Source of the DNA: Aquibacillus rhizosphaerae
GTDB taxonomy: Bacteria; Bacillota; Bacilli; Bacillales; Amphibacillaceae
Direction: 5' to 3'
DNA: 64,000 nt
NCBI RefSeq assembly: GCF_030282825.1
Contig: NZ_JASTZU010000027.1
Location: forward strand, 99,058-163,057
Positions within the stretch are counted from its first letter, which is position 1, and each line of letters starts with the position of its first letter. The notes under the pieces are model-generated. The model ran no database searches and was not told the DNA's origin. It saw nothing but the letters and a program-made list of their open reading frames with translations. A program made the position numbers and the translations under genes. This document shows, piece by piece, positions 1-64,000 of the stretch.

Positions 1-1527
1 TATCGGATGAAGTTTAAGAAGGACTTTTTAATTGATTTAGTCGGCTATCGTAGATATGGGCACAACGAAATGGATGAGCCAAGAGCTACACAACCGCAAT
101 TATATAAAGATATAGATAATCATTTAACTGTTGCATCGATTTATGCAGAAAGATTACAAAATGAAGGTATTATTGATGAAAACGCCTTAGAAGTAATGAA
201 AGATGCAGTTTATCAAAAGCTGAATGATATTTATGCAAACATGAAAGAAAACAGTACAGGAGAAGCAGAGGCTAAACCAGTTCCAAAAGCACTTCGGAAT
301 GGTTTAAATGATATTGAAACTGCTGTACCTTTAGATCAGTTAAAAGCTTTAAACCAAGGATTGTTGCAGCGACCAGATGGATTTAATAGCTTTAAAAAGT
401 TAGAAAGAATCTTGAAAAAGCGTGGGGAAGCATTTGAAGATGGCGTGAAAGCTGATTGGGCAACTGCCGAGACTTTAGCTTATGCTTCTATATTACAAGA
501 CGGCATTCCAATTAGATTAACTGGTCAAGATACGGAGCGCGGAACTTTTGCGCATCGTCATTTAGTGTTACACGATGTTGAAACAGGCGAACGTTATTGC
601 CCAATGCATGGACTTGAGCAGGCAAAAGCATCGTTTGATATTCATAATAGTCCATTATCTGAAACGGGTGTTTTAGGGTTTGAGTACGGTTATAGTGTGG
701 AAGCACCCAAAACATTAGTTATCTGGGAAGCGCAGTTTGGTGATTTTGCCAATGCAGGCCAGGTAATATTTGATCAGTTTATCGCTGCTAGTAGAGCGAA
801 ATGGGGAGAAAAGTCTAATATGGTTATCCTCCTTCCTCATGGACATGAAGGACAGGGACCAGAGCATTCAAGTGGCAGAATCGAACGATTTCTAACACTT
901 GCTGCAGAAAACAACTGGATTGTAGCGAATGTAACAACTAGTGCGCAGTATTTCCACTTATTAAGACGACAAGCAGCACTTGTTGACAGTGATTCAGCGA
1001 GACCGCTAATTGTGATGACGCCAAAAAGCTTATTAAGAAATCAACGTGTTGCTTCTGAAGCAAAAGAATTTACAGAAGGTAAATTTAAATCGTTAATACC
1101 ACAACCAGGACTGCCAAAAACAAATAAAAAAGCTAAGCGATTAATTATTGGTAGCGGAAAGGTAATGGTAGATATCGAGGAAGCGATGAGTAATTCTGAT
1201 AATAATCACGATGAGATTCATGTAATGAGATTAGAGCAAATTTATCCATTTCCTCTAGCAGAAATTGAAAAAGTAATAAAAGGTTGTCCAAACCTTGAAG
1301 AGTTGGTATGGGTACAAGAAGAACCAAGAAATATGGGTAGTTGGAATTTTGTTAAAGAGCCACTATTTAAACTACTAAATGGGGAAATACAGCTAGACTA
1401 TATAGGTCGTTGTGAACGTTCTTCTCCAGCAGTAGGAGAACCAAACATTCATAAAACAGAACAGAATAGAATAGTTAGAGAAGCCTTAGAACTGTCTAAA
1501 GGAGGAGATTCCAGTGAAGGAAATTAA
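1..1527 (+). CDS. odhA: 2-oxoglutarate dehydrogenase E1 component, C-terminal part (5' end outside window)
   Basis: Thiamine-diphosphate-dependent E1 subunit of the TCA-cycle 2-oxoglutarate dehydrogenase complex, which decarboxylates 2-oxoglutarate and passes succinyl to the lipoyl arm of E2. The frame is open from base 1, and the first residues ([16 protein letters not shown]) are the well-conserved thiamine-binding stretch in the middle of the protein, so about 450 N-terminal residues lie upstream of the window. The C-terminal transketolase-like pyrimidine domain follows, with the conserved [11 protein letters not shown] and [13 protein letters not shown] segments, ending in SEGN. The stop overlaps the start of odhB by 14 nt, giving translational coupling. 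Identity is firm; only the start is missing. Confidence 0.97.
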
Positions 1528-2818
1528 AGTCCCAGAGTTAGCAGAATCTATAACAGAAGGCACCATTGCTCAGTGGCTTGTAAAAAAGGGTGATCACGTA
1601 CAAAAAGGTGATCCGATTTTAGAATTAGAGACGGATAAAGTTAATGTAGAAGTTAATTCGGATTATACCGGTGTCATCGGTGAAGTGCTAAAAGAAGAAG
1701 GAGACGACGTTGAAGTTGGAGACGTTGTTGCAAAAGTAGATGAAAATGGAGAATCCGGTGGTAATACTTCTTCTGATGAATCTGCAGGGGAAACGAAAGA
1801 GGCAAGCTCTGATTCTGATAAAAAAGAAGAGCCGAAAGAACAAAAGGAACAAAACAATGAAAAGAAAGAAAAAACTGAAACATCTAATGTAGATCAAAAA
1901 ACAGCTGGTAAAAATGATGAAGTAGTTGCTTCTCCTGCAGCGAGAAAACGTGCACGTGAATTAGGAATCAATCTTAGTGATATTTATCCACGTGATCCGT
2001 TAGGTCGAATTCGCCCTGAGGATGTTGACGCACATGCTAAAGGAGCCTCAAAACAAAGTGATTCAAAGAAGAAGGAAAAAACTGAGTCCAAGTCTTCTGA
2101 GAAAACAGAATTTGATAAACCGGTTGAGCGAGTTAAAATGTCACGTCGTCGTCAAACAATCGCTAATCGATTGGTAGAAGTACAACATACAGCGGCGATG
2201 TTAACGACATTTAATGAAGTTGATATGACTGCAGTAATGAAATTACGTAGCCAACGTAAAGAAAAGTTTCTAGATAAACATGGTGTAAAACTAGGATTTA
2301 TGTCCTTCTTTACAAAAGCTGTTGTAGGGGCACTAAAAGATTTTCCAAATATAAATGCGGAAATTCAAGATAATGAAATTGTACTAAAGAAATTTTACGA
2401 TATAGGTATTGCTGTTTCTACAGATGATGGTCTAGTAGTTCCAGTTGTTCGTGATGCTGACCGCTTAGACTTTGCTGGCGTTGAATCTGAGATTGCTAAT
2501 TTAGGAAAGAAAGCGAAAGACAAACAATTACAATTGAATGATTTACAAGGTGGAACATTCACGATTACAAACGGTGGTATTTTTGGATCATTACTTTCCA
2601 CACCAATTTTAAATACACCGCAAGTCGGGATATTAGGAATGCACACGATACAAAAACGACCGATTGCAATGCCTGATGACTCTATTGAGGTCAGACCTAT
2701 GATGTATATTGCTCTATCTTATGATCATAGAATTGTAGATGGTAAAGATGCAGTACAGTTCCTAGTAAGGATTAAAGAACTATTAGAAGACCCGTATGAT
2801 TTATTACTTGAGGGATAA
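1514..2818 (+). CDS. odhB: dihydrolipoyllysine succinyltransferase (E2 of 2-oxoglutarate dehydrogenase)
   Basis: E2 core enzyme that transfers succinyl from its lipoyl group to CoA. Start is GTG at 1514, preceded by AAGGAGG inside the odhA end. Domain order: lipoyl domain about residues 1-77 with the lipoylated lysine K42 in ETDKVNVEV; a highly charged Lys/Glu/Ser linker about 78-135; peripheral subunit-binding domain about 137-175 ([14 protein letters not shown]); a second Lys-rich linker; and the catalytic domain ending in SYDHRIVDG, with the active-site H405 and D409. Length of 434 aa is normal for Bacillaceae. It is the last gene of the odhAB operon and is closed by a strong hairpin. Confidence 0.98.
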
Positions 2819-2837
2819 TATTTAGCAATTTATAGTC

Positions 2838-2876
2838 AAAAGCGTTAATCTAATATTTAATTAGATTAACGCTTTT
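2838..2876 (+). terminator. rho-independent terminator of odhAB
   Basis: A 17-bp near-perfect inverted repeat (AAAAGCGTTAATCTAAT and its complement) with a short loop, ending in CTTTTT, 20 nt after the odhB stop. Confidence 0.9.
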
Positions 2877-2946
2877 TGTCGTTTTTAGTCGAATGATATT
2901 AAGGTATAGTCGGAAAACGCAATTTAAAGGATTAAAGGAGAAGTAA

Positions 2947-3096
2947 ATGAAAAATAAAAATAAACTTATAATCTATTTATCAGGAGTTACTGTTGTTTTA
3001 TCACTAATTGTTCACTTGTTACCCCGTCCGTTCAGTTTTCTAATAAAACCAGTTGCTCCAATTGCAATTGGTTTTATTGTATCTAAAGTTCTCTGA
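2947..3096 (+). CDS. small hydrophobic membrane protein, 49 aa
   Basis: Short gene with a good ribosome site (AAAGGAG, 6 nt before ATG). The product begins MKNKNKLIIYLSG, has one hydrophobic segment (about residues 7-25), a central LLPRPFSF turn and a second hydrophobic stretch (IAPIAIGFIVSKVL-like, about 34-49), so it is a small two-helix inner-membrane protein or hairpin. It stands alone between the odhAB terminator and yhbH on the same strand. I do not recognise the family. The clean frame, ribosome site and membrane pattern support a real gene. Confidence 0.55.
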   Translation: MKNKNKLIIYLSGVTVVLSLIVHLLPRPFSFLIKPVAPIAIGFIVSKVL

Positions 3097-3283
3097 AGGT
3101 TGCCAAGTAATTAGATTTGATAGAAAAGTAAGAGTGATATTGTTGAGTAACAACTATATAAAGAAGGATAAAGTTATAATTTTTAGAATATTATTTCGAT
3201 GTTTAGATCTGACTTTTCAAAATGTTTAATCAAATAAAGTTTGCTTGCATATAATAGATTAAACAAATAAAGGAGGGGAATTA

Positions 3284-4444
3284 GTGACTGATTCCAAAAG
3301 TTTTGTGATTTCAGAAGAAGATTGGTCCCTCCATAGAAAAGGGTATGATGATCAAAAACGCCATCAAGACAAAGTACAAGATGTCCTCAAAAAGAAACTC
3401 CCCGATTTAGTAAGCGAAGAAAACATCATTATGTCGAGAGGGAAAGATGTAGTTAGAATTCCAATCCGTTCACTAGATGAGTATAAAATCCGTTATAGTC
3501 AAGATAAAAATAAGCATGCTGGCCAAGGTGACGGGAGTAGCAATGTGGGTGATGTTGTTGCCAAAGATGGGAAGCCTAAACAAGGTGCTGGTAAGGGCCC
3601 AGGAGCAGGTAATCAGCCAGGGGAAGATTATTATGAAGCTGAAGTATCTTTTGAAGAATTGGAAGAGGCCTTTTTTAATCAATTGGAGCTTCCTAATTTA
3701 CAGGAGAAAGAAAAAGATAATATCATTACAACAGATGTAGAGTTCAGAGATGTACGTAAAAAGGGGTTACATGGGAATATTGATAAAAAACGAACAATGC
3801 TAGAAGCGTTCAAACGAAATGCAATGGATGGAAAGTCACAATTCAATCCAATTTATCCAGATGATTTAAGGTTTAAAACGTGGGATGACATCCAAAAACC
3901 AGAATCAAATGCTGTTGTGCTAGCAATGATGGATACAAGCGGTTCGATGGGACAATTCGAAAAATATATGGCACGAAGTTTTTTCTTTTGGATGAATAGG
4001 TTCTTGAAATCCAAATATGAAACGGTAGAAATTGAATTTATTGCGCATCATACAGAAGCAAAAGTAGTAGATGAAGAATCATTTTTCCATAAAGGAGAAA
4101 GTGGAGGGACGATTTGTTCATCTGCATATCGAAAAGCATTAGAGTTAATTGATGATAAATACTCTCCAGATCGATATAACATTTATCCATTTCATTTCTC
4201 GGATGGTGATAATCTTACTTCCGATAACAAAAGATGTGCCTCACTTGTTCAGGAACTAATTGATTGTTCTAGTATGTTTGGCTATGGTGAAGTCAATCAA
4301 TATAACCGCCACTCCACATTAATGCAAGTGTTTAAGCAAATGGAAGATCCTAAATTCAATTATTACGTACTAAAAAACAAATCCGATGTATTCTATGCAA
4401 TGAAGAAGTTTTTTGGTACACAGAATGAAGAAGTATATGCTTAA
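3284..4444 (+). CDS. yhbH: YhbH family sporulation protein (UPF0229)
   Basis: Homologue of B. subtilis YhbH, a sporulation-associated protein of the UPF0229 family that is often found with SpoVR and the PrkA kinase. GTG start at 3284, preceded by AAGGAGGGG. The N-terminal half is charged, with a Gly-rich segment at about residues 80-112 ([16 protein letters not shown]). The C-terminal half is a von Willebrand A-like domain with a MIDAS-type motif DTSGSMG at D217-S219-S221. Length 386 aa is typical. It is monocistronic here: a small ORF upstream and a terminator downstream. spoVR, the usual functional partner, lies separately at about 37.2 kb. The biochemical function is unknown. Confidence 0.95.
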
Positions 4445-4445
4445 T

Positions 4446-4477
4446 TTAAAACCGTCCTCATTGTAGGACGGTTTTAA
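4446..4477 (+). terminator. terminator of yhbH
   Basis: Stem TTAAAACCGTCCT / AGGACGGTTTTAA with a 6-nt loop directly after the yhbH stop; the symmetric A and T tails could also stop transcription from the opposite strand. Confidence 0.85.
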
Positions 4478-4641
4478 ATGTAGAATATTGTTGGACTAGT
4501 TTAGATAATCAATTATTTAATTTATCTGGTAAAAACTTAAAAGGAAATAAAATAGATGACCATGATGACTATACCAATACTGTTCACTATTCAAAAAATG
4601 TATATCGGTGATATTAATAAATTAACACCAGTTATATCCCG

Positions 4642-5649
4642 TTACTGTATCAACTTTGCTATTTCATAATACACAGGTATTCCAATAATAAGATTGAAAG
4701 GAAAAGTAACACCTAAAGATAAACCTAAATAGATTGAAGGATTTGCATCTGGTACTGAAGTTTTTAATGCAGCTGGAGCAGCAATGTAAGAGGCACTTCC
4801 CGCTAAGACTCCCATCAATGTTGTACCTCCTAAGGACAAACCTACAACGTTTCCGACAGCAATGCCTATAAATCCAAATAGTAAGGGAGTTATTAATCCG
4901 AAAAGCAAAAGCTTAAAGCCATGCTTTTTTACTTCAGATATACGTTGACCAGCAATTAATCCCATGTTTAACAAGAAAAGGATTAAAACACTGTTATATA
5001 AGTCCATAAATAAAGGTTTTACCATAGGTACAGCACGTTCCCCAAGGACTAAACCTATCATCAAACTTCCCAGTAGTAGTAATATACTTTTTCCAAAAAG
5101 GCTTTCTTTAATTACTTCCTTATCAATTAAATTCACTGAATTTGGAACAAATCCGATATTTTGAGAAGACATAACAGGCATAATCTTCTTATTTTCTATA
5201 ACCTTAAGTAATAAAATAGAAACTAAGATTGCGGGGCTTTCCATTAATACTACTAACGCATTCATAAAACCTTCATAAGCAGTTCCGTTCTTTTCTAGGA
5301 AAGAGATGGCAGCTCCATAGGTGACAATACTTACAGAACCATATGTAGCTGCTAATCCAATTGAGTTTTTTAAATCTAATTTAATAACCTTTAAAATAAA
5401 AATTGTAATAAACGGAATGATGATTCCTAAAAATAATGCCCCAAGTATAGGAGCCACAACTGATTCAATTGAGTAATGAGAAAGCTCAATCCCACCTTTT
5501 ATACCAATTGCGATAAGTAGATAGATACTTAGTCCTTCACTAAGCCCATCCGGGAACTTTAAATCAGATTTGAATATTGCAGCGATAATCCCCAATATGA
5601 AAAATAAAACAACGGGTGATAATAGATTTTCTAATATGATTTCTGACAT
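4642..5649 (-). CDS. SbtA-type sodium-dependent bicarbonate transporter family permease
   Basis: Polytopic membrane protein of 335 aa, about 10 hydrophobic segments, matching the SbtA family (sodium-dependent bicarbonate uptake, best known in cyanobacteria). Family features seen: N-terminal LLSPVVLFFILGIIAA, the FPDGLSEGLSIYLLIAIGIKGG segment, and a C-terminal half carrying GVLAGSASYIAAPAAL and GLSLGVTFPFNLIIGIPVYYE. Ribosome site GAGGAGG lies 7 nt before ATG. It lies downstream of an MpsC-family gene on the same strand, with a terminator-like hairpin between them. The nearby pairing suggests inorganic-carbon supply. Bicarbonate as the substrate is inferred from the family. Confidence 0.85.
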   Translation of the reverse strand: MSEIILENLLSPVVLFFILGIIAAIFKSDLKFPDGLSEGLSIYLLIAIGIKGGIELSHYSIESVVAPILGALFLGIIIPFITIFILKVIKLDLKNSIGLAATYGSVSIVTYGAAISFLEKNGTAYEGFMNALVVLMESPAILVSILLLKVIENKKIMPVMSSQNIGFVPNSVNLIDKEVIKESLFGKSILLLLGSLMIGLVLGERAVPMVKPLFMDLYNSVLILFLLNMGLIAGQRISEVKKHGFKLLLFGLITPLLFGFIGIAVGNVVGLSLGGTTLMGVLAGSASYIAAPAALKTSVPDANPSIYLGLSLGVTFPFNLIIGIPVYYEIAKLIQ

Positions 5650-5675
5650 GATGCTTCCTCCTCAAAACTATCCAT

Positions 5676-5738
5676 AAAAAAAAACCGACAATTGAGTATT
5701 CAAGTGTTTTTCACTACTTGAACTACAATTGTCGGTTT
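5676..5738 (-). terminator. terminator/possible attenuator between the MpsC-like gene and the SbtA-like gene
   Basis: Read on the minus strand, AAACCGACAATTG pairs perfectly with CAATTGTCGGTTT, with an inner CAAGT stem, followed by a run of nine U. It begins 40 nt after the upstream stop and its U-tract ends 26 nt before the transporter start codon, so there is no room for a separate promoter between the hairpin and the gene. Transporter expression must therefore depend on read-through. Confidence 0.8.
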
Positions 5739-5778
5739 ATCTTTAACTAGCTTATGTGCTATTTAAGATCTCCCTATA

Positions 5779-6150
5779 TTATGATGTTGTAAACTTCTTC
5801 TCGTAATCGCTTGATAATTTAAACACCATCATTCGTTCACCTGTGAGTGTACTAATATCAGTGTGAAAACTTCGAACATCTTCATTCGTTATTTCATTAA
5901 TTATTTCGTTTAAATTTTCTATTCCGATTTCTACCAAATTAGATCTTATTTTCTTGATTGAAAGGATTCCATCTTTTGTTTCGCATACACAATACTCAGC
6001 AGGAGTAAGAACTCCTTGTAAACTAACAATAATCATATCCCTTAAAATATCAGTCTTTACAGAGACGGAACCACGTCCTAGGAAATCTTTTTCCCATTGC
6101 GTAATCGCTTTGCTTATTTCTGCTTCAATAAACCCTTTAGTTTTATTCAT
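5779..6150 (-). CDS. MpsC family protein (formerly DUF2294)
   Basis: Cytosolic 123-aa protein of the DUF2294 family, now named MpsC after the Staphylococcus aureus MpsABC system, whose MpsA-MpsB part is a dissolved-inorganic-carbon pump of the DAB type. Seen here: basic N-terminus MNKTKGFIEAEISKAIT, the central GRGSVSVKTDILRDMIIVSL and the C-terminal FHTDISTLTGERMMVF segments typical of the family. I chose ATG 6150 because AAAGGAAA sits just before it; an in-frame TTG at 6174 lacks a ribosome site. It is the first gene of a likely two-gene unit with the SbtA-type transporter. MpsA and MpsB are not in this window. Confidence 0.8.
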   Translation of the reverse strand: MNKTKGFIEAEISKAITQWEKDFLGRGSVSVKTDILRDMIIVSLQGVLTPAEYCVCETKDGILSIKKIRSNLVEIGIENLNEIINEITNEDVRSFHTDISTLTGERMMVFKLSSDYEKKFTTS

Positions 6151-6174
6151 GAGATTTCCTTTCCAACAAAACAA

Positions 6175-6212
6175 CGGTATATTCCTAAACTAACTAATAA
6201 AGGAATATACCG
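6175..6212. repeat. 12-bp perfect inverted repeat upstream of the MpsC-like gene
   Basis: CGGTATATTCCT and AGGAATATACCG flank a 14-nt spacer, 25 nt upstream of the start codon. It could be a dimeric repressor operator or an mRNA leader hairpin. No T-run follows on either strand, so it is not a terminator. Confidence 0.6.
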
Positions 6213-6572
6213 ATTTATGTTACTTTTAATTCTTATCGCTTAAAGAATACTTTTTCATTAGGTCAGCACTTGAGGTGTTAACGAAATGCTAAAGTTCAAT
6301 AGAAATGACGAAATTAAAATAATCATCTTTCGGTCTGAAATTATTAATACTATATCGTTATTTGATTAGTATGTCAAACAGTTTTTTGTGGTATATATTT
6401 TCTAATACTTAATGGTAATCTCGTCCATTTAGTAATGATTAGTTTATATAACGGGAGTTTTAATAATTATATAAATATTTCTTCCTATAAAAGTTGGTGC
6501 ATGTCCAATACCTTTTTGGTAAGAAATACATCGGTCCCACTCTTCCCTTTTTTTGAAGCTTCGGAATGTATA
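6213..6572. other. intergenic, no gene seen
   Basis: AT-rich stretch of about 360 bases between the MpsC-like gene (transcribed away) and the end of the DUF3231 gene. It must hold the promoter for the former. I see no credible coding frame, terminator or repeat in it. Confidence 0.5.
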
Positions 6573-7646
6573 TTAATCTTTTGGATTACTTCCTGTAGAC
6601 CGATCAGCAAGCTTTTTACGATCAGCAGCAGTGGGTGGTTTTTCAAACCAACCGTAATCAATCATCATATTTAACCCTTGATCGGCATATTTAGCTATTC
6701 CAGAAGTGAGTCTTACAAATTGAAGATGGATATCGTGTCTCATAATTTTAGAAACTGCAATTCCATAATTTTGCATTCCAATCGCATTCGCAAGGCCTGC
6801 ATGATATAGCATTAATTTATCTGAAAATGGCGGTGTAGTAGAGTCGGTAAGGTGTTCATCCATTAGTTTGGGAGATGGGACGTTTTCATTCATCATAACC
6901 TTTCCTAGTTGTTTAATTTGTTTGTCCGCTAATTGAGCACCTTCTTGAAAATACTTTCTTAATTTATCTGATGATGCGATTTGGCTAAATCCGAGCATAA
7001 AAGCCTTTCCGAGTGTATTTGTATTTATATTAACTTGAAGATGTTTGATTTCTAATGCTGTTAACGGTCTGGACTTACCCGCAATAACGGAAATAAACGA
7101 ATCATTTTCTACAAAATCAACTTTTTTTGGATAAGGAATAGCCGGAGGAACAATATCAAATCCTTTAGAAAGTAATAAATGTAACCCTTTTTTATATGTT
7201 GTAATAGTATCTTGTATACACATGTCAAAATAATCAATGATGTCATATCTAGATGCGCTTGAAAGGGCACTCCCATAAGTCATCAGTCCTGCTCTCGACA
7301 TTTCTGTAATATAGAAGACCATAAAAATATCACTGAAAAGTCGAGGAGCATCCAATCGAACATCTTGTTCCCCAAAGCCAACAGGTACTGGAATACCTTC
7401 TTTGATATATATATCTGTAATGGTATTCAAGTGTTTTTTTGAAGTATCTAATGCATATTTCAAAAATTCCTTCACTTCATCATCTTCTACCACTTGAAGA
7501 TGATGTTGGAAAACACAACTGAACAAAGAGTCTCCAAGGTAGTTCGCAAACAAATCTCCTAATTCCGAAGAAACTAACTTTTTGTTTTTTTGATGTTCTT
7601 TCATTTGTTTCAATACTTTTTCATAATTTGATGAGTTTGTTTCCAT
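6573..7646 (-). CDS. DUF3231 family protein, two tandem domains
   Basis: Helical 357-aa protein made of two copies of the DUF3231 unit. The first copy (about residues 20-165) and the second (about 195-345) align: FQHHLQVVEDDEVKEFLKYA with FSQIASSDKLRKYFQEGA, IPVPVGFGEQDV with VPSPKLMDEHLT, and FMVFYITEMSRAGLMTYGSAL with LMLYHAGLANAIGMQNYGIAV. The units are predicted to be all-helical, ferritin-like bundles. In Bacillus these proteins are widespread and have been linked loosely to spores, but no function is established. Start ATG 7646 has GGAGGG 7 nt upstream; an upstream TTG overlaps that ribosome site and is rejected. Confidence 0.85.
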   Translation of the reverse strand: METNSSNYEKVLKQMKEHQKNKKLVSSELGDLFANYLGDSLFSCVFQHHLQVVEDDEVKEFLKYALDTSKKHLNTITDIYIKEGIPVPVGFGEQDVRLDAPRLFSDIFMVFYITEMSRAGLMTYGSALSSASRYDIIDYFDMCIQDTITTYKKGLHLLLSKGFDIVPPAIPYPKKVDFVENDSFISVIAGKSRPLTALEIKHLQVNINTNTLGKAFMLGFSQIASSDKLRKYFQEGAQLADKQIKQLGKVMMNENVPSPKLMDEHLTDSTTPPFSDKLMLYHAGLANAIGMQNYGIAVSKIMRHDIHLQFVRLTSGIAKYADQGLNMMIDYGWFEKPPTAADRKKLADRSTGSNPKD

Positions 7647-7822
7647 TTTGCAACCCTCCAAAAATCCAATAAAGATAGTATTAGTGATTTTTTTAAAATT
7701 ATTAATGAAGCGTTAACTTGTCATAAAAACAATTACTATCTTTGGATTGTCATATGGTATAAAGGAAAGTAGTAAAGAGATACTAAGCCAAGTAATAACT
7801 TTGGTATATAGGAGTGTTGGTT

Positions 7823-8416
7823 GTGACAGAAGATCAATCAAATCAGTTAGAATCCATTCTTAAACAACAAGACAAATTGGTTAAAATGTGGTTGGAATAT
7901 TGGAAGGATTACTCTACTTGGGAAACATGGCAATTTTGGGCTATTGTATTTATGTTAATTATTCCGCTTATTATTGTTATTTTCGCGATAGATAAAAGTA
8001 AAGCATTTCATATAGGATTTTATGGATTTAATATACATACTTGGTTCACTTATTCGGATGCAATTGCGATGAGAACCTCATATGTTACCTACCCCTTTCA
8101 GGCAATACCAATAATGCCAGTAAACTTTGCTTTAGATGCTTCATTGGTTCCTGTTGCGTTCATGCTTTTATATCAATGGTGTTTAAACCGTAATAAAAAT
8201 GTATTTTTCTATGGAGTAATACTAAGTGGAATTTTCTCATTTATTGTAAAACCATTGTTAGTTTCAGTCGATATAATACAATTAAATAAAGGAATGAATT
8301 ACTTTTATCTATTCTTAAACTACCTTCTTATCTTGGTGTTATCTATTATCATAACTAAATTGTTTAAATATCTAAGGAAAAAAAGGAAGACGTTTTTACA
8401 TAGTAATGCTCACTAG
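7823..8416 (+). CDS. CBO0543-like small polytopic membrane protein
   Basis: 197-aa protein with a hydrophilic N-terminus rich in Gln/Lys and Trp (EYWKDYSTWETWQFWA), then about five membrane segments. The motif YPFQAIPIMPVNFALDAS, the LLYQW segment and a Lys-rich tail fit the CBO0543 family of unknown function found in spore-forming Firmicutes. The start is GTG 7823, 8 nt after AGGAG; the GTG at 7814 overlaps the ribosome site. It is monocistronic. Three more small membrane proteins of this general kind occur in the window (38.8, 43.2 and 43.4 kb). Confidence 0.65.
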   Translation: MTEDQSNQLESILKQQDKLVKMWLEYWKDYSTWETWQFWAIVFMLIIPLIIVIFAIDKSKAFHIGFYGFNIHTWFTYSDAIAMRTSYVTYPFQAIPIMPVNFALDASLVPVAFMLLYQWCLNRNKNVFFYGVILSGIFSFIVKPLLVSVDIIQLNKGMNYFYLFLNYLLILVLSIIITKLFKYLRKKRKTFLHSNAH

Positions 8417-8436
8417 TTTTTTTTGAAAATCTACAT

Positions 8437-8476
8437 AGAAATGGCAAGGAGGTATAAATGCCTTCTTGCCATTTCT
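8437..8476 (+). terminator. terminator-like hairpin after the CBO0543-like gene
   Basis: AGAAATGGCAAGGA pairs with TTCTTGCCATTTCT around a short loop; the following tract (GAAATTTATT) is only weakly U-rich. Confidence 0.55.
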
Positions 8477-8550
8477 GAAATTTATTGTGTCATAAGACTA
8501 AAAGCTGCATAAACTAATTGTGAGATATCTCAGGTTTTAACACTTTACTC

Positions 8551-8953
8551 TTACAAAATATCTAGTTGGCCAACTAGTGCTATAAGAATCTGAAGTAGTA
8601 CATGAATAGAGGCAGCTACAGTATCTGTTGTAGTAACAGTGACATTATAAAATCAATCAATACCAATTAGCTGACGATTTGCCTGATTAATTTGGGAATA
8701 ACCGAGTAAATCTTCTGTAACTTGTGCAGCACGATCACTATTAGCGATGGATATTTGAATGACTATTGCAATGGCTACTTGCAGGGCGAACTTATAGACA
8801 AACTACAACTTGTGTGTCGGTAGTAGCTACGGTGACTTCATTTGAATTTAAAATATAGATTGCTTCTCTTGAGGACTGTTCAATATTACCTACTTGATTT
8901 GCATATTGACTAACTCCAGTTGCATTGGTTTAGTTGTTTTTACTTTTCCCCAT
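8551..8953 (-). pseudogene. decayed CotX/CotV-type spore coat protein gene
   Basis: A perfect AAAGGAGGAG ribosome site and ATG (8953) open a frame that hits TAA at codon 8 (8932-8930) and again at 8794-8792, then needs a one-base shift near 8785 to continue, and meets a further TGA before ending at 8551. Read through these lesions, the conceptual protein shows hallmarks of the coat protein X/V domain: EAIYILNSNEVTVATTDTQ, then ALQVAIAIVIQISIANSD, AAQVTEDLL, NVTVTTTDT and the final LLQILIALVGQLDIL. Two TTDT repeats followed by hydrophobic LQ-rich helices are the CotX/CotV pattern. Product would have belonged to the insoluble outer coat/crust. The gene cannot be functional. Confidence 0.75.
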
Positions 8954-8977
8954 TTAAAACTCCTCCTTTAAAATAAT

Positions 8978-9145
8978 TTATTCGGATTTAGAATTTCTTC
9001 TATCTTCTAACATTTTAAAGCTGTTGCAGTAATGCATGGGACGAGCTTGATGATAATCCACCATCTTTGTTTTGTTGATAAGCAAGAAAAGCTTCCGTTC
9101 TGAGTTTTTAAGCTTTCTACTTAATCTTTGATTTGGCTTTTTCAT
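8978..9145 (-). CDS. 55-aa ORF of doubtful status upstream of the coat pseudogene
   Basis: ATG 9145 is preceded by TAGGAG; the frame is open for 55 codons (MKKPNQRLSRKLKNSERK...) and ends 25 nt before the coat pseudogene start. A different frame of the same DNA reads TEAFLAYQQNKDGGLSSSS, which looks more like natural protein than the open frame does. So this may itself be the frameshifted remnant of a coat-associated gene, not a working small gene. Low confidence either way. Confidence 0.3.
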   Translation of the reverse strand: MKKPNQRLSRKLKNSERKLFLLINKTKMVDYHQARPMHYCNSFKMLEDRRNSKSE

Positions 9146-9232
9146 TGTAAGTTTTCTCCTACTAATTAACGAAAACCATTTTCAAATATGGGTAATAATG
9201 GTAAAATGTTAATTGAGTGAGGAGGACAGAAA

Positions 9233-9745
9233 ATGACAAAAAAATATAACTTTTTTATAATTTCGACACTCGCCCTACTATTTGTTTTAGTAGGATGTCA
9301 AAACAATCAAACAATACCAGATGGTTTTTACTCCTATGAAAAAGGTGAGGTTAAAACAGCCATAAATGAACTGTCCTTTCAACCAGAAATACCTAGCTAT
9401 GTACCTATTGAAGTAGACTTTTTAATATCAGATCGATATTTTGTAAAAGATACTGATATGGAAGCTCTAGACGTAAGCTTTTATACGAGAAATAATGACC
9501 TGTTATCCGTTCAATTTATTGACGGTAATATTGATGAAGAATGGATAGATACAGAATCTGTGACATTAGAGGATGAGATAACAGGGATATATGTAGATAA
9601 TGCATTTGCTAAAGTACTCTATTGGGAGAAAAGTGGTATCACATATAAAATGACTTATCGATCCAGTACACTAATGGAGGAAGATAATGCTAATAACATT
9701 TCAAAATCAGATTTAGTTGAAGTTGCAAATTCGTTTCAATCCTAA
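9233..9745 (+). CDS. putative lipoprotein, 170 aa
   Basis: Signal peptide with lipobox LVGC (C22), then a soluble domain of about 145 residues. The segments IPSYVPIEVDFLISDRYFV, FIDGNIDEEWID and WEKSGITYKMTYRSS, followed by DLVEVANSF, resemble the DUF4367-type module seen in many Bacillus lipoproteins and anti-sigma-like proteins; this assignment is by pattern only. Ribosome site GGAGGA lies 7 nt before ATG. It is a single gene with its own terminator. No substrate or partner can be inferred. Confidence 0.7.
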   Translation: MTKKYNFFIISTLALLFVLVGCQNNQTIPDGFYSYEKGEVKTAINELSFQPEIPSYVPIEVDFLISDRYFVKDTDMEALDVSFYTRNNDLLSVQFIDGNIDEEWIDTESVTLEDEITGIYVDNAFAKVLYWEKSGITYKMTYRSSTLMEEDNANNISKSDLVEVANSFQS

Positions 9746-9770
9746 AAAAAGGCTGTTTCCAGCCTTTTTT
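9745..9770 (+). terminator. terminator of the lipoprotein gene
   Basis: AAAAAAGGCTG, loop TTTC, CAGCCTTTTTT; the A-tract overlaps the end of the stop codon. Confidence 0.85.
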
Positions 9771-9839
9771 GTTTGCATTAAATAAAGGTTGGTGGGGAAA
9801 TTAGTTAAAGAGACAAACAATAAAGGAGGATTATAAAAA

Positions 9840-11024
9840 TTGAGTATTCTTCTAGGCTTATTAGCAATTGTAATTGTCATGGGTATTGCATACTTAATGT
9901 CAAATGACCGGAAGAACATCAATTATATGGGGATTATAATTATGTTAATCGCCCAAGTGATAACCACTTGGTTTATGTTTGAAACAGCAATTGGAAGTAG
10001 TATTATTAGATGGATTGCTGATGGCTTTGATAAGTTAATTGAATTTGGTACAGCAGGTGTAAGTTTTGTTGTAGGTGACTTAATGGAAGGTGGTAATGTA
10101 TTTTTCTTTAATGTGTTACTGCTCATAATTTTCTTTGCAACTCTTTTATCTGTACTAACATACTTAAAAATTCTACCTGCTTTGATTCGCTATTTAGGTG
10201 GATTCATTTCAAAAATAACTGGATTGCCAAAAGTTGAATCTTTTAATGCGGTAAATAGTATTTTCTTTGGCCAATCTGAGGCAATAATTGCAATAAAATC
10301 ACAATTTCGACACTTATCAAACAATCGATTATACATTGTAAGTGCTTCAGCAATGGGATCTGTTTCTGCATCCATTATCGGTGCATACATGCAAATGCTT
10401 CCTGCTGAATATGTATTAGTAGCACTTCCATTAAATATGTTCAGTTCGTTAATCGTTGCTTCTATCATCGCACCAGTTAAAGTGGATAAAAAGGACGACC
10501 ATGTAGATGTAAAAGAAGTATCAACATCCAAAAGCATATTTGAAGCAATGGGAAACGGCGCGCTAGATGGTGGAAAGATTGCTCTGATTGTCGCAGCTAT
10601 GTTAATTGCATTTATTGCTTCTTTAGAGTTAGTGAATTGGATTATTCAAGCTATTTTTGCTGGTACCACCATTCAACAAATTTTAGGTTATATTTTTGCC
10701 CCAATTGGTATATTAATGGGGATTGCTCCGAGTGAGGTGATTCAGGCAGGAGGAATAATGGGAACAAAGATTGTAACGAATGAATTTGTTGCCATGCTTG
10801 AACTACAACCATTGGTCGACACCCTATCTCTTAAAACAGTTGGTATTGTATCTGTTTTTCTTACGAGCTTTGCTAATTTTTCTTCGATTGGGATCATCGC
10901 TGGAACTGTGCAAGGAATTGATGCAGAAAAAGGTGCAACAGTATCGCGATTTGGGCTAAAGCTTTTAATCGGTGCAACATTAGGGTCTATCCTTTCTGCC
11001 ACGATGGCAGGTCTATTTTTATAA
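9840..11024 (+). CDS. nupC: concentrative nucleoside transporter (CNT/NupC family)
   Basis: Cation-coupled nucleoside uptake permease of 394 aa, close to the usual ~400. About ten membrane segments; CNT signatures are visible: FFGQSEAIIAIKSQFRHL with the Gly-Gln-Ser-Glu nucleoside-site motif, and the later GALDGGKIALIVAAMLIAF and TKIVTNEFVAM segments with the N-E-F motif of the second half. The start is TTG at 9840, about 10 nt after AAAGGAGGA; no better start is near. Single gene with a hairpin downstream. Whether it prefers pyrimidine or purine nucleosides cannot be read from the sequence. Confidence 0.92.
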   Translation: MSILLGLLAIVIVMGIAYLMSNDRKNINYMGIIIMLIAQVITTWFMFETAIGSSIIRWIADGFDKLIEFGTAGVSFVVGDLMEGGNVFFFNVLLLIIFFATLLSVLTYLKILPALIRYLGGFISKITGLPKVESFNAVNSIFFGQSEAIIAIKSQFRHLSNNRLYIVSASAMGSVSASIIGAYMQMLPAEYVLVALPLNMFSSLIVASIIAPVKVDKKDDHVDVKEVSTSKSIFEAMGNGALDGGKIALIVAAMLIAFIASLELVNWIIQAIFAGTTIQQILGYIFAPIGILMGIAPSEVIQAGGIMGTKIVTNEFVAMLELQPLVDTLSLKTVGIVSVFLTSFANFSSIGIIAGTVQGIDAEKGATVSRFGLKLLIGATLGSILSATMAGLFL

Positions 11025-11037
11025 AATGGAAAACCAG

Positions 11038-11062
11038 GGTCTCCTAGTATAGGAGACCTCTT
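11038..11062 (+). terminator. terminator-like hairpin after nupC
   Basis: GGTCTCCT, loop AGTAT, AGGAGACC followed by TCTTTC. Confidence 0.7.
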
Positions 11063-11165
11063 TCTGTTAGGTTTTTTGTAGACTTCTGTTGTAGGGAAGA
11101 AAGGTTTATAAAAAGGAATGCGTGGAATATAGTTGATAGGAGATGAAAAAGGGAGGAAGTAATTT

Positions 11166-12593
11166 ATGGCAAAACAATACCCGCTTTACATAAATGGAAA
11201 TTGGATAGAAACAACTGAAAAGTTAGAAGTAATAGATAAGTACACCCAAGATACGTATGCAAGCGTATATAAGGCTGGAGAAAAAGAAGTGGATCAAGCG
11301 ATTACTAGTGCTAGAGTTGCTTACAAAAAGGAACAATTATCACCATATAGACGGTTTGAAATCCTAAAACGTGTATCGGAATTATTAATGGAGAGAAAAG
11401 AAGAACTTGCTTTGGTTATAACAAAAGAAGCTGGAAAACCATTAAAACAAGCAAGTAGTGAAATTGAACGGTCTGCTCAAACTTTTGAGGTTGCTGCAGA
11501 AGAAGCCAAGCGGATTCACGGGGAAGGTGTACCAGTAGAGGCTGCCCCGGGATCTGAAAATCGTATGGCGTTTACGATTAAAGTTCCTGTAGGGGTAGTG
11601 GGAGCGATTAGTCCATTTAATTTTCCGCTCAATCTTGTTTCTCATAAAGTAGCTCCGGCAATCGCAGCTGGCAATGCCGTTATATTAAAGCCAGCTAGTA
11701 CTACGCCAATCTCTGCGTTAAAACTAGCAGAAATTTTTGAACAGGCAGGCTTACCCTCAGGGTTATTTAATGTTGTTGTTGGTTCTGGATCAACTGTTGG
11801 TAATCAAATGATGAAAGATGAGCGTATTGACTTATATACATTCACAGGAAGTGCAGAAGTCGGATTAAAATTAAAACAGAATACGGGGTTGAAAAAATTA
11901 ATCTTAGAACTTGGGAACAATTCACCTGTCATTGTTGATAAAGATGCAGATGTAGAATTAGCTGCTAAGACATTAGCCCAAAAAAGCTTTGCTTTTGCAG
12001 GTCAAGTTTGTATTTCTGTACAACGGATTTATGTTCATGAATCTGTGCTCGGTGAATTTCAGCAATGTTTTGTTGACGAAGTTAGAGGATTGAAAGTTGG
12101 AGATCCAAATGATCCTGATACTGATGTTGGTCCGATGATAGCGGAGCAAGAGGCAAAGAGAGCTGAAAACTGGATAAATGAAGCGATTAATCAAGGCGCA
12201 ACTGTTCTTCAAGGGGGCCAACGTAAAGGTACAGTAATGCAACCAACCGTAATGTTTGACGTTAAAAAAGATATGCGTGTCGTATGTGAAGAGGTTTTTG
12301 CACCAGTTGTGAGCATATTACCTTTTGATGATTTAGATACCTGTATTGACGAAGTTAATGAATCCCCATATGGCTTGCAAGGTGGGATTTTCACACAAGA
12401 CTTGGATAGAGCATTTTATGCTGCTCGTAAAATCGAAGTGGGTGGTCTAATGATTAACGACGCCTCACAATATCGTGTGGACCTGATGCCATATGGTGGA
12501 GTTAAGGATAGCGGGAACGGAAAAGAAGGTCCGAAATATTCAATAAAAGAAATGACAGAAGAAAGATTAATTGTTTTAAATTTAAATAAATAG
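11166..12593 (+). CDS. NAD(P)-dependent aldehyde dehydrogenase
   Basis: Aldehyde dehydrogenase superfamily enzyme of 475 aa, full length. Conserved residues: N152 in SPFNFPLN (oxyanion), the cofactor loop TFTGSAEVG, general base E248 in ELGNNSP and the nucleophile C282 in GQVCISVQR. The GQVCISVQRIYVH signature places it near the lactaldehyde/y4uC-like branch rather than betaine-aldehyde or succinate-semialdehyde enzymes, but the substrate cannot be assigned. ELGNNSP instead of the common ELGGN/S is slightly unusual. Ribosome site GGGAGGAAG before ATG. It stands alone, converging with the MATE gene over a shared terminator. Confidence 0.9.
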   Translation: MAKQYPLYINGNWIETTEKLEVIDKYTQDTYASVYKAGEKEVDQAITSARVAYKKEQLSPYRRFEILKRVSELLMERKEELALVITKEAGKPLKQASSEIERSAQTFEVAAEEAKRIHGEGVPVEAAPGSENRMAFTIKVPVGVVGAISPFNFPLNLVSHKVAPAIAAGNAVILKPASTTPISALKLAEIFEQAGLPSGLFNVVVGSGSTVGNQMMKDERIDLYTFTGSAEVGLKLKQNTGLKKLILELGNNSPVIVDKDADVELAAKTLAQKSFAFAGQVCISVQRIYVHESVLGEFQQCFVDEVRGLKVGDPNDPDTDVGPMIAEQEAKRAENWINEAINQGATVLQGGQRKGTVMQPTVMFDVKKDMRVVCEEVFAPVVSILPFDDLDTCIDEVNESPYGLQGGIFTQDLDRAFYAARKIEVGGLMINDASQYRVDLMPYGGVKDSGNGKEGPKYSIKEMTEERLIVLNLNK

Positions 12594-12600
12594 GAACACA

Positions 12601-12637
12601 AAAGATACTGGATCAATATTGATTCAGTATCTTTTTG
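12601..12637. terminator. shared terminator between aldehyde dehydrogenase and MATE genes
   Basis: AAAGATACTG..ATCAATATTGAT..CAGTATCTTT forms a long imperfect palindrome with A and T tails on both sides, so it can act in both directions; it overlaps the last codons of the MATE gene. Confidence 0.75.
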
Positions 12638-13989
12638 TTAAATTGTTTAGACAATTTATTCTGCAAATAAATCATCCGACCAAATAAAGTAATGGCTCCG
12701 GCACTTAATCCTATTATTAATCCCATCCAGTAACCATATGGCCCAAAGCTTGCATAGTTAGCAAGTATCCAACCGCTCGGAAGCCCAATTAACCAATAGG
12801 ATACAAGGGACATCCAAAACGTAATATTTACATCTTTATAGCCTCGTAATATCCCTTGTAAAGGTGCTCCAAAAGCATCAGCAAATTGAAAAAAAATCGC
12901 ATAGAAAATAAAATTCTTTGTCAGTGCTACTACTTCAGGATTGGCGTTATATAATTTAGCGACAGGATCATCAAATGCGTAAAGTATAAATCCTGCTAGA
13001 AAGGCTATGACAACACCAGAAGCAATCCCCATGTAAGAATATGCTTTTGCATCATTAATGCGTTTTGCTCCTATTTCATAACCAACCGCAATTGTTAGTG
13101 CCGTAGCAATGCTTAATGGAATCATATAAAGAAAAGATGCAAAGTTTATCGCGGCCTGATGGGCTGCAATTGTAAATGTATTATACACACTCATAAAAAG
13201 GGTTACAGCTGAAAAAATGCTAACTTCAAAAAAGATGGAAAACCCAATCGGAACTCCAATTCTTAATTGTTCCCACCATGCGTGAAGAGATGGAGGTGTC
13301 CAACTGCTGAAAATTTTGTGTGCTCTAAAAGGATTAACCTTGTACACAACGAATATCGTTATTCCACAACATAACCAATAGGTTAATGCTGAGGCAAGAC
13401 CTGCACCTATTCCTCCTAATGCTGGAAATCCTAATTTTCCAAAAATAAAAACATAATTAAATATGATATTAAGTGGTAAAGATAATAGGATAATAAACAT
13501 AGACATTCTTGTTTGCCCTAATGCATCAATATAACAACGAAGTAAGTTGAAAATAAAAAGAGGAATAATTCCAATTCCAATCGTAATAAGATAATACTTT
13601 GCTACATAACGAACATGAGATTCTAAATCCATGAAACTTAAAATGGGCTCTATGAATAAAAATCCGATAATGGATACAACTAATCCTAAGCCAATAGAAA
13701 GATAAATACCTTGCTGGACAGTTTTAGGTATATCTTGTTCTTTTTTTGCTCCCACCATTTGAGCAACTATAGGTGATAGTGCCATTAGAATGCCGTTTAT
13801 ACCAGTTGATATTGGTACCCATAGACTTGAACCAATTGCGACTCCAGCTAATTCGCCGGCTCCAGCATTTCCTGACATAACCGTATCAAAAAAATTCATA
13901 GCATACATGCTTAGTTGTGTTATTAAGATAGGTATAAGGATAACTAAGAATAATTTGATTTTTTGTTTGTTTGTGTTAGTTTCATACAT
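12613..13989 (-). CDS. MATE family multidrug/cation antiporter
   Basis: 458-aa protein with 12 predicted membrane segments and the two MatE repeats expected for a DinF/NorM-type exporter. Seen: the opening FLVILIPILITQLSMYAMNFFDTVMSGNAG helix-loop (in shorter pieces ITQLSMYAMNFFDTVMSG), the ALGQTRMSM loop and GYEIGAKR of the second repeat. Exports cationic drugs or metabolites in exchange for Na+ or H+; the substrate is not predictable. ATG 13989 is preceded by AAAGGAAGAG. No regulator is adjacent. Confidence 0.9.
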   Translation of the reverse strand: MYETNTNKQKIKLFLVILIPILITQLSMYAMNFFDTVMSGNAGAGELAGVAIGSSLWVPISTGINGILMALSPIVAQMVGAKKEQDIPKTVQQGIYLSIGLGLVVSIIGFLFIEPILSFMDLESHVRYVAKYYLITIGIGIIPLFIFNLLRCYIDALGQTRMSMFIILLSLPLNIIFNYVFIFGKLGFPALGGIGAGLASALTYWLCCGITIFVVYKVNPFRAHKIFSSWTPPSLHAWWEQLRIGVPIGFSIFFEVSIFSAVTLFMSVYNTFTIAAHQAAINFASFLYMIPLSIATALTIAVGYEIGAKRINDAKAYSYMGIASGVVIAFLAGFILYAFDDPVAKLYNANPEVVALTKNFIFYAIFFQFADAFGAPLQGILRGYKDVNITFWMSLVSYWLIGLPSGWILANYASFGPYGYWMGLIIGLSAGAITLFGRMIYLQNKLSKQFNKKILNQY

Positions 13990-14154
13990 GTAACTCTTCC
14001 TTTTTTAATTAAATTGGATTAGGATAAAGAGGGTTATAGGATTATAACACAGTTTTAGTGTTTATTTATATGAAAGAACTTATGATAAAAAAATCACGCT
14101 TGGGCGCAATAGAACTTATTAAGGCGGGATATATAGAAAGGGCGTAACACATAC

Positions 14155-15225
14155 ATGAGTGAGAAACGAATTTTGTTTACAGGCGGAGGAACTGCTGGAC
14201 ACGTTATTGTTAATTTAGCTATCATCCCAAACTTTCAAAAAGAAGGTTGGGAAATTGACTATATAGGTTCTAAAAATGGAATTGAAAGAGAACTGATTGC
14301 AAGATTAGAAAATGTAACCTATCACCCAATTTCAACAGGTAAGTTACGAAGATATTTATCGTTAGAGAATTTAAAAGATCCGTTTAAGGTTCTTAAAGGA
14401 ACGATGCAAGCTTACCGAATATTGGGAAAGAAGAAGCCAACTGTTATTTTTTCAAAAGGTGGATTTGTTTCTGTTCCTGTACTTGCAGCTGCTAAAATGA
14501 GAGGTATACCGGCTATTATTCACGAATCGGACTATACACCCGGACTAGCAAATAAATTAGCAATTCCATTTGCCAAAAAAATATTAGCTACATTCCCTGA
14601 AACGATGCAACATTTACCAGAAAAAAAGGCCGAGTGGATAGGTGCTGTAGTGCGAAATGAGTTATTTCAAGGTAGTAAGAAAAAAGGACTGCAGATTGCT
14701 AACTTACATAATGAAAAACCGGTGCTACTTATTATGGGTGGGAGTGGTGGTGCTCAGAAAATTAATAATGCTGTCCGCTCTCAGTTGACTACTTTATTAG
14801 ATGAATTTCAAATCATCCATATATGCGGAAAAGGCAATGTTGATGAAGCTGTTAAAGCACCAGGATATGCACAGTTTGAGTATGTAAATGAAGAGTTAAG
14901 TGATTTGTTAGCTGCAACTGATTTTATATTATCTAGAGCAGGTTCTAACGCTATTTTTGAATTTCTAGCATTAAAAAAACCAATGTTGCTTATTCCGTTG
15001 TCACGAAACGCGAGTAGGGGTGACCAAATTCTAAATGCAAATTCTTTTAAGAAACAGGGCTATGCCAATGTATTGGAAGAAGAAGAATTAACAAAAGAAA
15101 GTTTAGTAAAAGAACTATTAAACCTAAAAAATAAAAAGCAAGATATGCTTGAAAATATGCGGCGCTATGAAAGCTTTGAGGCGAAGGATAAAGTTATAAA
15201 AGTAATCAAAGAGGTAAGAAAATAA
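14155..15225 (+). CDS. murG: MurG-type UDP-GlcNAc:lipid I transferase, stand-alone copy
   Basis: Peripheral membrane GT28 glycosyltransferase that adds GlcNAc to lipid I to make lipid II. N-terminal glycine loop [10 protein letters not shown], second loop [11 protein letters not shown], donor-domain [11 protein letters not shown] and the [11 protein letters not shown] motif are all present; 356 aa is normal. The usual MurG motif HEQN..PGLAN is [12 protein letters not shown] here, as in the second MurG type of several Bacillaceae and clostridia. It is not in a division-cell-wall cluster: neighbours are a MATE exporter and small membrane proteins. Either the only murG, relocated, or a paralogue. 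Confidence 0.9.
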
Positions 15226-15261
15226 AAAGGATATCAGGTTTACGACCTGTTATCCTTTTTA
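15225..15261. terminator. terminator of murG, shared with the convergent zinc-ribbon gene
   Basis: AAAAAGGATAACAGGT-like arms (AAAAAGGATATCAGGT and GACCTGTTATCCTTTTT) with a 4-nt loop and T-run; A-tract on the other side allows bidirectional use. Confidence 0.85.
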
Positions 15262-15546
15262 TTTTTTCTGTCGATTATAGGTAGCTATAAATGGAAAAAT
15301 CAATAAAAATATAACATAAGCGAATAAAAGTATGGAAAATCGAATGTTTGTAGGAAGTTCGATTAGTAGTAAAATAAAAGCAAGGCCAAGAATGAAGAAA
15401 ACAGAAATGTATTTGGAGCTATTACTAATCCGATAAACAGTACCACAATTTTCACATTTCATCGGTTGATTTCCTAAAAATAATGACTTTAGAATTTGTT
15501 TCCAAGTAAACTGCTTATTACATGTTGTACATTGTTGTAATTTGAT
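15259..15546 (-). CDS. zinc-ribbon membrane protein (TIGR04104-like), start codon unclear
   Basis: The last 67 codons from ATG 15462 give a CxxC (MKCENCG) followed by two membrane helices. The same frame stays open for at least 28 codons upstream and encodes KLQQCTTCNKQFTWKQ and LKSLFLGNQP, the first half of the zinc ribbon typical of this small Bacillaceae family. So the natural protein is about 95 aa with two CxxC pairs. The position where Met is expected (15546) is ATC, 7 nt after GAAGG, and no ATG/GTG/TTG lies in frame near it. Either ATC is used, or a start-codon mutation has shortened or killed the gene. Confidence 0.5.
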   Translation of the reverse strand: MKLQQCTTCNKQFTWKQILKSLFLGNQPMKCENCGTVYRISNSSKYISVFFILGLAFILLLIELPTNIRFSILLFAYVIFLLIFPFIATYNRQKK

Positions 15547-15580
15547 ATAATCACCTTCATCTTTACTATACTTATCTAAA

Positions 15581-15615
15581 GAAAGTAGAAATGTTTAATG
15601 AACACTTCTACTTTC
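15581..15615. repeat. inverted repeat upstream of the zinc-ribbon gene
   Basis: GAAAGTAGAAATGTT and AACACTTCTACTTTC with a 5-nt loop, one mismatch. Could be a leader hairpin for the minus-strand gene or a stray terminator. Confidence 0.5.
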
Positions 15616-15877
15616 ATAATTCTATCCTACTTAATTGATTTTGCCAAATTACCAAGAGCTACTACCTTTTCGAAAAAACTATTTACCATTTTAAAAATGC
15701 TAGTGGAATAAATCCTATTCGTACTACGTATAGGAAACTGGTTACATGAAACAATTCTTTGGATTTTGTTAACTACTCCTGTACAATAGTTTTAATTAGT
15801 AGATATACCAAGGGATTTTGTAGCTGTAGATTGAATTGATATAATAGATATAAAAGCTTGATGAAGGGAAAAGAATA
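15616..15877. other. intergenic, no gene seen
   Basis: AT-rich region between divergently oriented genes; it must contain promoters for both, but I cannot single out a convincing -35/-10 pair. Confidence 0.4.
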
Positions 15878-16219
15878 ATGAATCCAAGCATTTGTAGATA
15901 TTGCTATAAAGAAATTGAAAATAGGGATCAACTCGTTACTGCAACAAACATGTTACGAGTAAGATCTTATCATTATGTATGTTTCAATGAGATAGAAACA
16001 GAAACGAAAACTTTTTGGGGTTTTTGGACACCAATCAATGGTGTGTCTGGTAATATTAGATCAGTTATTATGCTTGGACTTGCTCTGTGGATGTTTTTTA
16101 CGAATAGTTTAGGTGCTATAGGAGATTTGATTGGTATTATTGCTTTATTCTCATCTTTGTTACGAGGCATTTCATATTTTTTTTATGAGAGAAAACTTCC
16201 AGCTTATAAACATAAATAA
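15878..16219 (+). CDS. small zinc-ribbon membrane protein, unknown function
   Basis: 113 aa. The N-terminus has CRYCYKEIENRD followed by an H-x(3)-C (YHYVCFNE), a likely zinc-binding pair, then two hydrophobic segments (about residues 60-78 and 82-100) and a basic tail. Ribosome site GAAGGG precedes ATG. It diverges from the other zinc-ribbon membrane gene and converges with the germination operon. I do not recognise the family. Confidence 0.6.
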   Translation: MNPSICRYCYKEIENRDQLVTATNMLRVRSYHYVCFNEIETETKTFWGFWTPINGVSGNIRSVIMLGLALWMFFTNSLGAIGDLIGIIALFSSLLRGISYFFYERKLPAYKHK

Positions 16220-16256
16220 AACTTATCACGACTGGATTGAGAATTAGACAGTAAAG

Positions 16257-16287
16257 AGTACCCTATATATGTAAACTATAGGGTACT
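16257..16287. terminator. hairpin between convergent genes
   Basis: AGTACCCTATA and TATAGGGTACT flank a 9-nt loop; it sits between the end of the zinc-ribbon gene and the last gene of the ger operon. T-runs are weak, so terminator function is likely but not certain. Confidence 0.6.
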
Positions 16288-16290
16288 TAT

Positions 16291-17415
16291 CTAGTCAAAG
16301 ATTCCATGTCTAATTATATTTACATCTATATTAAAATTAACGTCAATATTGGGATACATTTCACGCCATTTTTCCTCTGTTAATTCATTATTCCGTGTTT
16401 CTTGATTATAGGTGGTTCCAAACCCCATTGGGTCTACATTCAGTTCTTTCGTCTTATCCATTACCTCTTGTAATTGTTCTTTAAAATTATCTTCAATTTG
16501 TTTTTCTAGTTTTTTTAATACCTTCTCATCTTTAATAAGCAATGGAACAGATAATTCCATTAGTCGAGCATCTAACGAAATATTGACGTCGTATGAAAGA
16601 TTTTTTTTGTCATTTAGTAATATCTTGGATTTACTCCTGATTTCACTTAATACGAAATGAAACTCTTCATCCTTGTGCTTATCTTCATCTTCCTCGATAA
16701 ATTCTTCAAAGGGTTGTTTGGATAAAGACATTTCTTGTTTACCTGCTTTAAAGCTTTCAGTCATTAACTTAACTAAGAATGTTTGTTTTGGTGATAATGA
16801 ATCAACATATACATCGTTTTGAAATAGAGCAATGCTTTCAATTACAGGCTTTTGTTTTTCAATAGTTACCAAAGGTTGTATCGGATCAATGCCTATGTCC
16901 TCATATTTATGAACAAAATCAAAGAAATCACTCTCAGGGAGAATCTCCCGCTTCTGATTATTATCAATTAAGTTGTAAAGGTACTTGCTTAAATCAATGG
17001 ACGTATCAATTGTTAGGACTTCTCGTGCTGTCGTTTCACTAACTAGTAAATATAAACTAGCTGGCTCCTCAGCATTTTTGAAATGCGGGCTTAGCACACG
17101 CATAATCCCGGTTTCTGCAAGCTCTTTCCCAAAAACTTTAACCCGTATTTGTCCAGTAACGAGTTTATAATTTGTTTTTAAGTTAGCTGTGTCTAGTGCG
17201 CCTTCATAGGTATTAGCTTGACTTTCAACGGCTTGAATCGCTTCTGGGATGTCTGGATCAAATTGTTTGTAGAGAAATGTGTTGTCTAAAGCTTTATCTT
17301 CATGAAGTAAATCTGCTCCATAGCTGCTTACAATCCCAAGTGTTTCAATTTGTTTTGGAGGAGCGCATCCAACTAACAGTGTTAGCATAAGCACTATAAG
17401 CGACCTTTTTTTCAA
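16291..17415 (-). CDS. spore germination receptor C subunit (Ger(x)C lipoprotein)
   Basis: Lipoprotein subunit of a GerA-type nutrient germinant receptor in the spore inner membrane. Signal peptide with lipobox LLVGC (C17), then the Ger(x)C domains: PKQIETLGIVSSYGAD near the N-terminus, the LVTGQIRVKVFGKELAETG segment, and a C-terminal part ending NVDPMGFG..W..MYPNIDVNFNIDVNI. 374 aa is a normal length. It is the last gene of an A-B-C operon and its start overlaps the B-subunit stop by 4 nt. The germinant cannot be deduced. Confidence 0.93.
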   Translation of the reverse strand: MKKRSLIVLMLTLLVGCAPPKQIETLGIVSSYGADLLHEDKALDNTFLYKQFDPDIPEAIQAVESQANTYEGALDTANLKTNYKLVTGQIRVKVFGKELAETGIMRVLSPHFKNAEEPASLYLLVSETTAREVLTIDTSIDLSKYLYNLIDNNQKREILPESDFFDFVHKYEDIGIDPIQPLVTIEKQKPVIESIALFQNDVYVDSLSPKQTFLVKLMTESFKAGKQEMSLSKQPFEEFIEEDEDKHKDEEFHFVLSEIRSKSKILLNDKKNLSYDVNISLDARLMELSVPLLIKDEKVLKKLEKQIEDNFKEQLQEVMDKTKELNVDPMGFGTTYNQETRNNELTEEKWREMYPNIDVNFNIDVNIIRHGIFD

Positions 17416-18524
17416 CTATGATTCCCCCTGTTTTTATTCATTTTCTTTTTAATAATTACTAGTGGATACAGAACAAAAGGGTAAATAAATACAATCCAAA
17501 AGCCAACTTGTGCAACATAGTCGATAATTAATTGGATTGTAAATTGATCTCTAATTAATCCGCCACAAATAAATAATAAGAATACAACACCATAGACCGC
17601 CTTCTTTTGAGGTAACTGGTACATACGTTTTAGTCCGTAAGAAATCATCCAGGTAATTAATATCATATTCGGCACAATAACCATCATCCATTGAGTCACA
17701 ATAATTAAGTCGAACCTTTCAATGACGGCATATTCAATTAATTTATACAAGATTAATACAGGCCAAATCGAACGCTCCAATAAATCACCGCCAAAAAAAC
17801 CTATGGAGATAAAGGTGACTAACAGAACAAGAAATGTAGTCATCACGATTCCTAACTGAGTAGGTAGTTGAGCCTTTTTTTTATTATCAATAAAGGGATA
17901 TAAGAAGAAAAGAATTTCCAAACCAAGAAAAGAGTAAGTGGTTGCTCTAGCACCTTTTAATAACTCCATTGGTGTAGCTTCAAACATCGGTTTAAAATGA
18001 CCGAAATCCATTAAGGTCATTGGTTTATAAAGAAAAAAAATTAACCATAATGTCAGGATAAAGAAGGTGAACGTAACCCCAACTGCTACTCTTAGACCAC
18101 CAAGCACTGCATAAGTAACGATAGATAATATCATGATGCTTAGCAGCCAGGGAGACAACATTGGATATATAAAAACTTGAACAACTTGAATGTAATTAAT
18201 CAAAATAGACACTAGACTACTAAATAAATAAATAATAAAAATTGTACCGAGCACTCTACTAATCCATTTTCCGAAAAGATCTGTTTGAATACCAAAAATA
18301 TCTGTGTTTTTATATTTTTTAAGTATAGCAAACATGACGAAAATGATAAGATGCATGCATAATCCTGCAATGATAACAGATATCCAAGCATCTTGTTTAG
18401 CTTCCTTAAAGATATACCGAGGTGTACTCATAATCCCCGTTCCGGTTTGGATGCTAGATATGATGAAAAACAAATAGAAAGCTTTCACACGTAGGCCCGG
18501 CCTAATAGTTATATTGACATCCAT
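17412..18524 (-). CDS. spore germination receptor B subunit (GerAB/ArcD/ProY transporter family)
   Basis: Integral membrane subunit with about 10 helices, of the amino acid-polyamine-organocation superfamily; in GerA-type receptors it forms the germinant-binding site. Seen: FYLFFIISSIQTGTGIMSTP near the N-terminus with the G-x-G-I-M helix break, and the YSFLGLEILFFLYPFI segment. The start is ATG 18524 because GGAGGG lies 5 nt before it and it follows the A-subunit stop by one base; an earlier in-frame start would lie inside the A gene without a ribosome site. 370 aa. Confidence 0.93.
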   Translation of the reverse strand: MDVNITIRPGLRVKAFYLFFIISSIQTGTGIMSTPRYIFKEAKQDAWISVIIAGLCMHLIIFVMFAILKKYKNTDIFGIQTDLFGKWISRVLGTIFIIYLFSSLVSILINYIQVVQVFIYPMLSPWLLSIMILSIVTYAVLGGLRVAVGVTFTFFILTLWLIFFLYKPMTLMDFGHFKPMFEATPMELLKGARATTYSFLGLEILFFLYPFIDNKKKAQLPTQLGIVMTTFLVLLVTFISIGFFGGDLLERSIWPVLILYKLIEYAVIERFDLIIVTQWMMVIVPNMILITWMISYGLKRMYQLPQKKAVYGVVFLLFICGGLIRDQFTIQLIIDYVAQVGFWIVFIYPFVLYPLVIIKKKMNKNRGNHS

Positions 18525-18525
18525 C

Positions 18526-20049
18526 CTATCCCTCCAAATCATCTATATCTTTTTTCTTTGTTGATTTTTTCTCCTTATAACGCATGTCATCCTTTAAGCG
18601 GTAGGATAAAGCACGTTTATTTCCCACTCCAAAAGGTAACCGGAACAACGCATTATCTAAATCTTTATATACAAATGGATAAACTGGTAAGAAATAGGGG
18701 CGACCTAGTGATGATATTCTCAATAAATGAATAATCAAAAGTGATAATCCAAATGTTACGCCAATAATTCCAAACATTCCGGCCAGAATGATTAGCGGAT
18801 AACGAATTACTCGAATCGCAGAACCCATAAGATAGCTTGGTGTTGTAAAAGATGCTAATGCACTCATTGCAATTACAATAATCAAGACGTTACTTGTAAG
18901 ACCGGCTTCAACAGCTGCTTGACCTAAGACAATCCCACCAACGATACCAATGGTTTGTCCTACTTTAGTGGGTAGCCTTGCCCCTGCTTCGCGAAGTAAT
19001 TCAATGATTAATTCTAAAAACAATACTTCCATTATCGGTGGAAAAGGCACTTTAGATCGTGATTCCCCAAGCGTAACTAATAAATTAGTGGGTAGTACTT
19101 CATAATGGAATGTAACAACAGCGACATAAACCGGGGTCATTATAAACGAAATAAACATTGCGATGAACCGAAGCATACGGAAAAATGTTGCAACGTTCCA
19201 TCGAAAATAGACATCTTCTGTTGATTCAAAAAAACTAAAAAAGGTGCTTGGTGCAACTATTCCTTCAGGACTACCATCTGTTAATACACCAACTTTACCT
19301 TTACTTACCCCGTAGGAAAAACGATCAACCCGCTCTGTTAAGTAAAATTGTGGGAAAACTGATAACGATGAATCCTCTATATATTGCGCGAGAACAGAAC
19401 TGTCCTCTATATCATCTACTTTTAAATCATTCAGTCGTTGTCGCATCGTTTGAACATCTTCATCATTGGCAAGTGACTTTAAATAGACAAGACGTACTTC
19501 TGTTGGTAAACGCTCACCAATTGTAAATTTTTCGGCTACTAATTCAGTTGAATGGATGTTAGAGCGGACAACGTTTAAATTAATATCTATTGATTCCGTA
19601 AATGAAGTTTGTGGACCGATAACAATCGATTCTCTTTCGGGCTTTTCTATCGGTCTTTGGTGCATTTTCAATAGTATAAAAGTGGTAACTTGTTTTTCAT
19701 TTTCGATATAGATTCCAACAGAACCGCTGATTAATTCATTGCATACATCTTCTACTTTATCCTGCTGTTTTGCATTGCCTAACGGTAAATTATTTATTAG
19801 GTTTGATGCAGTCGATTCTTCTTGTCCATATATTAAAGGTGTGAGTAAGCTTTCATTTAAGCTAGTTTTATCAACCAAATGGGAAATATAAAATACTACT
19901 ATTTTTTTATTCTGTACGTCTAATTGTTTAAACGTAAGGTCTGCTTCATCGTGTAAGTGATCTCTTATTTTTTGTTTTAACTTCTCAATGGACAAAGGGA
20001 AACTGCCCTCATTATTGTTTTTCTGAAATGGACGTGGTCGCTTATTCAA
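18526..20049 (-). CDS. spore germination receptor A subunit (GerA family)
   Basis: Large subunit of the receptor, 507 aa. A cytoplasmic N-terminal region (about 1-290) carries GSVGIYIE and the TEVRLVYLKSLA and ERVDRFSYGVSKGKVGVLTDG segments; the C-terminal half has about five membrane helices with the family's FPPIMEVLFLELIIELLREAG and the IGIVGGIVLGQAAVEAG motif. The start is TTG 20049 with GGAGGG 6 nt upstream. Operon order A-B-C matches gerA and gerB of B. subtilis. Such operons are transcribed in the forespore by sigma-G; I did not find a confident -10/-35 to prove it. Confidence 0.94.
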   Translation of the reverse strand: MNKRPRPFQKNNNEGSFPLSIEKLKQKIRDHLHDEADLTFKQLDVQNKKIVVFYISHLVDKTSLNESLLTPLIYGQEESTASNLINNLPLGNAKQQDKVEDVCNELISGSVGIYIENEKQVTTFILLKMHQRPIEKPERESIVIGPQTSFTESIDINLNVVRSNIHSTELVAEKFTIGERLPTEVRLVYLKSLANDEDVQTMRQRLNDLKVDDIEDSSVLAQYIEDSSLSVFPQFYLTERVDRFSYGVSKGKVGVLTDGSPEGIVAPSTFFSFFESTEDVYFRWNVATFFRMLRFIAMFISFIMTPVYVAVVTFHYEVLPTNLLVTLGESRSKVPFPPIMEVLFLELIIELLREAGARLPTKVGQTIGIVGGIVLGQAAVEAGLTSNVLIIVIAMSALASFTTPSYLMGSAIRVIRYPLIILAGMFGIIGVTFGLSLLIIHLLRISSLGRPYFLPVYPFVYKDLDNALFRLPFGVGNKRALSYRLKDDMRYKEKKSTKKKDIDDLEG

Positions 20050-20209
20050 GAATTTCCCTCCACATATGCACAGTTCTATCTTTAGTATGGGAGAATTAAA
20101 GTGAAAATATGTGATAATTGAAGTGGAATAATGTTTTTAATTTTTCTAGATAGGAATTAGTTGGATTTGATGAAGGCGAGAGAAGGTGTTTTTAAGGCTT
20201 AAAATAAAC

Positions 20210-20236
20210 AAAAACCTCCAAGAGTAGGAGGTTTTT
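20210..20236 (-). terminator. terminator of the carbonic anhydrase gene
   Basis: AAAACCTCC, loop AAGAGTA, GGAGGTTTT; on the minus strand it lies just after the stop and is followed by a U-run. Confidence 0.8.
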
Positions 20237-20239
20237 ATT

Positions 20240-20794
20240 CTAATATCCCTTTTGAATGACATCTAATTGTCCCGTATTTGGATCAATAACAAGACCGTGA
20301 ACAGGGACACTTTCAGGTAATAAAGGGTGATTGCGAATGACATTTACACTATGCTGAACAGATTCTTCCACGCTGTCAAATCCTTGTAACCAATCTTCCA
20401 CATCAATTCCGGCGTATTCTAGTGTTTTGATTGTATCCTGTTTAACACCTCTTTGTTGGGCTTTTTCGATAAGTTGTTTACCATTAAAGCCTTTCATTCC
20501 ACAGTCGTGATGCCCAATTACTAAGATTTCATCTGCCTGAAGTTCATAGACAGCTACCAATAAACTTCGCATAATACTCCCAAATGGGTTTTTAATGATA
20601 GCTCCTGCATTTTTAACGATTTTTGCATCTCCATTTTTAATGTTTAATGCATTTGGTAAAAGTTCTACCAATCGGGTATCCATACAGCTAAAAATAATGA
20701 TTCGCTTGTCCGGAAACTTGTCTGTCTCAAATGGAACATATTTTTGTTCCTTAGCAAATGCCTTATTATATTCAATTAATTCATCTAAGTACAT
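20240..20794 (-). CDS. beta-class carbonic anhydrase
   Basis: Zinc enzyme that interconverts CO2 and bicarbonate; 184 aa. Zinc-site motifs are complete: C37-x-D39-x-R41 (SCMDTRL) and H95-x-x-C98 (GHHDCGM). It resembles the YtiB-type beta-CA of Bacillus. The start is ATG 20794 with AAAGGAGATG before it; an upstream ATG 81 nt earlier has no ribosome site. It is monocistronic. An SbtA-type bicarbonate transporter and an MpsC-like protein in the same window make a shared role in bicarbonate supply for biosynthesis plausible, but the genes are 15 kb apart. Confidence 0.93.
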   Translation of the reverse strand: MYLDELIEYNKAFAKEQKYVPFETDKFPDKRIIIFSCMDTRLVELLPNALNIKNGDAKIVKNAGAIIKNPFGSIMRSLLVAVYELQADEILVIGHHDCGMKGFNGKQLIEKAQQRGVKQDTIKTLEYAGIDVEDWLQGFDSVEESVQHSVNVIRNHPLLPESVPVHGLVIDPNTGQLDVIQKGY

Positions 20795-20895
20795 AACTAC
20801 ATCTCCTTTTAAAGAACTTAAAATAATAATATCAGATAATGAATAGTAATCACAGTTTATGAGCCTAAAATGCATACAGTAAAGTAAAAATTATG

Positions 20896-20924
20896 TTGAC
20901 TTACCAAAATTTTCATAATATAAT
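20896..20924 (+). promoter_or_regulatory. sigma-A promoter of the bmr leader
   Basis: TTGACT and TATAAT separated by exactly 17 nt, about 37 nt upstream of the first leader peptide start. Confidence 0.75.
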
Positions 20925-20960
20925 AAAAACGCATTAAAAAATCGAAAGGAGGTCACGAAA

Positions 20961-21041
20961 ATGAAAAAAGTACATGTAGTAAATCATTCAGCTAACTTAA
21001 TATGTGAAGTGACCTTCAGAAGAGCAACTTACTATAATTAA
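20961..21041 (+). CDS. 26-aa leader peptide of the bmrCD operon
   Basis: ATG after a consensus AAAGGAGG opens a 26-codon frame (MKKVHVVNHSANLICEVTF...TYYN). Codons 17-19 contain GTGACCTT (21009-21016), which is complementary both to AGGTCAC in the peptide's own ribosome site (20950-20956) and to AAGGTCAC in the 5' arm of the terminator at 21068. That arrangement is the signature of a ribosome-controlled transcription attenuator, as known for the B. subtilis bmrB-bmrC-bmrD system. The peptide sequence itself is not one I recognise. It is too small to identify by homology, but the nucleotide pairing supports a regulatory role. Confidence 0.7.
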   Translation: MKKVHVVNHSANLICEVTFRRATYYN

Positions 21042-21067
21042 ACTATTTGTTTTTATTTATAACTGTT

Positions 21068-21098
21068 AAGGTCACGACTATTTGTCCGTGGCCTTTTT
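21068..21098 (+). terminator. attenuator terminator 1 in the bmr leader
   Basis: AAGGTCACG pairs with CGTGGCCTT (one G-U) and ends in a U-run. Its 5' arm can alternatively pair with GTGACCTT inside the leader peptide. Confidence 0.75.
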
Positions 21099-21117
21099 CT
21101 ATTCTTTTTTAAAGAAG

Positions 21118-21148
21118 CGCATACGTCTAGGGACGTGTGCGTTTTTTT
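21118..21148 (+). terminator. terminator 2 in the bmr leader
   Basis: CGCATACGTC, loop TAGG, GACGTGTGCG (one G-U pair) followed by seven T; a stronger terminator than the first, still upstream of bmrC. Confidence 0.8.
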
Positions 21149-21281
21149 GTTATTAAAAGGAAAAAAATGTAATTTAATTCAGCGAAGTCTGGATACTATC
21201 CAGTTTCTATAAATTAGGTTTTATTTCGATGATTCGTTTTAGAAATAAAACTAATAAAAAGTTGGAAGGAGAGAGGTAACG

Positions 21282-21338
21282 ATGATGAAGCAAATGAGAA
21301 AGCATTGGTTTATGAAAGCATGGAGAGAGAGCGGATAA
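21282..21338 (+). CDS. 18-aa leader peptide, copy 1 (before the truncated bmrC copy)
   Basis: MMKQMRKHWFMKAWRESG preceded by GGAGAGAGG. It has the same length, the same M11, W14 and the same ESG-stop ending as the peptide directly before intact bmrC. It is followed 33 nt later by a truncated copy of the bmrC start, so this is the older or duplicate copy of one leader-plus-gene-start module. Confidence 0.55.
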   Translation: MMKQMRKHWFMKAWRESG

Positions 21339-21371
21339 CAATTTAATTCATGGAATAAGTAGGTGAGGTTT

Positions 21372-21509
21372 GTGTTTATAATATTCAGAAAGATTGACTG
21401 GTTTTTTACAGAATTTATGAAGCGATATAAATTAGTATTTGTAATTACCTTTAAGAAAAATAGCCCAATCATTGATCGAATGGTATTGATCGTTTCAAAA
21501 CAAAATTAG
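21372..21509 (+). pseudogene. truncated duplicate of the bmrC 5' end
   Basis: A 45-codon frame from GTG, preceded by TAGGTGAGG, starting VFIIFRKIDWFFTEFMKRYK. This aligns with the start of intact BmrC, MFMIFKKLDWFFKQYWKRYT, including the upstream TAGGTGA element. After about 25 residues the similarity ends and the frame closes at 21509. It is best read as the remnant of a tandem duplication of leader and bmrC start, most of which was deleted; it could still be translated into a short peptide. Confidence 0.7.
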
Positions 21510-21534
21510 TAAATAATAGAAAGGAGAAACATGA

Positions 21535-21591
21535 ATGATTATAAAAAAGAAAGCAGAGGTTTTAATGGAAGAGTGGAAGGAAAGCGGTTAG
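21535..21591 (+). CDS. 18-aa leader peptide, copy 2 (directly before bmrC)
   Basis: MIIKKKAEVLMEEWKESG, 25 nt before the bmrC start, with AAAGGAG upstream. It matches copy 1 in length and in the WKESG/WRESG ending. An overlapping ATG at 21531 in another frame gives a 22-aa peptide; the match to copy 1 favours 21535. Confidence 0.55.
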   Translation: MIIKKKAEVLMEEWKESG

Positions 21592-21616
21592 TTAAATAAA
21601 TAGGTAGGTGACGGAT

Positions 21617-23374
21617 ATGTTTATGATTTTTAAAAAATTAGATTGGTTTTTCAAACAATATTGGAAAAGGTACACGTTTGCTATTTTAGCATTAATTGTT
21701 GCTAGTTTTATTGATATTATACCACCTAAATTAGTGGGAATGGCGATAGATGAGATACAATTTGACACCTTAACAATGGAAAGAATTATAGATTTACTAT
21801 TGCTCTATGGGGCACTTATATTCCTAAGTTATACGATTTCTTTTTTGTGGGATTACACCCTGTTTGGTGGCGCCGCTATTATGGAGAAATTAATGCGTAC
21901 ACGATTAATGCATCACTTTTTACGCATGACACCAACTTTTTATAGTAAGTTTCGGACAGGGGATTTGATGGCCAAGTCAACCAATGACTTAAAAGCAATT
22001 GCTACGACGACAGGTTTTGGAATATTAACGCTAGTTGATTCTAGTATCTTTATGTTTATGATTATTGTAGTTATGGGATTTACAATTAGTTGGAAGTTAA
22101 CTTTAGTAGCATTAATTCCACTACCAATTATGGCAATTGTCATGCATAAGTATGGAAGTATCATTCACGAACGGTTTATGAAGGCGCAAGCTTCATTTAG
22201 TGATATGAATAATGAGGTTTTAGAATCCATACGTGGCGTGAGAGTGATTCGAGCATATGTGCAAGAAACCCAGGATGAAAAACGATTTAATGATATGACA
22301 GAGGATGTGTATCAAAAAAACTTAGAGGTAGCTAAAGTTGATGCGCTGTTTGAGCCAACGATGAAAATTCTAGTAGGGTTATCCTATACAATTGGCTTAG
22401 GATACGGAACGACGCTCGTATTTCAAAATGCCATTACTTTAGGTGAGCTTGTTTCTTTCAATGTATATTTAGGAATGTTAATTTGGCCAATGTTTGCTGT
22501 TGGAGAATTAATTAATGTATTGCAACGAGGAAATGCTTCCTTAGATCGTGTCAATGAAACATTAACCTATCCGAATGATTTGGATCAACCTAAATATGAT
22601 AAACATGCAAAATCTATTCTTTCCCCAAACAATATAATATTTAAAACACTCAGCTTTACTTATCCTGGAAGTGAAGTACAGAGTCTAACTAATGTTAACT
22701 TGGAAGTACTTAAAGGACAAACAATCGGTATTGTTGGCAAAACAGGCGCAGGTAAAACCACTTTATTAAAACAACTATTAAGAGAGTATCCAGGCCGAAA
22801 AGGTACGTTAACAATTTCAGGAGTACCAATTGAAGAATTTTCGATTGATCAAACCCGAGCTTGGATTGGTTATGTTCCTCAAGACCAAGTGATGTTTTCA
22901 AAAACAATCCGAGAGAACATCCAATTTGGGAGAACAAATGCGACAGATAAGGAAATAAATCGCGTAATGGAAATGGCATCGTTTTTAGATGATATTAACA
23001 ACTTACCTCAAGGTCTAGATACAAAAGTAGGGGAGAGCGGAGTCACCTTGTCGGGAGGACAGAAACAACGGGTTGCCTTGGCCCGTGCGTTTATAAAAGA
23101 TCCAGAAATTCTTCTCCTAGATGATGCCTTGTCAGCAGTTGATGGGAAGACGGAAGCAATGATTATTAACCATCTAAAAAATGATCGCCAAGGTAAAACC
23201 ACCTTTATTACCGCTCATCGAATGTCAGCAGTACAGCACGCTGACACGATTGTTGTTTTGCATGAGGGGAAGGTTATTGAAATGGGCCCACACCAGGATT
23301 TAATAGATACTAATGGCTGGTACAGCAGACAATATAAATTACAACAGGTAGTAGAGCAGGGGGAGGTCTCTTAA
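21617..23374 (+). CDS. bmrC: heterodimeric multidrug ABC exporter subunit BmrC (YheI)
   Basis: Half-transporter with six membrane helices (about 1-315) and a C-terminal ATPase (about 335-585). Length of 585 aa from ATG 21617 matches B. subtilis BmrC; the GTG at 21608 overlaps the ribosome site. Walker A GKTGAGKTT at about 374, signature LSGGQKQR at about 478 and Walker B ILLLDDALSAVD at about 498. The residue after the Walker B Asp is Asp, not the catalytic Glu, so BmrC supplies the degenerate ATP site, as expected. Stop overlaps the bmrD start by one base. Pairs with BmrD to export drugs; expression is governed by the leader upstream. Confidence 0.95.
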   Translation: MFMIFKKLDWFFKQYWKRYTFAILALIVASFIDIIPPKLVGMAIDEIQFDTLTMERIIDLLLLYGALIFLSYTISFLWDYTLFGGAAIMEKLMRTRLMHHFLRMTPTFYSKFRTGDLMAKSTNDLKAIATTTGFGILTLVDSSIFMFMIIVVMGFTISWKLTLVALIPLPIMAIVMHKYGSIIHERFMKAQASFSDMNNEVLESIRGVRVIRAYVQETQDEKRFNDMTEDVYQKNLEVAKVDALFEPTMKILVGLSYTIGLGYGTTLVFQNAITLGELVSFNVYLGMLIWPMFAVGELINVLQRGNASLDRVNETLTYPNDLDQPKYDKHAKSILSPNNIIFKTLSFTYPGSEVQSLTNVNLEVLKGQTIGIVGKTGAGKTTLLKQLLREYPGRKGTLTISGVPIEEFSIDQTRAWIGYVPQDQVMFSKTIRENIQFGRTNATDKEINRVMEMASFLDDINNLPQGLDTKVGESGVTLSGGQKQRVALARAFIKDPEILLLDDALSAVDGKTEAMIINHLKNDRQGKTTFITAHRMSAVQHADTIVVLHEGKVIEMGPHQDLIDTNGWYSRQYKLQQVVEQGEVS

Positions 23375-25401
23375 TGAAATCCACTGAAAAAAGACTGTTT
23401 GCGTATGCCATGTTCTATAAAAAAACTATTTTTATTGGATTAATTTGTTTGCTAATCGCAGTGTCACTTGAATTAGCTGGGCCTTTTATCGCTAAACGTA
23501 TCATCGATGAACACATAACAGGAATTGAATCGACCTGGTATCAAGTCGGGGAGAATGCAGATAAAGAAACAGTTGTTTATAAACGTAACTTTTACAAAAG
23601 GTCAGATAGATTTGATGCTGATGATAAAAAGATTGGAGAGGGAACCCTATTACAAGTTAATAGAGACTTTTATTGGGTAAATGAAGCGGTTCCCCTATCT
23701 GGTACAAGAACCATAAGTAATGGTGAATTAATAATACAAACACCTGAGCTAAACAAACGTTATTCTCCTGAAAAATTATCACTTAATCAGCTTTATCAAT
23801 TTTTCAAACCGGAACAACGCCCGATTGTGTACTTGTTGGTCATTTATGTCCTATTATTACTCATTGCGGCAGCTTTTCAATTTGGTAAAACCTTTCTGTT
23901 GCAAAAAGCATCTAATCGTATCGTGCAAAAAATGAGAAATGATGTTTTTCATCACACGCAAAAAGTACCAATCAATTATTATGTTGATAGACCGGCCGGA
24001 AAAATAGTAGCTAGAATAACAAATGATACAGAAGCCGTTAGAGACTTATATGAAAGAGTATTATCTATCTTTATAACTAGTATCATATATATGGCAGGGA
24101 TTTATGTGGCACTATTTCTATTAGATGCCCGATTGGCTGTATTCTGTCTATTATTAATTCCGATTGTTTACTATTGGATGAAACTATATAAATATTTTGG
24201 GACTAAATACAATACGGTAATTCGATCGACAATTAGTGAAATAAACGGCAATATTAATGAATCTATTCGGGGAATGTCCATCATTCAAGCTTTTAGCAAA
24301 GAAAAACAAGTGAAAAGTGAATTTGAGATATTAAATGAAAGACATTTTTTATACCAACGGAAATTAGTTAAGTTAAGTGCATTAACATCTCATAACTTGG
24401 TGACGGTATTAAGAAATTTGGCTTTTGTCGGATTGATATGGTATTTTGGTTCTTCGTCACTTGGTATAGAAAGTGTTGTAAGTGCAGGGGTTTTGTATGC
24501 CTTTGTAGATTATTTAAACCGTTTATTTGGTCCAGTTAATGACATTGTCAATCAATTACCCCTGTTGGAACAAGCGCGAGTTGCATCAAGCAGAGTATTC
24601 GAACTGATTGATCACGAAGGAGAAGAAAGACGTAACGAACCAATTAAACGGTATGATGGGCATGTTATTTTCGACTCTGTATCCTTTGCTTATAATGATG
24701 AAGACTTTGTTTTAAAGGATATTCATTTTAATATCTCTCCTGGTAAAACAGCCGCATTTGTCGGCCATACTGGTTCGGGAAAAAGCTCAATAATGAATCT
24801 TTTATTTCGTTTCTATGATCCACAAAAAGGTAGAATAATGATTGACGGAATAGATACTCAAACATTGTCGAGACAACAAGTTAGAAGTCATATGGGGATT
24901 GTTTTACAAGATCCATTTTTATTTAGCGGAACGATTTTGTCGAATGTAACCATGAATGACCAAGATATTTCCCGGGAAATGGCGATTAAAGCTTTAGAAT
25001 CAGTGGGAGCAGATCGCTTTATAGCGAAACTCCCTAAAGGTTATGATGAACCTGTAAATGAAGGTGCTAGTACATTGTCAATGGGAGAAAGACAATTAAT
25101 ATCTTTCGCTAGAGCATTAGCATTTAATCCAGCAATTCTGATTTTAGATGAAGCAACAGCTAATATCGACACGGAAACAGAATCCATGATTCAACGAGCA
25201 CTAGAGGTAATTAAAGATGGAAGGACAACATTAGTGATTGCTCATCGACTTTCTACTATACAACAAGCAGATCATATTTTTGTTTTGGATCATGGTATAA
25301 TTAAAGAACAAGGTAATCATCACCAGTTGATAAGAGAAAAAGGTATTTATTACAATATGTACCAAATGCAACAAGGTAAAATTAAAATAGCAGTTAGTTG
25401 A
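23374..25401 (+). CDS. bmrD: heterodimeric multidrug ABC exporter subunit BmrD (YheH)
   Basis: Partner subunit, 675 aa. Between the first and second membrane helices there is an extra region of about 90 residues (roughly 45-140, with GIESTWYQVGENADKETVVY), the extracellular domain characteristic of BmrD. ATPase domain: Walker A GHTGSGKSS at about 465, signature LSMGERQL at about 568 (non-canonical), Walker B ILILDEATANID at about 588 with a proper catalytic Glu. Combined with BmrC this gives one canonical and one degenerate ATP site. The stop codon is part of the start of a dispersed repeat. Confidence 0.95.
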   Translation: MKSTEKRLFAYAMFYKKTIFIGLICLLIAVSLELAGPFIAKRIIDEHITGIESTWYQVGENADKETVVYKRNFYKRSDRFDADDKKIGEGTLLQVNRDFYWVNEAVPLSGTRTISNGELIIQTPELNKRYSPEKLSLNQLYQFFKPEQRPIVYLLVIYVLLLLIAAAFQFGKTFLLQKASNRIVQKMRNDVFHHTQKVPINYYVDRPAGKIVARITNDTEAVRDLYERVLSIFITSIIYMAGIYVALFLLDARLAVFCLLLIPIVYYWMKLYKYFGTKYNTVIRSTISEINGNINESIRGMSIIQAFSKEKQVKSEFEILNERHFLYQRKLVKLSALTSHNLVTVLRNLAFVGLIWYFGSSSLGIESVVSAGVLYAFVDYLNRLFGPVNDIVNQLPLLEQARVASSRVFELIDHEGEERRNEPIKRYDGHVIFDSVSFAYNDEDFVLKDIHFNISPGKTAAFVGHTGSGKSSIMNLLFRFYDPQKGRIMIDGIDTQTLSRQQVRSHMGIVLQDPFLFSGTILSNVTMNDQDISREMAIKALESVGADRFIAKLPKGYDEPVNEGASTLSMGERQLISFARALAFNPAILILDEATANIDTETESMIQRALEVIKDGRTTLVIAHRLSTIQQADHIFVLDHGIIKEQGNHHQLIREKGIYYNMYQMQQGKIKIAVS

Positions 25402-25517
25402 GTCAATTTCATAATTACCTTATTCAGTCATCTAAGACAATATTTAGTTTGGAAATAGTTTTATCCAACTATATATTGTTGTAGGTGACGACAAAATTGG
25501 TATTATGAAATTGATTA
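25401..25517. repeat. MITE-like palindromic repeat, copy 1
   Basis: About 117 bp bounded by near-inverted ends (AGTCAATTTCATAATTACC and GGTATTATGAAATTGATTA) with further nested pairs, GTCATCT/AGGTGAC and ATAGTTTGGA/TCCAACTATA-like, so the whole element can fold into one long hairpin. A second full copy lies at 59524-59641 and a shortened inverted copy at 43889-43953. No coding capacity. Confidence 0.8.
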
Positions 25518-25580
25518 AGATAATATATTTTGTTAGTAATCATTGTTGTAGGCTTAATTCTGTGCACTTGAGGTGAGTAT

Positions 25581-26408
25581 ATGAGCAAATCAGATAATTT
25601 TCATGAGGATATTATTGACGAAGATTTATATGAAGAGATTGATGAAGAAGAGCTCCTTGTAATAATTGAAATGGAACAAAAAAAAGCTCACCAAAAAGAG
25701 GCAGATGCAAAGGAAAGGAAAGAAGTAAAGCGACCATTTCCTAAATGGGCCTTTTGGTCTATCGCAGTAGCCATGTTTATAAATGTTATTGCGATTATTC
25801 CTCAAACATATTCGATTCCGGCAATCGATTTCCTGGTTACATCAGCAAAACTAGTTTCGGATCCAACTATTGATACGTATCAGGAGTCAGTTGTTGTAAT
25901 AGAGGCTGGTAACAGTAAGGGGACAGGATTCTCCATTGCTGCTGATGGTGTAATCATTACTAATCATCATGTTATTGAGGATGAAAGCAATATAATGGTA
26001 GCTTATCCGGACCAAGGTTTATTTGCTGCAGAAGTTGTTCATGCATATCCAGATATTGATTTAGCAGTATTACAAGTAGATGGGGAAGAACTTCCACACC
26101 TGAATTTGGCTAAAGAAACAACATTCAACGAGAATGAACACATTTATTTTATTGGAAATCCTTTAAGATTCAATGGTATTGCTAATGAGGGAGAAATTTT
26201 AGGATATACTCAGCTTGAAAGTTGGGATAAACAAGTGCTTATGTTACAAGCACCAGTATATCGAGGAAATAGCGGAAGTCCTGTTATCAATAGTGATGGG
26301 GAAGTAATTGGTGTCATTTTTGCTACATTAAATCATGATACACATGGGAAAGTAGGTTTAGCTGTTCCCATCGATTATTACTATCAAAGTCAAGATACAA
26401 ATGATTAA
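25581..26408 (+). CDS. membrane-anchored trypsin-like serine protease (HtrA-type, no PDZ domain)
   Basis: 275 aa. A very acidic cytoplasmic N-terminus (about 1-50), one membrane helix (about 56-75) and an extracellular S1C protease domain. Triad residues are visible: H130 in TNHHVIED, D160 in PDIDLAVLQ and S231 in GNSGSPV. Unlike HtrA/DegP there is no PDZ domain; the protein ends about 45 residues after the active serine. Probably acts in surface-protein quality control, but the substrate is unknown. GTG-rich leader with GAGGTGAG before ATG. It is followed by its own terminator and then sigI. Confidence 0.88.
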   Translation: MSKSDNFHEDIIDEDLYEEIDEEELLVIIEMEQKKAHQKEADAKERKEVKRPFPKWAFWSIAVAMFINVIAIIPQTYSIPAIDFLVTSAKLVSDPTIDTYQESVVVIEAGNSKGTGFSIAADGVIITNHHVIEDESNIMVAYPDQGLFAAEVVHAYPDIDLAVLQVDGEELPHLNLAKETTFNENEHIYFIGNPLRFNGIANEGEILGYTQLESWDKQVLMLQAPVYRGNSGSPVINSDGEVIGVIFATLNHDTHGKVGLAVPIDYYYQSQDTND

Positions 26409-26449
26409 TAGGGAAGAAGTAAATGTCATATACCGTGATATCTAGTATA

Positions 26450-26489
26450 GAAACCAATGAGTAAGATTAATTACTCATTGGTTTCTTTT
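26450..26489 (+). terminator. terminator of the protease gene
   Basis: GAAACCAATGAGTAA, loop GATTAA, TTACTCATTGGTTTC then TTTTCT. Confidence 0.85.
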
Positions 26490-26658
26490 CTGATACAAAA
26501 CCTGACAAATATTTTAAACTACGTTAACAAAGTGGTCATTAAGTACTAATTTTTGATATAACTTTTTAATAAATTGTTAACGAAAACAAATAGATATAAA
26601 GAAAGAGTTGATATATGATTGTACTTATTATTAATTATGATTAAGATGGAGAACCCAA

Positions 26659-26796
26659 ATGAGTAAATTGAAGAAATTATATATAAATATGTTAAAAATA
26701 AAACAAATTGTTTTGTGCAGACAAAAAAACAATAGAAGTTACGAAATTTATAGTATTGGTGGTGGCAAAAGCTATGGAATGCCAGCCAAAAAATGA
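26659..26796 (+). CDS. 45-aa ORF overlapping the start of sigI
   Basis: ATG with GGAG 9 nt upstream; product MSKLKKLYINMLKIKQIVL... is basic. It ends 23 nt inside sigI in a different frame. The sigI start itself has a poor ribosome site, so this ORF could couple translation into sigI, or it may be chance. No similarity recognised. Confidence 0.3.
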   Translation: MSKLKKLYINMLKIKQIVLCRQKNNRSYEIYSIGGGKSYGMPAKK

Positions 26797-27505
26797 TTAC
26801 ATTTCTTTAGAACAACAAGTGGAATTAGTTCAACAAGGCGATCACGAAATACAAAATTACTTATTGAAAATTTATCAGCCATTTATCGCTAAAAATGTAT
26901 CTCAAGTATGTAAAAGATATATCAGTCCAACGAGAGATGATGAGTTTAGTGTTGGTTTATCAGCTTTTAATGAAGCAATGAATTCGTATTCGTTTGATAG
27001 AGGTAGTTCATTTTTATCCTTTGCAAGTCTTGTTATCAAAAGAAAGGTTATCGATTACATTCGAAAAGAAAGTAATAAATATGCGACATTGTCACTCGAC
27101 GAATCTAACGATGAAGAGCAAATGGAGAATCCAACCCAAATCAAAGCTGCAACGAATTTATATCAATACGAGAATGATCAATGGCATCGGAAAGCGGAGA
27201 TTGTTCAGCTTAGTAATCAATTGAAAGAATATAAAATATCGTTTGAAGAGTTAACGATTATTTCCCCTAAGCACAATGATGCAAGAGCTTCCGCGATTAA
27301 GGTTGCACGTGTTTTATATGATGATGAGCAACTAAGAGATTATGTAATTAAGAAGAAAAAAGTCCCAATAAAATTATTAGTTAATCTTGTAAATGTAAGT
27401 AAAAAAACGCTTGAAAGAAACAGGAAATATATTCTAGTTATTTTTATAATCTTAAGCGGTGACTATGTTTACTTAAAAGATTACCTGAAAGGGGTCGGAA
27501 TGTGA
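26774..27505 (+). CDS. sigI: RNA polymerase sigma factor SigI
   Basis: Alternative sigma factor of the SigI group, used in Bacillus for heat and envelope stress and in clostridia for polysaccharide sensing. Region 2 is clear: YISPTRDDEFSVGLSAFNEAM, then FLSFASLVIKRKVIDYIRKE; the C-terminal part has LLVNLVNVSKKTLERNRKYI, a helix-turn-helix. About 243 aa from ATG 26774. The ribosome site (GGTGGTGG) is poor; an upstream frame overlaps it. The stop overlaps the rsgI GTG by 4 nt, the standard sigI-rsgI pairing. Autoregulation is expected from the family, but I did not find a sure SigI promoter. Confidence 0.92.
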   Translation: MECQPKNDYISLEQQVELVQQGDHEIQNYLLKIYQPFIAKNVSQVCKRYISPTRDDEFSVGLSAFNEAMNSYSFDRGSSFLSFASLVIKRKVIDYIRKESNKYATLSLDESNDEEQMENPTQIKAATNLYQYENDQWHRKAEIVQLSNQLKEYKISFEELTIISPKHNDARASAIKVARVLYDDEQLRDYVIKKKKVPIKLLVNLVNVSKKTLERNRKYILVIFIILSGDYVYLKDYLKGVGM

Positions 27506-28524
27506 AAAAGGGGATCGTCGTTAAACAGCGTCATCGTTATACAATTGTGTTAGATCGTAATGGTCGTTTTAACAAAATTAAACCAATAAAGAACGTAGAA
27601 TTAGGAGAAGAGGTTAACTTCCAATTACAAGACAAAGGTCGGTTTCATACGGTGTTTTTTTTACAACAGAAACTGAAACATAAAGTGAATATCATAGCTA
27701 TGGTTATGGTATTAATGATTTTGACCTTGCCACTATATGCTTGGTACGATGAACCTAGTGCGTACGCATTTGTAAGTATAGATATCAATCCGAGCTTGGA
27801 ATTGGAATTAGATGAAAATATGGTTGTACAGGGTGTTTACCCATTAAATCAGGATGCTGAAGATATGCTATTTAATCTAAGTTCTCTTGAAGGGGAATCT
27901 ATAGAAAATGCCACGGATATTATAATAAATACTATTAGAGAACAAGATAAGAATGTAGATGCAAACACAGTCATTATAGGTGTAAGTTATTTGGAAAAGC
28001 CTAAAAGCAATAACAATGTGACAAAAGTACTTGATAACTATTTTATAGACGATTCTAATAGTGATTTTGAAATAGCTACATTTGTCATTCCAGAGGAAAT
28101 TCGCAAACAAGCCCAGAAGAGTAAAACTTCTATGAATAAAATAATGGCATCTTCCTTGGAAGCGGAAGAGGTGACTCTAAGTGAAAAAGAAAACATGAAT
28201 CGAAAAGAAGAAGAACTTATTCAATCTTTTTATAATCATAATGAAGCAACAGATACGATTGACAATAACCAAACTGAGCTCCCAAGTAAGCCTACTGAAG
28301 TTCAAATGCAAACGGAGGTCATAGAAGAAGATAGTTTAAAGGTCGAAGATGTGCTCATTGATAAAAAGGAAAAAGTTGTTGATTCACCTGGAAAATCTAT
28401 TGATGAAAAAATCGATCAAGTGATGGAAAATAGAGCAAATGATAAAATCCCACCGGGGCTTGAGAAGAAATTGAATGGTGATAAAAATAGCAAAGGGAAA
28501 AAGGAAAAAACGTCTGCAAATTAA
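27502..28524 (+). CDS. rsgI: anti-sigma-I factor RsgI
   Basis: Single-pass membrane protein, 340 aa, that holds SigI inactive. Cytoplasmic RsgI N-terminal domain (about 1-58, with VVKQRHRYTIVLDRNGRF), membrane helix about 61-81, then the extracytoplasmic AFVSIDINPSLELELDEN motif, where family members self-cleave between Asn and Pro (N96-P97 here). The rest is a charged, low-complexity linker ending in a KIPPGLEKKL segment; there is no carbohydrate-binding module of the clostridial type. GTG start within the sigI stop. A strong terminator follows. Confidence 0.92.
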   Translation: MKKGIVVKQRHRYTIVLDRNGRFNKIKPIKNVELGEEVNFQLQDKGRFHTVFFLQQKLKHKVNIIAMVMVLMILTLPLYAWYDEPSAYAFVSIDINPSLELELDENMVVQGVYPLNQDAEDMLFNLSSLEGESIENATDIIINTIREQDKNVDANTVIIGVSYLEKPKSNNNVTKVLDNYFIDDSNSDFEIATFVIPEEIRKQAQKSKTSMNKIMASSLEAEEVTLSEKENMNRKEEELIQSFYNHNEATDTIDNNQTELPSKPTEVQMQTEVIEEDSLKVEDVLIDKKEKVVDSPGKSIDEKIDQVMENRANDKIPPGLEKKLNGDKNSKGKKEKTSAN

Positions 28525-28538
28525 TTGCAGACGTTTTT
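28506..28538 (+). terminator. terminator of sigI-rsgI
   Basis: AAAAACGTCTGCAA, loop ATTAA, TTGCAGACGTTTTT; the left arm overlaps the rsgI stop region. Confidence 0.9.
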
Positions 28539-28539
28539 G

Positions 28540-29173
28540 GCTCTTGTAGGACATTTATAGATTTTTAACCATTAATACTCTATTAGAGAACAGACTTTTT
28601 AATGATATTGTATTGACAAAATTAATTTTTTCGCTATGCATAATTAAGTAATATCTTCTAAAAAGATGCAATTGTTTGTTGAACTTTCCATCATCAAGTA
28701 CAATTAGATTTAGTAAATCAATGTAGAAGAGTTACTTTGAAAAGAAAACCTGTGTTAGTATGGTTGGTTTAATAGGAGTATTTTCACCTAACACAAAAAA
28801 GACAGAATTTGTAGACAATATAGAATGAATAGTTTTAAAAGAGTTTGGTATCCCTTAGCAGACTAAAGTGATACATTCTTTGTTCATAGTTCCACTAGTA
28901 CGCTCTACCAATTGGTTTCTTTTTTACTTAAGAACTCTATTATAAGAGTGATGCATATGAATACACTAGAAGTTGATAGCATAAAAACATCGATTCCTGG
29001 ATCCAGGATACAATTTTAAATAAGGCTTTTAGGATTGTGTCCATCACTTCATTAGAAGCATCCAAACTGACCAAAATCGAATAGTTATGGTTTTAATGAA
29101 GCTGTAAAATCACAGAAGCTATTGGAAAGACTAATAACTACAGCGAAATAAACATGAAAGGATCGATCAAAGA
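28540..29173 (+). other. 634-nt region of decayed coding DNA
   Basis: No intact gene. From 28760 a frame reads MVGLIGVFSPNTKKTEFVDN and, past in-frame TGA and TAG stops, KVIHSLFIVPLVRSTNWFLF, closing at 28945; I do not recognise it. Around 28960-29115, in two frames, it reads EVDSIKTSIPGS and IVSITSLEASKLTKI, which resembles the IPG..G and F..A..L.K segments near the end of IS110-family transposases; this would be an old insertion-sequence relic. Both readings are low confidence. The promoter of the next gene must lie near the right end. Confidence 0.35.
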
Positions 29174-30739
29174 ATGTCAAAGAAATTAGACTTGTCGAAT
29201 TTTGAAAAAAAACTTGAAGTAAGAAATATTACAACGGAAGATATAGATCAGCTTATACAAATGCAAAAAGTTTGTTTTCCTAACATGGAACCTTGGAAAC
29301 GAGAGCATTTAGAAAGTCATTTAGACCAATTTCCTGAAGGACAATTTTGTGTAGAATATGATGGTGAAATTATAGGTAGTTGTTCCAGTTTAATTGTTAA
29401 CTTTGATGAGTATGATGACAAACACACATGGGATGACATCACAGATGAGGGTTATATAACAAACCATAATCCAGAGGGATATAATCTATATGGGATTGAA
29501 GTAATGGTAGATTCTGAATTTCGTGGGATGAAAATAGGTAAAAGACTTTATGAAGCGAGAAAAGAGTTGGCTAGAGAACTTAACCTGAAAAGTATTATTA
29601 TAGGTGGTAGAATTCCTAATTATCATAAGTATGAAGCAGAGTTATCCCCAAGAGAGTACGTGGAAGAAGTCACGTCTCAAAATATATTTGATCCTGTATT
29701 AACTTTTCAAATAATGAACGGATTTACAATAATGCGTATAAATCCTGGATACTTACCAGATGATCGTCAATCATTAAAATACGCGACATTAATGGAATGG
29801 AACAATATTGACTATCGTGCAAAATCGAAACGTCATTTTAAAACGGCATTTCCAGTAAGAATCACTGTGATTCAATATATGATGAAAAATATTGAATCGT
29901 TTGATGAATTTGCCAAGCAAGTAGAATATTATGTAGATGTTGCTTATGATTTTGGATCTGATTTTGCAGTATTTCCAGAAATATTCACAACACAATTAAT
30001 GTCATTCTTAGACGAGAAGGTTCCTTCCCAATCTGTTCGAAGGCTAGCAGAATATACAGAAGATTATATTGAACTTTTCACCAATTTAGCAGTAAAGTAT
30101 AACGTCAATATTATTGGTGGGTCACACTTTGTAGAAGAAGAGGACCATATTTATAATATAGCTTATTTATTTAGGCGCGATGGAACCATTGAGAAGCAAT
30201 ATAAGATTCATGTAACGCCAAATGAAAGAAAATGGTGGGGAATTCAACCAGGTGATACGGTAAAAGTATTTGATACGGATTGTGGTAAAATTGCAATTCA
30301 AATTTGCTATGATATCCAATTTCCTGAATTAGCTCGCTATGCAGTTGATCAAGGAGCAAATATAATCTTTGTTCCTTTCTGTACCGATGACCGTCAAGGT
30401 TATTTACGTGTAAGATATTGTGCACAAGCACGTGCTGTCGAAAATCAAGTGTATACGGTTATTGCAGGTACTGTAGGTAACCTAACCCAAGTGGAAAATA
30501 TGGATATTCAGTATGCTCAATCAGGAATTTTTACCCCGTCCGATTTTGAATTTGCTAGGGATGGTATTATTGGAGAATGTCATCCTAACATTGAGACAGT
30601 CGTTGTTGGTGATGTGGACTTAGAAATTTTACGGAGACAAAGAAGATCAGGAACAGTTAGGCAATTACGTGACCGACGAAGAGATTTGTTTGAAGTGAAA
30701 TATAACAACATCGAGACAGAGGTAAAACCAATTAAATAG
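29174..30739 (+). CDS. GNAT acetyltransferase / carbon-nitrogen hydrolase fusion
   Basis: 521 aa. Residues 1-205 form a GNAT domain (EVRNITTEDIDQLIQ at the start, acetyl-CoA loop VDSEFRGMKIGKRLYE). Residues 225-505 form a nitrilase-superfamily hydrolase with the catalytic set E269 (VFPEIFT), K344 (QYKIHVTPNE) and C378 (IQICYDIQFPE). This fusion is known in Bacillaceae and some other bacteria, but its substrate is not established; an amide or N-acylated small molecule is the natural guess. ATG 29174 has GAAAGGATC upstream. Monocistronic, with a strong terminator. Confidence 0.9.
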   Translation: MSKKLDLSNFEKKLEVRNITTEDIDQLIQMQKVCFPNMEPWKREHLESHLDQFPEGQFCVEYDGEIIGSCSSLIVNFDEYDDKHTWDDITDEGYITNHNPEGYNLYGIEVMVDSEFRGMKIGKRLYEARKELARELNLKSIIIGGRIPNYHKYEAELSPREYVEEVTSQNIFDPVLTFQIMNGFTIMRINPGYLPDDRQSLKYATLMEWNNIDYRAKSKRHFKTAFPVRITVIQYMMKNIESFDEFAKQVEYYVDVAYDFGSDFAVFPEIFTTQLMSFLDEKVPSQSVRRLAEYTEDYIELFTNLAVKYNVNIIGGSHFVEEEDHIYNIAYLFRRDGTIEKQYKIHVTPNERKWWGIQPGDTVKVFDTDCGKIAIQICYDIQFPELARYAVDQGANIIFVPFCTDDRQGYLRVRYCAQARAVENQVYTVIAGTVGNLTQVENMDIQYAQSGIFTPSDFEFARDGIIGECHPNIETVVVGDVDLEILRRQRRSGTVRQLRDRRRDLFEVKYNNIETEVKPIK

Positions 30740-30747
30740 CAATAAGT

Positions 30748-30782
30748 AAAAAGGGGGGTATCCAGGATAACCCCCCTTTTTA
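30748..30782. terminator. strong terminator after the GNAT-nitrilase gene
   Basis: AAAAAGGGGGGTATCC and GGATAACCCCCCTTTTT with a 1-2 nt loop; A and T tails on both sides also serve the convergent small gene. Confidence 0.9.
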
Positions 30783-30788
30783 TTATAA

Positions 30789-31028
30789 TTATACTTCCAT
30801 CATAGCTGCAGCAGGCGTTTGGCCCATTGCATGATCGATGTAGTGTAGCAATTCCTCATGACTGGTCATTACTTGCTGCTCATTTGAATTATAATGGAAA
30901 GCATGTAAGAATACTTCTATTTTTTTTGATAACATATCATCATTGGTTCGTACCATTAGGACAAGTAAGTCATCCCATTGTCCCCATAAGGTGAAATATA
31001 AAGCTTTGTCATAATCCGGGATATACAT
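30789..31028 (-). CDS. small hypothetical protein, 79 aa
   Basis: Acidic cytosolic protein beginning MYIPDYDKALYFTLWGQWDD and ending GQTPAAAMMEV. The ALYFTLWGQWDDLL stretch looks like a conserved Bacillaceae small-protein motif, but I cannot name the family. Start ATG 31028 follows AGGGGAG; earlier in-frame starts lack a ribosome site. It converges with the GNAT-nitrilase gene on a shared terminator. No signal peptide or membrane helix. Confidence 0.65.
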   Translation of the reverse strand: MYIPDYDKALYFTLWGQWDDLLVLMVRTNDDMLSKKIEVFLHAFHYNSNEQQVMTSHEELLHYIDHAMGQTPAAAMMEV

Positions 31029-31334
31029 AAACACTCCCCTTTCTGAAAGGGTTATTTTTAATATGCCCAAAGAAGTCGTTTGTAAATAGTTAGTTTTTTG
31101 GTTTTCGTTCCATAACTTAACGTGAATTAAAGGAACATACATTGTTCTCACATGAAGGCACTCATTAAATTATATATGCCTTGTATTACTTAAGTGTTCT
31201 TTAAAAATAATTTGTTATGCGCAATTATAATAGTTGTTAAATATCACTAATCCAAACATTGGTTTTTTTGAGACCGTATAAGGAAAAAAACAAGGTAGCA
31301 TACTATTACTGACTCTATAAAGGAGGAGTAGCCA

Positions 31335-32072
31335 ATGAACTGGAAATCTGCTTGTTTAACTGTTGTGGCGACATCAACGTTAGCCTTAACAGCTTGTGGT
31401 AATAACGGCAACGAGACTGGTCAAGGATTAAATGATGGTGTACAACAGACAAGATTTAATAACGCCACTGATTTTCCAACGGAAAATCATGGTGAATATA
31501 TGACTAATAATGAAACTAGAAACCCACGTAACGGAATTGATAACTATGGAGCAAACCGAGGTGCTTACGACGGGGCAGTTAGAGAAAACGATTTGAGACG
31601 TGACGGTGTAAATAATCGAAATATAAATAACCAAGCAAATATTAATGATCGTAACACTCAAACCAATAATAATGGTAATACAACGCGTAACGACGAAAAC
31701 AATTTTGAAGTAGCAGATGATGCAGCAGAGCGTATTACTGAACAGGTAGATGAGGTAGGTTCAGCATATGTGTTAACAACCGACAACAATGCATATGTAG
31801 CAGTGGAGTTAGACAGAACTACAGATAATAATGGAAAAAACGCTCAAAATGGTGGTAATGGTGATAATGTAAGTGATCAAATTGAAAAACGAATTTCTCG
31901 TGCCGTTAAAGATGTAAATAATGATATTGAAAATGTTTACGTATCAACGAACCCAGATTTTGTTAATTTAACAAATAATTATGCAGATAACGTTAATAAT
32001 GATCAACCTATAGAAGGATTTTTTCAACAATTTGGAGAAATGATTGAACGCGTATTTCCACAGGCTAGGTAA
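31335..32072 (+). CDS. YhcN/YlaJ family sporulation lipoprotein
   Basis: Lipoprotein with lipobox LTAC (C21), an Asn-rich low-complexity middle (about residues 22-125, many Asn and Arg) and the YhcN/YlaJ domain at about 128-245, with AAERITEQVDEVGSAYVLTTDNN-like sequence (key part VDEVGSAYVLTTD) and the later VYVSTNPDFV. Homologues sit in the spore inner membrane or coat-proximal layers and affect germination or spore structure in Bacillus. Ribosome site AAAGGAGGAG. Single gene with its own terminator. The Asn content of the linker is strikingly high. Confidence 0.88.
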   Translation: MNWKSACLTVVATSTLALTACGNNGNETGQGLNDGVQQTRFNNATDFPTENHGEYMTNNETRNPRNGIDNYGANRGAYDGAVRENDLRRDGVNNRNINNQANINDRNTQTNNNGNTTRNDENNFEVADDAAERITEQVDEVGSAYVLTTDNNAYVAVELDRTTDNNGKNAQNGGNGDNVSDQIEKRISRAVKDVNNDIENVYVSTNPDFVNLTNNYADNVNNDQPIEGFFQQFGEMIERVFPQAR

Positions 32073-32077
32073 TTTGT

Positions 32078-32112
32078 AAAGCGAGAGCATATTTTGCTCT
32101 CGCTTTATTTTT
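32078..32112 (+). terminator. terminator of the YhcN-like gene
   Basis: AAAGCGAGAGCA, loop TATTT, TGCTCTCGCTTT followed by ATTTTTA. Confidence 0.88.
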
Positions 32113-32188
32113 ATAAATTGATACCGATCATTTAATGTGATATTATTAGCCCAATTCTGATTAGTATAATTTTTAGGGAGTGGACGAA

Positions 32189-32656
32189 ATGGTTGAAAAA
32201 ATGAATGTAGAAAGTTTCAACTTAGATCATACAAAAGTAAAAGCACCTTATGTACGATTAGTTGGTGTCACAACAGGCCAAAGTGGTGATAAGGTTTATA
32301 AATACGATGTTCGCTTCTGTCAGCCAAATAAAGAGCATATGGATATGCCTGGTTTACATTCCATTGAACACCTGATGGCGGAAAACATTCGTAATCATAT
32401 TGATAATGTTTTGGACATTGGACCGATGGGCTGTCAAACAGGTTTTTACCTTGCTATTTTAAATAACGATAGCTTTGAAGCAATTATAGAAGCATTAGCT
32501 AAAACGTTACAAGATGTTCTGGAAGCTGATGAGGTACCTGCTTGTAATGAAGTTCAATGTGGATGGGCAGCTAACCATAGTTTAGAGGGAGCGAAAGAAA
32601 TAGCTTCTCGTATGCTTGATCGAAAAGAAGAATGGCACATTGTTTTTGCTGAATAA
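32189..32656 (+). CDS. luxS: S-ribosylhomocysteine lyase (LuxS)
   Basis: Cleaves S-ribosylhomocysteine to homocysteine and DPD, the precursor of autoinducer-2, in the activated methyl cycle. 155 aa. Metal-site motif HSIEH (H57, H61) and the Cys of VQCGW (C124) are present, as is the catalytic Cys of GCQTGF (C82). Ribosome site AGGGAG lies 9 nt before ATG 32189; the GTG at 32180 overlaps it. Monocistronic. The rest of the methyl cycle is not adjacent. Confidence 0.95.
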
Positions 32657-32726
32657 TTTTTATTTTAAGCATCTGTTAAACAAATAATTCTAAAAATTAG
32701 ACATATCCATTAGTAAGGTATAAAGA

Positions 32727-32765
32727 AAACAGTAATCTTTTCAGTGGAGATTACTGTTTGTTTGT
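32727..32765 (+). terminator. terminator of luxS
   Basis: AAACAGTAATCT and AGATTACTGTTT flank a 9-nt loop, followed by GTTTGTTTTT. Confidence 0.85.
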
Positions 32766-32789
32766 TTTTAAAAGCTAAGAAAGCATTAA

Positions 32790-32930
32790 AATTCGGAGGT
32801 GTTTAGCTTTAGCGCCTCCCTCCTCGAGGTCCTAAGTCAATGGTAAAGAGCCCCACATACATGTTCGTTTTAATTGTCCTAGGGTGAGCATGGCGCTTGC
32901 GCTTTTCTTACTAGATAAGTTGCTTTGTTT
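32790..32930. repeat. candidate dispersed intergenic element
   Basis: About 140 nt that are visibly richer in G and C than the flanks, bounded by AGCGCC (32811) and GGCGCT (32892), with GCCTCCCTCCTCGAGGTCC and a GGCGCTTGCGCTTTTC end. Its look is like the short noncoding repeats sprinkled between genes in halophilic Bacillaceae, but there is only one copy in this window, so the repeat status is from recall, not shown here. No coding frame. Confidence 0.4.
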
Positions 32931-32995
32931 CAGTGGAAAAGGAGTACAATATGATACAATAGGTCAAAATAAAACATATAAAGGATGAGGACATT

Positions 32996-34366
32996 ATGAG
33001 TGAAAAAGCTCTTACATATTTGCAAGAAAATAATGAAATTCTATTGAAAAAGTTGGCTGCATTCCTCTCTATACCAAGTGTGAGTACAGATAGTATCCAC
33101 AAAAAGGATGTTGGGGCTGCTGCCAATTTTGTTGCAGATTATTTAACTGAAATAGGTTTTGAAACAGTAGAAGTCCAACAAACAAAAGGTCATCCGCTTG
33201 TTTACGGTGAATGGAAAGGTGCAGGTAATGATGCGCCTACAGTTCTTTTTTATGGCCACTATGATGTGCAACCTGCTGATCCTATAGAATTATGGGATAG
33301 TGAACCGTTTCAACCGGAAATTCGAGATGGACGGTTATATGCACGTGGTTCTAGCGATGATAAAGGTCAAGTGTTTATGCATTTGGCCGTGTTTGAAGCT
33401 TTTATGAAAACAGAAGGAAAATTACCAATTAATGTAAAGGTTTGTGTTGAAGGGGAAGAAGAAATTGGTAGTGAAAATTTATATGAAATTTTAGAGGAGA
33501 AAAAAGAACAGTTCGAAGCGGATTTTGCTGTTATTTCTGACTCGGGGATGGTTGACAGTGGACAACCTACTATTCTTTATGGACTAAAGGGTTTTACGGG
33601 CCTTGAATTTACGTTAACAGGACCTTCTAGTGACCTCCATTCTGGTATTTATGGCGGTGCTGTAAGAAACCCTGCGATGGCGATGGCTCATTTATTATCA
33701 TCTTTGAAAGATGATAATGAAGTCATTCAAGTAGCAGGATTTTATGATGGTGTCGAAGACTTGGAACAAGAGGAACGTCAGCTGATAAAAGAGGTGCCAG
33801 GTGAAGACTATTCTAAATCTACTGGAGTTAAAGAAACAGTTTCTGAGCAAGGTTATACTGCAAAAGAACATACAATGGCACGACCAACATTAGAGATTAA
33901 TGGTTTATTTGGTGGTTATCAGGGGGAAGGAACAAAAACAATTATTCCATCATCGGCAACTGCAAAATTAACTTGTCGACTTGTTCCAGGTCAAGAACCA
34001 AATCGTATTCAAGATTTATTAGTATCCCATTTAGAAAACAACGTATTGTCTGGAGTTACTCTAGATATCAAAAGAGAGCCGCTTTCCGCTAAGGCATACA
34101 AAGTAGATCCGAATCATCCTTTAATCAAAAAAGCAGCGAGTAGCTATACAAAGGCTTTTGGTAAAGAATCAGTATTTGTTCGAATGGGAGGGTCCATCCC
34201 TGTAGTAGAATGGATTGATTCGATTTACCATATGCCAGTTGTACTTTTAGGATTTGGAACTCCTGAAGATCGTTTACATTCACCAAATGAAAGTTTTCCA
34301 TTAGAAAATTTCCATAAGGGTATGGAAACATTAGTTCACTATTGGGAAGCAGTAAAAGAAATATAA
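32996..34366 (+). CDS. M20 family dipeptidase
   Basis: Zinc metallopeptidase of the M20A/CNDP-like group, 456 aa. Metal-binding and catalytic residues are in place: H in FYGHYDVQP, the bridging D in RGSSDDKGQ, catalytic E in EGEEEIGS, D in ISDSGM and the late H in DRLHSPNE. The lid domain sits in between (GPSSDLHSGIYGGAV). Cytosolic; likely degrades dipeptides. Ribosome site AAAGGATGAGG before ATG. Monocistronic, with a strong terminator. Confidence 0.93.
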   Translation: MSEKALTYLQENNEILLKKLAAFLSIPSVSTDSIHKKDVGAAANFVADYLTEIGFETVEVQQTKGHPLVYGEWKGAGNDAPTVLFYGHYDVQPADPIELWDSEPFQPEIRDGRLYARGSSDDKGQVFMHLAVFEAFMKTEGKLPINVKVCVEGEEEIGSENLYEILEEKKEQFEADFAVISDSGMVDSGQPTILYGLKGFTGLEFTLTGPSSDLHSGIYGGAVRNPAMAMAHLLSSLKDDNEVIQVAGFYDGVEDLEQEERQLIKEVPGEDYSKSTGVKETVSEQGYTAKEHTMARPTLEINGLFGGYQGEGTKTIIPSSATAKLTCRLVPGQEPNRIQDLLVSHLENNVLSGVTLDIKREPLSAKAYKVDPNHPLIKKAASSYTKAFGKESVFVRMGGSIPVVEWIDSIYHMPVVLLGFGTPEDRLHSPNESFPLENFHKGMETLVHYWEAVKEI

Positions 34367-34370
34367 GATA

Positions 34371-34408
34371 AAACAAGGAGCTCTAACCCTGAGCTCCTTG
34401 TTTTTTTC
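34371..34408 (+). terminator. terminator of the M20 gene
   Basis: AAACAAGGAGCTC, loop TAACCCT, GAGCTCCTTGTTT then TTTTT. Confidence 0.9.
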
Positions 34409-34467
34409 GTTTTATCAAGGAGTAATGGACCATAGTAAGGGCAATCTATGAACGAGGAGGTTTTTGT

Positions 34468-34629
34468 ATGATAAATCAAGATTTTGATCGTTTTGTGAAG
34501 ACACAAGAGAAAGAAAAGACTTCTTATTTGGGACATGGTGAACGAGGGAAAAATATCGATTCTAAAACGAACAACAGAAAAATTTCAAATACAAACGTTG
34601 GAGCATCTGGAAGAAATGATGATGTTTAG
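34468..34629 (+). CDS. small hydrophilic protein, 53 aa
   Basis: GAGGAGG ribosome site 8 nt before ATG and a clean 54-codon frame. The product (MINQDFDRFVKTQEKEKTSY..., ending GASGRNDDV) is very hydrophilic, rich in Lys, Asn, Thr and Gly, with no hydrophobic core, so probably disordered. Its size and composition recall small spore or stress proteins of Bacillaceae, but I do not recognise the family. A hairpin follows. Confidence 0.55.
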   Translation: MINQDFDRFVKTQEKEKTSYLGHGERGKNIDSKTNNRKISNTNVGASGRNDDV

Positions 34630-34642
34630 GTAATACAAGCTT

Positions 34643-34675
34643 ACGGGTGTGTACTAACAATTAGTGCACATCCGT
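34643..34675 (+). terminator. hairpin after the 53-aa gene
   Basis: ACGGGTGTGTACTAA and TTAGTGCACATCCGT flank CAA, with minor mismatches; U-run weak. Confidence 0.5.
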
Positions 34676-34768
34676 GTTTAGTATCATTCCCCTTTAATAG
34701 TTCGCTAACTCCCTAGAATGACTATTCAAAATAAAACGTAAAATAGTTAATTTAATGATGACATTTTA

Positions 34769-34798
34769 TTGACATATATACCCTTAAGGGCATAAGAT
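34769..34798 (+). promoter_or_regulatory. promoter with a CsoR/CstR-type operator
   Basis: TTGACA (34769) and TAAGAT (34793) are separated by 18 nt, and the spacer holds ATACCCTTAAGGGCAT, a near-palindrome with the C-tract/G-tract core typical of CsoR/CstR operators. It lies 40 nt upstream of the rhodanese-like gene, so the operon's own repressor gene product is the likely ligand. Confidence 0.7.
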
Positions 34799-34837
34799 GT
34801 AAATTGTTAGTTGTTATTAATGACAGGGGGAAATAGC

Positions 34838-35185
34838 ATGGTTATAGGAATCACTGCTTTTTTTGTCAGTATAATATTATATTTAATGTATTTAAGATAT
34901 GTGCCAATTAAAGGGATACCTTGTATAGATGTGAGTAGTAATCAAATGGATCAAATAAGTCTTAAATTAGATATCAGGGACTATAACTCATCGGCTAAGC
35001 AGGAAGTTGAAGGTTCAATCGTAATGCCAGTTGCTTATCTTAAAAGATACTACAAAGAAATTCCGAGCAAAGAGTTAGTAGTAATAGCTTCTGATCGAAC
35101 GGAGAAAAATTTAGGCATTCGTTTTCTCCATAATAAAGGATTTAAAGTAATTGGCTATACTTTAACTAGTTGTAAATGTGAGTAA
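34838..35185 (+). CDS. membrane-anchored rhodanese-like protein without the active-site Cys
   Basis: 115 aa. One N-terminal membrane helix (about 2-22), then a rhodanese-like fold: VPIKGIPCIDV, GSIVMPVAYLKRYYKEIP and LVVIASDRTEKNLGIRFLHNKGFKVIGY. In a rhodanese the active loop would be CxxGxR after VV; here it is ASDRTE, so the sulfurtransferase cysteine is missing. Two cysteines close the protein instead (TSCKCE). Start ATG 34838 after AGGGGG. Followed by the CstR-like repressor gene in the same operon. A redox or persulfide-handling role is inferred from context. Confidence 0.65.
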   Translation: MVIGITAFFVSIILYLMYLRYVPIKGIPCIDVSSNQMDQISLKLDIRDYNSSAKQEVEGSIVMPVAYLKRYYKEIPSKELVVIASDRTEKNLGIRFLHNKGFKVIGYTLTSCKCE

Positions 35186-35210
35186 ACAGTTATGGAAGGA
35201 GAAATATAGG

Positions 35211-35471
35211 ATGGAATATACAGATCAAATGAAAAATAGAGTGAAGCGTATTGAAGGTCAATTACGCGGAATCTTAAAAATGATGGAAGAAAACAGTGAT
35301 TGTAGAGATCTAATTACTCAAATGTCAGCTGCAAGGACAGCAATTGATCGTACTATGGGTGTAGTAGTGAGTTCCAACCTGGTTGAGTGTGTCCGACAAG
35401 CAGAACAAGATGGAGAAAATACAGAAGATTTAGTGAAAGAAGCAGTAAACTTGTTAGTGAAAAGTCGCTAA
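35211..35471 (+). CDS. CsoR/CstR family repressor, persulfide-sensor type
   Basis: 86-aa all-helical DNA-binding repressor. C31 (NSDCRDLI) and C60 (NLVECVRQ) are present, at the numbers of the two persulfide-reacting cysteines in S. aureus CstR. The position that is His in copper-sensing CsoR is Asn56, so copper sensing is unlikely and CstR-like sensing of reactive sulfur is favoured. ATG 35211 follows GAAGGAGAAA. It follows the rhodanese-like gene by 25 nt, and a CsoR/CstR-type operator lies at the operon promoter, suggesting autoregulation. A second operator lies downstream. Confidence 0.85.
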   Translation: MEYTDQMKNRVKRIEGQLRGILKMMEENSDCRDLITQMSAARTAIDRTMGVVVSSNLVECVRQAEQDGENTEDLVKEAVNLLVKSR

Positions 35472-35567
35472 TTTATATATTCGGCATGTCTCGTCTTTAA
35501 TAAAGCAAGTGCTATATTAGATAATTTAAAAAGGAATAGTAGTCCTTTTTTATTTTTGTTATTTTAT

Positions 35568-35592
35568 ATACCGGCACGGGTATTATAATTGT
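35568..35592 (+). promoter_or_regulatory. second CsoR/CstR-type operator, no gene directly after it
   Basis: ATACCGGCACGGGTAT, a palindrome of the same class as the one at 34780, overlapped by TATTATAAT, a good -10. The next coding gene, hemAT, starts about 160 nt later; nothing codes in between. Either hemAT is controlled from here or the original target gene has been lost. Confidence 0.6.
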
Positions 35593-35749
35593 ATGTATCA
35601 TTTAGTGTTTTTAAAAATATTAACTGTAATTTTATAGATTAAATTGAAAAATTGACCATAGAATATACTGCTTTTTTACTGTAAAATAATTATTTGAGAA
35701 TAAGCAATAAATTAAGTGTTATATGTTCAGTGAAAAATGGGGGTAGGAA

Positions 35750-37051
35750 ATGAATTTGTTATTTAACAAGCAACGAAAAGGAAATCATGAAATAAGATTG
35801 CCTAATGAAGCATTAGTAGGTCAAACACATTTAAAAATTGATAAGAATTCAGATTTTCATAAGCAACTCTTAATGATTAACTTAACAGAAGCGGATCTAC
35901 AAATCTTAGCATCACTTAAACCTTTAGTTACCGAACAAATAGACCAAATTGTTGGTCAATTTTATAAGAACCTAGAATATGAAGGTTCGTTAATGAAAAT
36001 AATAGAAAATAACAGTTCGGTAGAGCGTTTAAAGAAAACGTTAAAAATTCATATTCAAGAAATGTTTGATGGAAAGATAGATGATATTTTTGTTGAAAAA
36101 AGAATCCGAATTGCTCATATTCACTTTAAAATAGGTTTAATGCCGAAATGGTATATGTGTGCATTTCAAGATTTACTTATGTCTTTAATAGAGTTATTTG
36201 ATAAAAAGTTTCAAAATAAAAAAGAATTTTCAATGGCTGTTAGTGCTACTACGAAGATACTTAATATTGAACAACAACTTGTATTAGATGCCTTCCAAGC
36301 AGAGAATAATCGTGTTAATCAAATACAAGAAGATCAAAAAAACCAATTGCATGAAAAAATCGGCAATACTTCCGAAGATTTGGCTGCAATTTTCCAGCAA
36401 TCGACTGCTTCGATTCAAGAATTGGTAATTAAGTTAGATGACATCTTAGAAATTTCAAAAAAAGGGACTCAAACATCGGTTAGTGTAGAAGAGACATCCA
36501 CAAATGGGAAAAATGATGTTGAAAACCAACAAGTGAAAATGGATGAAATTAACCAAAAAATGGATAATATTAAACGAGAAACAGAAGGATTGCAGGATGT
36601 CTCAAATCAAATTGGTGGAATTGTTTCTATTGTTACAGGAATTGCTGAACAAACAAACTTACTTGCATTAAATGCAGCAATTGAAGCTTCACGCGCTGGA
36701 GAACATGGAAAAGGATTTGCAGTTGTTGCTGATGAAGTTAGAAAGTTAGCTGAAGAAACAAAGCAGTCAGTATCTAGTGTCGCAAATCTTATTGCGAAAA
36801 CGGATAATCAAATTAACTCGGTTTCCTCTTATATTGAAGAAGTACGAGCAGCGGTAACAGAAGGAACAGAAAGTATCAAGCAAATCAATCAGTTATTTGA
36901 TCGTATAGTTGAACAAATGAAGACAAGTAAGAGCCAAAGTAATTCGATTGAACAAGAAATTGAAACGTTCAGGACTAGTTTAGATGAAGTGAATAATGCA
37001 ATGTCCCATGTTGCAACATCTATTGATGATTTAGTCGGGCTGACAACGTAA
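35750..37051 (+). CDS. hemAT: heme-based aerotaxis transducer HemAT
   Basis: Soluble globin-coupled chemoreceptor, 433 aa. N-terminal protoglobin domain about 25-185 with the proximal heme ligand H123 in [10 protein letters not shown], at the same number as in B. subtilis HemAT. C-terminal methyl-accepting signalling domain with the hairpin tip [19 protein letters not shown] and [12 protein letters not shown]. No membrane segment. Senses O2 and signals to CheA/CheW for aerotaxis, which implies a motile organism. Ribosome site GGGGTAGG. Terminator downstream. Confidence 0.95.
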
Positions 37052-37055
37052 TAAT

Positions 37056-37088
37056 AAAAAACTCACTTTCACAAAAGTGAGTTTTTTT
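37056..37088 (+). terminator. terminator of hemAT
   Basis: AAAAACTCACTTT, loop CACAA, AAGTGAGTTTTTT. Confidence 0.9.
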
Positions 37089-37206
37089 ATTTTTATAAAA
37101 TTTAGAAATCATTATAAATATAGTTAACTATAATTGTCCAATGTCTTCATCATTTTGATGCCACACTCATATATTATAGGTAATACATCAAAAGGGGAGA
37201 TTGTTT

Positions 37207-38622
37207 TTGAAACAAGCAGATCAAAAACTACTGGAAAGAGCGATTGAAGAGATTACAGAAATTGCTGAAGGTTTCGGTCTTGATTTTTATCCAATGCGTT
37301 ATGAAATTTGTCCTCCGGAAATAATCTATACTTTTGGTGCCTACGGGATGCCAGCCCGCTTTTCACATTGGAGCTTTGGAAAGCAGTTCCACAAGATGAA
37401 GCTTCAATACGATTTAGGTTTGAGTAAAATATACGAGTTAGTTATTAACTCAAACCCGTGCTACGCTTTCTTATTAAATTCCAATAGTCTAGTTCAAAAT
37501 AAACTTATTGTTGCACATGTCTTAGCACACTGTGACTTTTTCAAGAACAATGCACGTTTTCAAAATACGCAACGAGATATGGTGGATAGTATGTCTGCAA
37601 CTGCCGACCGAATAGCAGCGTATGAAAAATTGTATGGTATCAAGGAAGTGGAGTCTTTTCTAGATGCAATATTAGCAATTCAAGAGCATATTGATCCAAC
37701 ACTTAGTCAACCAAAACTTGACTGGGAGTCAGAGGAAGACTTTGAGTATGAACCGGTGAAAAAAGAAACTCCATACGATGATTTATGGCAAATAGATGAT
37801 GATAAGTCTATGATAAACCCTACCCCGAAAAAAAGAAAAAAACGAATCCCACCAAAACCAGAAAAGGATTTATTACTATTTATTGAAGAACATAGCAGGA
37901 GTTTAGAAGATTGGCAACGTGATATTTTAACAATGATGCGCGCTGAAATGTTATATTTCTGGCCACAGTTAGAAACTAAGATAATGAACGAGGGCTGGGC
38001 ATCCTATTGGCATCAGCGGATACTACGAGAGATGGATTTAACAACTGATGAGGCGATTGAATTTGCTTCACTTAATGCTGGAGTGGTTCAACCATCAAAA
38101 ACACAGATTAATCCATATTATCTAGGTGTTAAAATGTTTGAAGATATTGAGGACCGTTTTGATAACCCGACGGAGGAAATGAAAAAATGGGGTGCTACTC
38201 CAGGCAAAGGCCGAGAGAAGATGTTTGAAGTACGTGAAATTGAATCTGATATTAGTTTTTTAAGAAATTATTTGACGAAAGACTTTGTTGATCGAGAAGA
38301 TTTATACCTATTCCAGAAACAAGGCAATGAATACAAGGTTACAGATAAAAATTGGGAAAATGTACGAGATCAATTAATTATGATGCGTTTAAACGGGGGA
38401 TTTCCTTATATAACTGTTCAAAATGGCGATTACTACCAAAATGGTGAGCTTTATTTAAAGCATCATTATGAAGGTGTTGAATTAGATCTAACGTATTTAG
38501 AAAAGACATTACCATATATTCATCAGCTTTGGGGTCGAACGGTTCATATGGAGACGATAATCGAAGATAAATCATGTATGTTTACCTATGAGGGTAATAA
38601 AGTAGTAAAGAAATACTTGTGA
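37207..38622 (+). CDS. spoVR: stage V sporulation protein R (SpoVR)
   Basis: SpoVR family protein of 471 aa needed for normal spore cortex/coat formation in B. subtilis. The highly conserved block [21 protein letters not shown] and [14 protein letters not shown] is present (quoted in parts), as is [15 protein letters not shown] and the [10 protein letters not shown] motif. A low-complexity basic stretch ([15 protein letters not shown]) lies at about 205-220. I take TTG 37207, 7 nt after AGGGGAG; an in-frame TTG two codons earlier is too close. Usually expressed by sigma-E. The frequent partner yhbH is 33 kb away here. Confidence 0.95.
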
Positions 38623-38660
38623 AGAAGTAGCTTTCATACAGTAAGTACTAATTACAGATT

Positions 38661-38690
38661 AAACACATGTACAAACACATGTGTTTTTTT
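38661..38690 (+). terminator. terminator of spoVR
   Basis: AAACACATGT, ACATGTGTTT with a 6-nt loop, then TTTT. Confidence 0.8.
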
Positions 38691-38812
38691 CTATGGAAAT
38701 AAACTTATGATAATTGTTGAGAAGTGAAACAATATATACATATGAAAAATGTTTCAGATTTGAAATCGGAAAGTAAATAAAGATAGGATAATTTTTTAAA
38801 GGTGATGATATA

Positions 38813-39361
38813 ATGGACCAAAATCAACTGTTTTATTTAATTGTGATGGGGGTAACCCTGCTAGGAGCTGTGGGTAATTTACTAATTATAAATAAATCAC
38901 CACTGAAATATGGTCGGATTTTTATAACAAATATCGTAATTGCAGTTAGTTTATGTTCTTTTTTTGTAATGACAGGTTTTTATCGATTTGTATTACCATT
39001 ACCTCACATTTTACCAGCTGTTGTTTGTAGCTTTGGTTTCTTGGTACTTTTTTTAATTTACTTTAAACCAACCAAGCATACATTTCCTTATTTTTTTATG
39101 ATTATCAATATAACGTTTGTTTTCGAAATTCTACTTAAACATATTGGTTTTATCACTTATAAAAACGGATGGGATCTTTGGGATTCTTACACTCTTTATT
39201 GGATTTACGTGAGAATTTTCGTATTTCTGGGCGAAAAGATGGTTGCTGATGAAAATAGGCAACCACTCAATACAGTTAACAAATGGTATTGGCCTTCGTT
39301 TTTCGTCATTATATTTTTAACCGTATTGGTAGCATTGCAACACATCTTTAAGGTGCAATAA
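38813..39361 (+). CDS. small polytopic membrane protein, possibly CBO0543-like
   Basis: 182 aa, about six hydrophobic segments (for example LLGAVGNLLIINKSPLKYG, then YGRIFITNIVIAVSLCSFFV), with a conserved-looking HIGFITYKNGWDLWDSY near the C-terminal third. The pattern is close to, but weaker than, the CBO0543-type proteins elsewhere in this window. Ribosome site AAAGGTGATG before ATG. Monocistronic. Function unknown. Confidence 0.6.
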   Translation: MDQNQLFYLIVMGVTLLGAVGNLLIINKSPLKYGRIFITNIVIAVSLCSFFVMTGFYRFVLPLPHILPAVVCSFGFLVLFLIYFKPTKHTFPYFFMIINITFVFEILLKHIGFITYKNGWDLWDSYTLYWIYVRIFVFLGEKMVADENRQPLNTVNKWYWPSFFVIIFLTVLVALQHIFKVQ

Positions 39362-39643
39362 AGTTTATAATATAGGTAACATTTTATCGCAGATCAACAA
39401 GCAGTTTTGTTATATTCGCCAACCAATCTATCCTAAAAGCCAGCGAGTTGTAATCAATGATTATTTAAAAATTCCCTCATAATATTTTGCTATTGAACAT
39501 GTAACTATAATCGCAAACTATTTATATCTCAAAAAACAAATAAAATTGTGTTTAAATTTTTATATACTTGGTTATACTACCTACGAAGGTTAAATAGAAC
39601 TATTTAACTTATTTTTTGTACAATCTAGGAGGATTTTTAAGAC
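39362..39643 (+). other. intergenic with the long leader of the cold-shock gene
   Basis: 282 nt with no gene. The last ~100 nt, including GTTATACT and GAAGGTTAAATAG, likely form the 5' untranslated region that cold-shock mRNAs use for temperature control; TAGGAGGA is the ribosome site. The exact transcription start is not visible. Confidence 0.4.
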
Positions 39644-39844
39644 ATGGAACATGGAAAAGTAAAATGGTTTAACAGTGAAAAAGGTTTTGGGTTTATCGAG
39701 AGAGAAGATGGTGATGATGTATTCGTTCATTTTTCTGCTATTCAAGGTGAAGGATACAAATCTTTAGATGAGGGTCAGGAAGTATCTTTTGACATCGAAG
39801 AAGGACAACGTGGACCACAAGCCACAAACGTAAGTAAAGTATAA
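39644..39844 (+). CDS. cold shock protein (CspB/CspC/CspD type)
   Basis: 66-aa single OB-fold RNA chaperone. RNP1 KGFGFIE and RNP2 VFVHFSAI are intact; [12 protein letters not shown] and [12 protein letters not shown] are standard. Binds single-stranded RNA and DNA and prevents mRNA secondary structure in the cold. Cannot be assigned to one of the B. subtilis paralogues from this alone. Monocistronic with a hairpin downstream. Confidence 0.96.
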
Positions 39845-39874
39845 TACGTTTAATTATTCAGATAAAGCTAAAAT

Positions 39875-39911
39875 CATCACTAAGAGGAGTTTATCACTCC
39901 CTTTAGTGATG
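39875..39911 (+). terminator. hairpin after the cold-shock gene
   Basis: CATCACTAAGAGGAGT and ACTCCCTTTAGTGATG, imperfect, loop about 5 nt; the tail GGTTTCCTG is only weakly U-rich. Confidence 0.6.
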
Positions 39912-40228
39912 GTTTCCTGACATAATGAATATAATTACACATAGGCGAGGGAGAAAAGTTACTCCTTTCGTCTTTTTTTCTTTTATTTGGGTTAAAATAA
40001 TAAAAATAAGAACTAGTGGTCTAGAAAATTTCGAGATTTCCTAAATGTGAAAAACATAGAATACTACATCCAACTCCAACGTCTTCCACATAAAGATCTT
40101 GAGGCAATCTCACATCAAGGCTCGCTTAAAGGAATGCTACATAGAAAGACATCGAAGAATCAGGGTATTATCTTGATTGAAGCCCCTGCGCTTTTCTTTA
40201 AAAAATACGTTAACTGGAGTGTTTAAGA
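39912..40228 (+). other. intergenic; one doubtful 59-aa frame
   Basis: From GTG 40047 to 40226 there is an open frame (MKNIEYYIQLQRLPHKDLEA..., ending FFKKYVNWSV). It has no ribosome site and no recognised family, though its end directly abuts the next gene. I do not count it as a gene. Otherwise nothing seen. Confidence 0.35.
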
Positions 40229-41056
40229 TTGAAAACAAAACAAATTCATAAAGAAATGATTACTATTGGAAATCTTCATGTCTATTGTGAATACGTGTTA
40301 AACAATAAACCTCCAATTATTTTAATTCATGGGTTTGTATCTTCCACCTATACGTTTAAACATATAATACCTCTGTTAGCAGAAAAATTTTCTGTTGTAG
40401 CTATCGATTTACCAGGTTTTGGACGAAGTGAAAAATCAAAAAAGTTCATTTATTCCTTTAAAAATTATGCGAAGTTAATTGTAGAATGTTTGAATTTTTT
40501 TAATCTAAATAAAGTCACAATCGTAGGTCATTCTATGGGTGGGCAAATAGCACTTTATATGGCAAAGTACTTTCCTGATAAATTAACGAACTTAATATTA
40601 TTAAGTAGTTCTGGATATTTAGAAAAAGTAAAAAACCCCTTATTTTTTGGATCATACTTGCCGTTTTCTCGGTTTTTTTTGGAGAGGTACATTAAGAGAA
40701 AAAATGTTCGAAGTAGCGTTGAGAACGTGTTTTATAACCACCAATTAATTACAGAGGAACTACTTAAAGAATTTCAGATTCCTTTAATGGATAAAGATTT
40801 TTATATATCTCTATTAAGGCTATTAAGACATCGAGAAGGTGATTTTACTACGGAGCAGTTACTGGAAATACAAGTACCTACTTTATTGATTTGGGGCAGT
40901 GAAGATAAGGTGGTCCCTGTTGAGATAGGAAATCGTCTGGTAACTGATCTCCCCAACGCTAAGTTAATTACTTATGAAAAAACTGGCCATTTATTGACAC
41001 ATGAAAGGCCCCTTAAGCTATACAATGACATTGTTACATACACATCTGAAAAATAG
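40229..41056 (+). CDS. alpha/beta hydrolase
   Basis: 275 aa, alpha/beta hydrolase fold (epoxide hydrolase/haloperoxidase-like group). Oxyanion segment LIHGFVSSTYTF, nucleophile elbow GHSMGGQIA, acid in WGSEDKVVP, base in KTGHLLTHERP. TTG start with GGAG 10 nt upstream; the next in-frame ATG (residue 10) has none. Cytosolic, substrate unknown. Base composition like its neighbours. It is followed by a small minus-strand gene and the zinc-efflux locus. Confidence 0.9.
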   Translation: MKTKQIHKEMITIGNLHVYCEYVLNNKPPIILIHGFVSSTYTFKHIIPLLAEKFSVVAIDLPGFGRSEKSKKFIYSFKNYAKLIVECLNFFNLNKVTIVGHSMGGQIALYMAKYFPDKLTNLILLSSSGYLEKVKNPLFFGSYLPFSRFFLERYIKRKNVRSSVENVFYNHQLITEELLKEFQIPLMDKDFYISLLRLLRHREGDFTTEQLLEIQVPTLLIWGSEDKVVPVEIGNRLVTDLPNAKLITYEKTGHLLTHERPLKLYNDIVTYTSEK

Positions 41057-41119
41057 TATAGAAAAAGGATGCGCTATTGCATCCCTTTTGAAAAACATAA
41101 AAATAGCCTATATTAAACA

Positions 41120-41266
41120 TCACTTCATATTATCTTTTTGGACTTCTTCTAAATCTTTTGTCCCTTCGGATGTTATGGCATGTTGTTTTCGATTATCTTT
41201 TTTTGTACCATAATTCTCATTGGTCAATTTACCGCTATCTTTTGGTTGATATTGTTTTTCGTCCAA
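41120..41266 (-). CDS. small hydrophilic protein, 48 aa
   Basis: TTG start with a strong AAAGGAGGAT before it; product MDEKQYQPKDSGKLTNENYG... ends VQKDNMK. Strongly hydrophilic, rich in Lys, Asp, Gln and Asn; likely disordered. The opening Y-Q-P-x-D-S-G pattern recalls small Bacillus spore-associated proteins, but I cannot name a family. It lies between the hydrolase and czrA, transcribed with the latter's strand. Confidence 0.55.
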   Translation of the reverse strand: MDEKQYQPKDSGKLTNENYGTKKDNRKQHAITSEGTKDLEEVQKDNMK

Positions 41267-41353
41267 GATAGATCCTCCTTTGATAATAGATAAACCTATT
41301 ATCCTTATAAGCAGGTTATTTTATACAGATAATCTTCCTGATTATTAAAATTA

Positions 41354-41668
41354 TTAGTGAAGGGCGTGATTAATTGACTGTTCTAAGATATTTATAACAT
41401 GCACATCATCATGGGAGTAATAGATTGTTTTTCCGTCTCTTCTATATTTTACTAGTCTTAGATTTTTTAGAAAACGTAACTGGTGAGAGACATTTGATTG
41501 TCTAAGTTTTAGTTGTTCCGCAATGTCGTTAACTGCGTATTCTCCTTCAAAAAGTAAATATAGAATTCTTATTCTGGTTGGGTCCGCCAGTGCTTTGAAT
41601 GTTTGCGAGACAATAAACAGTGTCTCTTCATCTAACTCACTATGGTCATTATTATTTTTATTTCCCAC
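41354..41668 (-). CDS. czrA: ArsR/SmtB family zinc-sensing repressor (CzrA)
   Basis: Winged-helix repressor that releases DNA on binding Zn(II). 104 aa from GTG 41668. DNA-recognition helix [13 protein letters not shown]; the alpha-5 metal site is complete as D88-x-H90...H101-x-x-H104, with the same spacing as CzrA. The GTG at 41680 lies within AGGAGTG, so it is probably the ribosome site. It is the second gene after czcD, 20 nt apart, and a perfect 10-bp palindrome upstream of czcD is its probable operator. Confidence 0.9.
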
Positions 41669-41688
41669 AATTAAGGTCACTCCTAATG

Positions 41689-42603
41689 TTAATTACAACA
41701 ATCTTCATGATTTCGAATATTTGATGTTTCACCTTCAATTTGAATGGTTGTATGTTTAATTTCAAAAGTATCATGCAACAAGTTTGATGCTTCGTTAAGC
41801 AAATGGTCACGATCAATATCTTTCTTTACAACAAGGTGACAAGTCAATGATGGAAAATCTGATGTTATGGTCCATACATGTAAATCATGAACACTATTAA
41901 CACCAGCTATTTTTAATAATTTTTCCTCAACGTCATCAATATTGATATTGTTTGGGATTCCTTCCATTAGAACATGGAAGGAGTCTTTCGTTACACGCCA
42001 TCCACTTATCAAAATTAACATAGCAACAATGACACTTGCTATTGGATCTGCAATATTCCAGTTAAACATGATAATAAGTACTCCAGCGATAATAGCTCCC
42101 ACAGAGCCAAGAAGGTCTCCAAAAACATGTAGTAAAGCACTTCGCATATTTAAATTATCGTGCGTATCACCTTGTAGTAGAATCCATGCAACAATGATAT
42201 TAATTATTAGCCCGATGACTGCAATGATTAACATCCCAGAGCTTACATTTGGGGGCTCGAAAAAACGATGATACGCCTCCCAAAAAATATAAACAGAAAT
42301 ACCAAGTAATGTAATACCATTAATAAATGCTGCGATAATTTCAAATCGTTTATAACCATAGGTCTTATTAGATGTAGCAGCCTTTTCTCCAAACTTGATA
42401 GCAAATAAGCTCAGACCTAAAGCAGCTGCATCACTCAACATATGACCGGCGTCAGAAAGTAACGCTAAACTGTTTGTAATAAATCCACCAATAACCTCGA
42501 CTATCATAAACGTAAAAATGAGTAAAAAACTAATAAGTAATGCTTTCTTATTGGCATTATGATGATGCCCGTGTTGGTGATTATGGTCATGAGAATGTCC
42601 CAA
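41689..42603 (-). CDS. czcD: cation diffusion facilitator CzcD (zinc/cadmium export)
   Basis: CDF antiporter, 304 aa, six membrane helices plus a cytosolic C-terminal domain. His-rich N-terminus ([15 protein letters not shown]), HxxxD metal-site motifs in SDAGHMLSD (H54/D58) and in [10 protein letters not shown], and a C-terminal domain with [13 protein letters not shown] start with a GGGG ribosome site. First gene of the czcD-czrA operon, under a palindromic operator 15 nt upstream. Exports Zn2+, perhaps Cd2+ and Co2+. Confidence 0.94.
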
Positions 42604-42617
42604 TTCATCAACCCCTT

Positions 42618-42645
42618 TATCATATGATCATATATTCATATGATA
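42618..42645. promoter_or_regulatory. CzrA operator upstream of czcD
   Basis: TATCATATGA and TCATATGATA are perfect inverted repeats with an 8-nt spacer, 14 nt before the czcD start. ATATGA..TCATAT arms are the standard ArsR/SmtB/CzrA operator form. Confidence 0.85.
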
Positions 42646-42694
42646 GCATAAAAATTATACTATTTGAATGTTGATTTAAAAAAATAGTGAAGGT

Positions 42695-43210
42695 TTAGCG
42701 TTCTTCTACAGGTAAGTGAACGGGTACCTTATAATACCAGAGAAAGAAAATAGCAATGAAAATGGAAATGAAATATGCTAATAACGGGCGTTTATAGAAC
42801 AATCTCATCATAGGAAACATAATACAATCAAAGGCAGCAGACCAAACTAAATTCCAGCCATACTGATAGTCAATGTGGCCAGTAATTGTCATAAATGCTT
42901 CAACACCCACATATAAACCAATCCAGAATAAATAATGTTTAATTATCTTTCTTAAATCGGAGGGATAGTTACAAATAAATAATAGTGCAGTTCCAGGGAA
43001 AATTATAAATGTATAAATCATTTCAGTAAGTGTATGATTCGAAATAAAATCTCCATCCATACGCCATAAAAAGTAATTCGCAGTTAAGAAGTTATATGTT
43101 AAGTTTCCTATTGCATAATAGAGCATAACAGTGTGATATTTTTGCCAATTCCGCCAATCACCACGAAGCCAAACTGAAAGTATCATTAATAAAGCTAATC
43201 CAATGTGCAT
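42695..43210 (-). CDS. CBO0543 family membrane protein
   Basis: 171 aa, about five membrane segments. Typical of the family: LRGDWRNWQKYHTVMLYYAIGN, HTLTEMIYTFIIFPGT and YNLVWSAAFDCIMFP-type segments (here YGWNLVWSAAFDCIMFPMM). Start ATG 43210 with GAGGGCG before it; the earlier TTG overlaps. It diverges from a second gene of the same family, 194 nt away. Function unknown. Confidence 0.75.
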   Translation of the reverse strand: MHIGLALLMILSVWLRGDWRNWQKYHTVMLYYAIGNLTYNFLTANYFLWRMDGDFISNHTLTEMIYTFIIFPGTALLFICNYPSDLRKIIKHYLFWIGLYVGVEAFMTITGHIDYQYGWNLVWSAAFDCIMFPMMRLFYKRPLLAYFISIFIAIFFLWYYKVPVHLPVEER

Positions 43211-43403
43211 AGAAATTCGCCCTCGCAATTTGAAGTAAGTTCAATTTTTAGATATAGTTATATGTTTTCAAATTGTAGGAAAGTTATGTACATAAATAAT
43301 AAAAGCATTTTGTTCTGCGTACATGCTATGAGAATAAAACATAAAAAAGAGAAAATACTATTTGGATGATGTATATGTAACCGATTAGGGGGCGTGTTAT
43401 CTT

Positions 43404-43877
43404 ATGAATAAAGAGAAATCAATGTTATATAGTTTGACATTTTTAGGTTTAGCACTTTTACCTTTTGCACTAAATAAAAAACCAAGAAAAGACTGGATTA
43501 TAGTATTCTTATTAAAAACCTTCATTTCAGGATTTTTAGGGAATATTGTAGCTGTACGTAACTGGATAGAATACCCCGTGCGTTTATTTCCAAAAACATT
43601 TCAAAGTAGTGTGTTATTTGAAAACCTGTTGTTTCCTGTAATGTGCGTTTTTTATAACCGCACAACATACAAATCAAGTGTATTCGGTATGCTATATCAG
43701 TCGATTATATATAGCCTTCCGATGACAGTAATAGAAATAATTTTAGAAAGAGGAACCAAGCTCATTACTTATCACAAGTGGACATGGTATTATACTTTTT
43801 TTTCATTAACTGGTACATTTTTAATCGTCAGATGGATAACTGGTTTAATTAGATTATTAACAAAGTCTGAGCAATAA
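43404..43877 (+). CDS. CBO0543 family membrane protein
   Basis: 157 aa with about four to five membrane segments; opens with FALNKKPRKDWIIVFLLKTF and has EYPVRLFPKTFQSSVLFEN, FPVMCVFYNR and HKWTWYYTFFS. Family pattern as in the neighbouring gene. AGGGGG ribosome site about 11 nt before ATG. A shortened copy of the dispersed palindromic repeat starts 11 nt after the stop. Confidence 0.72.
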   Translation: MNKEKSMLYSLTFLGLALLPFALNKKPRKDWIIVFLLKTFISGFLGNIVAVRNWIEYPVRLFPKTFQSSVLFENLLFPVMCVFYNRTTYKSSVFGMLYQSIIYSLPMTVIEIILERGTKLITYHKWTWYYTFFSLTGTFLIVRWITGLIRLLTKSEQ

Positions 43878-43888
43878 CTTGTTAATTT

Positions 43889-43953
43889 AATCAATTTTAT
43901 AATACCAATTTTGTCACAGATGACTGAATAAGGTAGTTATAAAATTGACTCAA
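43889..43953. repeat. MITE-like repeat, copy 3 (inverted, internally deleted)
   Basis: On the minus strand it reads TTGAGTCAATTTTATAA, then CTACCTTATTCAGTCATCT, then directly GACAAAATTGGTATTATAA. Both ends match the full copies at 25.4 and 59.5 kb, but about 50 nt of the middle are missing. Confidence 0.75.
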
Positions 43954-44092
43954 TTAAGTGAAATATTGAATTTACTAAATAATTTACAGAAAAATGTCAA
44001 CCACCTTTTATAAATTGGGTATAATTGTTATAATTAATTAACTTAATTACATTAAAAATGGCTTGATAACGTGAGATGAAAGGAAACTAAAT

Positions 44093-45379
44093 ATGGGATT
44101 GTCTAATGATATGGTTGTGGAATCAAATTTAAGGCATAATAGTCTTTCAAATGGCGGACACATTATCTATGTATTTAATAATGAAAAGAAGTATATAGTT
44201 AATGCTGTGAACTATATTATCGAAGGGTTGTTGAATGATGAGGGAGTTATTTTTGTAGATTCGAATGATCGAATTAATCGTGTGAAAGCTGAACTTCGGA
44301 ACAATAATATATCCGATCAACTGCTTAATCAAATAACTTTTGCTGAAACAGATACGCTTTATAATGCTGATCAACCTAGTCCTTCTGTAGAGGATTTTAT
44401 ATCTTTGGCAAATCCATATTTGAAAGGTAGTATCCCACTAAGAACTTGGAGGAATGTGCAGATAAAAGACATGGAGAAACTTATCGAATATGAATGTGAT
44501 ACATATATTTGTGACTATCATATTTTTTCTGTGTGCGCATATGATGGTCGTAGCCTTTCAGCTTTATTATTAACAGAAATGTTAAGCGTACATGAATACC
44601 TTATGACCGATGATTCGTTAGTTCCTTCTAATTTGTACGGAAATCAGTCGCAATCATCTCCTTCGATTATTGATCAAATCAAGCTAGAAAAAAGTGCAGA
44701 TAATGTTCTTATGAGATCGGAACAACTAACTTTCGCAGGGCAGTTTTCAGCGGGAATCTGTCATGAAATAAGAAATCCATTAACAACGATTAAGGGATTT
44801 TTCCAATTGTTAAGAGAAGATAACCATAACAAAATGTATTACCAAGTTATCGAGCAAGAACTTGAGCGTATACAGCAAATTACGAGTGAATTATTATTAC
44901 TTGCTAAGCCTCACTCAGAAGAAAGAGAGAATCATAATCTTATAGACGTTGTAAAGGAAGTGTATCTTTTGTTGGAATCGCAAGCTGTAATGAAAAGTAT
45001 TGCGATAAAAACAAATTTGAAACAAGATAAGCTAATAGTTGAATGTGATGATACAAAGATAAAGCAAGTGATTATAAATATCGTTAAAAATGCCATTGAA
45101 ATTATGGACAAAGGTATAATTACGATTGAAATTGATCAAATAGATGGATTCGCTATTTTGAAAATAATTGATGAAGGACCTGGTATTCCAAAAGAAGTTT
45201 TGAAAAAAATTGGTGAACCCTTTTTCACCACAAAAAAGGAAGGAACCGGATTAGGTTTAATTATTTCATTTAATATTATAAAAAGCCATGGTGGTAAGGT
45301 CCAAATTGATAGTGATGAAGGGGTAGGAACAACTTTCACTTTTACGTTACCATTAGTAAATGAAGGATTAGACCATTAA
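44093..45379 (+). CDS. orphan sensor histidine kinase with MEDS domain
   Basis: 428 aa, no membrane helix. N-terminal MEDS sensory domain (about 15-175: GGHIIYVFNNEKKYIV, EGLLNDEGVIFVDS, LRTWRNVQIKD, YICDYHIFS), then HisKA with phospho-acceptor H224 in ICHEIRNPLTTIKG and a HATPase with NIVKNAIE, DEGPGIP and EPFFTTKKEGTGLGL. No response regulator is beside it. The domain layout and orphan state fit a kinase feeding the Spo0A phosphorelay, as KinA/B/E do; this is inference. The signal is unknown. Confidence 0.88.
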   Translation: MGLSNDMVVESNLRHNSLSNGGHIIYVFNNEKKYIVNAVNYIIEGLLNDEGVIFVDSNDRINRVKAELRNNNISDQLLNQITFAETDTLYNADQPSPSVEDFISLANPYLKGSIPLRTWRNVQIKDMEKLIEYECDTYICDYHIFSVCAYDGRSLSALLLTEMLSVHEYLMTDDSLVPSNLYGNQSQSSPSIIDQIKLEKSADNVLMRSEQLTFAGQFSAGICHEIRNPLTTIKGFFQLLREDNHNKMYYQVIEQELERIQQITSELLLLAKPHSEERENHNLIDVVKEVYLLLESQAVMKSIAIKTNLKQDKLIVECDDTKIKQVIINIVKNAIEIMDKGIITIEIDQIDGFAILKIIDEGPGIPKEVLKKIGEPFFTTKKEGTGLGLIISFNIIKSHGGKVQIDSDEGVGTTFTFTLPLVNEGLDH

Positions 45380-45432
45380 AGAAATTGATTTATAGGTTCT
45401 GGTGTTTTCGACAATCTATTAAAATATCAATT

Positions 45433-45466
45433 AAAAAAGGGCAATGTGAATACATTGTTCTTTTTT
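45433..45466 (+). terminator. terminator of the MEDS kinase gene
   Basis: AAAAAGGGCAATGT, loop GAAT, ACATTGTTCTTTTTT. Confidence 0.85.
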
Positions 45467-45757
45467 GTCGTTAATATGGTAATATTATCTTATTATTACT
45501 GTTTAATTGAAAAAAACTAGCACTTTCTAATCGTATTTTGTATGAAATGTATAATATTTGATTATTTTTATACAATTAACTATAAAAACAGGAGTCCATA
45601 TAATTCAATAGACCTAAAGCGGAATTCTTGCAATTTCCACAGTAAGTTTGATATTTCGCAATCCTTTGATAATATGTAATAGAAGAAGTTGAAATTCAAG
45701 ATATCAGCTATAAAATAGATTTGTAAGATTCTTTCGAAAGAAAAAGGTGAATAGTGT
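45467..45757 (+). other. intergenic, no gene seen
   Basis: About 290 nt, AT-rich, upstream of the DUF5317 gene. No convincing frame or hairpin; AAAAAGGTG is the ribosome site of the next gene. Confidence 0.45.
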
Positions 45758-46342
45758 ATGGTTTATGATGGAATATTATTGTCGATAATCATTGGATTTT
45801 TCCGTAAAGGAAATTTAAAGTTTCTTGCAAAACCGATTTTTAAATGGGGTTGGATTTTTCCGATTTTACTTTTTGTACAAATTCTAACTTTTTATTTTCA
45901 AAATAAAATCGCTTTATTAGGTGAAATAAGCAATTATATTTTTATATTTATTTACATGACAGGTTTGTTTTTTCTTTGGGTGAATCGACACCAACCGGGA
46001 ATGAATTTATTGTTTGTCGGTGTATTACTGAATTTTATTGTTATGGCTATTAACGGAGGACGCATGCCGGTTTCTGAAGAAGCTTCAATTATTTTAGATC
46101 CGATGTATATTGAAGCAATCAAGGATGGTTTTTATGGTAAACATGCCCTCTTAACTGAATCTACAAAACTAGCATTTCTAGGAGATATTATTCCAATTAC
46201 GTCACCGTATCCAAGAAGCCAAGTAATAAGTATTGGTGATGTAATTATGAATATAGGTATTTTTCTTTTCATCCAAAACAAAATGCTTGAAAACAAGGAT
46301 GATAAAAAGAAAGTATCTTCTGTTCCATCAGAAACTATTTAA
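45758..46342 (+). CDS. DUF5317 family membrane protein
   Basis: 194 aa, about six membrane segments. The family's loop motifs are clear: NGGRMPVSEEA and TKLAFLGDIIPITSPYPRSQ, followed by VISIGDVIMNIGIFLF. Function unknown. It is followed 15 nt later by a 40-aa hydrophobic peptide and then a GGDEF/HD-GYP gene, all on the same strand. Confidence 0.85.
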   Translation: MVYDGILLSIIIGFFRKGNLKFLAKPIFKWGWIFPILLFVQILTFYFQNKIALLGEISNYIFIFIYMTGLFFLWVNRHQPGMNLLFVGVLLNFIVMAINGGRMPVSEEASIILDPMYIEAIKDGFYGKHALLTESTKLAFLGDIIPITSPYPRSQVISIGDVIMNIGIFLFIQNKMLENKDDKKKVSSVPSETI

Positions 46343-46357
46343 GGGAGGTGAATTAAG

Positions 46358-46480
46358 ATGAAAAAAGCACTTCAAAGTAACAATGGAATCAAGCTTACAG
46401 GAATCGTAATTAATGCTATAATAATAGCATCATTAGTAATGGGATTAACTTCTGGTTTTAGACTTGGTGGAGGAAGTTAA
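46358..46480 (+). CDS. 40-aa single-helix membrane peptide
   Basis: AAGGGAGGTG ribosome site directly before ATG. Product begins MKKALQSNNGIKLTG, has one hydrophobic helix (about 14-30) and ends GLTSGFRLGGGS. Small membrane peptides of this form follow DUF5317 genes here; it may be a partner subunit or a secreted signal. A hairpin follows it, so it and DUF5317 form the unit. Confidence 0.6.
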   Translation: MKKALQSNNGIKLTGIVINAIIIASLVMGLTSGFRLGGGS

Positions 46481-46482
46481 TA

Positions 46483-46509
46483 AGGAAGAGAGTATCATAC
46501 TCTTCCTTT
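46483..46509 (+). terminator. hairpin after the 40-aa peptide gene
   Basis: AAGGAAGAGAGTAT and ATACTCTTCCTT with a 1-nt loop; weak U-tract. Confidence 0.65.
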
Positions 46510-46535
46510 ATTCTATAGATTAGAGTGTGGTATAA

Positions 46536-48347
46536 ATGGAGTTTATGGCTAAAAAGAATATATATGTAACGTGTGTTTCTATATTAGGGATTGTTATGTT
46601 TTTACTACATGGAGATTTTTCATTTGTATCATTAAGTGAATGGGTATTAGGGTTTGCTCTAATAGGGGCTACCTTAATACTTATTCATTTTCAAATACAA
46701 TTACCCCCAGAAGGAAATTTTCTTTCCATGGATTCAGCTATTTATTTAGCGTGTATATTTGTTTTCGGTATTAAAGTCACCTTAGTAGTATTGTTTTTTA
46801 GTAGTTTGGTAAATTTCTTCTATGAAAGAGAGACAAAATGGTGGAAACATATCTTTAATTTTTCAACTTATACATTGATGATTATAGGTGGAGGTTACAC
46901 CTTCATTTTAACGGGTGGTTCCATAGGGGTAATTCATCAGGAATTATTATTTTCTTATTTATTAGCAATGGTACCATACTTCTTGGTTAACGTAATTTTA
47001 ATTGGATTTTTTTTCTGGATAGCAAAAAAACAAAGTTTATTAACTGTATTTAAAGGTATGATTGCAGGAACTGTCGAAACCTATATAAGTACTTTGTTGC
47101 TATCACTAGTACTTGGCTTTTTATTACAATCTTCTCCATTTTTTGGACTAGCTCTATTTGTTGGAATAGCAGTCTTACTTTCATTTATTTTCAGGCAACA
47201 CTTTAAGCTGTATCAAACCGTTAGAAATAAGGCAAATATTGACCATTTAACAGGTTTGAAGAATCATGGTTATTTTAAAGAGGTTTTAACTAATAAATTA
47301 TTGGAATTAAAACAGAGTCAAGCTACACTTAGCTTAGCGATGTTAGATATAGATGATTTCAAGAAATATAATGATGGGAATGGTCATCTAAAAGGAGATC
47401 ATTTACTCACCTTCTTTGGACAGTTATTAGAAAAAGCTTGTAGTAAGTACGAATATACAGTCGCAAGGTTTGGTGGCGAAGAATTTGTCATTATGATGCC
47501 GAATACGAATCAATACGAGGCGGCATCGTTTATAGATCATTTGAGAAAAGATGTAAATGATACATATTTTGAGGGTGTAGAGTTGCTTCCGTATGGTTGT
47601 CTTTCTTATTCAGCTGGGATTATGGAATGGAATAAAGAGATACTCAATGCATCAGAATATATAAGCCACGCAGATCAAGCTATGTATTATGCTAAAAAAC
47701 AAGGGAAAAACAATACACATATTTATGGTAATGAAATCGACTCTATTAGTATTGATAAGCCGATGAAAGAGCTGGAGCAACAATTGAATATATTGTTGGC
47801 AAAGGACATCTATACATACCGTCATAGTAAAAGAGTTTTTAAATATGCTGTTGAATTTAGCAAGCATTTAGATATTACAGACCATGAAAAGAAAGTGCTT
47901 ATCTTAGGTGCTTTAATTCATGATATAGGTAAAATAGAAGTTCCGCGGGATGTAATTAACAAAAAAGGTAAATTGAATGCAGATGAGTGGGAACTCGTAA
48001 AAAAACATGTAACATGGGGTAAAGATATAGTGTCTTTAAACAAAAAGTATCAAGAAATTGTTCCGTTAGTAGAATTACATCATGAACGTTATGATGGTAA
48101 AGGATATCCACATGGACTGAAAGAGGAAGAAACACCAAAACTAGCTAGGATATTGTGTATTATCGATTCTTTTGATGCGATGACTACGGAGAGACCTTAT
48201 CAGAAAACTAAATCCTATCGTGAAGCTATCACTGAATTATCGGTATGTTCAGGTACTCAGTTTGATCCGTTTTATGTTGAAGGCTTTATTGATTTTATAG
48301 AAAACAATTATATAGAAGATGAAAAGAAAGAATCGACCACTATCTAA
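46536..48347 (+). CDS. membrane GGDEF and HD-GYP protein (c-di-GMP turnover)
   Basis: 603 aa. Seven to eight N-terminal membrane helices (about 1-215), a GGDEF diguanylate-cyclase domain (about 235-400) with intact active motif RFGGEEFVIMMP, and an HD-GYP phosphodiesterase domain with HDIGKIEVP and HHERYDGKGYPHG. Both active sites look complete, so it may make and break cyclic dinucleotides, switching under a membrane signal. The ribosome site is weak at ATG 46536; a second ATG follows at 46545. Terminator at the end. Confidence 0.9.
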   Translation: MEFMAKKNIYVTCVSILGIVMFLLHGDFSFVSLSEWVLGFALIGATLILIHFQIQLPPEGNFLSMDSAIYLACIFVFGIKVTLVVLFFSSLVNFFYERETKWWKHIFNFSTYTLMIIGGGYTFILTGGSIGVIHQELLFSYLLAMVPYFLVNVILIGFFFWIAKKQSLLTVFKGMIAGTVETYISTLLLSLVLGFLLQSSPFFGLALFVGIAVLLSFIFRQHFKLYQTVRNKANIDHLTGLKNHGYFKEVLTNKLLELKQSQATLSLAMLDIDDFKKYNDGNGHLKGDHLLTFFGQLLEKACSKYEYTVARFGGEEFVIMMPNTNQYEAASFIDHLRKDVNDTYFEGVELLPYGCLSYSAGIMEWNKEILNASEYISHADQAMYYAKKQGKNNTHIYGNEIDSISIDKPMKELEQQLNILLAKDIYTYRHSKRVFKYAVEFSKHLDITDHEKKVLILGALIHDIGKIEVPRDVINKKGKLNADEWELVKKHVTWGKDIVSLNKKYQEIVPLVELHHERYDGKGYPHGLKEEETPKLARILCIIDSFDAMTTERPYQKTKSYREAITELSVCSGTQFDPFYVEGFIDFIENNYIEDEKKESTTI

Positions 48348-48365
48348 ACTAATAAGATGTTTTTT

Positions 48366-48392
48366 TAAGCAGGCGTAGAAACCTGCTTTTTA
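48366..48392 (+). terminator. terminator of the GGDEF/HD-GYP gene
   Basis: AAGCAGG, loop CGTAGAAA, CCTGCTT followed by TTTATT. Confidence 0.8.
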
Positions 48393-48415
48393 TTATGGTT
48401 AAGAAATATCGTTAT

Positions 48416-49411
48416 TTATATTTGGATAATATAAATAACGATAAACAGAATAAGAATTACCAAGCTTATAAAAATTAAAGCGAATATGCGAGAAGTGTTT
48501 GCAATTTGAATTTTCTTCCAATTAACAGGTTTTATTCCACTTAACCAAAACACTAAAATTGCTGACAATATAATTGAACTTATATTAACGAGTAATAGTA
48601 AGAATGGTGTCATTGATGCGGACCAATTTCCTGAACCTATCATCATACCGAATACAACAGTAGGTGGTAGTAATGCTACAGAGACCATTACTCCCACAAG
48701 TGCTTCTGAAATTCTTTTTATGAAAGACAAAGCACCAGCAGCTCCAGATGCGAGAGCTACAACGATATCCATAATTTCGATTTGAGTACGAGCCTGAAAC
48801 TCATCACTAGTCACAGGTAAATCGAAAAAGATTCCTACTAATCCAGCAATGATTAAAGGTACAGATAATCCATATAGGGATGTTATTACAGACTGTCGCA
48901 TTAGTTTATAGTCGCCTAAGATAGCAGCGAACGCGAGTGATGTAAATGGACCAATTAGCGGAGCAATCACCATAGCACCAATCACTATCGCTGGACTATT
49001 TTTTATTATGCCTGCAGTAGCAACAATGGCTGATAACAATAAGAACCAGGTGAAGCTTCGAGAAATTTGACTGGAAGATTCGACAACTGCATATAACTCA
49101 TGCCTGCTGGCACGAATAAGTTCTGCTTTGTCACTCTTTCTTTCTACTTTTTCATCTTCCTCTTCAATTCTTGGAATATAGGTATGCACATTAAATAACA
49201 AAGCATGAAAACTGTCACTATAGTTAGCTTCAATTTCTAGAAAATTTAAAATTTCTTCAGAACGAGTCTTTTTCACGAGTATTCTAACAATTTCTTGTTC
49301 TTCTGATGAGCTAGAATTCCAATGTGAAATGATTGAAAATTCATCTAATTTAGTTATAAAATTTTCTAGTGTTTTCTTAGGTAAATATACTTCTATTAAT
49401 TGTAGTTCCAT
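48416..49411 (-). CDS. DUF389 family membrane protein (TIGR00341)
   Basis: 331 aa. A soluble N-terminal domain (about 1-110) starting MELQLIEVYLP, then about six helices with the family's NSPAIVIGAMVIAPLIGPF and LASGAAGALSFIKRISEALVGVMVSVALLPPTVVFG region (in short: VGVMVSVALLPPTV). Conserved in bacteria and archaea, function unknown. ATG 49411 without a strong ribosome site (GGGCGAAAAA). Divergent from the CorC-type gene. Confidence 0.88.
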   Translation of the reverse strand: MELQLIEVYLPKKTLENFITKLDEFSIISHWNSSSSEEQEIVRILVKKTRSEEILNFLEIEANYSDSFHALLFNVHTYIPRIEEEDEKVERKSDKAELIRASRHELYAVVESSSQISRSFTWFLLLSAIVATAGIIKNSPAIVIGAMVIAPLIGPFTSLAFAAILGDYKLMRQSVITSLYGLSVPLIIAGLVGIFFDLPVTSDEFQARTQIEIMDIVVALASGAAGALSFIKRISEALVGVMVSVALLPPTVVFGMMIGSGNWSASMTPFLLLLVNISSIILSAILVFWLSGIKPVNWKKIQIANTSRIFALIFISLVILILFIVIYIIQI

Positions 49412-49588
49412 TTTTTCGCCCCTATTGTCACTTTGGAAACTTCTATTAATGTAGTATGTTTTTTATGATCGATGCTATTCACGACTTGATTTAGTTGCTT
49501 AAAATACTATACGATCTATGATTGTGTGATAATATATGCCATATGAGTTAGAATACAATCATCTACATTATAATTTAGGAGGAAACAA

Positions 49589-50821
49589 TTGTTTATCGCG
49601 ATTGGTTTTTTTATACTTATGTCTTTTTTCTTATCCGGAAGTGAAACAGCGTTAACAGCTGTAAATAGGATGAAAGTTCAAACAAAGGCAGAAAATGAAG
49701 ATATGCGTTCGAAAAATTTACTGAATTTAGTCTCTAAACCGAATGAGCTAATAACAGCCATTTTAATTGGGAATAATATATCAAATATAATGCTTCCGAC
49801 TTTAGTAACGATAGTAGCTATTGAACAAGGGTTTAATGTTGGTTTGGCTACAGGGATTTTAACTGTTGTATTAATTGTATTTGCTGAAGTAGTACCAAAA
49901 TCGATAGCTGCAACTTTTTCGGAACAAATAGCCTATAAAGTATCACCAGTTATTCGAGTATTGTTAATAGTTTTAAAACCATTAACATTTCTTTTATCAA
50001 AATTTACAAATGCAATTATAAAAATACTGTCCAAAGGTAGCAATAATGAAGCAACGGTTTCAAAAGAAGAACTAAAAACAATGGTTGATATAGCCTTGAC
50101 GGAAGGTACATTCCATCGTGATGAAACGCATCATATTAAAGGCGCCATTGATTTCTATAGTAAGGACGTTAGAGATGCTTTAAAGACACCTAGAATTGAT
50201 ATTGAAGGAATTCCTTTAGATGCAACATTTGATCAAGCTAGAGAGTGTGTACTATCAAATAGTTATACAAGATATCCGGTCTATAAACAGAATATGGATT
50301 ATATTGTAGGTGTGTTTCATTCGAAACTTCTTCTGCAATGGTCGATAGATCAAACAAAAAAATTGAGTGAATTTACTGATCTTGATCCATTGTTTGTATC
50401 TGAAACAACTACGATTGAAAAGGTTTTTAAAATGATGCTAAAAGAGAAAAAGCATTTAGCTATTGTTATTGATGAATACGGAGGCACTACGGGGATTATT
50501 ACAAATGAGGATATTATTGAAGCAATGATAGGTCTTGAGATTGAAGATGAAACGGACGAAGATGATGACGTCCTTATCGATGAGTTAACAGAATCACATA
50601 TTATTTGTCATGGTAAACTTACAATTCGTCGACTGAACGAAGTATTTAGAACGAAAATTCCAGAAGAAGAAGATATTCTTGCTGGCTTTGTATTCAAAGA
50701 GCTAGGATATATACCAGAAGAAGGGGAAGAGTTGGAGTACCATCATCTACATTTCGAGGTGCAAAAAATTGAAGACAATAAATTAATTCAAGTGAAAATC
50801 ACAAAAAAATCAGTTGAATAG
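49589..50821 (+). CDS. CNNM/CorC family transporter (DUF21-CBS-CorC)
   Basis: 410 aa. DUF21 membrane domain (about 1-180: FLSGSETALTAVNRMKVQ, GNNISNIMLPTLV, VFAEVVPKS), two CBS domains (about 200-325, with AIVIDEYGGTTGIITNEDI) and a CorC/HlyC C-terminal domain (about 335-408). Homologues such as MpfA in Bacillus and Staphylococcus export magnesium, so a Mg2+/cobalt efflux role is probable. TTG start after TAGGAGGA. Monocistronic with a strong terminator. Confidence 0.92.
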   Translation: MFIAIGFFILMSFFLSGSETALTAVNRMKVQTKAENEDMRSKNLLNLVSKPNELITAILIGNNISNIMLPTLVTIVAIEQGFNVGLATGILTVVLIVFAEVVPKSIAATFSEQIAYKVSPVIRVLLIVLKPLTFLLSKFTNAIIKILSKGSNNEATVSKEELKTMVDIALTEGTFHRDETHHIKGAIDFYSKDVRDALKTPRIDIEGIPLDATFDQARECVLSNSYTRYPVYKQNMDYIVGVFHSKLLLQWSIDQTKKLSEFTDLDPLFVSETTTIEKVFKMMLKEKKHLAIVIDEYGGTTGIITNEDIIEAMIGLEIEDETDEDDDVLIDELTESHIICHGKLTIRRLNEVFRTKIPEEEDILAGFVFKELGYIPEEGEELEYHHLHFEVQKIEDNKLIQVKITKKSVE

Positions 50822-50822
50822 C

Positions 50823-50852
50823 AAAAAGCAGGATGATTTCACCTGCTTTTTT
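50823..50852 (+). terminator. terminator of the CorC-type gene
   Basis: AAAAAGCAGG, loop ATGATTTCA, CCTGCTTTTTTTT. Confidence 0.88.
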
Positions 50853-50919
50853 TTATTGTTTTTAACTGGATAGTACAAGCATATACATAGTGCCAAGAGT
50901 ATAAAAAGTTGGTGATCTT

Positions 50920-51504
50920 ATGTATATGTTAAAAAAAGGCCTAGCTATTGTAGTTGGAAGCATTTTGTTATCAATTGGAATTAATTATTTTTTTATTCCC
51001 TACCATGTTTTGGATGGGGGGATGATAGGTATTGGATTAATAACAAAATACATTTGGGGATGGAAAGCAGGCTTAACCATTATATTATTGAGTTTTCCTA
51101 TCTTTATTATTGCTTGGTTTAAATATCGAAAATACTTTTATAACAGTTTACATGGTATGTTAGTTTCATCATTTTTTATTGATTTATTTAGAACATTACG
51201 AGAATCACCAATTATCTTGGAGGCTCCATTTAGTTCTGTTTTAGGAGGTGTCTTTGTCGGTTTAGGTATTGGTATTATGCTCCGGGCACAAACTAGCACA
51301 GGTGGTACTGATTTAATTGCACAGTTCATTTCAGATATTTCTGGGTTTAACGTAGGTGTCATCATCTTTGTGATTGATTCACTAGTGATTTTAATAGGTG
51401 GTTTTTTAATATCTACTAATACCTTATTACTCTCGGTTGTAGCAATTATTGTAATTGGTATAACTACAAGCCTGTACACGTGGAAACCATTGAAAGACAC
51501 TTAA
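50920..51504 (+). CDS. short YitT family (DUF161) membrane protein
   Basis: 194 aa with five to six helices and the YitT signatures YHVLDGGMIGIGLITKYIWG and SSTGGTDLIA-type loop (here QTSTGGTDLIAQFI). It ends after DUF161 and lacks the cytosolic DUF2179 domain of full YitT proteins. Such short forms exist in Bacillaceae. Function unknown. Ribosome site TTGGTGAT. Confidence 0.87.
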   Translation: MYMLKKGLAIVVGSILLSIGINYFFIPYHVLDGGMIGIGLITKYIWGWKAGLTIILLSFPIFIIAWFKYRKYFYNSLHGMLVSSFFIDLFRTLRESPIILEAPFSSVLGGVFVGLGIGIMLRAQTSTGGTDLIAQFISDISGFNVGVIIFVIDSLVILIGGFLISTNTLLLSVVAIIVIGITTSLYTWKPLKDT

Positions 51505-51845
51505 CCAACAGTAGTTAGTACTATCGAAAATGCACAACAAACCCTATTGAGTTTATTGTGGGTGAGATACTTTTAATTGGAATTAAATAAGAAGACAAAT
51601 TGAGTTGCGTTCTAACTCGTTGATTTTGTTAATACCAGGTATAACCGTGGGAGTTATCATGATAGTTTATTTCGGTCACCTCCAAATTACCATTAGCCTA
51701 TGCTGCCAATGGTAATTTGTTAATTTTTTCTAAAAAAATAGATATTACCGTCTTATTTTTAACAAAAAAGGTGCACTTTACCAAATGTTTTGACTAATAT
51801 GTTTATAATAGATTGTTTCGTATTAGAGAGGAAAGAGGCGTTAAC
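51505..51845 (+). other. intergenic with a strong hairpin
   Basis: AAATTACCATTAGC (51684) and GCCAATGGTAATTT (ending 51719) form a 14-bp stem with GTTAATTTTTTC after it, so it may terminate the YitT transcript about 200 nt after the stop. No gene seen. Confidence 0.55.
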
Positions 51846-52307
51846 ATGGAAATAGAAAGTTCAAAAGATTTTCAAACGATAGCTAAGCTGAATAAATCTG
51901 TACATGATTTACATTACCAGTTATATCCGTCTACTTTTAAAAAGTATAATTATGCAGAAATCAAAAGCTTTTTCAAAAATATAATTGAAATGCCTAACTT
52001 TATTTTTCTATTATTAAAAGAGGAGGACAATGCGCTCGGCTATGCTTGGGCAGAAGTAGTGGAGTATCCAGAGAATCCGTTTCGAAAAAGTTATACAACG
52101 ATATATGTCCATCAGCTTTGTGTTGTTGAGTCAGTTCGTGGGATGGGATATGGTACTAAGTTAATGGAAGAAATCTATGCAATAGGTAAACAGAAAAAAG
52201 CGCAAAAAATTGAGCTGGACTATTGGACAAATAATGATAGCGCCCATAATTTTTATAAAAGCCACGGATTTAAGAAAATAAGGGAATTCGTATATTTAAA
52301 TATTTGA
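51846..52307 (+). CDS. GNAT family N-acetyltransferase
   Basis: 153 aa. Acetyl-CoA loop VESVRGMGYGTKLMEE, preceded by YIHQLCVV-type beta strand (TIYVHQLCV), and C-terminal DYWTNNDSAHNFYKSHGF. ATG 51846 has GAAAGAGGCG upstream. Substrate unknown. Monocistronic. Confidence 0.88.
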   Translation: MEIESSKDFQTIAKLNKSVHDLHYQLYPSTFKKYNYAEIKSFFKNIIEMPNFIFLLLKEEDNALGYAWAEVVEYPENPFRKSYTTIYVHQLCVVESVRGMGYGTKLMEEIYAIGKQKKAQKIELDYWTNNDSAHNFYKSHGFKKIREFVYLNI

Positions 52308-52380
52308 ATTTAGATAAGCGCAAAATGGATTCTCATCTATTAGGTTGAGAATCCAAATTCGCTTCTAAAAAATGTACGTA

Positions 52381-53133
52381 CTAATGTTCATATATCATCT
52401 TTCTAGTCATGCCACCATCAACTATTAAATTTTCACCAGTTATAAAATTATTGTCTGGATTCGTTAAAAACAAACAGGCACGTGCAATGTCTTCTGGTGT
52501 GCCAACACGATTTGATGGATGTTGTTTATGATCAATCGTTCGTAAATCGGCGTAATCACCGGTTTCTATCCAACCTGGACTAATTGCATTAACGGTTATT
52601 TGATCATCTTGTAGAGAGATAGAAAGTGCATGGGTTAATGCAGTTATGCCACCTTTGGAAGCGGCATATGCTTCTGAATTTTTTTCTGACATAAAAGCAC
52701 GTGTAGAAGCAATATTTACAATAGAACCACCGGCTTTATTTGATCTAATATATGCTGCTGCTGCTTTTGCACATAAGAACGTTCCACGTAAGTTCGTATT
52801 TAATACATCATCCCAATCCTCTAAAGTGAGCTCATACATCGATTTAAATCGTGACACGCCAGCATTGTTTACTAGGATATCTATTCTCCCAAATTGGTTG
52901 AACGTTTCTTTCATTAAGTGTGTTACTTCATCATAATTTCGAATATCTGTTTTGATGAAAACACCTTTTCCAATTTGAGTTAATTGGATTAGGTCTAGTG
53001 TCTGGTTTGCTGCTTTGTCATCATTATCTGCAATAACTACATATGCCCCTGCCTTCGCGTATTCCACTGCAATTGCTTTTCCTATGCCATTACCGGCACC
53101 AGTAACAATTACTACTTTCTTTTGAAAATTCAT
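52381..53133 (-). CDS. short-chain dehydrogenase/reductase
   Basis: Classical SDR, 250 aa. NAD(P) motif TGAGNGIG, NNAG motif, catalytic Ser in VNIASTRA, YxxxK as YAASK, and the PGWIETG loop. Acidic residue D36 at the end of beta-2 (IADNDD) suggests NAD rather than NADP. It resembles glucose dehydrogenase-like SDRs, but the substrate is open. It is followed closely by the two-component system on the same strand. Confidence 0.9.
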   Translation of the reverse strand: MNFQKKVVIVTGAGNGIGKAIAVEYAKAGAYVVIADNDDKAANQTLDLIQLTQIGKGVFIKTDIRNYDEVTHLMKETFNQFGRIDILVNNAGVSRFKSMYELTLEDWDDVLNTNLRGTFLCAKAAAAYIRSNKAGGSIVNIASTRAFMSEKNSEAYAASKGGITALTHALSISLQDDQITVNAISPGWIETGDYADLRTIDHKQHPSNRVGTPEDIARACLFLTNPDNNFITGENLIVDGGMTRKMIYEH

Positions 53134-53151
53134 GATAACACCCTTTCTATT

Positions 53152-54549
53152 TTATTCGTTTAAGTCAATCGGGAAATAAAGGATGAATGTAGTTCCTTTA
53201 CCCAAGGTACTTTGGACCTCGATCGTCCCATCATGGATTTCAACTAACTTTTTAACAATGGAAAGTCCTAAACCAGTACCACCATTTGACCTCGACCGAG
53301 ACTTATCCACTCGATAAAACCTGTCGAATAGGTATGGAAGATCTTCTTCAGCTATACCAATACCAGTGTCAACAATCGATATTTTAATGCCTTGTAATTC
53401 GTTGATTATAGTTACTTGAATCGTTCCTTGTTCCGTATATCGAGTTGCGTTTTCAAGTAAGTTTGTGAATATTTGTTCCATTCGTTGGCCGTCAGCATTA
53501 ATAAGCGCACCATGGGACGGACTGTTAAAGACAACATCAATACCTTTTTGATTCGCTTTTATTTTTACTTTGTTAATAACCATATCTATTACTTCAATTA
53601 AGTCTATGTCTTCCATATGAAGATTTAGTTTTCCTTCCTCTATTTTAGATAGGTCCATTAAATCATCCATTAAGTTATTCATTTGTGTCGTTTCATTTTC
53701 AATAATCATTAAGTAATTATTTTTTTCTTCCTCTGATTGATATAACCCTTTTTTCAGTGCTTGTGTATACCCTTTTATATAGGTGAGCGGTGTTTTTAAT
53801 TCATGTGTTATATTCGCGAAAAACTCATTTCGATTTGTTTGGTACCTTTCTAATGTGCTAGAAAGGTTGTTGATTGCTGTTGCAAGAGATCCAATTTCAT
53901 CATTTCCCTTATAGGTGACTCTAGTACTAAAGTCTTTATTATCAGCTATTTTTTTTGTTGCTTGTTCCATTTGTAGTAAAGGAGATGCTAATTTTCTAGA
54001 CATAAAGAAAGTAAATCCTATTGCTAAAACAACTGCCCCAATGCTGGCGAAAATAACTAGTTTTGATACATTATAGATAGATTGGTAAGTCGAATCTAAT
54101 GAGGAAAGTAAATAGATACTTCCAGTTTGTTTACCATTGTCCAAGATTGGTTGGCCGACTTTTAAATAGTTGTTTTGTTTATTTGTATACTCATTTATGA
54201 CAGGCTCTCCTTGTTGTAATGTTTGTAACTCATTCTGAGAAATCAGTGGGTATTTATTTAAATCAGTAATTCCAAAATTTGATTTAATTTCACCATTCAC
54301 ATCAAATAATACAATTTCCATATCGGTCATCTCAGCTAGGTTTTTCACAGTGCTTAAAGCATCTTGGTCCTCAATAGAATCAAAGGTTTGTGCATATTGA
54401 TTCGACAATTCTACGAGTTGAGTTTCCACATCATTATAGGCGTAATTAGAGATGATTTGGACAATAATGTAACCCAAAGGAACGAGAATTATTAATTGTA
54501 GAAATAAGATAGTAACCCCAAGTTTAACAACTACACTATTTAATTTCAC
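53152..54549 (-). CDS. membrane sensor histidine kinase
   Basis: 465 aa. Two membrane helices (about 8-36 and 160-183) enclose an extracellular sensor of about 120 residues (with SNQYAQTFDSIEDQDALST), then HAMP (about 184-238), HisKA with H249 in NITHELKTPLTYIKG and a HATPase with NLLENATRYTE, DTGIGI, FDRFYRVDKSRSR and GTGLGLSIVKK. Its start overlaps the end of the regulator gene by 4 nt. ResE/PhoR-like architecture; signal unknown. Confidence 0.93.
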   Translation of the reverse strand: MKLNSVVVKLGVTILFLQLIILVPLGYIIVQIISNYAYNDVETQLVELSNQYAQTFDSIEDQDALSTVKNLAEMTDMEIVLFDVNGEIKSNFGITDLNKYPLISQNELQTLQQGEPVINEYTNKQNNYLKVGQPILDNGKQTGSIYLLSSLDSTYQSIYNVSKLVIFASIGAVVLAIGFTFFMSRKLASPLLQMEQATKKIADNKDFSTRVTYKGNDEIGSLATAINNLSSTLERYQTNRNEFFANITHELKTPLTYIKGYTQALKKGLYQSEEEKNNYLMIIENETTQMNNLMDDLMDLSKIEEGKLNLHMEDIDLIEVIDMVINKVKIKANQKGIDVVFNSPSHGALINADGQRMEQIFTNLLENATRYTEQGTIQVTIINELQGIKISIVDTGIGIAEEDLPYLFDRFYRVDKSRSRSNGGTGLGLSIVKKLVEIHDGTIEVQSTLGKGTTFILYFPIDLNE

Positions 54550-55241
54550 TCTGAATCACCTGAAGAAAATTTGTATCCAACTCCCCATATCGTTTTAATT
54601 AGTTGAGTGTGGATTCCAGCTTTCTTAAACTTGTCTCTAAGATATCGAACATGGGAATCAACTGTTCTTATGTCGACTACGTCATTAACACCCCAAACCT
54701 TATCTAACAGTTGTTCACGTGTGAAAACCCAATTTAAATTTGATGCCAGTAAATATAATAAATCGAATTCTTTTGGAGTCAATTTTAGTAGGTTGCCTAA
54801 CACAAAAACTTCTCTAGAATTGGAATTGATTGTTATGTCGTTTATCGTGATAAACGAGTGGTTGTTGGCTACACCTGGCTGTTTCCTTAATTGAACATAT
54901 ATACGCGCCTCAAGTTCTTCTGGATCAAAAGGTTTAACGACATAATCATCAGCACCTATTGTTAGTCCCTCTACCTTGTCTTTTGATTCATTTAAAGCTG
55001 TTAATAAAATAATAGGGATTTTTTTGTTAAAAAGACGGATTTTCTTGCAAACTTCTTTCCCGTTTAATGTAGGCATCATAATATCTAACAATACAACATC
55101 AACCTTCTCTTTTTTTACAATATCAATTGCTTCTGGTCCACCAGTTGCTTCCAATAAATGAAAAGATTCATGAAGATGAATGTTTAAAAGCATTCTCATT
55201 TGTGGTTCATCGTCGACAATTAGAATTGTTGGTTTATTCAT
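54546..55241 (-). CDS. OmpR-family response regulator
   Basis: 231 aa. Receiver domain with D10, D11, phospho-acceptor D53 (LLDIMMP) and K in VKPFDPEEL; C-terminal winged helix with DLLYLLASNLNWVFTREQLLD and TVDSHVRYLRDK. First gene of the regulator-kinase operon. Its promoter region faces qoxABCD (314 nt between the starts), so control of respiration is conceivable but unproven. Confidence 0.93.
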   Translation of the reverse strand: MNKPTILIVDDEPQMRMLLNIHLHESFHLLEATGGPEAIDIVKKEKVDVVLLDIMMPTLNGKEVCKKIRLFNKKIPIILLTALNESKDKVEGLTIGADDYVVKPFDPEELEARIYVQLRKQPGVANNHSFITINDITINSNSREVFVLGNLLKLTPKEFDLLYLLASNLNWVFTREQLLDKVWGVNDVVDIRTVDSHVRYLRDKFKKAGIHTQLIKTIWGVGYKFSSGDSE

Positions 55242-55554
55242 TGATCAATCACACTCTCAATCACATTAGTAAAGTTAACATTCCATTCTTTGATGATAAA
55301 TAAAAAGGCTTGGATAGTAAAATAATAGCCGATTCATCCTATCATCTGTTAATTCCCTCACACTTAGGTTCATAAAATATGAACATTTTATGTCAAATTA
55401 CACTTCTTCATACTTTCATCAAATTTACCTGTCACAATGGGACAATAGTCAATGAACTATTTATGTACTTTGTATACATTTAAGTATACTAACTATTTTT
55501 TTACGCCTTGTGCTTGAAATATAATTATGCCCTGTCTAGGAAGGAGTTATTTTA

Positions 55555-56550
55555 GTGAAGAATTTCCGCCGAATATTCTATTTGTTATCCCTTTTAAGTA
55601 TTACTGTAGCATTAACCGGTTGTGAAAGTAAGTTAGTTGTTTTTGACCCTCAAGGGCCGGTAGCTAGAAACTTAACAGAACTTATCATTTTTTCAATTAT
55701 TTTCATGGCAGTGATTGTACTTGTTGTTTTTATTTTGTTTGGTTATATTGTTTGGAAATATCGTGAAAAACCAGACAACATGGACTATGAGCCAGAGGAA
55801 GAAGAAGGTAGTAAATGGCTTGAGATTACCTGGTTTGTCATCCCGGTTATCATTGTTATTGCACTGACGATTCCTACGGTAATGACAACCTATGACTTAG
55901 AAGATGTACCAGAAGGCTATGAGGATACGGAGCCGCTTATAATTAACGTTACTTCAGCTGATTGGAAATGGGTGTTTAGTTATCCAGAGCAAGATATAGA
56001 AACGGTGAATTATATAAATATCCCTGAAGATCGGCCTGTAAAGTTTAAGATGACTTCTGCCGGAACAATGCAATCTTTTTGGGTTCCATCGTTAGGTGGT
56101 CAAAAATATACAATGGCAAATATGCAGACAGAACTTTATTTAGTGGCTGATAATCCAGGCTCATATCTAGGTAGAAATACAAGCTTTAATGGAACTGGTT
56201 ATGCGCATATGGATTTTGAAGTGCTAGCTCAAACACAAGCAGATTTTAACGAATGGGTAGAAGAAGTAAAAGCTACTGCATCAACTCTTACAAAAGAAGA
56301 ATATAAAAAAATACTTAGCCCTGGAATTGTAGGTCGAATGACGTTCAATGAGACACACCTTCAATGGATTGACCATTCACATGGCTATTCTGATGAATTT
56401 TTAGATTTTAGTGATTATAAAGCTCCCCATGGACATGAGGAAGAAGATCACGAAGAGGAATCTTCAGATGATGAACAAACGGATGAAAGTGATTCTACAA
56501 GTCACAACGATCACAATCACCATGGTAGTGATGAAAATGGAGGCGAGTAA
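55555..56550 (+). CDS. qoxA: cytochrome aa3 menaquinol oxidase subunit II (QoxA)
   Basis: Lipoprotein subunit (lipobox LTGC, C23) with two membrane helices and a cupredoxin-like domain. The CuA ligands of cytochrome c oxidases are absent: the loop reads SFNGTGYAHM where C-x3-C-x3-H-M is expected, so this is a quinol oxidase. The tail is unusually long and rich in His, Asp, Glu and Ser (HGHEEEDHEEESS ... HNDHNHHGSDENGGE). GTG start after AAGGAG. First gene of qoxABCD. Confidence 0.95.
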   Translation: MKNFRRIFYLLSLLSITVALTGCESKLVVFDPQGPVARNLTELIIFSIIFMAVIVLVVFILFGYIVWKYREKPDNMDYEPEEEEGSKWLEITWFVIPVIIVIALTIPTVMTTYDLEDVPEGYEDTEPLIINVTSADWKWVFSYPEQDIETVNYINIPEDRPVKFKMTSAGTMQSFWVPSLGGQKYTMANMQTELYLVADNPGSYLGRNTSFNGTGYAHMDFEVLAQTQADFNEWVEEVKATASTLTKEEYKKILSPGIVGRMTFNETHLQWIDHSHGYSDEFLDFSDYKAPHGHEEEDHEEESSDDEQTDESDSTSHNDHNHHGSDENGGE

Positions 56551-56552
56551 GA

Positions 56553-58496
56553 ATGAGTGTTGATCAAATTTTGGTTACAGGTGATCCATTAATACTGGCT
56601 TCACAAATTGCAATTTTGCTGACAATAATTGGTGCTGTTGTTGGGATTACTTATTTTAAAAAATGGCGTTATTTATGGGAAGAATGGCTTACAACAGTAG
56701 ATCATAAGAAAATTGGTATCATGTATATCTTAGCTGGTGTTGCGATGTTCTTTAGAGGTGGAGTAGATGGCTTAATGATGAAAGCTCAAACTTCTCGACC
56801 CAATATGGAATTTCTAGATGCGCAACACTATGACGAAGTTTTCACCACACATGGTATCGTTATGATTTTGTTTATGGCAATGCCGATGTTAATTGGTATT
56901 ATGAACGTTGTTCTACCATTACAAATTGGTGCAAGAGACGTAGCTTTTCCTAAGCTAAATGCTTTAAGTTTTTGGACCTTTTTTGTTGCAGCGATGCTGT
57001 TTAATATATCATTTGTTATCGGTGGTTCCCCGGATGCAGGATGGACGTCTTATTTTCCGCTAGCTGGTAAAGAGTTTACCCCTGGAGTCGGAAATAACTA
57101 TTATGCGATAGCTTTACAAATCGCTGGTATTGGAACACTAGCAACTGGTATTAACTTTATAGTTACGATTCTTAAAATGAGAGCACCTGGCATGACACTT
57201 ATGAAAATGCCGATGTTTACATGGACTTCGCTGGTTACATCGATTCTTATCGTTGCAGCATTTCCTATTTTGACTGTTGCATTAGCATTTATGACGATGG
57301 ACCGATTGTTCGGTGCACACTTTTTCACTGTAGCTGCTGGTGGGGATCCAATGCTTTGGCTAAATCTCTTTTGGCTATGGGGTCATCCTGAAGTATATAT
57401 TGTTGTATTGCCTGCATTTGGTATGTTTTCCGAAGTTATTGCAACATTTTCCAGAAAAAATTTATATGGGTATAAGACAATGGTTGCATCGATTGTTGGT
57501 ATTGCATTTTTAAGTATGCTTGTATGGGTACACCATTTCTATACGATGGGAAACAGTGCGGCTGTTAACTCCGTTTTTTCCATTACAACTATGATGATTG
57601 CTATTCCTACAGGTGTTAAAATATTTAATTGGTTATTTACGATGCGAAAAGGTCGAATTAAATTTACTACATCAATGCTTTGGTCGTTAGCATTTATTCC
57701 TTGTTTTACAATCGGTGGAGTTACCGGTGTAATGCTTGCAATGGCTGCTGCTGACTATCAGTATCACAATACAATGTTTTTAGTTGCTCACTTCCATTAT
57801 GTGTTGATTCCAGGTGTGGTATTCGCTGTATTTGCAGGCCTATACTACTGGTGGCCAAAGATGTTTGGTTTTACACTTAATGAAAAAATTGGTAAATGGC
57901 ATTTCTGGTTATTCGTAATTGGTTTTAATTTAACGTTTATGCCAATGTTTTTCGTTGGTTTAGATGGAATGTCTCGTCGTATGTACACTTATTCAGAAGG
58001 ACTTGGCTGGGAAGGCTGGTTAGGGTTCTCGGCAGCCGGTTCCTTAATAATGGCAGCTGGATTTGCTGCGCTTTGCTATAACATCTACTGGAGCTTCCGT
58101 TTTGCATCTCGTGATGTAGGAAGTGATCCGTGGGATGCAAGAACTCTAGAATGGGCTACAGCTTCACCAGTACAACATTATAATTTTGCAGTTGTTCCTA
58201 AAGTTGACTCACTAGATCCATTTTGGAAGATGAAGAAAAAAGGAACGTTTAAGCTTAAGAAACAAGATATAAAAGAAATTCATATGCCTAGTAACTCTGC
58301 GATTCCTATATTGATGGGTATAGCGTTTGGTATAGTCGGTTTCTTCCTTGTATTCGAATGGTTTACATTAGCGGCTATATGGTCGCTTGGAATAATTGCG
58401 TGTTTAGTTGCAAATTCATTTGATTATGATGATGGCTATCATGTCTCAGCTGAAGAAGTAGAGGAAACAGAACGTAAGTGGAGAGGTGATCTATAA
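56553..58496 (+). CDS. qoxB: menaquinol oxidase subunit I (QoxB)
   Basis: Catalytic subunit, 647 aa, that carries low-spin heme, the heme a3-CuB centre and proton channels. Ligands visible: FTTHGIVMI (low-spin heme His), WGHPEVYI (CuB His with the cross-linked Tyr), HHFYTMG and the VAHFHYVL pair (heme His ligands). Starts 2 nt after qoxA and overlaps qoxC by one base. Length as in B. subtilis (649). Confidence 0.97.
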   Translation: MSVDQILVTGDPLILASQIAILLTIIGAVVGITYFKKWRYLWEEWLTTVDHKKIGIMYILAGVAMFFRGGVDGLMMKAQTSRPNMEFLDAQHYDEVFTTHGIVMILFMAMPMLIGIMNVVLPLQIGARDVAFPKLNALSFWTFFVAAMLFNISFVIGGSPDAGWTSYFPLAGKEFTPGVGNNYYAIALQIAGIGTLATGINFIVTILKMRAPGMTLMKMPMFTWTSLVTSILIVAAFPILTVALAFMTMDRLFGAHFFTVAAGGDPMLWLNLFWLWGHPEVYIVVLPAFGMFSEVIATFSRKNLYGYKTMVASIVGIAFLSMLVWVHHFYTMGNSAAVNSVFSITTMMIAIPTGVKIFNWLFTMRKGRIKFTTSMLWSLAFIPCFTIGGVTGVMLAMAAADYQYHNTMFLVAHFHYVLIPGVVFAVFAGLYYWWPKMFGFTLNEKIGKWHFWLFVIGFNLTFMPMFFVGLDGMSRRMYTYSEGLGWEGWLGFSAAGSLIMAAGFAALCYNIYWSFRFASRDVGSDPWDARTLEWATASPVQHYNFAVVPKVDSLDPFWKMKKKGTFKLKKQDIKEIHMPSNSAIPILMGIAFGIVGFFLVFEWFTLAAIWSLGIIACLVANSFDYDDGYHVSAEEVEETERKWRGDL

Positions 58497-59095
58497 TGGC
58501 GACAGAAACATCCTTACCATTGGAATATTCAACAAAACAAAATGAAATGAATATATTAGGATTTTGGATTTTCTTGGGTGCAGAAATTGTCCTGTTCTCC
58601 ACGTTATTTGCAGGGTATTTTGTCTTAGAAGGAAATACTGCAAATGGGCCAGCAGGGCATGAGATTTTTATTTTTAAGGATGTCATGATCCAAACATTCT
58701 TACTATTGACAAGTAGTTTTACATGTAGTTTGGCGATATATCAAATGCGCAATAACAATGTAAAAGGGCTAATTACTTGGTTAGTCGTTACAATGGCATT
58801 AGGTCTGGGTTTCCTTTACATGGAGATCAATGAATTCATTCATTATGTTCATGAGGGTGCAACGTTACAAACAAGTGGATTTTTGTCTAGTTTCTTTACT
58901 TTACTTGGCACACACGGATTACACGTAACTTTGGGGCTTGGTTGGGCAACTTTGTTAATCATTCAGATTGCACGCCGAGGTATCACACCAGTAACTGCAC
59001 GTAAAACATTTATAATTAGCCTTTATTGGCATTTCTTAGATGTTGTATGGATTTTTATCTTCACTTTCGTTTATTTGAGAGGGTTGGTGATGTAG
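58496..59095 (+). CDS. qoxC: menaquinol oxidase subunit III (QoxC)
   Basis: 199 aa, five helices, with GFWIFLGAEIVLFSTLFAGY and the characteristic THGLHVTLGL and SLYWHFLDVVWIFIF. Structural subunit of the oxidase. ATG overlaps the qoxB stop. Confidence 0.96.
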   Translation: MATETSLPLEYSTKQNEMNILGFWIFLGAEIVLFSTLFAGYFVLEGNTANGPAGHEIFIFKDVMIQTFLLLTSSFTCSLAIYQMRNNNVKGLITWLVVTMALGLGFLYMEINEFIHYVHEGATLQTSGFLSSFFTLLGTHGLHVTLGLGWATLLIIQIARRGITPVTARKTFIISLYWHFLDVVWIFIFTFVYLRGLVM

Positions 59096-59096
59096 G

Positions 59097-59399
59097 ATGG
59101 AAAAAACAAATAAAGTCTTCCCTGGAAAACTTGTAATTGGCTTTCTATTATCAATTGTTATGACTGTGTTGGCAGCTTGGATTGCATTAGGCACAGACTT
59201 TTCAAAATCAGTAATTATGTGGATGATTGGTGCGTTAGCAATTTTTCAAGCTGGTGTTCAACTGATTATGTTTATGCATATTAATGAAGGAAAGTCAGGT
59301 ATGATAAATACGATTAATATAGTATATAGTGTGTTTATTGCGGCGGTTATTGTTGCTGGTTCGATTTGGATTTTGACTACAGGTCATGCCGCACATTAA
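59097..59399 (+). CDS. qoxD: menaquinol oxidase subunit IV (QoxD)
   Basis: 100 aa, three helices, with the family segments IGFLLSIVMTVLAAWIAL and GVQLIMFMHINEGKSG. Shorter than B. subtilis QoxD by about 20 residues, mostly at the ends. Last gene of the operon, followed by a terminator. Confidence 0.93.
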   Translation: MEKTNKVFPGKLVIGFLLSIVMTVLAAWIALGTDFSKSVIMWMIGALAIFQAGVQLIMFMHINEGKSGMINTINIVYSVFIAAVIVAGSIWILTTGHAAH

Positions 59400-59416
59400 T
59401 AATATTGTTCAATTGG

Positions 59417-59446
59417 AACAGCTCCTATCATAGGAGCTGTTTTTCT
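59417..59446 (+). terminator. terminator of qoxABCD
   Basis: AACAGCTCCTA, loop TCA, TAGGAGCTGTT then TTTC. Confidence 0.9.
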
Positions 59447-59523
59447 ATACCTTAACCTTTGGAAATAGTAGAAATGCATTCCAAAAAGAGAGAAGAATAT
59501 ACGATTCCGTGTATTCATCTCTC

Positions 59524-59641
59524 TGAGTCAATTTCATAATTACCTTATCGAGTCATCTAAGGGCAATATATAGTTTGGAAATGGTTTTATCCAACTATAT
59601 TTTTGTAGGTGACGACAAAATTGGTATTATGAAATTGATTA
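59524..59641. repeat. MITE-like palindromic repeat, copy 2
   Basis: About 118 bp, more than 90% like the copy at 25401 by eye, same orientation: ends GAGTCAATTTCATAATTACC and GGTATTATGAAATTGATT, and centre TAGTTTGGAAATGG..TCCAACTATA. Lies between the qox terminator and the DUF421 gene. Confidence 0.82.
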
Positions 59642-59713
59642 CTCTTTTATGAGTTTTTAAAAAATGTAGTCATTCCCTCTTAGCTTTTGAATACTCTTTT
59701 TAAAGTTGTTTGG

Positions 59714-60412
59714 CTAATGAACGACATCATCATGATTGTCAATGTATAAGCTGCCATCTTTTTGTACTTCTGCATAAAAAACTTTAGATAAATCATCAAT
59801 TCCAGCTTGAGCGAGTTGATTTTCTAACCATGCTTGATCAAGCTTTAGAGTATCTAAGTTTTTTTGATTTATTGTACCGTCGGAAATTACTTCTGTTGGC
59901 ATAGAGTAAACTTCCTCGGAAACTTTTTGCAGATGCATATCTTCTTTTGTTACGGATTTCTTATAATGTTTCTTCATTACTGATAACTTACCATCTGTTT
60001 CAAATATTGCATAATCAACATCTGCAACAGAAAACGTATTTTTTTCTCTTAAAATAGCATTTAACGCGTCAATGTCTAACCGAGCTTTACGTAATGCGCC
60101 TTCCATTATTTGGCCATCTTTAATAAGTATTAAAGGCTCTCCTGCAATTACTTTTCTTGCAGCTTTTGACTTTATATCTACTAACCCCATAACAACAGTT
60201 AGAATACTCCAACCAGCTAATGCAATAATCCCATTACGAATGCTAAGGTTTTGACTTACAACTAAGTTAGCACCGATGGAACCAATGGCAATACCTGAAA
60301 CAAAATTAAAGAAAGTCATTTGTGATAATTCTTTACGACCCATTATCCTAGTTAAAACTAGTAGGACTACAAATGATAATCCAATTCTTATTATTAGTTC
60401 ATTTAAACCCAA
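59714..60412 (-). CDS. DUF421 membrane protein (YetF/YrbG type)
   Basis: 232 aa. Three N-terminal helices with LLVLTRIMGRKELSQMTFFNFV and GSIGANLVV, then a cytosolic DUF421 domain with GEPLILIKDGQIMEGALRKARL. Start TTG 60412 is 8 nt after AAGGAG; GTG 60421 lies within that ribosome site. Conserved in Bacillaceae; YetF is linked to spore or envelope functions, but the role is unknown. Confidence 0.87.
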   Translation of the reverse strand: MGLNELIIRIGLSFVVLLVLTRIMGRKELSQMTFFNFVSGIAIGSIGANLVVSQNLSIRNGIIALAGWSILTVVMGLVDIKSKAARKVIAGEPLILIKDGQIMEGALRKARLDIDALNAILREKNTFSVADVDYAIFETDGKLSVMKKHYKKSVTKEDMHLQKVSEEVYSMPTEVISDGTINQKNLDTLKLDQAWLENQLAQAGIDDLSKVFYAEVQKDGSLYIDNHDDVVH

Positions 60413-60593
60413 AGTGATCACTCCTTCATTTATATAATTCCATACGGCAGTGATTTAATTCTGGAAATTATTAATATCTTAGGTCTTACTTCAAAATCAG
60501 ACTACAGTCTTAGTCCTGTTCAACCTTACAGCCGTTAATTTTAAGGAAGTAGATAGCTATAATTAACTTAACAAATAAATGAGGTGATTGAAG

Positions 60594-60644
60594 ATGAATG
60601 AGTATGAGATTCAACAAGTAGTAATCGAGCGCCGCCCGAAATAG
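60594..60644 (+). CDS. micro-ORF 1, 16 aa
   Basis: GAGGTGAT ribosome site, then MNEYEIQQVVIERRPK and stop. It is nearly the same as the 17-aa peptide encoded 16 nt later, which argues that both are translated and kept for their sequence. Confidence 0.5.
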   Translation: MNEYEIQQVVIERRPK

Positions 60645-60659
60645 AAGGAGTGTTATACC

Positions 60660-60713
60660 ATGTTTAATGAATATGAAATTCAACAACAAGTCATTGATCG
60701 ACGTACACAATAA
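60660..60713 (+). CDS. micro-ORF 2, 17 aa
   Basis: GAAGGAG ribosome site, then MFNEYEIQQQVIDRRTQ and stop. Shares NEYEIQQ-V-I-RR with micro-ORF 1. Followed by a strong terminator at 60784. Confidence 0.5.
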   Translation: MFNEYEIQQQVIDRRTQ

Positions 60714-60783
60714 TATTTATTCTAAATATATCTGATAGGAGACCAACGTATAGTGGACACAACAAAGAAATTCTCAAAATATT

Positions 60784-60827
60784 AAAACCTTTTTCCAAAT
60801 TAACTTTCTGGAAAAAGGTTTTTTTGT
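60784..60827 (+). terminator. terminator after the micro-ORFs
   Basis: AAAACCTTTTTCCA and TGGAAAAAGGTTTT flank a 12-nt loop, followed by TTT; it closes the micro-ORF transcript. Confidence 0.85.
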
Positions 60828-61014
60828 GACTTTATTATAATTAACTGATAAAAAACAAAAGAAAAATTAGTCTAATTTGTGAACAGAGTAGAATAAAGTT
60901 AATATCCCGTAAGGAACTTAATGGTAGATGCTTGTACTTAATTCGTTTTTATATCATAATTGCACTGAAAATGAAGACAATATTAGCAAATGAGTGTAAA
61001 GGGTGAAAATTTAA

Positions 61015-62013
61015 ATGTCTAAAAAATTTATTTCTATATTTATGTTCTTCCTTGTGTTGTTAACACCAATGATAGTTCTCGGGCATGTAAAGTGGTTTGC
61101 CTCTGTCCCAGCTGAAAAAGTGTCTATAGAGCAGATACTTTCGCCTTTATTTATAACAATCTCCTTACTTATTGCAGTTCTTCTTGCAATTCTATCTCAA
61201 GTAATGAATAAGCTTATGGATATACCAATAGCGAAAAAAGCAGACACTGCTTTAGCAGGGTTAAGAAAATATTCAAGATATATACTAAAATATGGTACAG
61301 CTATAGCTTTTATCATTCAAGTTTTATCAGGGACAATGTTTGCACCGGATTTTGCGATTGACTATACATGGGAAGCGATTGTTATGTGGATTATTATTGC
61401 AGGACTTTTAATCCCTCATCACATCGCAACTAAATTTGCAGCAATTATCATGCTAGGATTATTTGCTTATGAGTGGACCAATACCGGTTGGTTTTATATG
61501 TTAGACTATGGATTTTATATCGCAATAATAGGTGTTTTATTAGTTGGTAACACAAAGTTGGAAAATTGGGGATTTCCTTTTCTGTATCTTGGAACGGGTC
61601 TGAGTCTTTGTTGGGTAGCCGTTGAAAAATGGGTGTATCCAGATATGACAATTAATATCGTCGAAACACACGGGGTACCTACATTTGGCTTTGATCCTGC
61701 TGTATTTATAGTGCTTGCTGCATTTATTGAATTCGTAGTAGGGTATTTACTCGTTGTTGGCATTTTAAATAGAATTTTAGCAGTAGTAGTAACAATAATA
61801 TTTATATTGACTACAACGATTTTCGGTATGACAGAAATCATTGGTCATGCAATGATTCATATTGTTTTATTAATATTTATCATTGAAGGTGTATCCTTCT
61901 ATCATCCTCCAATCCGAATTCATAAGACAAGATTGGATCAGATGGTTTTTGTGTTCTTGAACTTCGTATTTGTCTTATCAACATTCGTCCTTGTTTACTA
62001 TAGATTTGCTTGA
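61015..62013 (+). CDS. DoxX-like polytopic membrane protein
   Basis: 332 aa. Opens with a signal-like helix and then GHVKWFASVPAEK, an H-V-K-W-F motif also seen before DoxX/DoxD-type membrane domains, followed by seven to eight helices. Conserved-looking parts: GTGLSLCWVAVEKWVYPD, HGVPTFGFDPAVFI and EFVVGYLLVVGILNR. By pattern this is a DoxX/TQO-small-subunit-like protein, perhaps in redox or thiosulfate chemistry; not certain. Weak ribosome site (GGGTGAAA). Monocistronic. Confidence 0.6.
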   Translation: MSKKFISIFMFFLVLLTPMIVLGHVKWFASVPAEKVSIEQILSPLFITISLLIAVLLAILSQVMNKLMDIPIAKKADTALAGLRKYSRYILKYGTAIAFIIQVLSGTMFAPDFAIDYTWEAIVMWIIIAGLLIPHHIATKFAAIIMLGLFAYEWTNTGWFYMLDYGFYIAIIGVLLVGNTKLENWGFPFLYLGTGLSLCWVAVEKWVYPDMTINIVETHGVPTFGFDPAVFIVLAAFIEFVVGYLLVVGILNRILAVVVTIIFILTTTIFGMTEIIGHAMIHIVLLIFIIEGVSFYHPPIRIHKTRLDQMVFVFLNFVFVLSTFVLVYYRFA

Positions 62014-62085
62014 TTATATGAGAGGCAAGGGGGGCGTTAAACGGTTAAGACGATTCAAAAAACCAACTCAAGGGCTTATTTAGTG

Positions 62086-62122
62086 TTAATTTTACACGTA
62101 ACAATAAATGGAGTAAAATTAA
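62086..62122. repeat. inverted repeat upstream of the DegV gene
   Basis: TTAATTTTAC and GTAAAATTAA, perfect 10-bp arms, 17-nt spacer, about 100 nt before the DegV start. No U-run; could be an operator. Confidence 0.45.
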
Positions 62123-62223
62123 TAAAAACATATAAAGTCAAGGTTGTAATTTTAACATAATTTTTCTTATATTGAGCACTATTTAGAATAAATAGAGATA
62201 TTACTTTTTGAAATGGGGAATGC

Positions 62224-63081
62224 ATGATGAATAAAATTGCTTGGATTACAGATAGTACCTGTGGCTTGTCAGAAGAGTATATTAAGAGGCATAATATCCA
62301 TGTATTACCGATGGGTGTTATTATCAATGATAAGCTTTATCGAGAAAATATTGATATAACAAAAGACGGTGTTTATGAGTTGCTAAAGGAACATGGAGAA
62401 GGCGCAAAAACAAGCCAGCCTGGATATGGGGAATTTGTTGAGTTATACGAGAAATTAAAAGAAGAAGATTATGATTACGGTATCGCAATCCACGCTTCAA
62501 GTGAACTAACGGGCACATTTCAGAGCTCAATAACTGCGTCACAGATGGTTGAGTTCCCAGTAGAAGTGATTGATTCGAGAATTGGGGATTATTCATTAGG
62601 GAAAATGATTGAAAAAGGATTGGAACTTCAAGAGCAAGGCTATTCCTATGAAGATATTGTGACTGAAGTTAAAGCATTACCTGAATTAGCTGAAATGTAT
62701 TTACTACCTGAAAGTTTAGAACAATTGAAAAGAAGTGGAAGAGTTAGTACTACGCAGACGGTTTTTGCTAACCTTATGCAAATAAATTTAATCTTAAAAT
62801 TTGACGATGGAAAAGTTGTCGTATCAGAAAAGGTTCGAATTAAAAAGAGAGCAAAAAGAAAAGTTTTTCAGATTATTGATGAGGCAATTGCGAAGCATCA
62901 ATTAAAAGAATTGTGTATCTCGCATGCAGGAGTAAAAGAACAAGCATATAAATGGAAAGAAGAATTGGAGAAGGTACATCAACAGATAAAAGTTAAAATT
63001 CAAACGCTTGTCCCAGTAGCTGGAGTTCATACCGGTCATGGTACGATGAGTGTTGCGTGGCTTAAGGAAAAGAAAAAGTAA
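62224..63081 (+). CDS. DegV family fatty-acid-binding protein
   Basis: 285 aa; FakB-like lipid-binding protein that presents fatty acids to the kinase FakA in Firmicutes. ITDSTCGLSEEY and the PMGVIINDKLY loop at the N-terminus, TSQPGYGEF, IHASSELTGTFQSS and GRVSTTQT-type segments, and HTGHGTMSVAW at the end fit the family. Ribosome site GGGGAATGC. Followed by a terminator hairpin. Confidence 0.93.
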   Translation: MMNKIAWITDSTCGLSEEYIKRHNIHVLPMGVIINDKLYRENIDITKDGVYELLKEHGEGAKTSQPGYGEFVELYEKLKEEDYDYGIAIHASSELTGTFQSSITASQMVEFPVEVIDSRIGDYSLGKMIEKGLELQEQGYSYEDIVTEVKALPELAEMYLLPESLEQLKRSGRVSTTQTVFANLMQINLILKFDDGKVVVSEKVRIKKRAKRKVFQIIDEAIAKHQLKELCISHAGVKEQAYKWKEELEKVHQQIKVKIQTLVPVAGVHTGHGTMSVAWLKEKKK

Positions 63082-63097
63082 ATAATTAGAATAGTTG

Positions 63098-63126
63098 AGG
63101 ATGAGTGAAATTTCACTTATCCTTTT
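63098..63126 (+). terminator. terminator of the DegV gene
   Basis: AGGATGAGTGAAA and TTTCACTTATCCT followed by TTTACTTT. Confidence 0.8.
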
Positions 63127-63210
63127 ACTTTGCAGATGGAGATATGGGGAGGATTTTTGTCCCTGTAAAATTACATTATTCCATTGTATATTGTGACAGG
63201 GGGCAATATT

Positions 63211-63531
63211 ATGAATGATTTTACTAAAACAGTTGTTACTATTATAAAAGGTATCCCATACGGAAAAGTGATGACCTATGGTCAAATAGCTAAAGTTGCT
63301 GGTAATCCTAGGGCTGCTAGACAAGTGTCAAGAGTACTTCATTCCATGAGTAGAAAATATGAATTACCGTGGCATCGGGTTATAAATAGTCAAGGCAAGA
63401 TTAGTTTAAAGGATGAGGGTTATACAACACAAAGAATATTATTAGAGAAAGAGGGGGTTGAATTTGATAGAAATAACAAGGTTTATTTAGCGGTATATCA
63501 ACAACAATGCAACAAATTGTATTATGATTGA
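63211..63531 (+). CDS. alkyltransferase-like protein (ATL)
   Basis: 106 aa, only the C-terminal DNA-binding half of O6-alkylguanine-DNA alkyltransferase. The active motif PCHRV is PWHRVIN, so the acceptor Cys is Trp, the hallmark of ATL proteins that bind alkylated guanine and flag it for nucleotide-excision repair. MTYGQIAKVAGNPRAARQVSR is the recognition helix. Start ATG 63211 after AGGGGG. Last protein gene before the rRNA operon. Confidence 0.9.
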   Translation: MNDFTKTVVTIIKGIPYGKVMTYGQIAKVAGNPRAARQVSRVLHSMSRKYELPWHRVINSQGKISLKDEGYTTQRILLEKEGVEFDRNNKVYLAVYQQQCNKLYYD

Positions 63532-63586
63532 TTATTTTCCTTCATTATATAGTATTCTTCTGAATTTCATTGGATTGAACTAAGTG

Positions 63587-63615
63587 TTGCGAATAGATAG
63601 CTATCATGGTATATT
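63587..63615 (+). promoter_or_regulatory. rRNA promoter, upstream-most
   Basis: TTGCGA, 17-nt spacer, TATATT. Confidence 0.6.
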
Positions 63616-63680
63616 ATTAATCCGCCCAAGAAACGAGGGCAGTGAACATAAATTGAAGTAATAATAGTTTGAAAAAGTCA

Positions 63681-63710
63681 TTGACTTTAAGCTTGTTAAC
63701 ATGGTATATT
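63681..63710 (+). promoter_or_regulatory. rRNA promoter, middle
   Basis: TTGACT, 18-nt spacer, TATATT; its -10 region CATGGTATATTGTTAA is almost identical to that of the promoter upstream. Confidence 0.75.
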
Positions 63711-63765
63711 GTTAAAGTCGCTTTTGAGACAGACATCAACTTCCGAAACAAATGATAAAAAGTAG

Positions 63766-63794
63766 TTGACTTCATCAAGAAAATTTGATATGAT
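63766..63794 (+). promoter_or_regulatory. rRNA promoter, closest to 16S
   Basis: TTGACT, 17-nt spacer, TATGAT, about 115 nt before the 16S start; the leader between carries the usual Bacillus ATCTTTGAAAACTGAACAAA stretch. Confidence 0.8.
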
Positions 63795-63907
63795 AATTAA
63801 GTTGTCGCAAAAACAACACCGCGACATTGATCTTTGAAAACTGAACAAAACAATCAGTATGTTAAGTAAGAAAAAAGCTAGTTAAGTAATGAGCAACCAA
63901 GCTCGCA

Positions 63908-64000
63908 TTTTATGGAGAGTTTGATCTTGGCTCAGGACGAACGCTGGCGGCGTGCCTAATACATGCAAGTCGAGCGCGTGAAGCAACTGGATCCCTTCGG
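63908..64000 (+). rRNA. rrsX: 16S ribosomal RNA, 5' end only
   Basis: TTTATGGAGAGTTTGATC, then CTCAGGACGAACGCTGG and GCAAGTCGAGCG mark the conserved 5' domain. The gene runs off the window. The exact mature end is set by analogy with B. subtilis. One unusual base is noted under findings: GATCTTGGCTC where GATCCTGGCTC is near universal. Confidence 0.95.

Follow-up and report, generated by a model that had tools for sequence, protein, structure and literature searches.

A candidate leader attenuator of alternately complementary RNA words, with two predicted terminators in series, ahead of a bmrCD-like pump operon in Aquibacillus rhizosphaerae and related bacilli

The window analysed here is a stretch of 64,000 nucleotides from the 4.69 Mb genome (G000) of Aquibacillus rhizosphaerae. 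It carries an operon for two ABC transporter halves, with best solved matches to YheI and YheH of B. subtilis, which we take to be the BmrC and BmrD of that organism. Ahead of the operon lies a leader with a promoter, a short open reading frame (ORF) and two predicted terminators. Upstream of the leader, positions 17412-20875 of the minus strand hold spore germination genes of the GerXA/GerXB type, and a carbonic-anhydrase-like gene of 211 aa (named by eye) is divergent from the switch. The window ends in the start of a 16S rRNA gene (63909-64000), and this SSU rRNA is the only match that the window gives to Rfam 15 at the gathering score, so the leader falls into no named RNA family. The features are as follows.

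20896..20924, plus strand: promoter TTGACT-17-TATAAT, 11 of 12 consensus bases, kept in relatives
20946..20956, plus strand: word 1, the leader Shine-Dalgarno (SD) site and its flank, AAGGAGGTCAC, with AGGTCAC at 20950-20956, read from the sequence and tabulated in 50 family elements
20961..21041, plus strand: leader peptide ORF of 26 codons, MKKVHVVNHSANLICEVTFRRATYYN, with its TAA at 21039-21041, read from the sequence
20994..21002, plus strand: codons for Asn-Leu-Ile (Ile as ATA); N-(F/L/I/Y)-I recurs directly ahead of word 2
21009..21017, plus strand: word 2, GTGACCTTC, partner of word 1 or of word 3
21068..21076, plus strand: word 3, AAGGTCACG, 5' arm of terminator T1 and alternative partner of word 2
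21068..21098, plus strand: predicted terminator T1 with U run, fold -14.2 kcal/mol (z -5.9), with covariation of its arms (below)
21084..21095, plus strand: word 4, GTCCGTGGCCTT, loop end and 3' arm of T1, with the T2 apex as second possible partner
21118..21148, plus strand: predicted terminator T2 with U run, fold -21.2 kcal/mol (z -6.6), present in all 50 family elements
21125..21134, plus strand: word 5, the T2 apex GTCTAGGGAC, partial complement of word 4 by family-level swap test and column ranking
21282..21338, plus strand: small ORF MMKQMRKHWFMKAWRESG, outside the switch core, with similar ORFs ending (E/D)SG-stop elsewhere
21372..21509, plus strand: small protein ORF of 45 aa with a GTG start, between switch and bmrC
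21617..23374, plus strand: BmrC-like (YheI) ABC transporter half, the main target (B. subtilis YheI, E 2.6e-233)
23374..25401, plus strand: BmrD-like (YheH) ABC transporter half (B. subtilis YheH, E 9.3e-238)

A preliminary description of this DNA had placed a three-way choice in the leader, and its coordinates and words (the SD AGGTCAC, codons 17-19 and the T1 5' arm) agree with the sequence base for base. Codons 17-19 (V-T-F) are formed by GTGACCTT at 21009-21016, the T1 5' arm reads AAGGTCAC(G) at 21068-21076, and the T1 3' arm reads CGTGGCCTT at 21087-21095 and is followed by a T run. The same description saw an identical word in both competing partners, and AGGTCACGA is indeed present twice, at 20950-20958 and 21069-21077. 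Words 1 and 3 share AGGTCAC, words 2 and 4 share GTGACC/GTGGCC, and the fifth word is the apex of T2. T1 starts downstream of the end of the leader stop codon and therefore lies outside the leader coding region, and by predicted fold T2 is the stronger of the two terminators. That T2 might be a terminator shared with an upstream gene was ruled out, as the upstream gene is divergent (20240-20875, minus strand). A small hairpin, CTGGATACTATCCAG at 21189-21203, followed by a T-rich stretch, sits between T2 and the small ORFs.

RNA folding had been proposed as a check on the preliminary description, and it spoke for the leader as a whole but not for the stretches with 1:2 or 2:3 alone. The whole leader (20931-21150) folds 4.5 standard deviations better than dinucleotide shuffles, none of 200 being as good. 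In its minimum-energy fold 20931-21055 forms 1:2 and 20976-21077 forms 2:3, with z of -1.1 and -0.3 against shuffles respectively, and once T1 is complete (20976-21102) it outcompetes 2:3. A mutually exclusive antiterminator (2:3) and terminator (3:4) are predicted from fold and covariation, with 1:2 as the predicted anti-antiterminator. The minimum-energy fold of the full length pairs word 1 with word 4 with 2:3 nested inside, an arrangement absent from the preliminary description; as a covarying alternative 1:4 gave z 0.0 in the swap test of family elements. The stretch 21077-21133 folds as word 4 with the T2 apex (4:T2), no better than its shuffles (z 0.15).

The full layout (promoter, SD AGGTCAC, leader peptide, GTGACC, T1 and T2) is found in 50 of the 159 genomes of the window's family. 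A pattern of SD flank, ATG and GTGACCT has matches in 80 of the 159, many of them by chance according to a reversed-pattern control, and the 50 elements are the candidates that were read and kept with all parts, 48 of them at pattern matches and two (G034, G017) from a DNA search. The parser yielded 36 of these and 14 were added by hand; the element of L043 lies on the strand opposite to its pattern match, for L084 the register of T2 was fixed manually after its sister, and one genus (g4) was carried under two labels, so that 28 labels stand for 27 genera. Outside the 50 are L070 (G124), with a leader ORF shortened by a stop, and L096 (G001), with words read by eye, whilst L009, L014 and L017 from the DNA search gave no parsable element. 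In L070 the leader ORF ends ahead of word 2 and, by eye, the downstream bmrC has a disrupted-looking start, as would fit a joint decay of pump and switch. A promoter with at least 10 of 12 consensus bases precedes 46 of the 50 elements against 4 of 50 shuffled controls, and an ORF spanning word 2 is present in every one. Order-wide, a stricter pattern matches 12 of 397 genomes. Five belong to the family, another five (L099, L105-L107, L110) lie beyond it and show this layout ahead of bmrC, and the remaining two (L108, L109) resemble chance matches.

The leader peptides diverge widely among the 50 elements while layout and words recur, and for this reason the observation is, on sequence comparison, beyond chance. 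GTGACC lies in the V-T frame in 44 elements and in another frame in 6, and because of this variation, together with the differing peptides, the word is seen to be kept as RNA and not merely as codons. Downstream of the switch bmrC is present in 43 of the 50; the other seven have a ~45-aa ORF and then a trypsin/HtrA-like gene (named by eye), and L015, which is without bmrC, carries a BmrD fragment.

Such a ~45-aa ORF follows the switch at 11 of the 50 loci, the window included (the others being L003, L004, L015, L016, L032, L060, L079, L080, L082 and L098). In the window and several other loci the N-terminal sequence, FRK(I/L)DWFF..KRY, is similar to the N-terminus of BmrC, and the tail is of the form ..ID..V.IVSK or IICRK; at the seven loci without bmrC it occupies the place of that gene, ahead of the HtrA-like gene. 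No homologues were found among the matches listed from a protein database. It is also apparent, by eye, that very short ORFs ending (E/D)SG-stop, often W(K/R)ESG, lie shortly upstream of bmrC in several genomes. The window has two, 21282-21338 and 21535-21591, which flank the 45-aa ORF, and others occur at the more distant bmrC loci L114, L117, L123, L124 and L139. They could serve as an additional leader or as a coupling ORF.

The pairings themselves were examined with a swap test, in which the duplex energy of a leader's own pair is set against pairs exchanged between genera, and with independent contrasts on a tree of bmrC proteins. The claim that one word pairs either with the SD flank or with the T1 5' arm is borne out, as 2:3 and 3:4 covary and 1:2 is kept class-wide; the search for conservation and covariation in relatives, proposed with that claim, did not refute it across the 50 family genomes. 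For 2:3 the swap gave z -2.2 (478/20,000), or -2.8 with wider arms (127/20,000), and the tree-aware contrasts came to 11.5 better and 4.8 worse, which is not significant (median sign p 0.14). The genome G001, of the same genus, has GTGGCC for word 2 and GGCCAC for word 3 in place of GTGACC and GGTCAC, a two-sided change that preserves the pair. The arms of T1 (3:4) gave z -5.4 (0/20,000), with tree-aware contrasts of 8.7 better and 1.1 worse (median p 0.02).

Within the family the words of 1:2 are nearly invariant (z -0.3), and the informative comparison is that among the leaders of bmrC homologues from the whole class. There the leader's own pair has -16.6 kcal/mol against -12.9 with other leaders (z -6.0, 0/20,000, n=17, a set that still includes three with GTGACC-type words, L099, L130 and L135), and over all 25 leaders z is -6.5. 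Considered singly, 12 of the 25 leaders have no more than 2 of 24 foreign SDs that equal or beat their own, and L130 has 17 of 24. These words are mostly unlike those of the window, for example GGTAGGA with TCCTACC in L139, so that it is the complementarity between SD region and distal leader codons that is preserved across the Bacilli. Leader starts were typed by hand for 18 of the 29 non-window loci, six loci were without a placed start (L112, L116, L117, L119, L120, L127), and the set leaves out L129, L131, L133, L134 and L136, all of family f50, as are L128 and L132. Since the own SD-codon complementarity beats the foreign, and mostly with differing words, it is very likely that these leaders have been selected for concealing their own ribosome site. 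Three of the distant loci (L112, L130, L135) have the same GTGACC/GGTCAC words, and L130 has CTCGTGA in T1 and TCACGAG in T2.

The bmrCD operon of B. subtilis is controlled by translation of the leader bmrB together with a terminator, and the 50S inhibitors lincomycin, erythromycin and chloramphenicol induce it through a loss of termination (PMC4191407). The leader in the window is alike in having a homologous bmrC/bmrD operon, a short ORF with an SD between promoter and bmrC, the translation of which is predicted, and a predicted terminator, antiterminator and anti-antiterminator (PMC4191407). The terminator and alternative structures of bmrB lie inside its coding region, nt 60-162 (PMC4191407), whereas T1 begins 26 nt after the stop of a 26-codon leader; here word 1 is the SD of the leader itself and T1 is followed by a second terminator, whereas the available text of the bmrB paper mentions one terminator (PMC4191407). 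By its anatomy, then, the leader appears to work like bmrB but is laid out differently, and the ~250 bases before bmrC are very likely a ribosome-sensing transcription attenuator made of alternately complementary RNA words.

A promoter for a pump that is followed by two terminators calls for explanation. The second strong terminator was seen correctly in the preliminary description but is not peculiar to this genome, as 11 of 18 class-level bmrC leaders have two clear tandem terminators (a further 2 have a weak second and 5 have one only). The T1 loop and 3' arm (word 4), the arm that is freed when the antiterminator forms, is complementary to the T2 apex in the family, and because of this match the second terminator is perhaps no separate device. 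Examples of word 4 and its T2 are UUUGUGGC with GUCACAAA, UUCGUGAC with GUCUCGAA (one mismatch), AUCGUGGC with GCUAUGGU and GUCCGUGAC with GUUAUGGAC, and the duplex of L051 reaches 12 pairs.

In the genus-level swap the own 4:T2 pair was better than the swapped (z -4.9, 0/40,000), with z -1.0 for a control taken from the flank of word 2. When 33 stretches of the leader were set against the T2 apex, the three over the T1 loop and 3' arm responded (z -3.1, -4.8, -3.2) and the other 30 ranged from -1.1 to +1.7, with no signal from the 5' UTR, the leader ORF or the spacers. The effect persists when each distinct T1 word is counted once (z -3.8, 6/10,000, n=16) and when the two commonest T1 words are removed (z -2.9, 38/10,000, n=12). 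For two-sided covariation between columns of T1 and T2, four of the eight predicted pairs, those on the loop side, rank 1, 3, 6 and 8 of 418. Among 83 generic terminators, the share that pair with word 4 no worse than its own T2 has a median of 1.2%, against 10.2% for the word-2-flank control. With word 3 withheld, 4:T2 (at least 5 pairs) is the minimum-energy fold at some transcript lengths in all 50 elements, a count that stands without a swapped control.

Other results tell against the coupling. Tree-aware independent pairs of 4:T2 came to 6.1 better and 6.9 worse, not significant by sign, and to 2.6 better and 5.0 worse when the loop-side bases were required to differ, again not significant; the three large contrasts in the tree all favour coupling (D -6.6, -10.4 and -10.8 kcal/mol). 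Inside the two commonest T1 word types, where there is little variation, z was -1.4 and -0.9, not significant. The top-ranked column pair reflects mostly one deep split, and the other four predicted pairs rank 43, 156, 249 and 257, two of them without any two-sided change. At class level the T1 3' half against the T2 5' half gave z -0.8 (4,075/20,000, n=15), which is weak evidence either way because some of the automatic T1/T2 assignments, those for L113, L105 and L128, are doubtful. In the window the 4:T2 duplex has -10.5 kcal/mol, no better than with the T2s of other elements (-10.3), and 10 of 83 unrelated terminators do as well, so the pair is only moderate there. Two of the T1-loop bases of word 4 in the window extend T1 by pairs on the far side of a bulge, and among the relatives L060 has a strong 4:T2 match. 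Part of the match arises from the T2 apices themselves, which are self-complementary and share words, and the permuted mean is already -9.5 kcal/mol.

As a finished T1 outweighs 2:3 in the window and a finished T2 outweighs 4:T2 in 40 of the 50 elements, antitermination and the opening of T2 must both be kinetic. T2 overtakes 4:T2 at 8-15 nt past its loop centre in 39 elements, at 24 nt in one and never in 10. Both would have to depend on timing, with the earlier word already waiting as its partner emerges.

The reading towards which these results lean, if only slightly, is that of a five-word domino attenuator, in which two terminators in series are switched by one decision, and it is the position of the ribosome that would make the choice. 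With no ribosome, or with one that has run through the leader, 1:2 would pair and hide the leader ribosome site, 3:4 (T1) would form and transcription would stop, and with a ribosome on word 2 the only option would again be 3:4. A ribosome slowed or stalled by a drug on the first few codons would cover word 1 but not word 2, so that 2:3 could form ahead of T1. Word 4 would thereby be left free to pair with the emerging apex of T2, T2 would fail too and bmrCD would be transcribed. By mere leakage through T1, word 4 would be locked in T1 and T2 would still halt the polymerase, and so T2 could serve as a leak guard that opens solely after true antitermination. Antibiotic-slowed ribosomes would in this way likely open both stops, with the pump made only when it is needed. 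We infer the drug induction, the translation of the leader and the kinetics from the anatomy and from B. subtilis.

The codons ahead of word 2 may have a lesser part in this. Of the 50 elements, 29 have N[FLIY]I among the 7 codons preceding word 2, and 38 have an ATA codon no more than 5 codons ahead of it. Where the frame of GTGACC differs, in 6 elements, the N-(F/L)-I motif still shares the frame of the start codon in 4, and it may be selected as codons or as peptide. A drug-arrest peptide at N-F-I was considered and set aside. With Ile in its P site a ribosome would sit over word 2, which would favour termination, and the motif is therefore possibly a pacing site only.

It is possible, if doubtful, that the attenuator has the three pairings 1:2, 2:3 and 3:4 only and that T2 is an uncoupled backup, with the pump expressed through leakiness of T2, an effect of the ribosome or a factor, or another promoter. 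The core pairings on which this depends are well supported, tandem terminators stand before bmrC class-wide too without the 4:T2 signal being seen there, and both the non-significant sign tests on the tree and the part of the match owed to the T2 apices would be expected of it. There is also a promoter-like site at 21405-21433 (9/12), the sole one listed between T2 and bmrC in a consensus scan that ended at 21500, although over the scanned region such sites show no excess (5 against 4.8 in shuffles). What this reading leaves unexplained is a 4:T2 signal that is sharply limited to the T1 loop and 3' arm and persists among rare word types, and a strong uncoupled T2 would block the output of a conserved promoter to bmrC.

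Control at translation, with 1:2 limiting how much leader peptide is made, this peptide or the hairpins affecting mRNA stability, and T1 and T2 as the ordinary ends of a short RNA, is improbable. It would accord with the class-wide hiding of the leader SD, and a read-through transcript could fold both 2:3 and 4:T2, but T1 has both a hairpin with a U run and a 5' arm with which word 2 can pair instead, and these are the hallmark of attenuators; moreover, bmrCD of B. subtilis is regulated at transcription termination (PMC4191407). Processive antitermination, by which an RNA or protein would modify the polymerase to pass both terminators and the word matches would be incidental, is more improbable still. 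It would explain how two strong terminators could be passed with one signal, yet the pairings covary and 16S rRNA is all that Rfam finds in the window, although a novel element of this type is conceivable. The five-word domino can be put as a chain of parity, in which 1:2, 3:4 and T2 leave both stops standing, whilst a ribosome on word 1, 2:3 and 4:T2 bring both down. That T2 is opened only by the freed arm of T1, making a leak-proof double lock of RNA alone, kept in Virgibacillus/Oceanobacillus-type bacilli before a drug pump and, in some genera, before a 45-residue protein, is a proposal for which the chances seem evenly balanced.

In the trp attenuator of E. coli the segments pair alternately as 1:2, 2:3 and 3:4. 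The window is like it in that alternating segments would be read by a ribosome (PMC4191407); it differs in that a drug-slowed ribosome and not a shortage of tryptophan would be sensed, in that word 1 is the leader SD, and in the fifth word that extends the chain. The vmlR leader of B. subtilis likewise has a uORF with an anti-antiterminator, an antiterminator and an intrinsic terminator, and its authors propose that formation of the antiterminator promotes a structure that opens a further downstream hairpin (PMC9226507), a domino of the same kind. In vmlR that hairpin, SL-4, occludes the SD of vmlR and is no terminator, whereas the second hairpin of the window is predicted to be one; mutation of SL-4 left leaky expression unchanged (PMC9226507). 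The vmlR uORF has 3 codons, and the SD that serves it is single-stranded and precedes SL-1 (PMC9226507). For a second hairpin of the vmlR type that competes with a released arm, the window's family offers the genus-level swap, the comparison of leader stretches, the counts by distinct T1 word and the column ranking, with the tree-aware and class-level tests not significant. Two adjacent Rho-independent terminators are also found in the ermK attenuator of Bacillus licheniformis (PMC4335068), as they are in the window by sequence and fold, and the rimP-leader of some Gammaproteobacteria has tandem terminators, one with a clear potential antiterminator, the available text making no mention of a leader peptide or of terminator coupling (PMC2965389).

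Among the literature matches listed, which were mostly open-access and included PMC8632094, PMC11109978 and PMC2965389, none of the available texts describes this leader from Virgibacillus/Oceanobacillus-type bacilli or a pair of terminators coupled through an exchange of arms; nor, among the matches listed, was a freed arm used against a second terminator, or the leader SD as word 1 across the Bacilli, found described. What is known is ribosome-mediated attenuation (bmrB, vmlR) and tandem terminators (ermK), and what appears new, among the matches listed, is the proposed coupling of the freed arm to T2 and the SD as word 1.

The known bmrCD attenuator thus gains a comparative anatomy across the Bacilli, in which the ribosome site of the leader joins the switch and many leaders have a second terminator. 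Should the domino prove true, one ribosome-sensing event would release two serial terminators and suppress leaky expression, an arrangement that could be reused in synthetic circuits, and leaders such as that of ermK, which also respond to antibiotics and carry tandem terminators, would be predicted to do the same.
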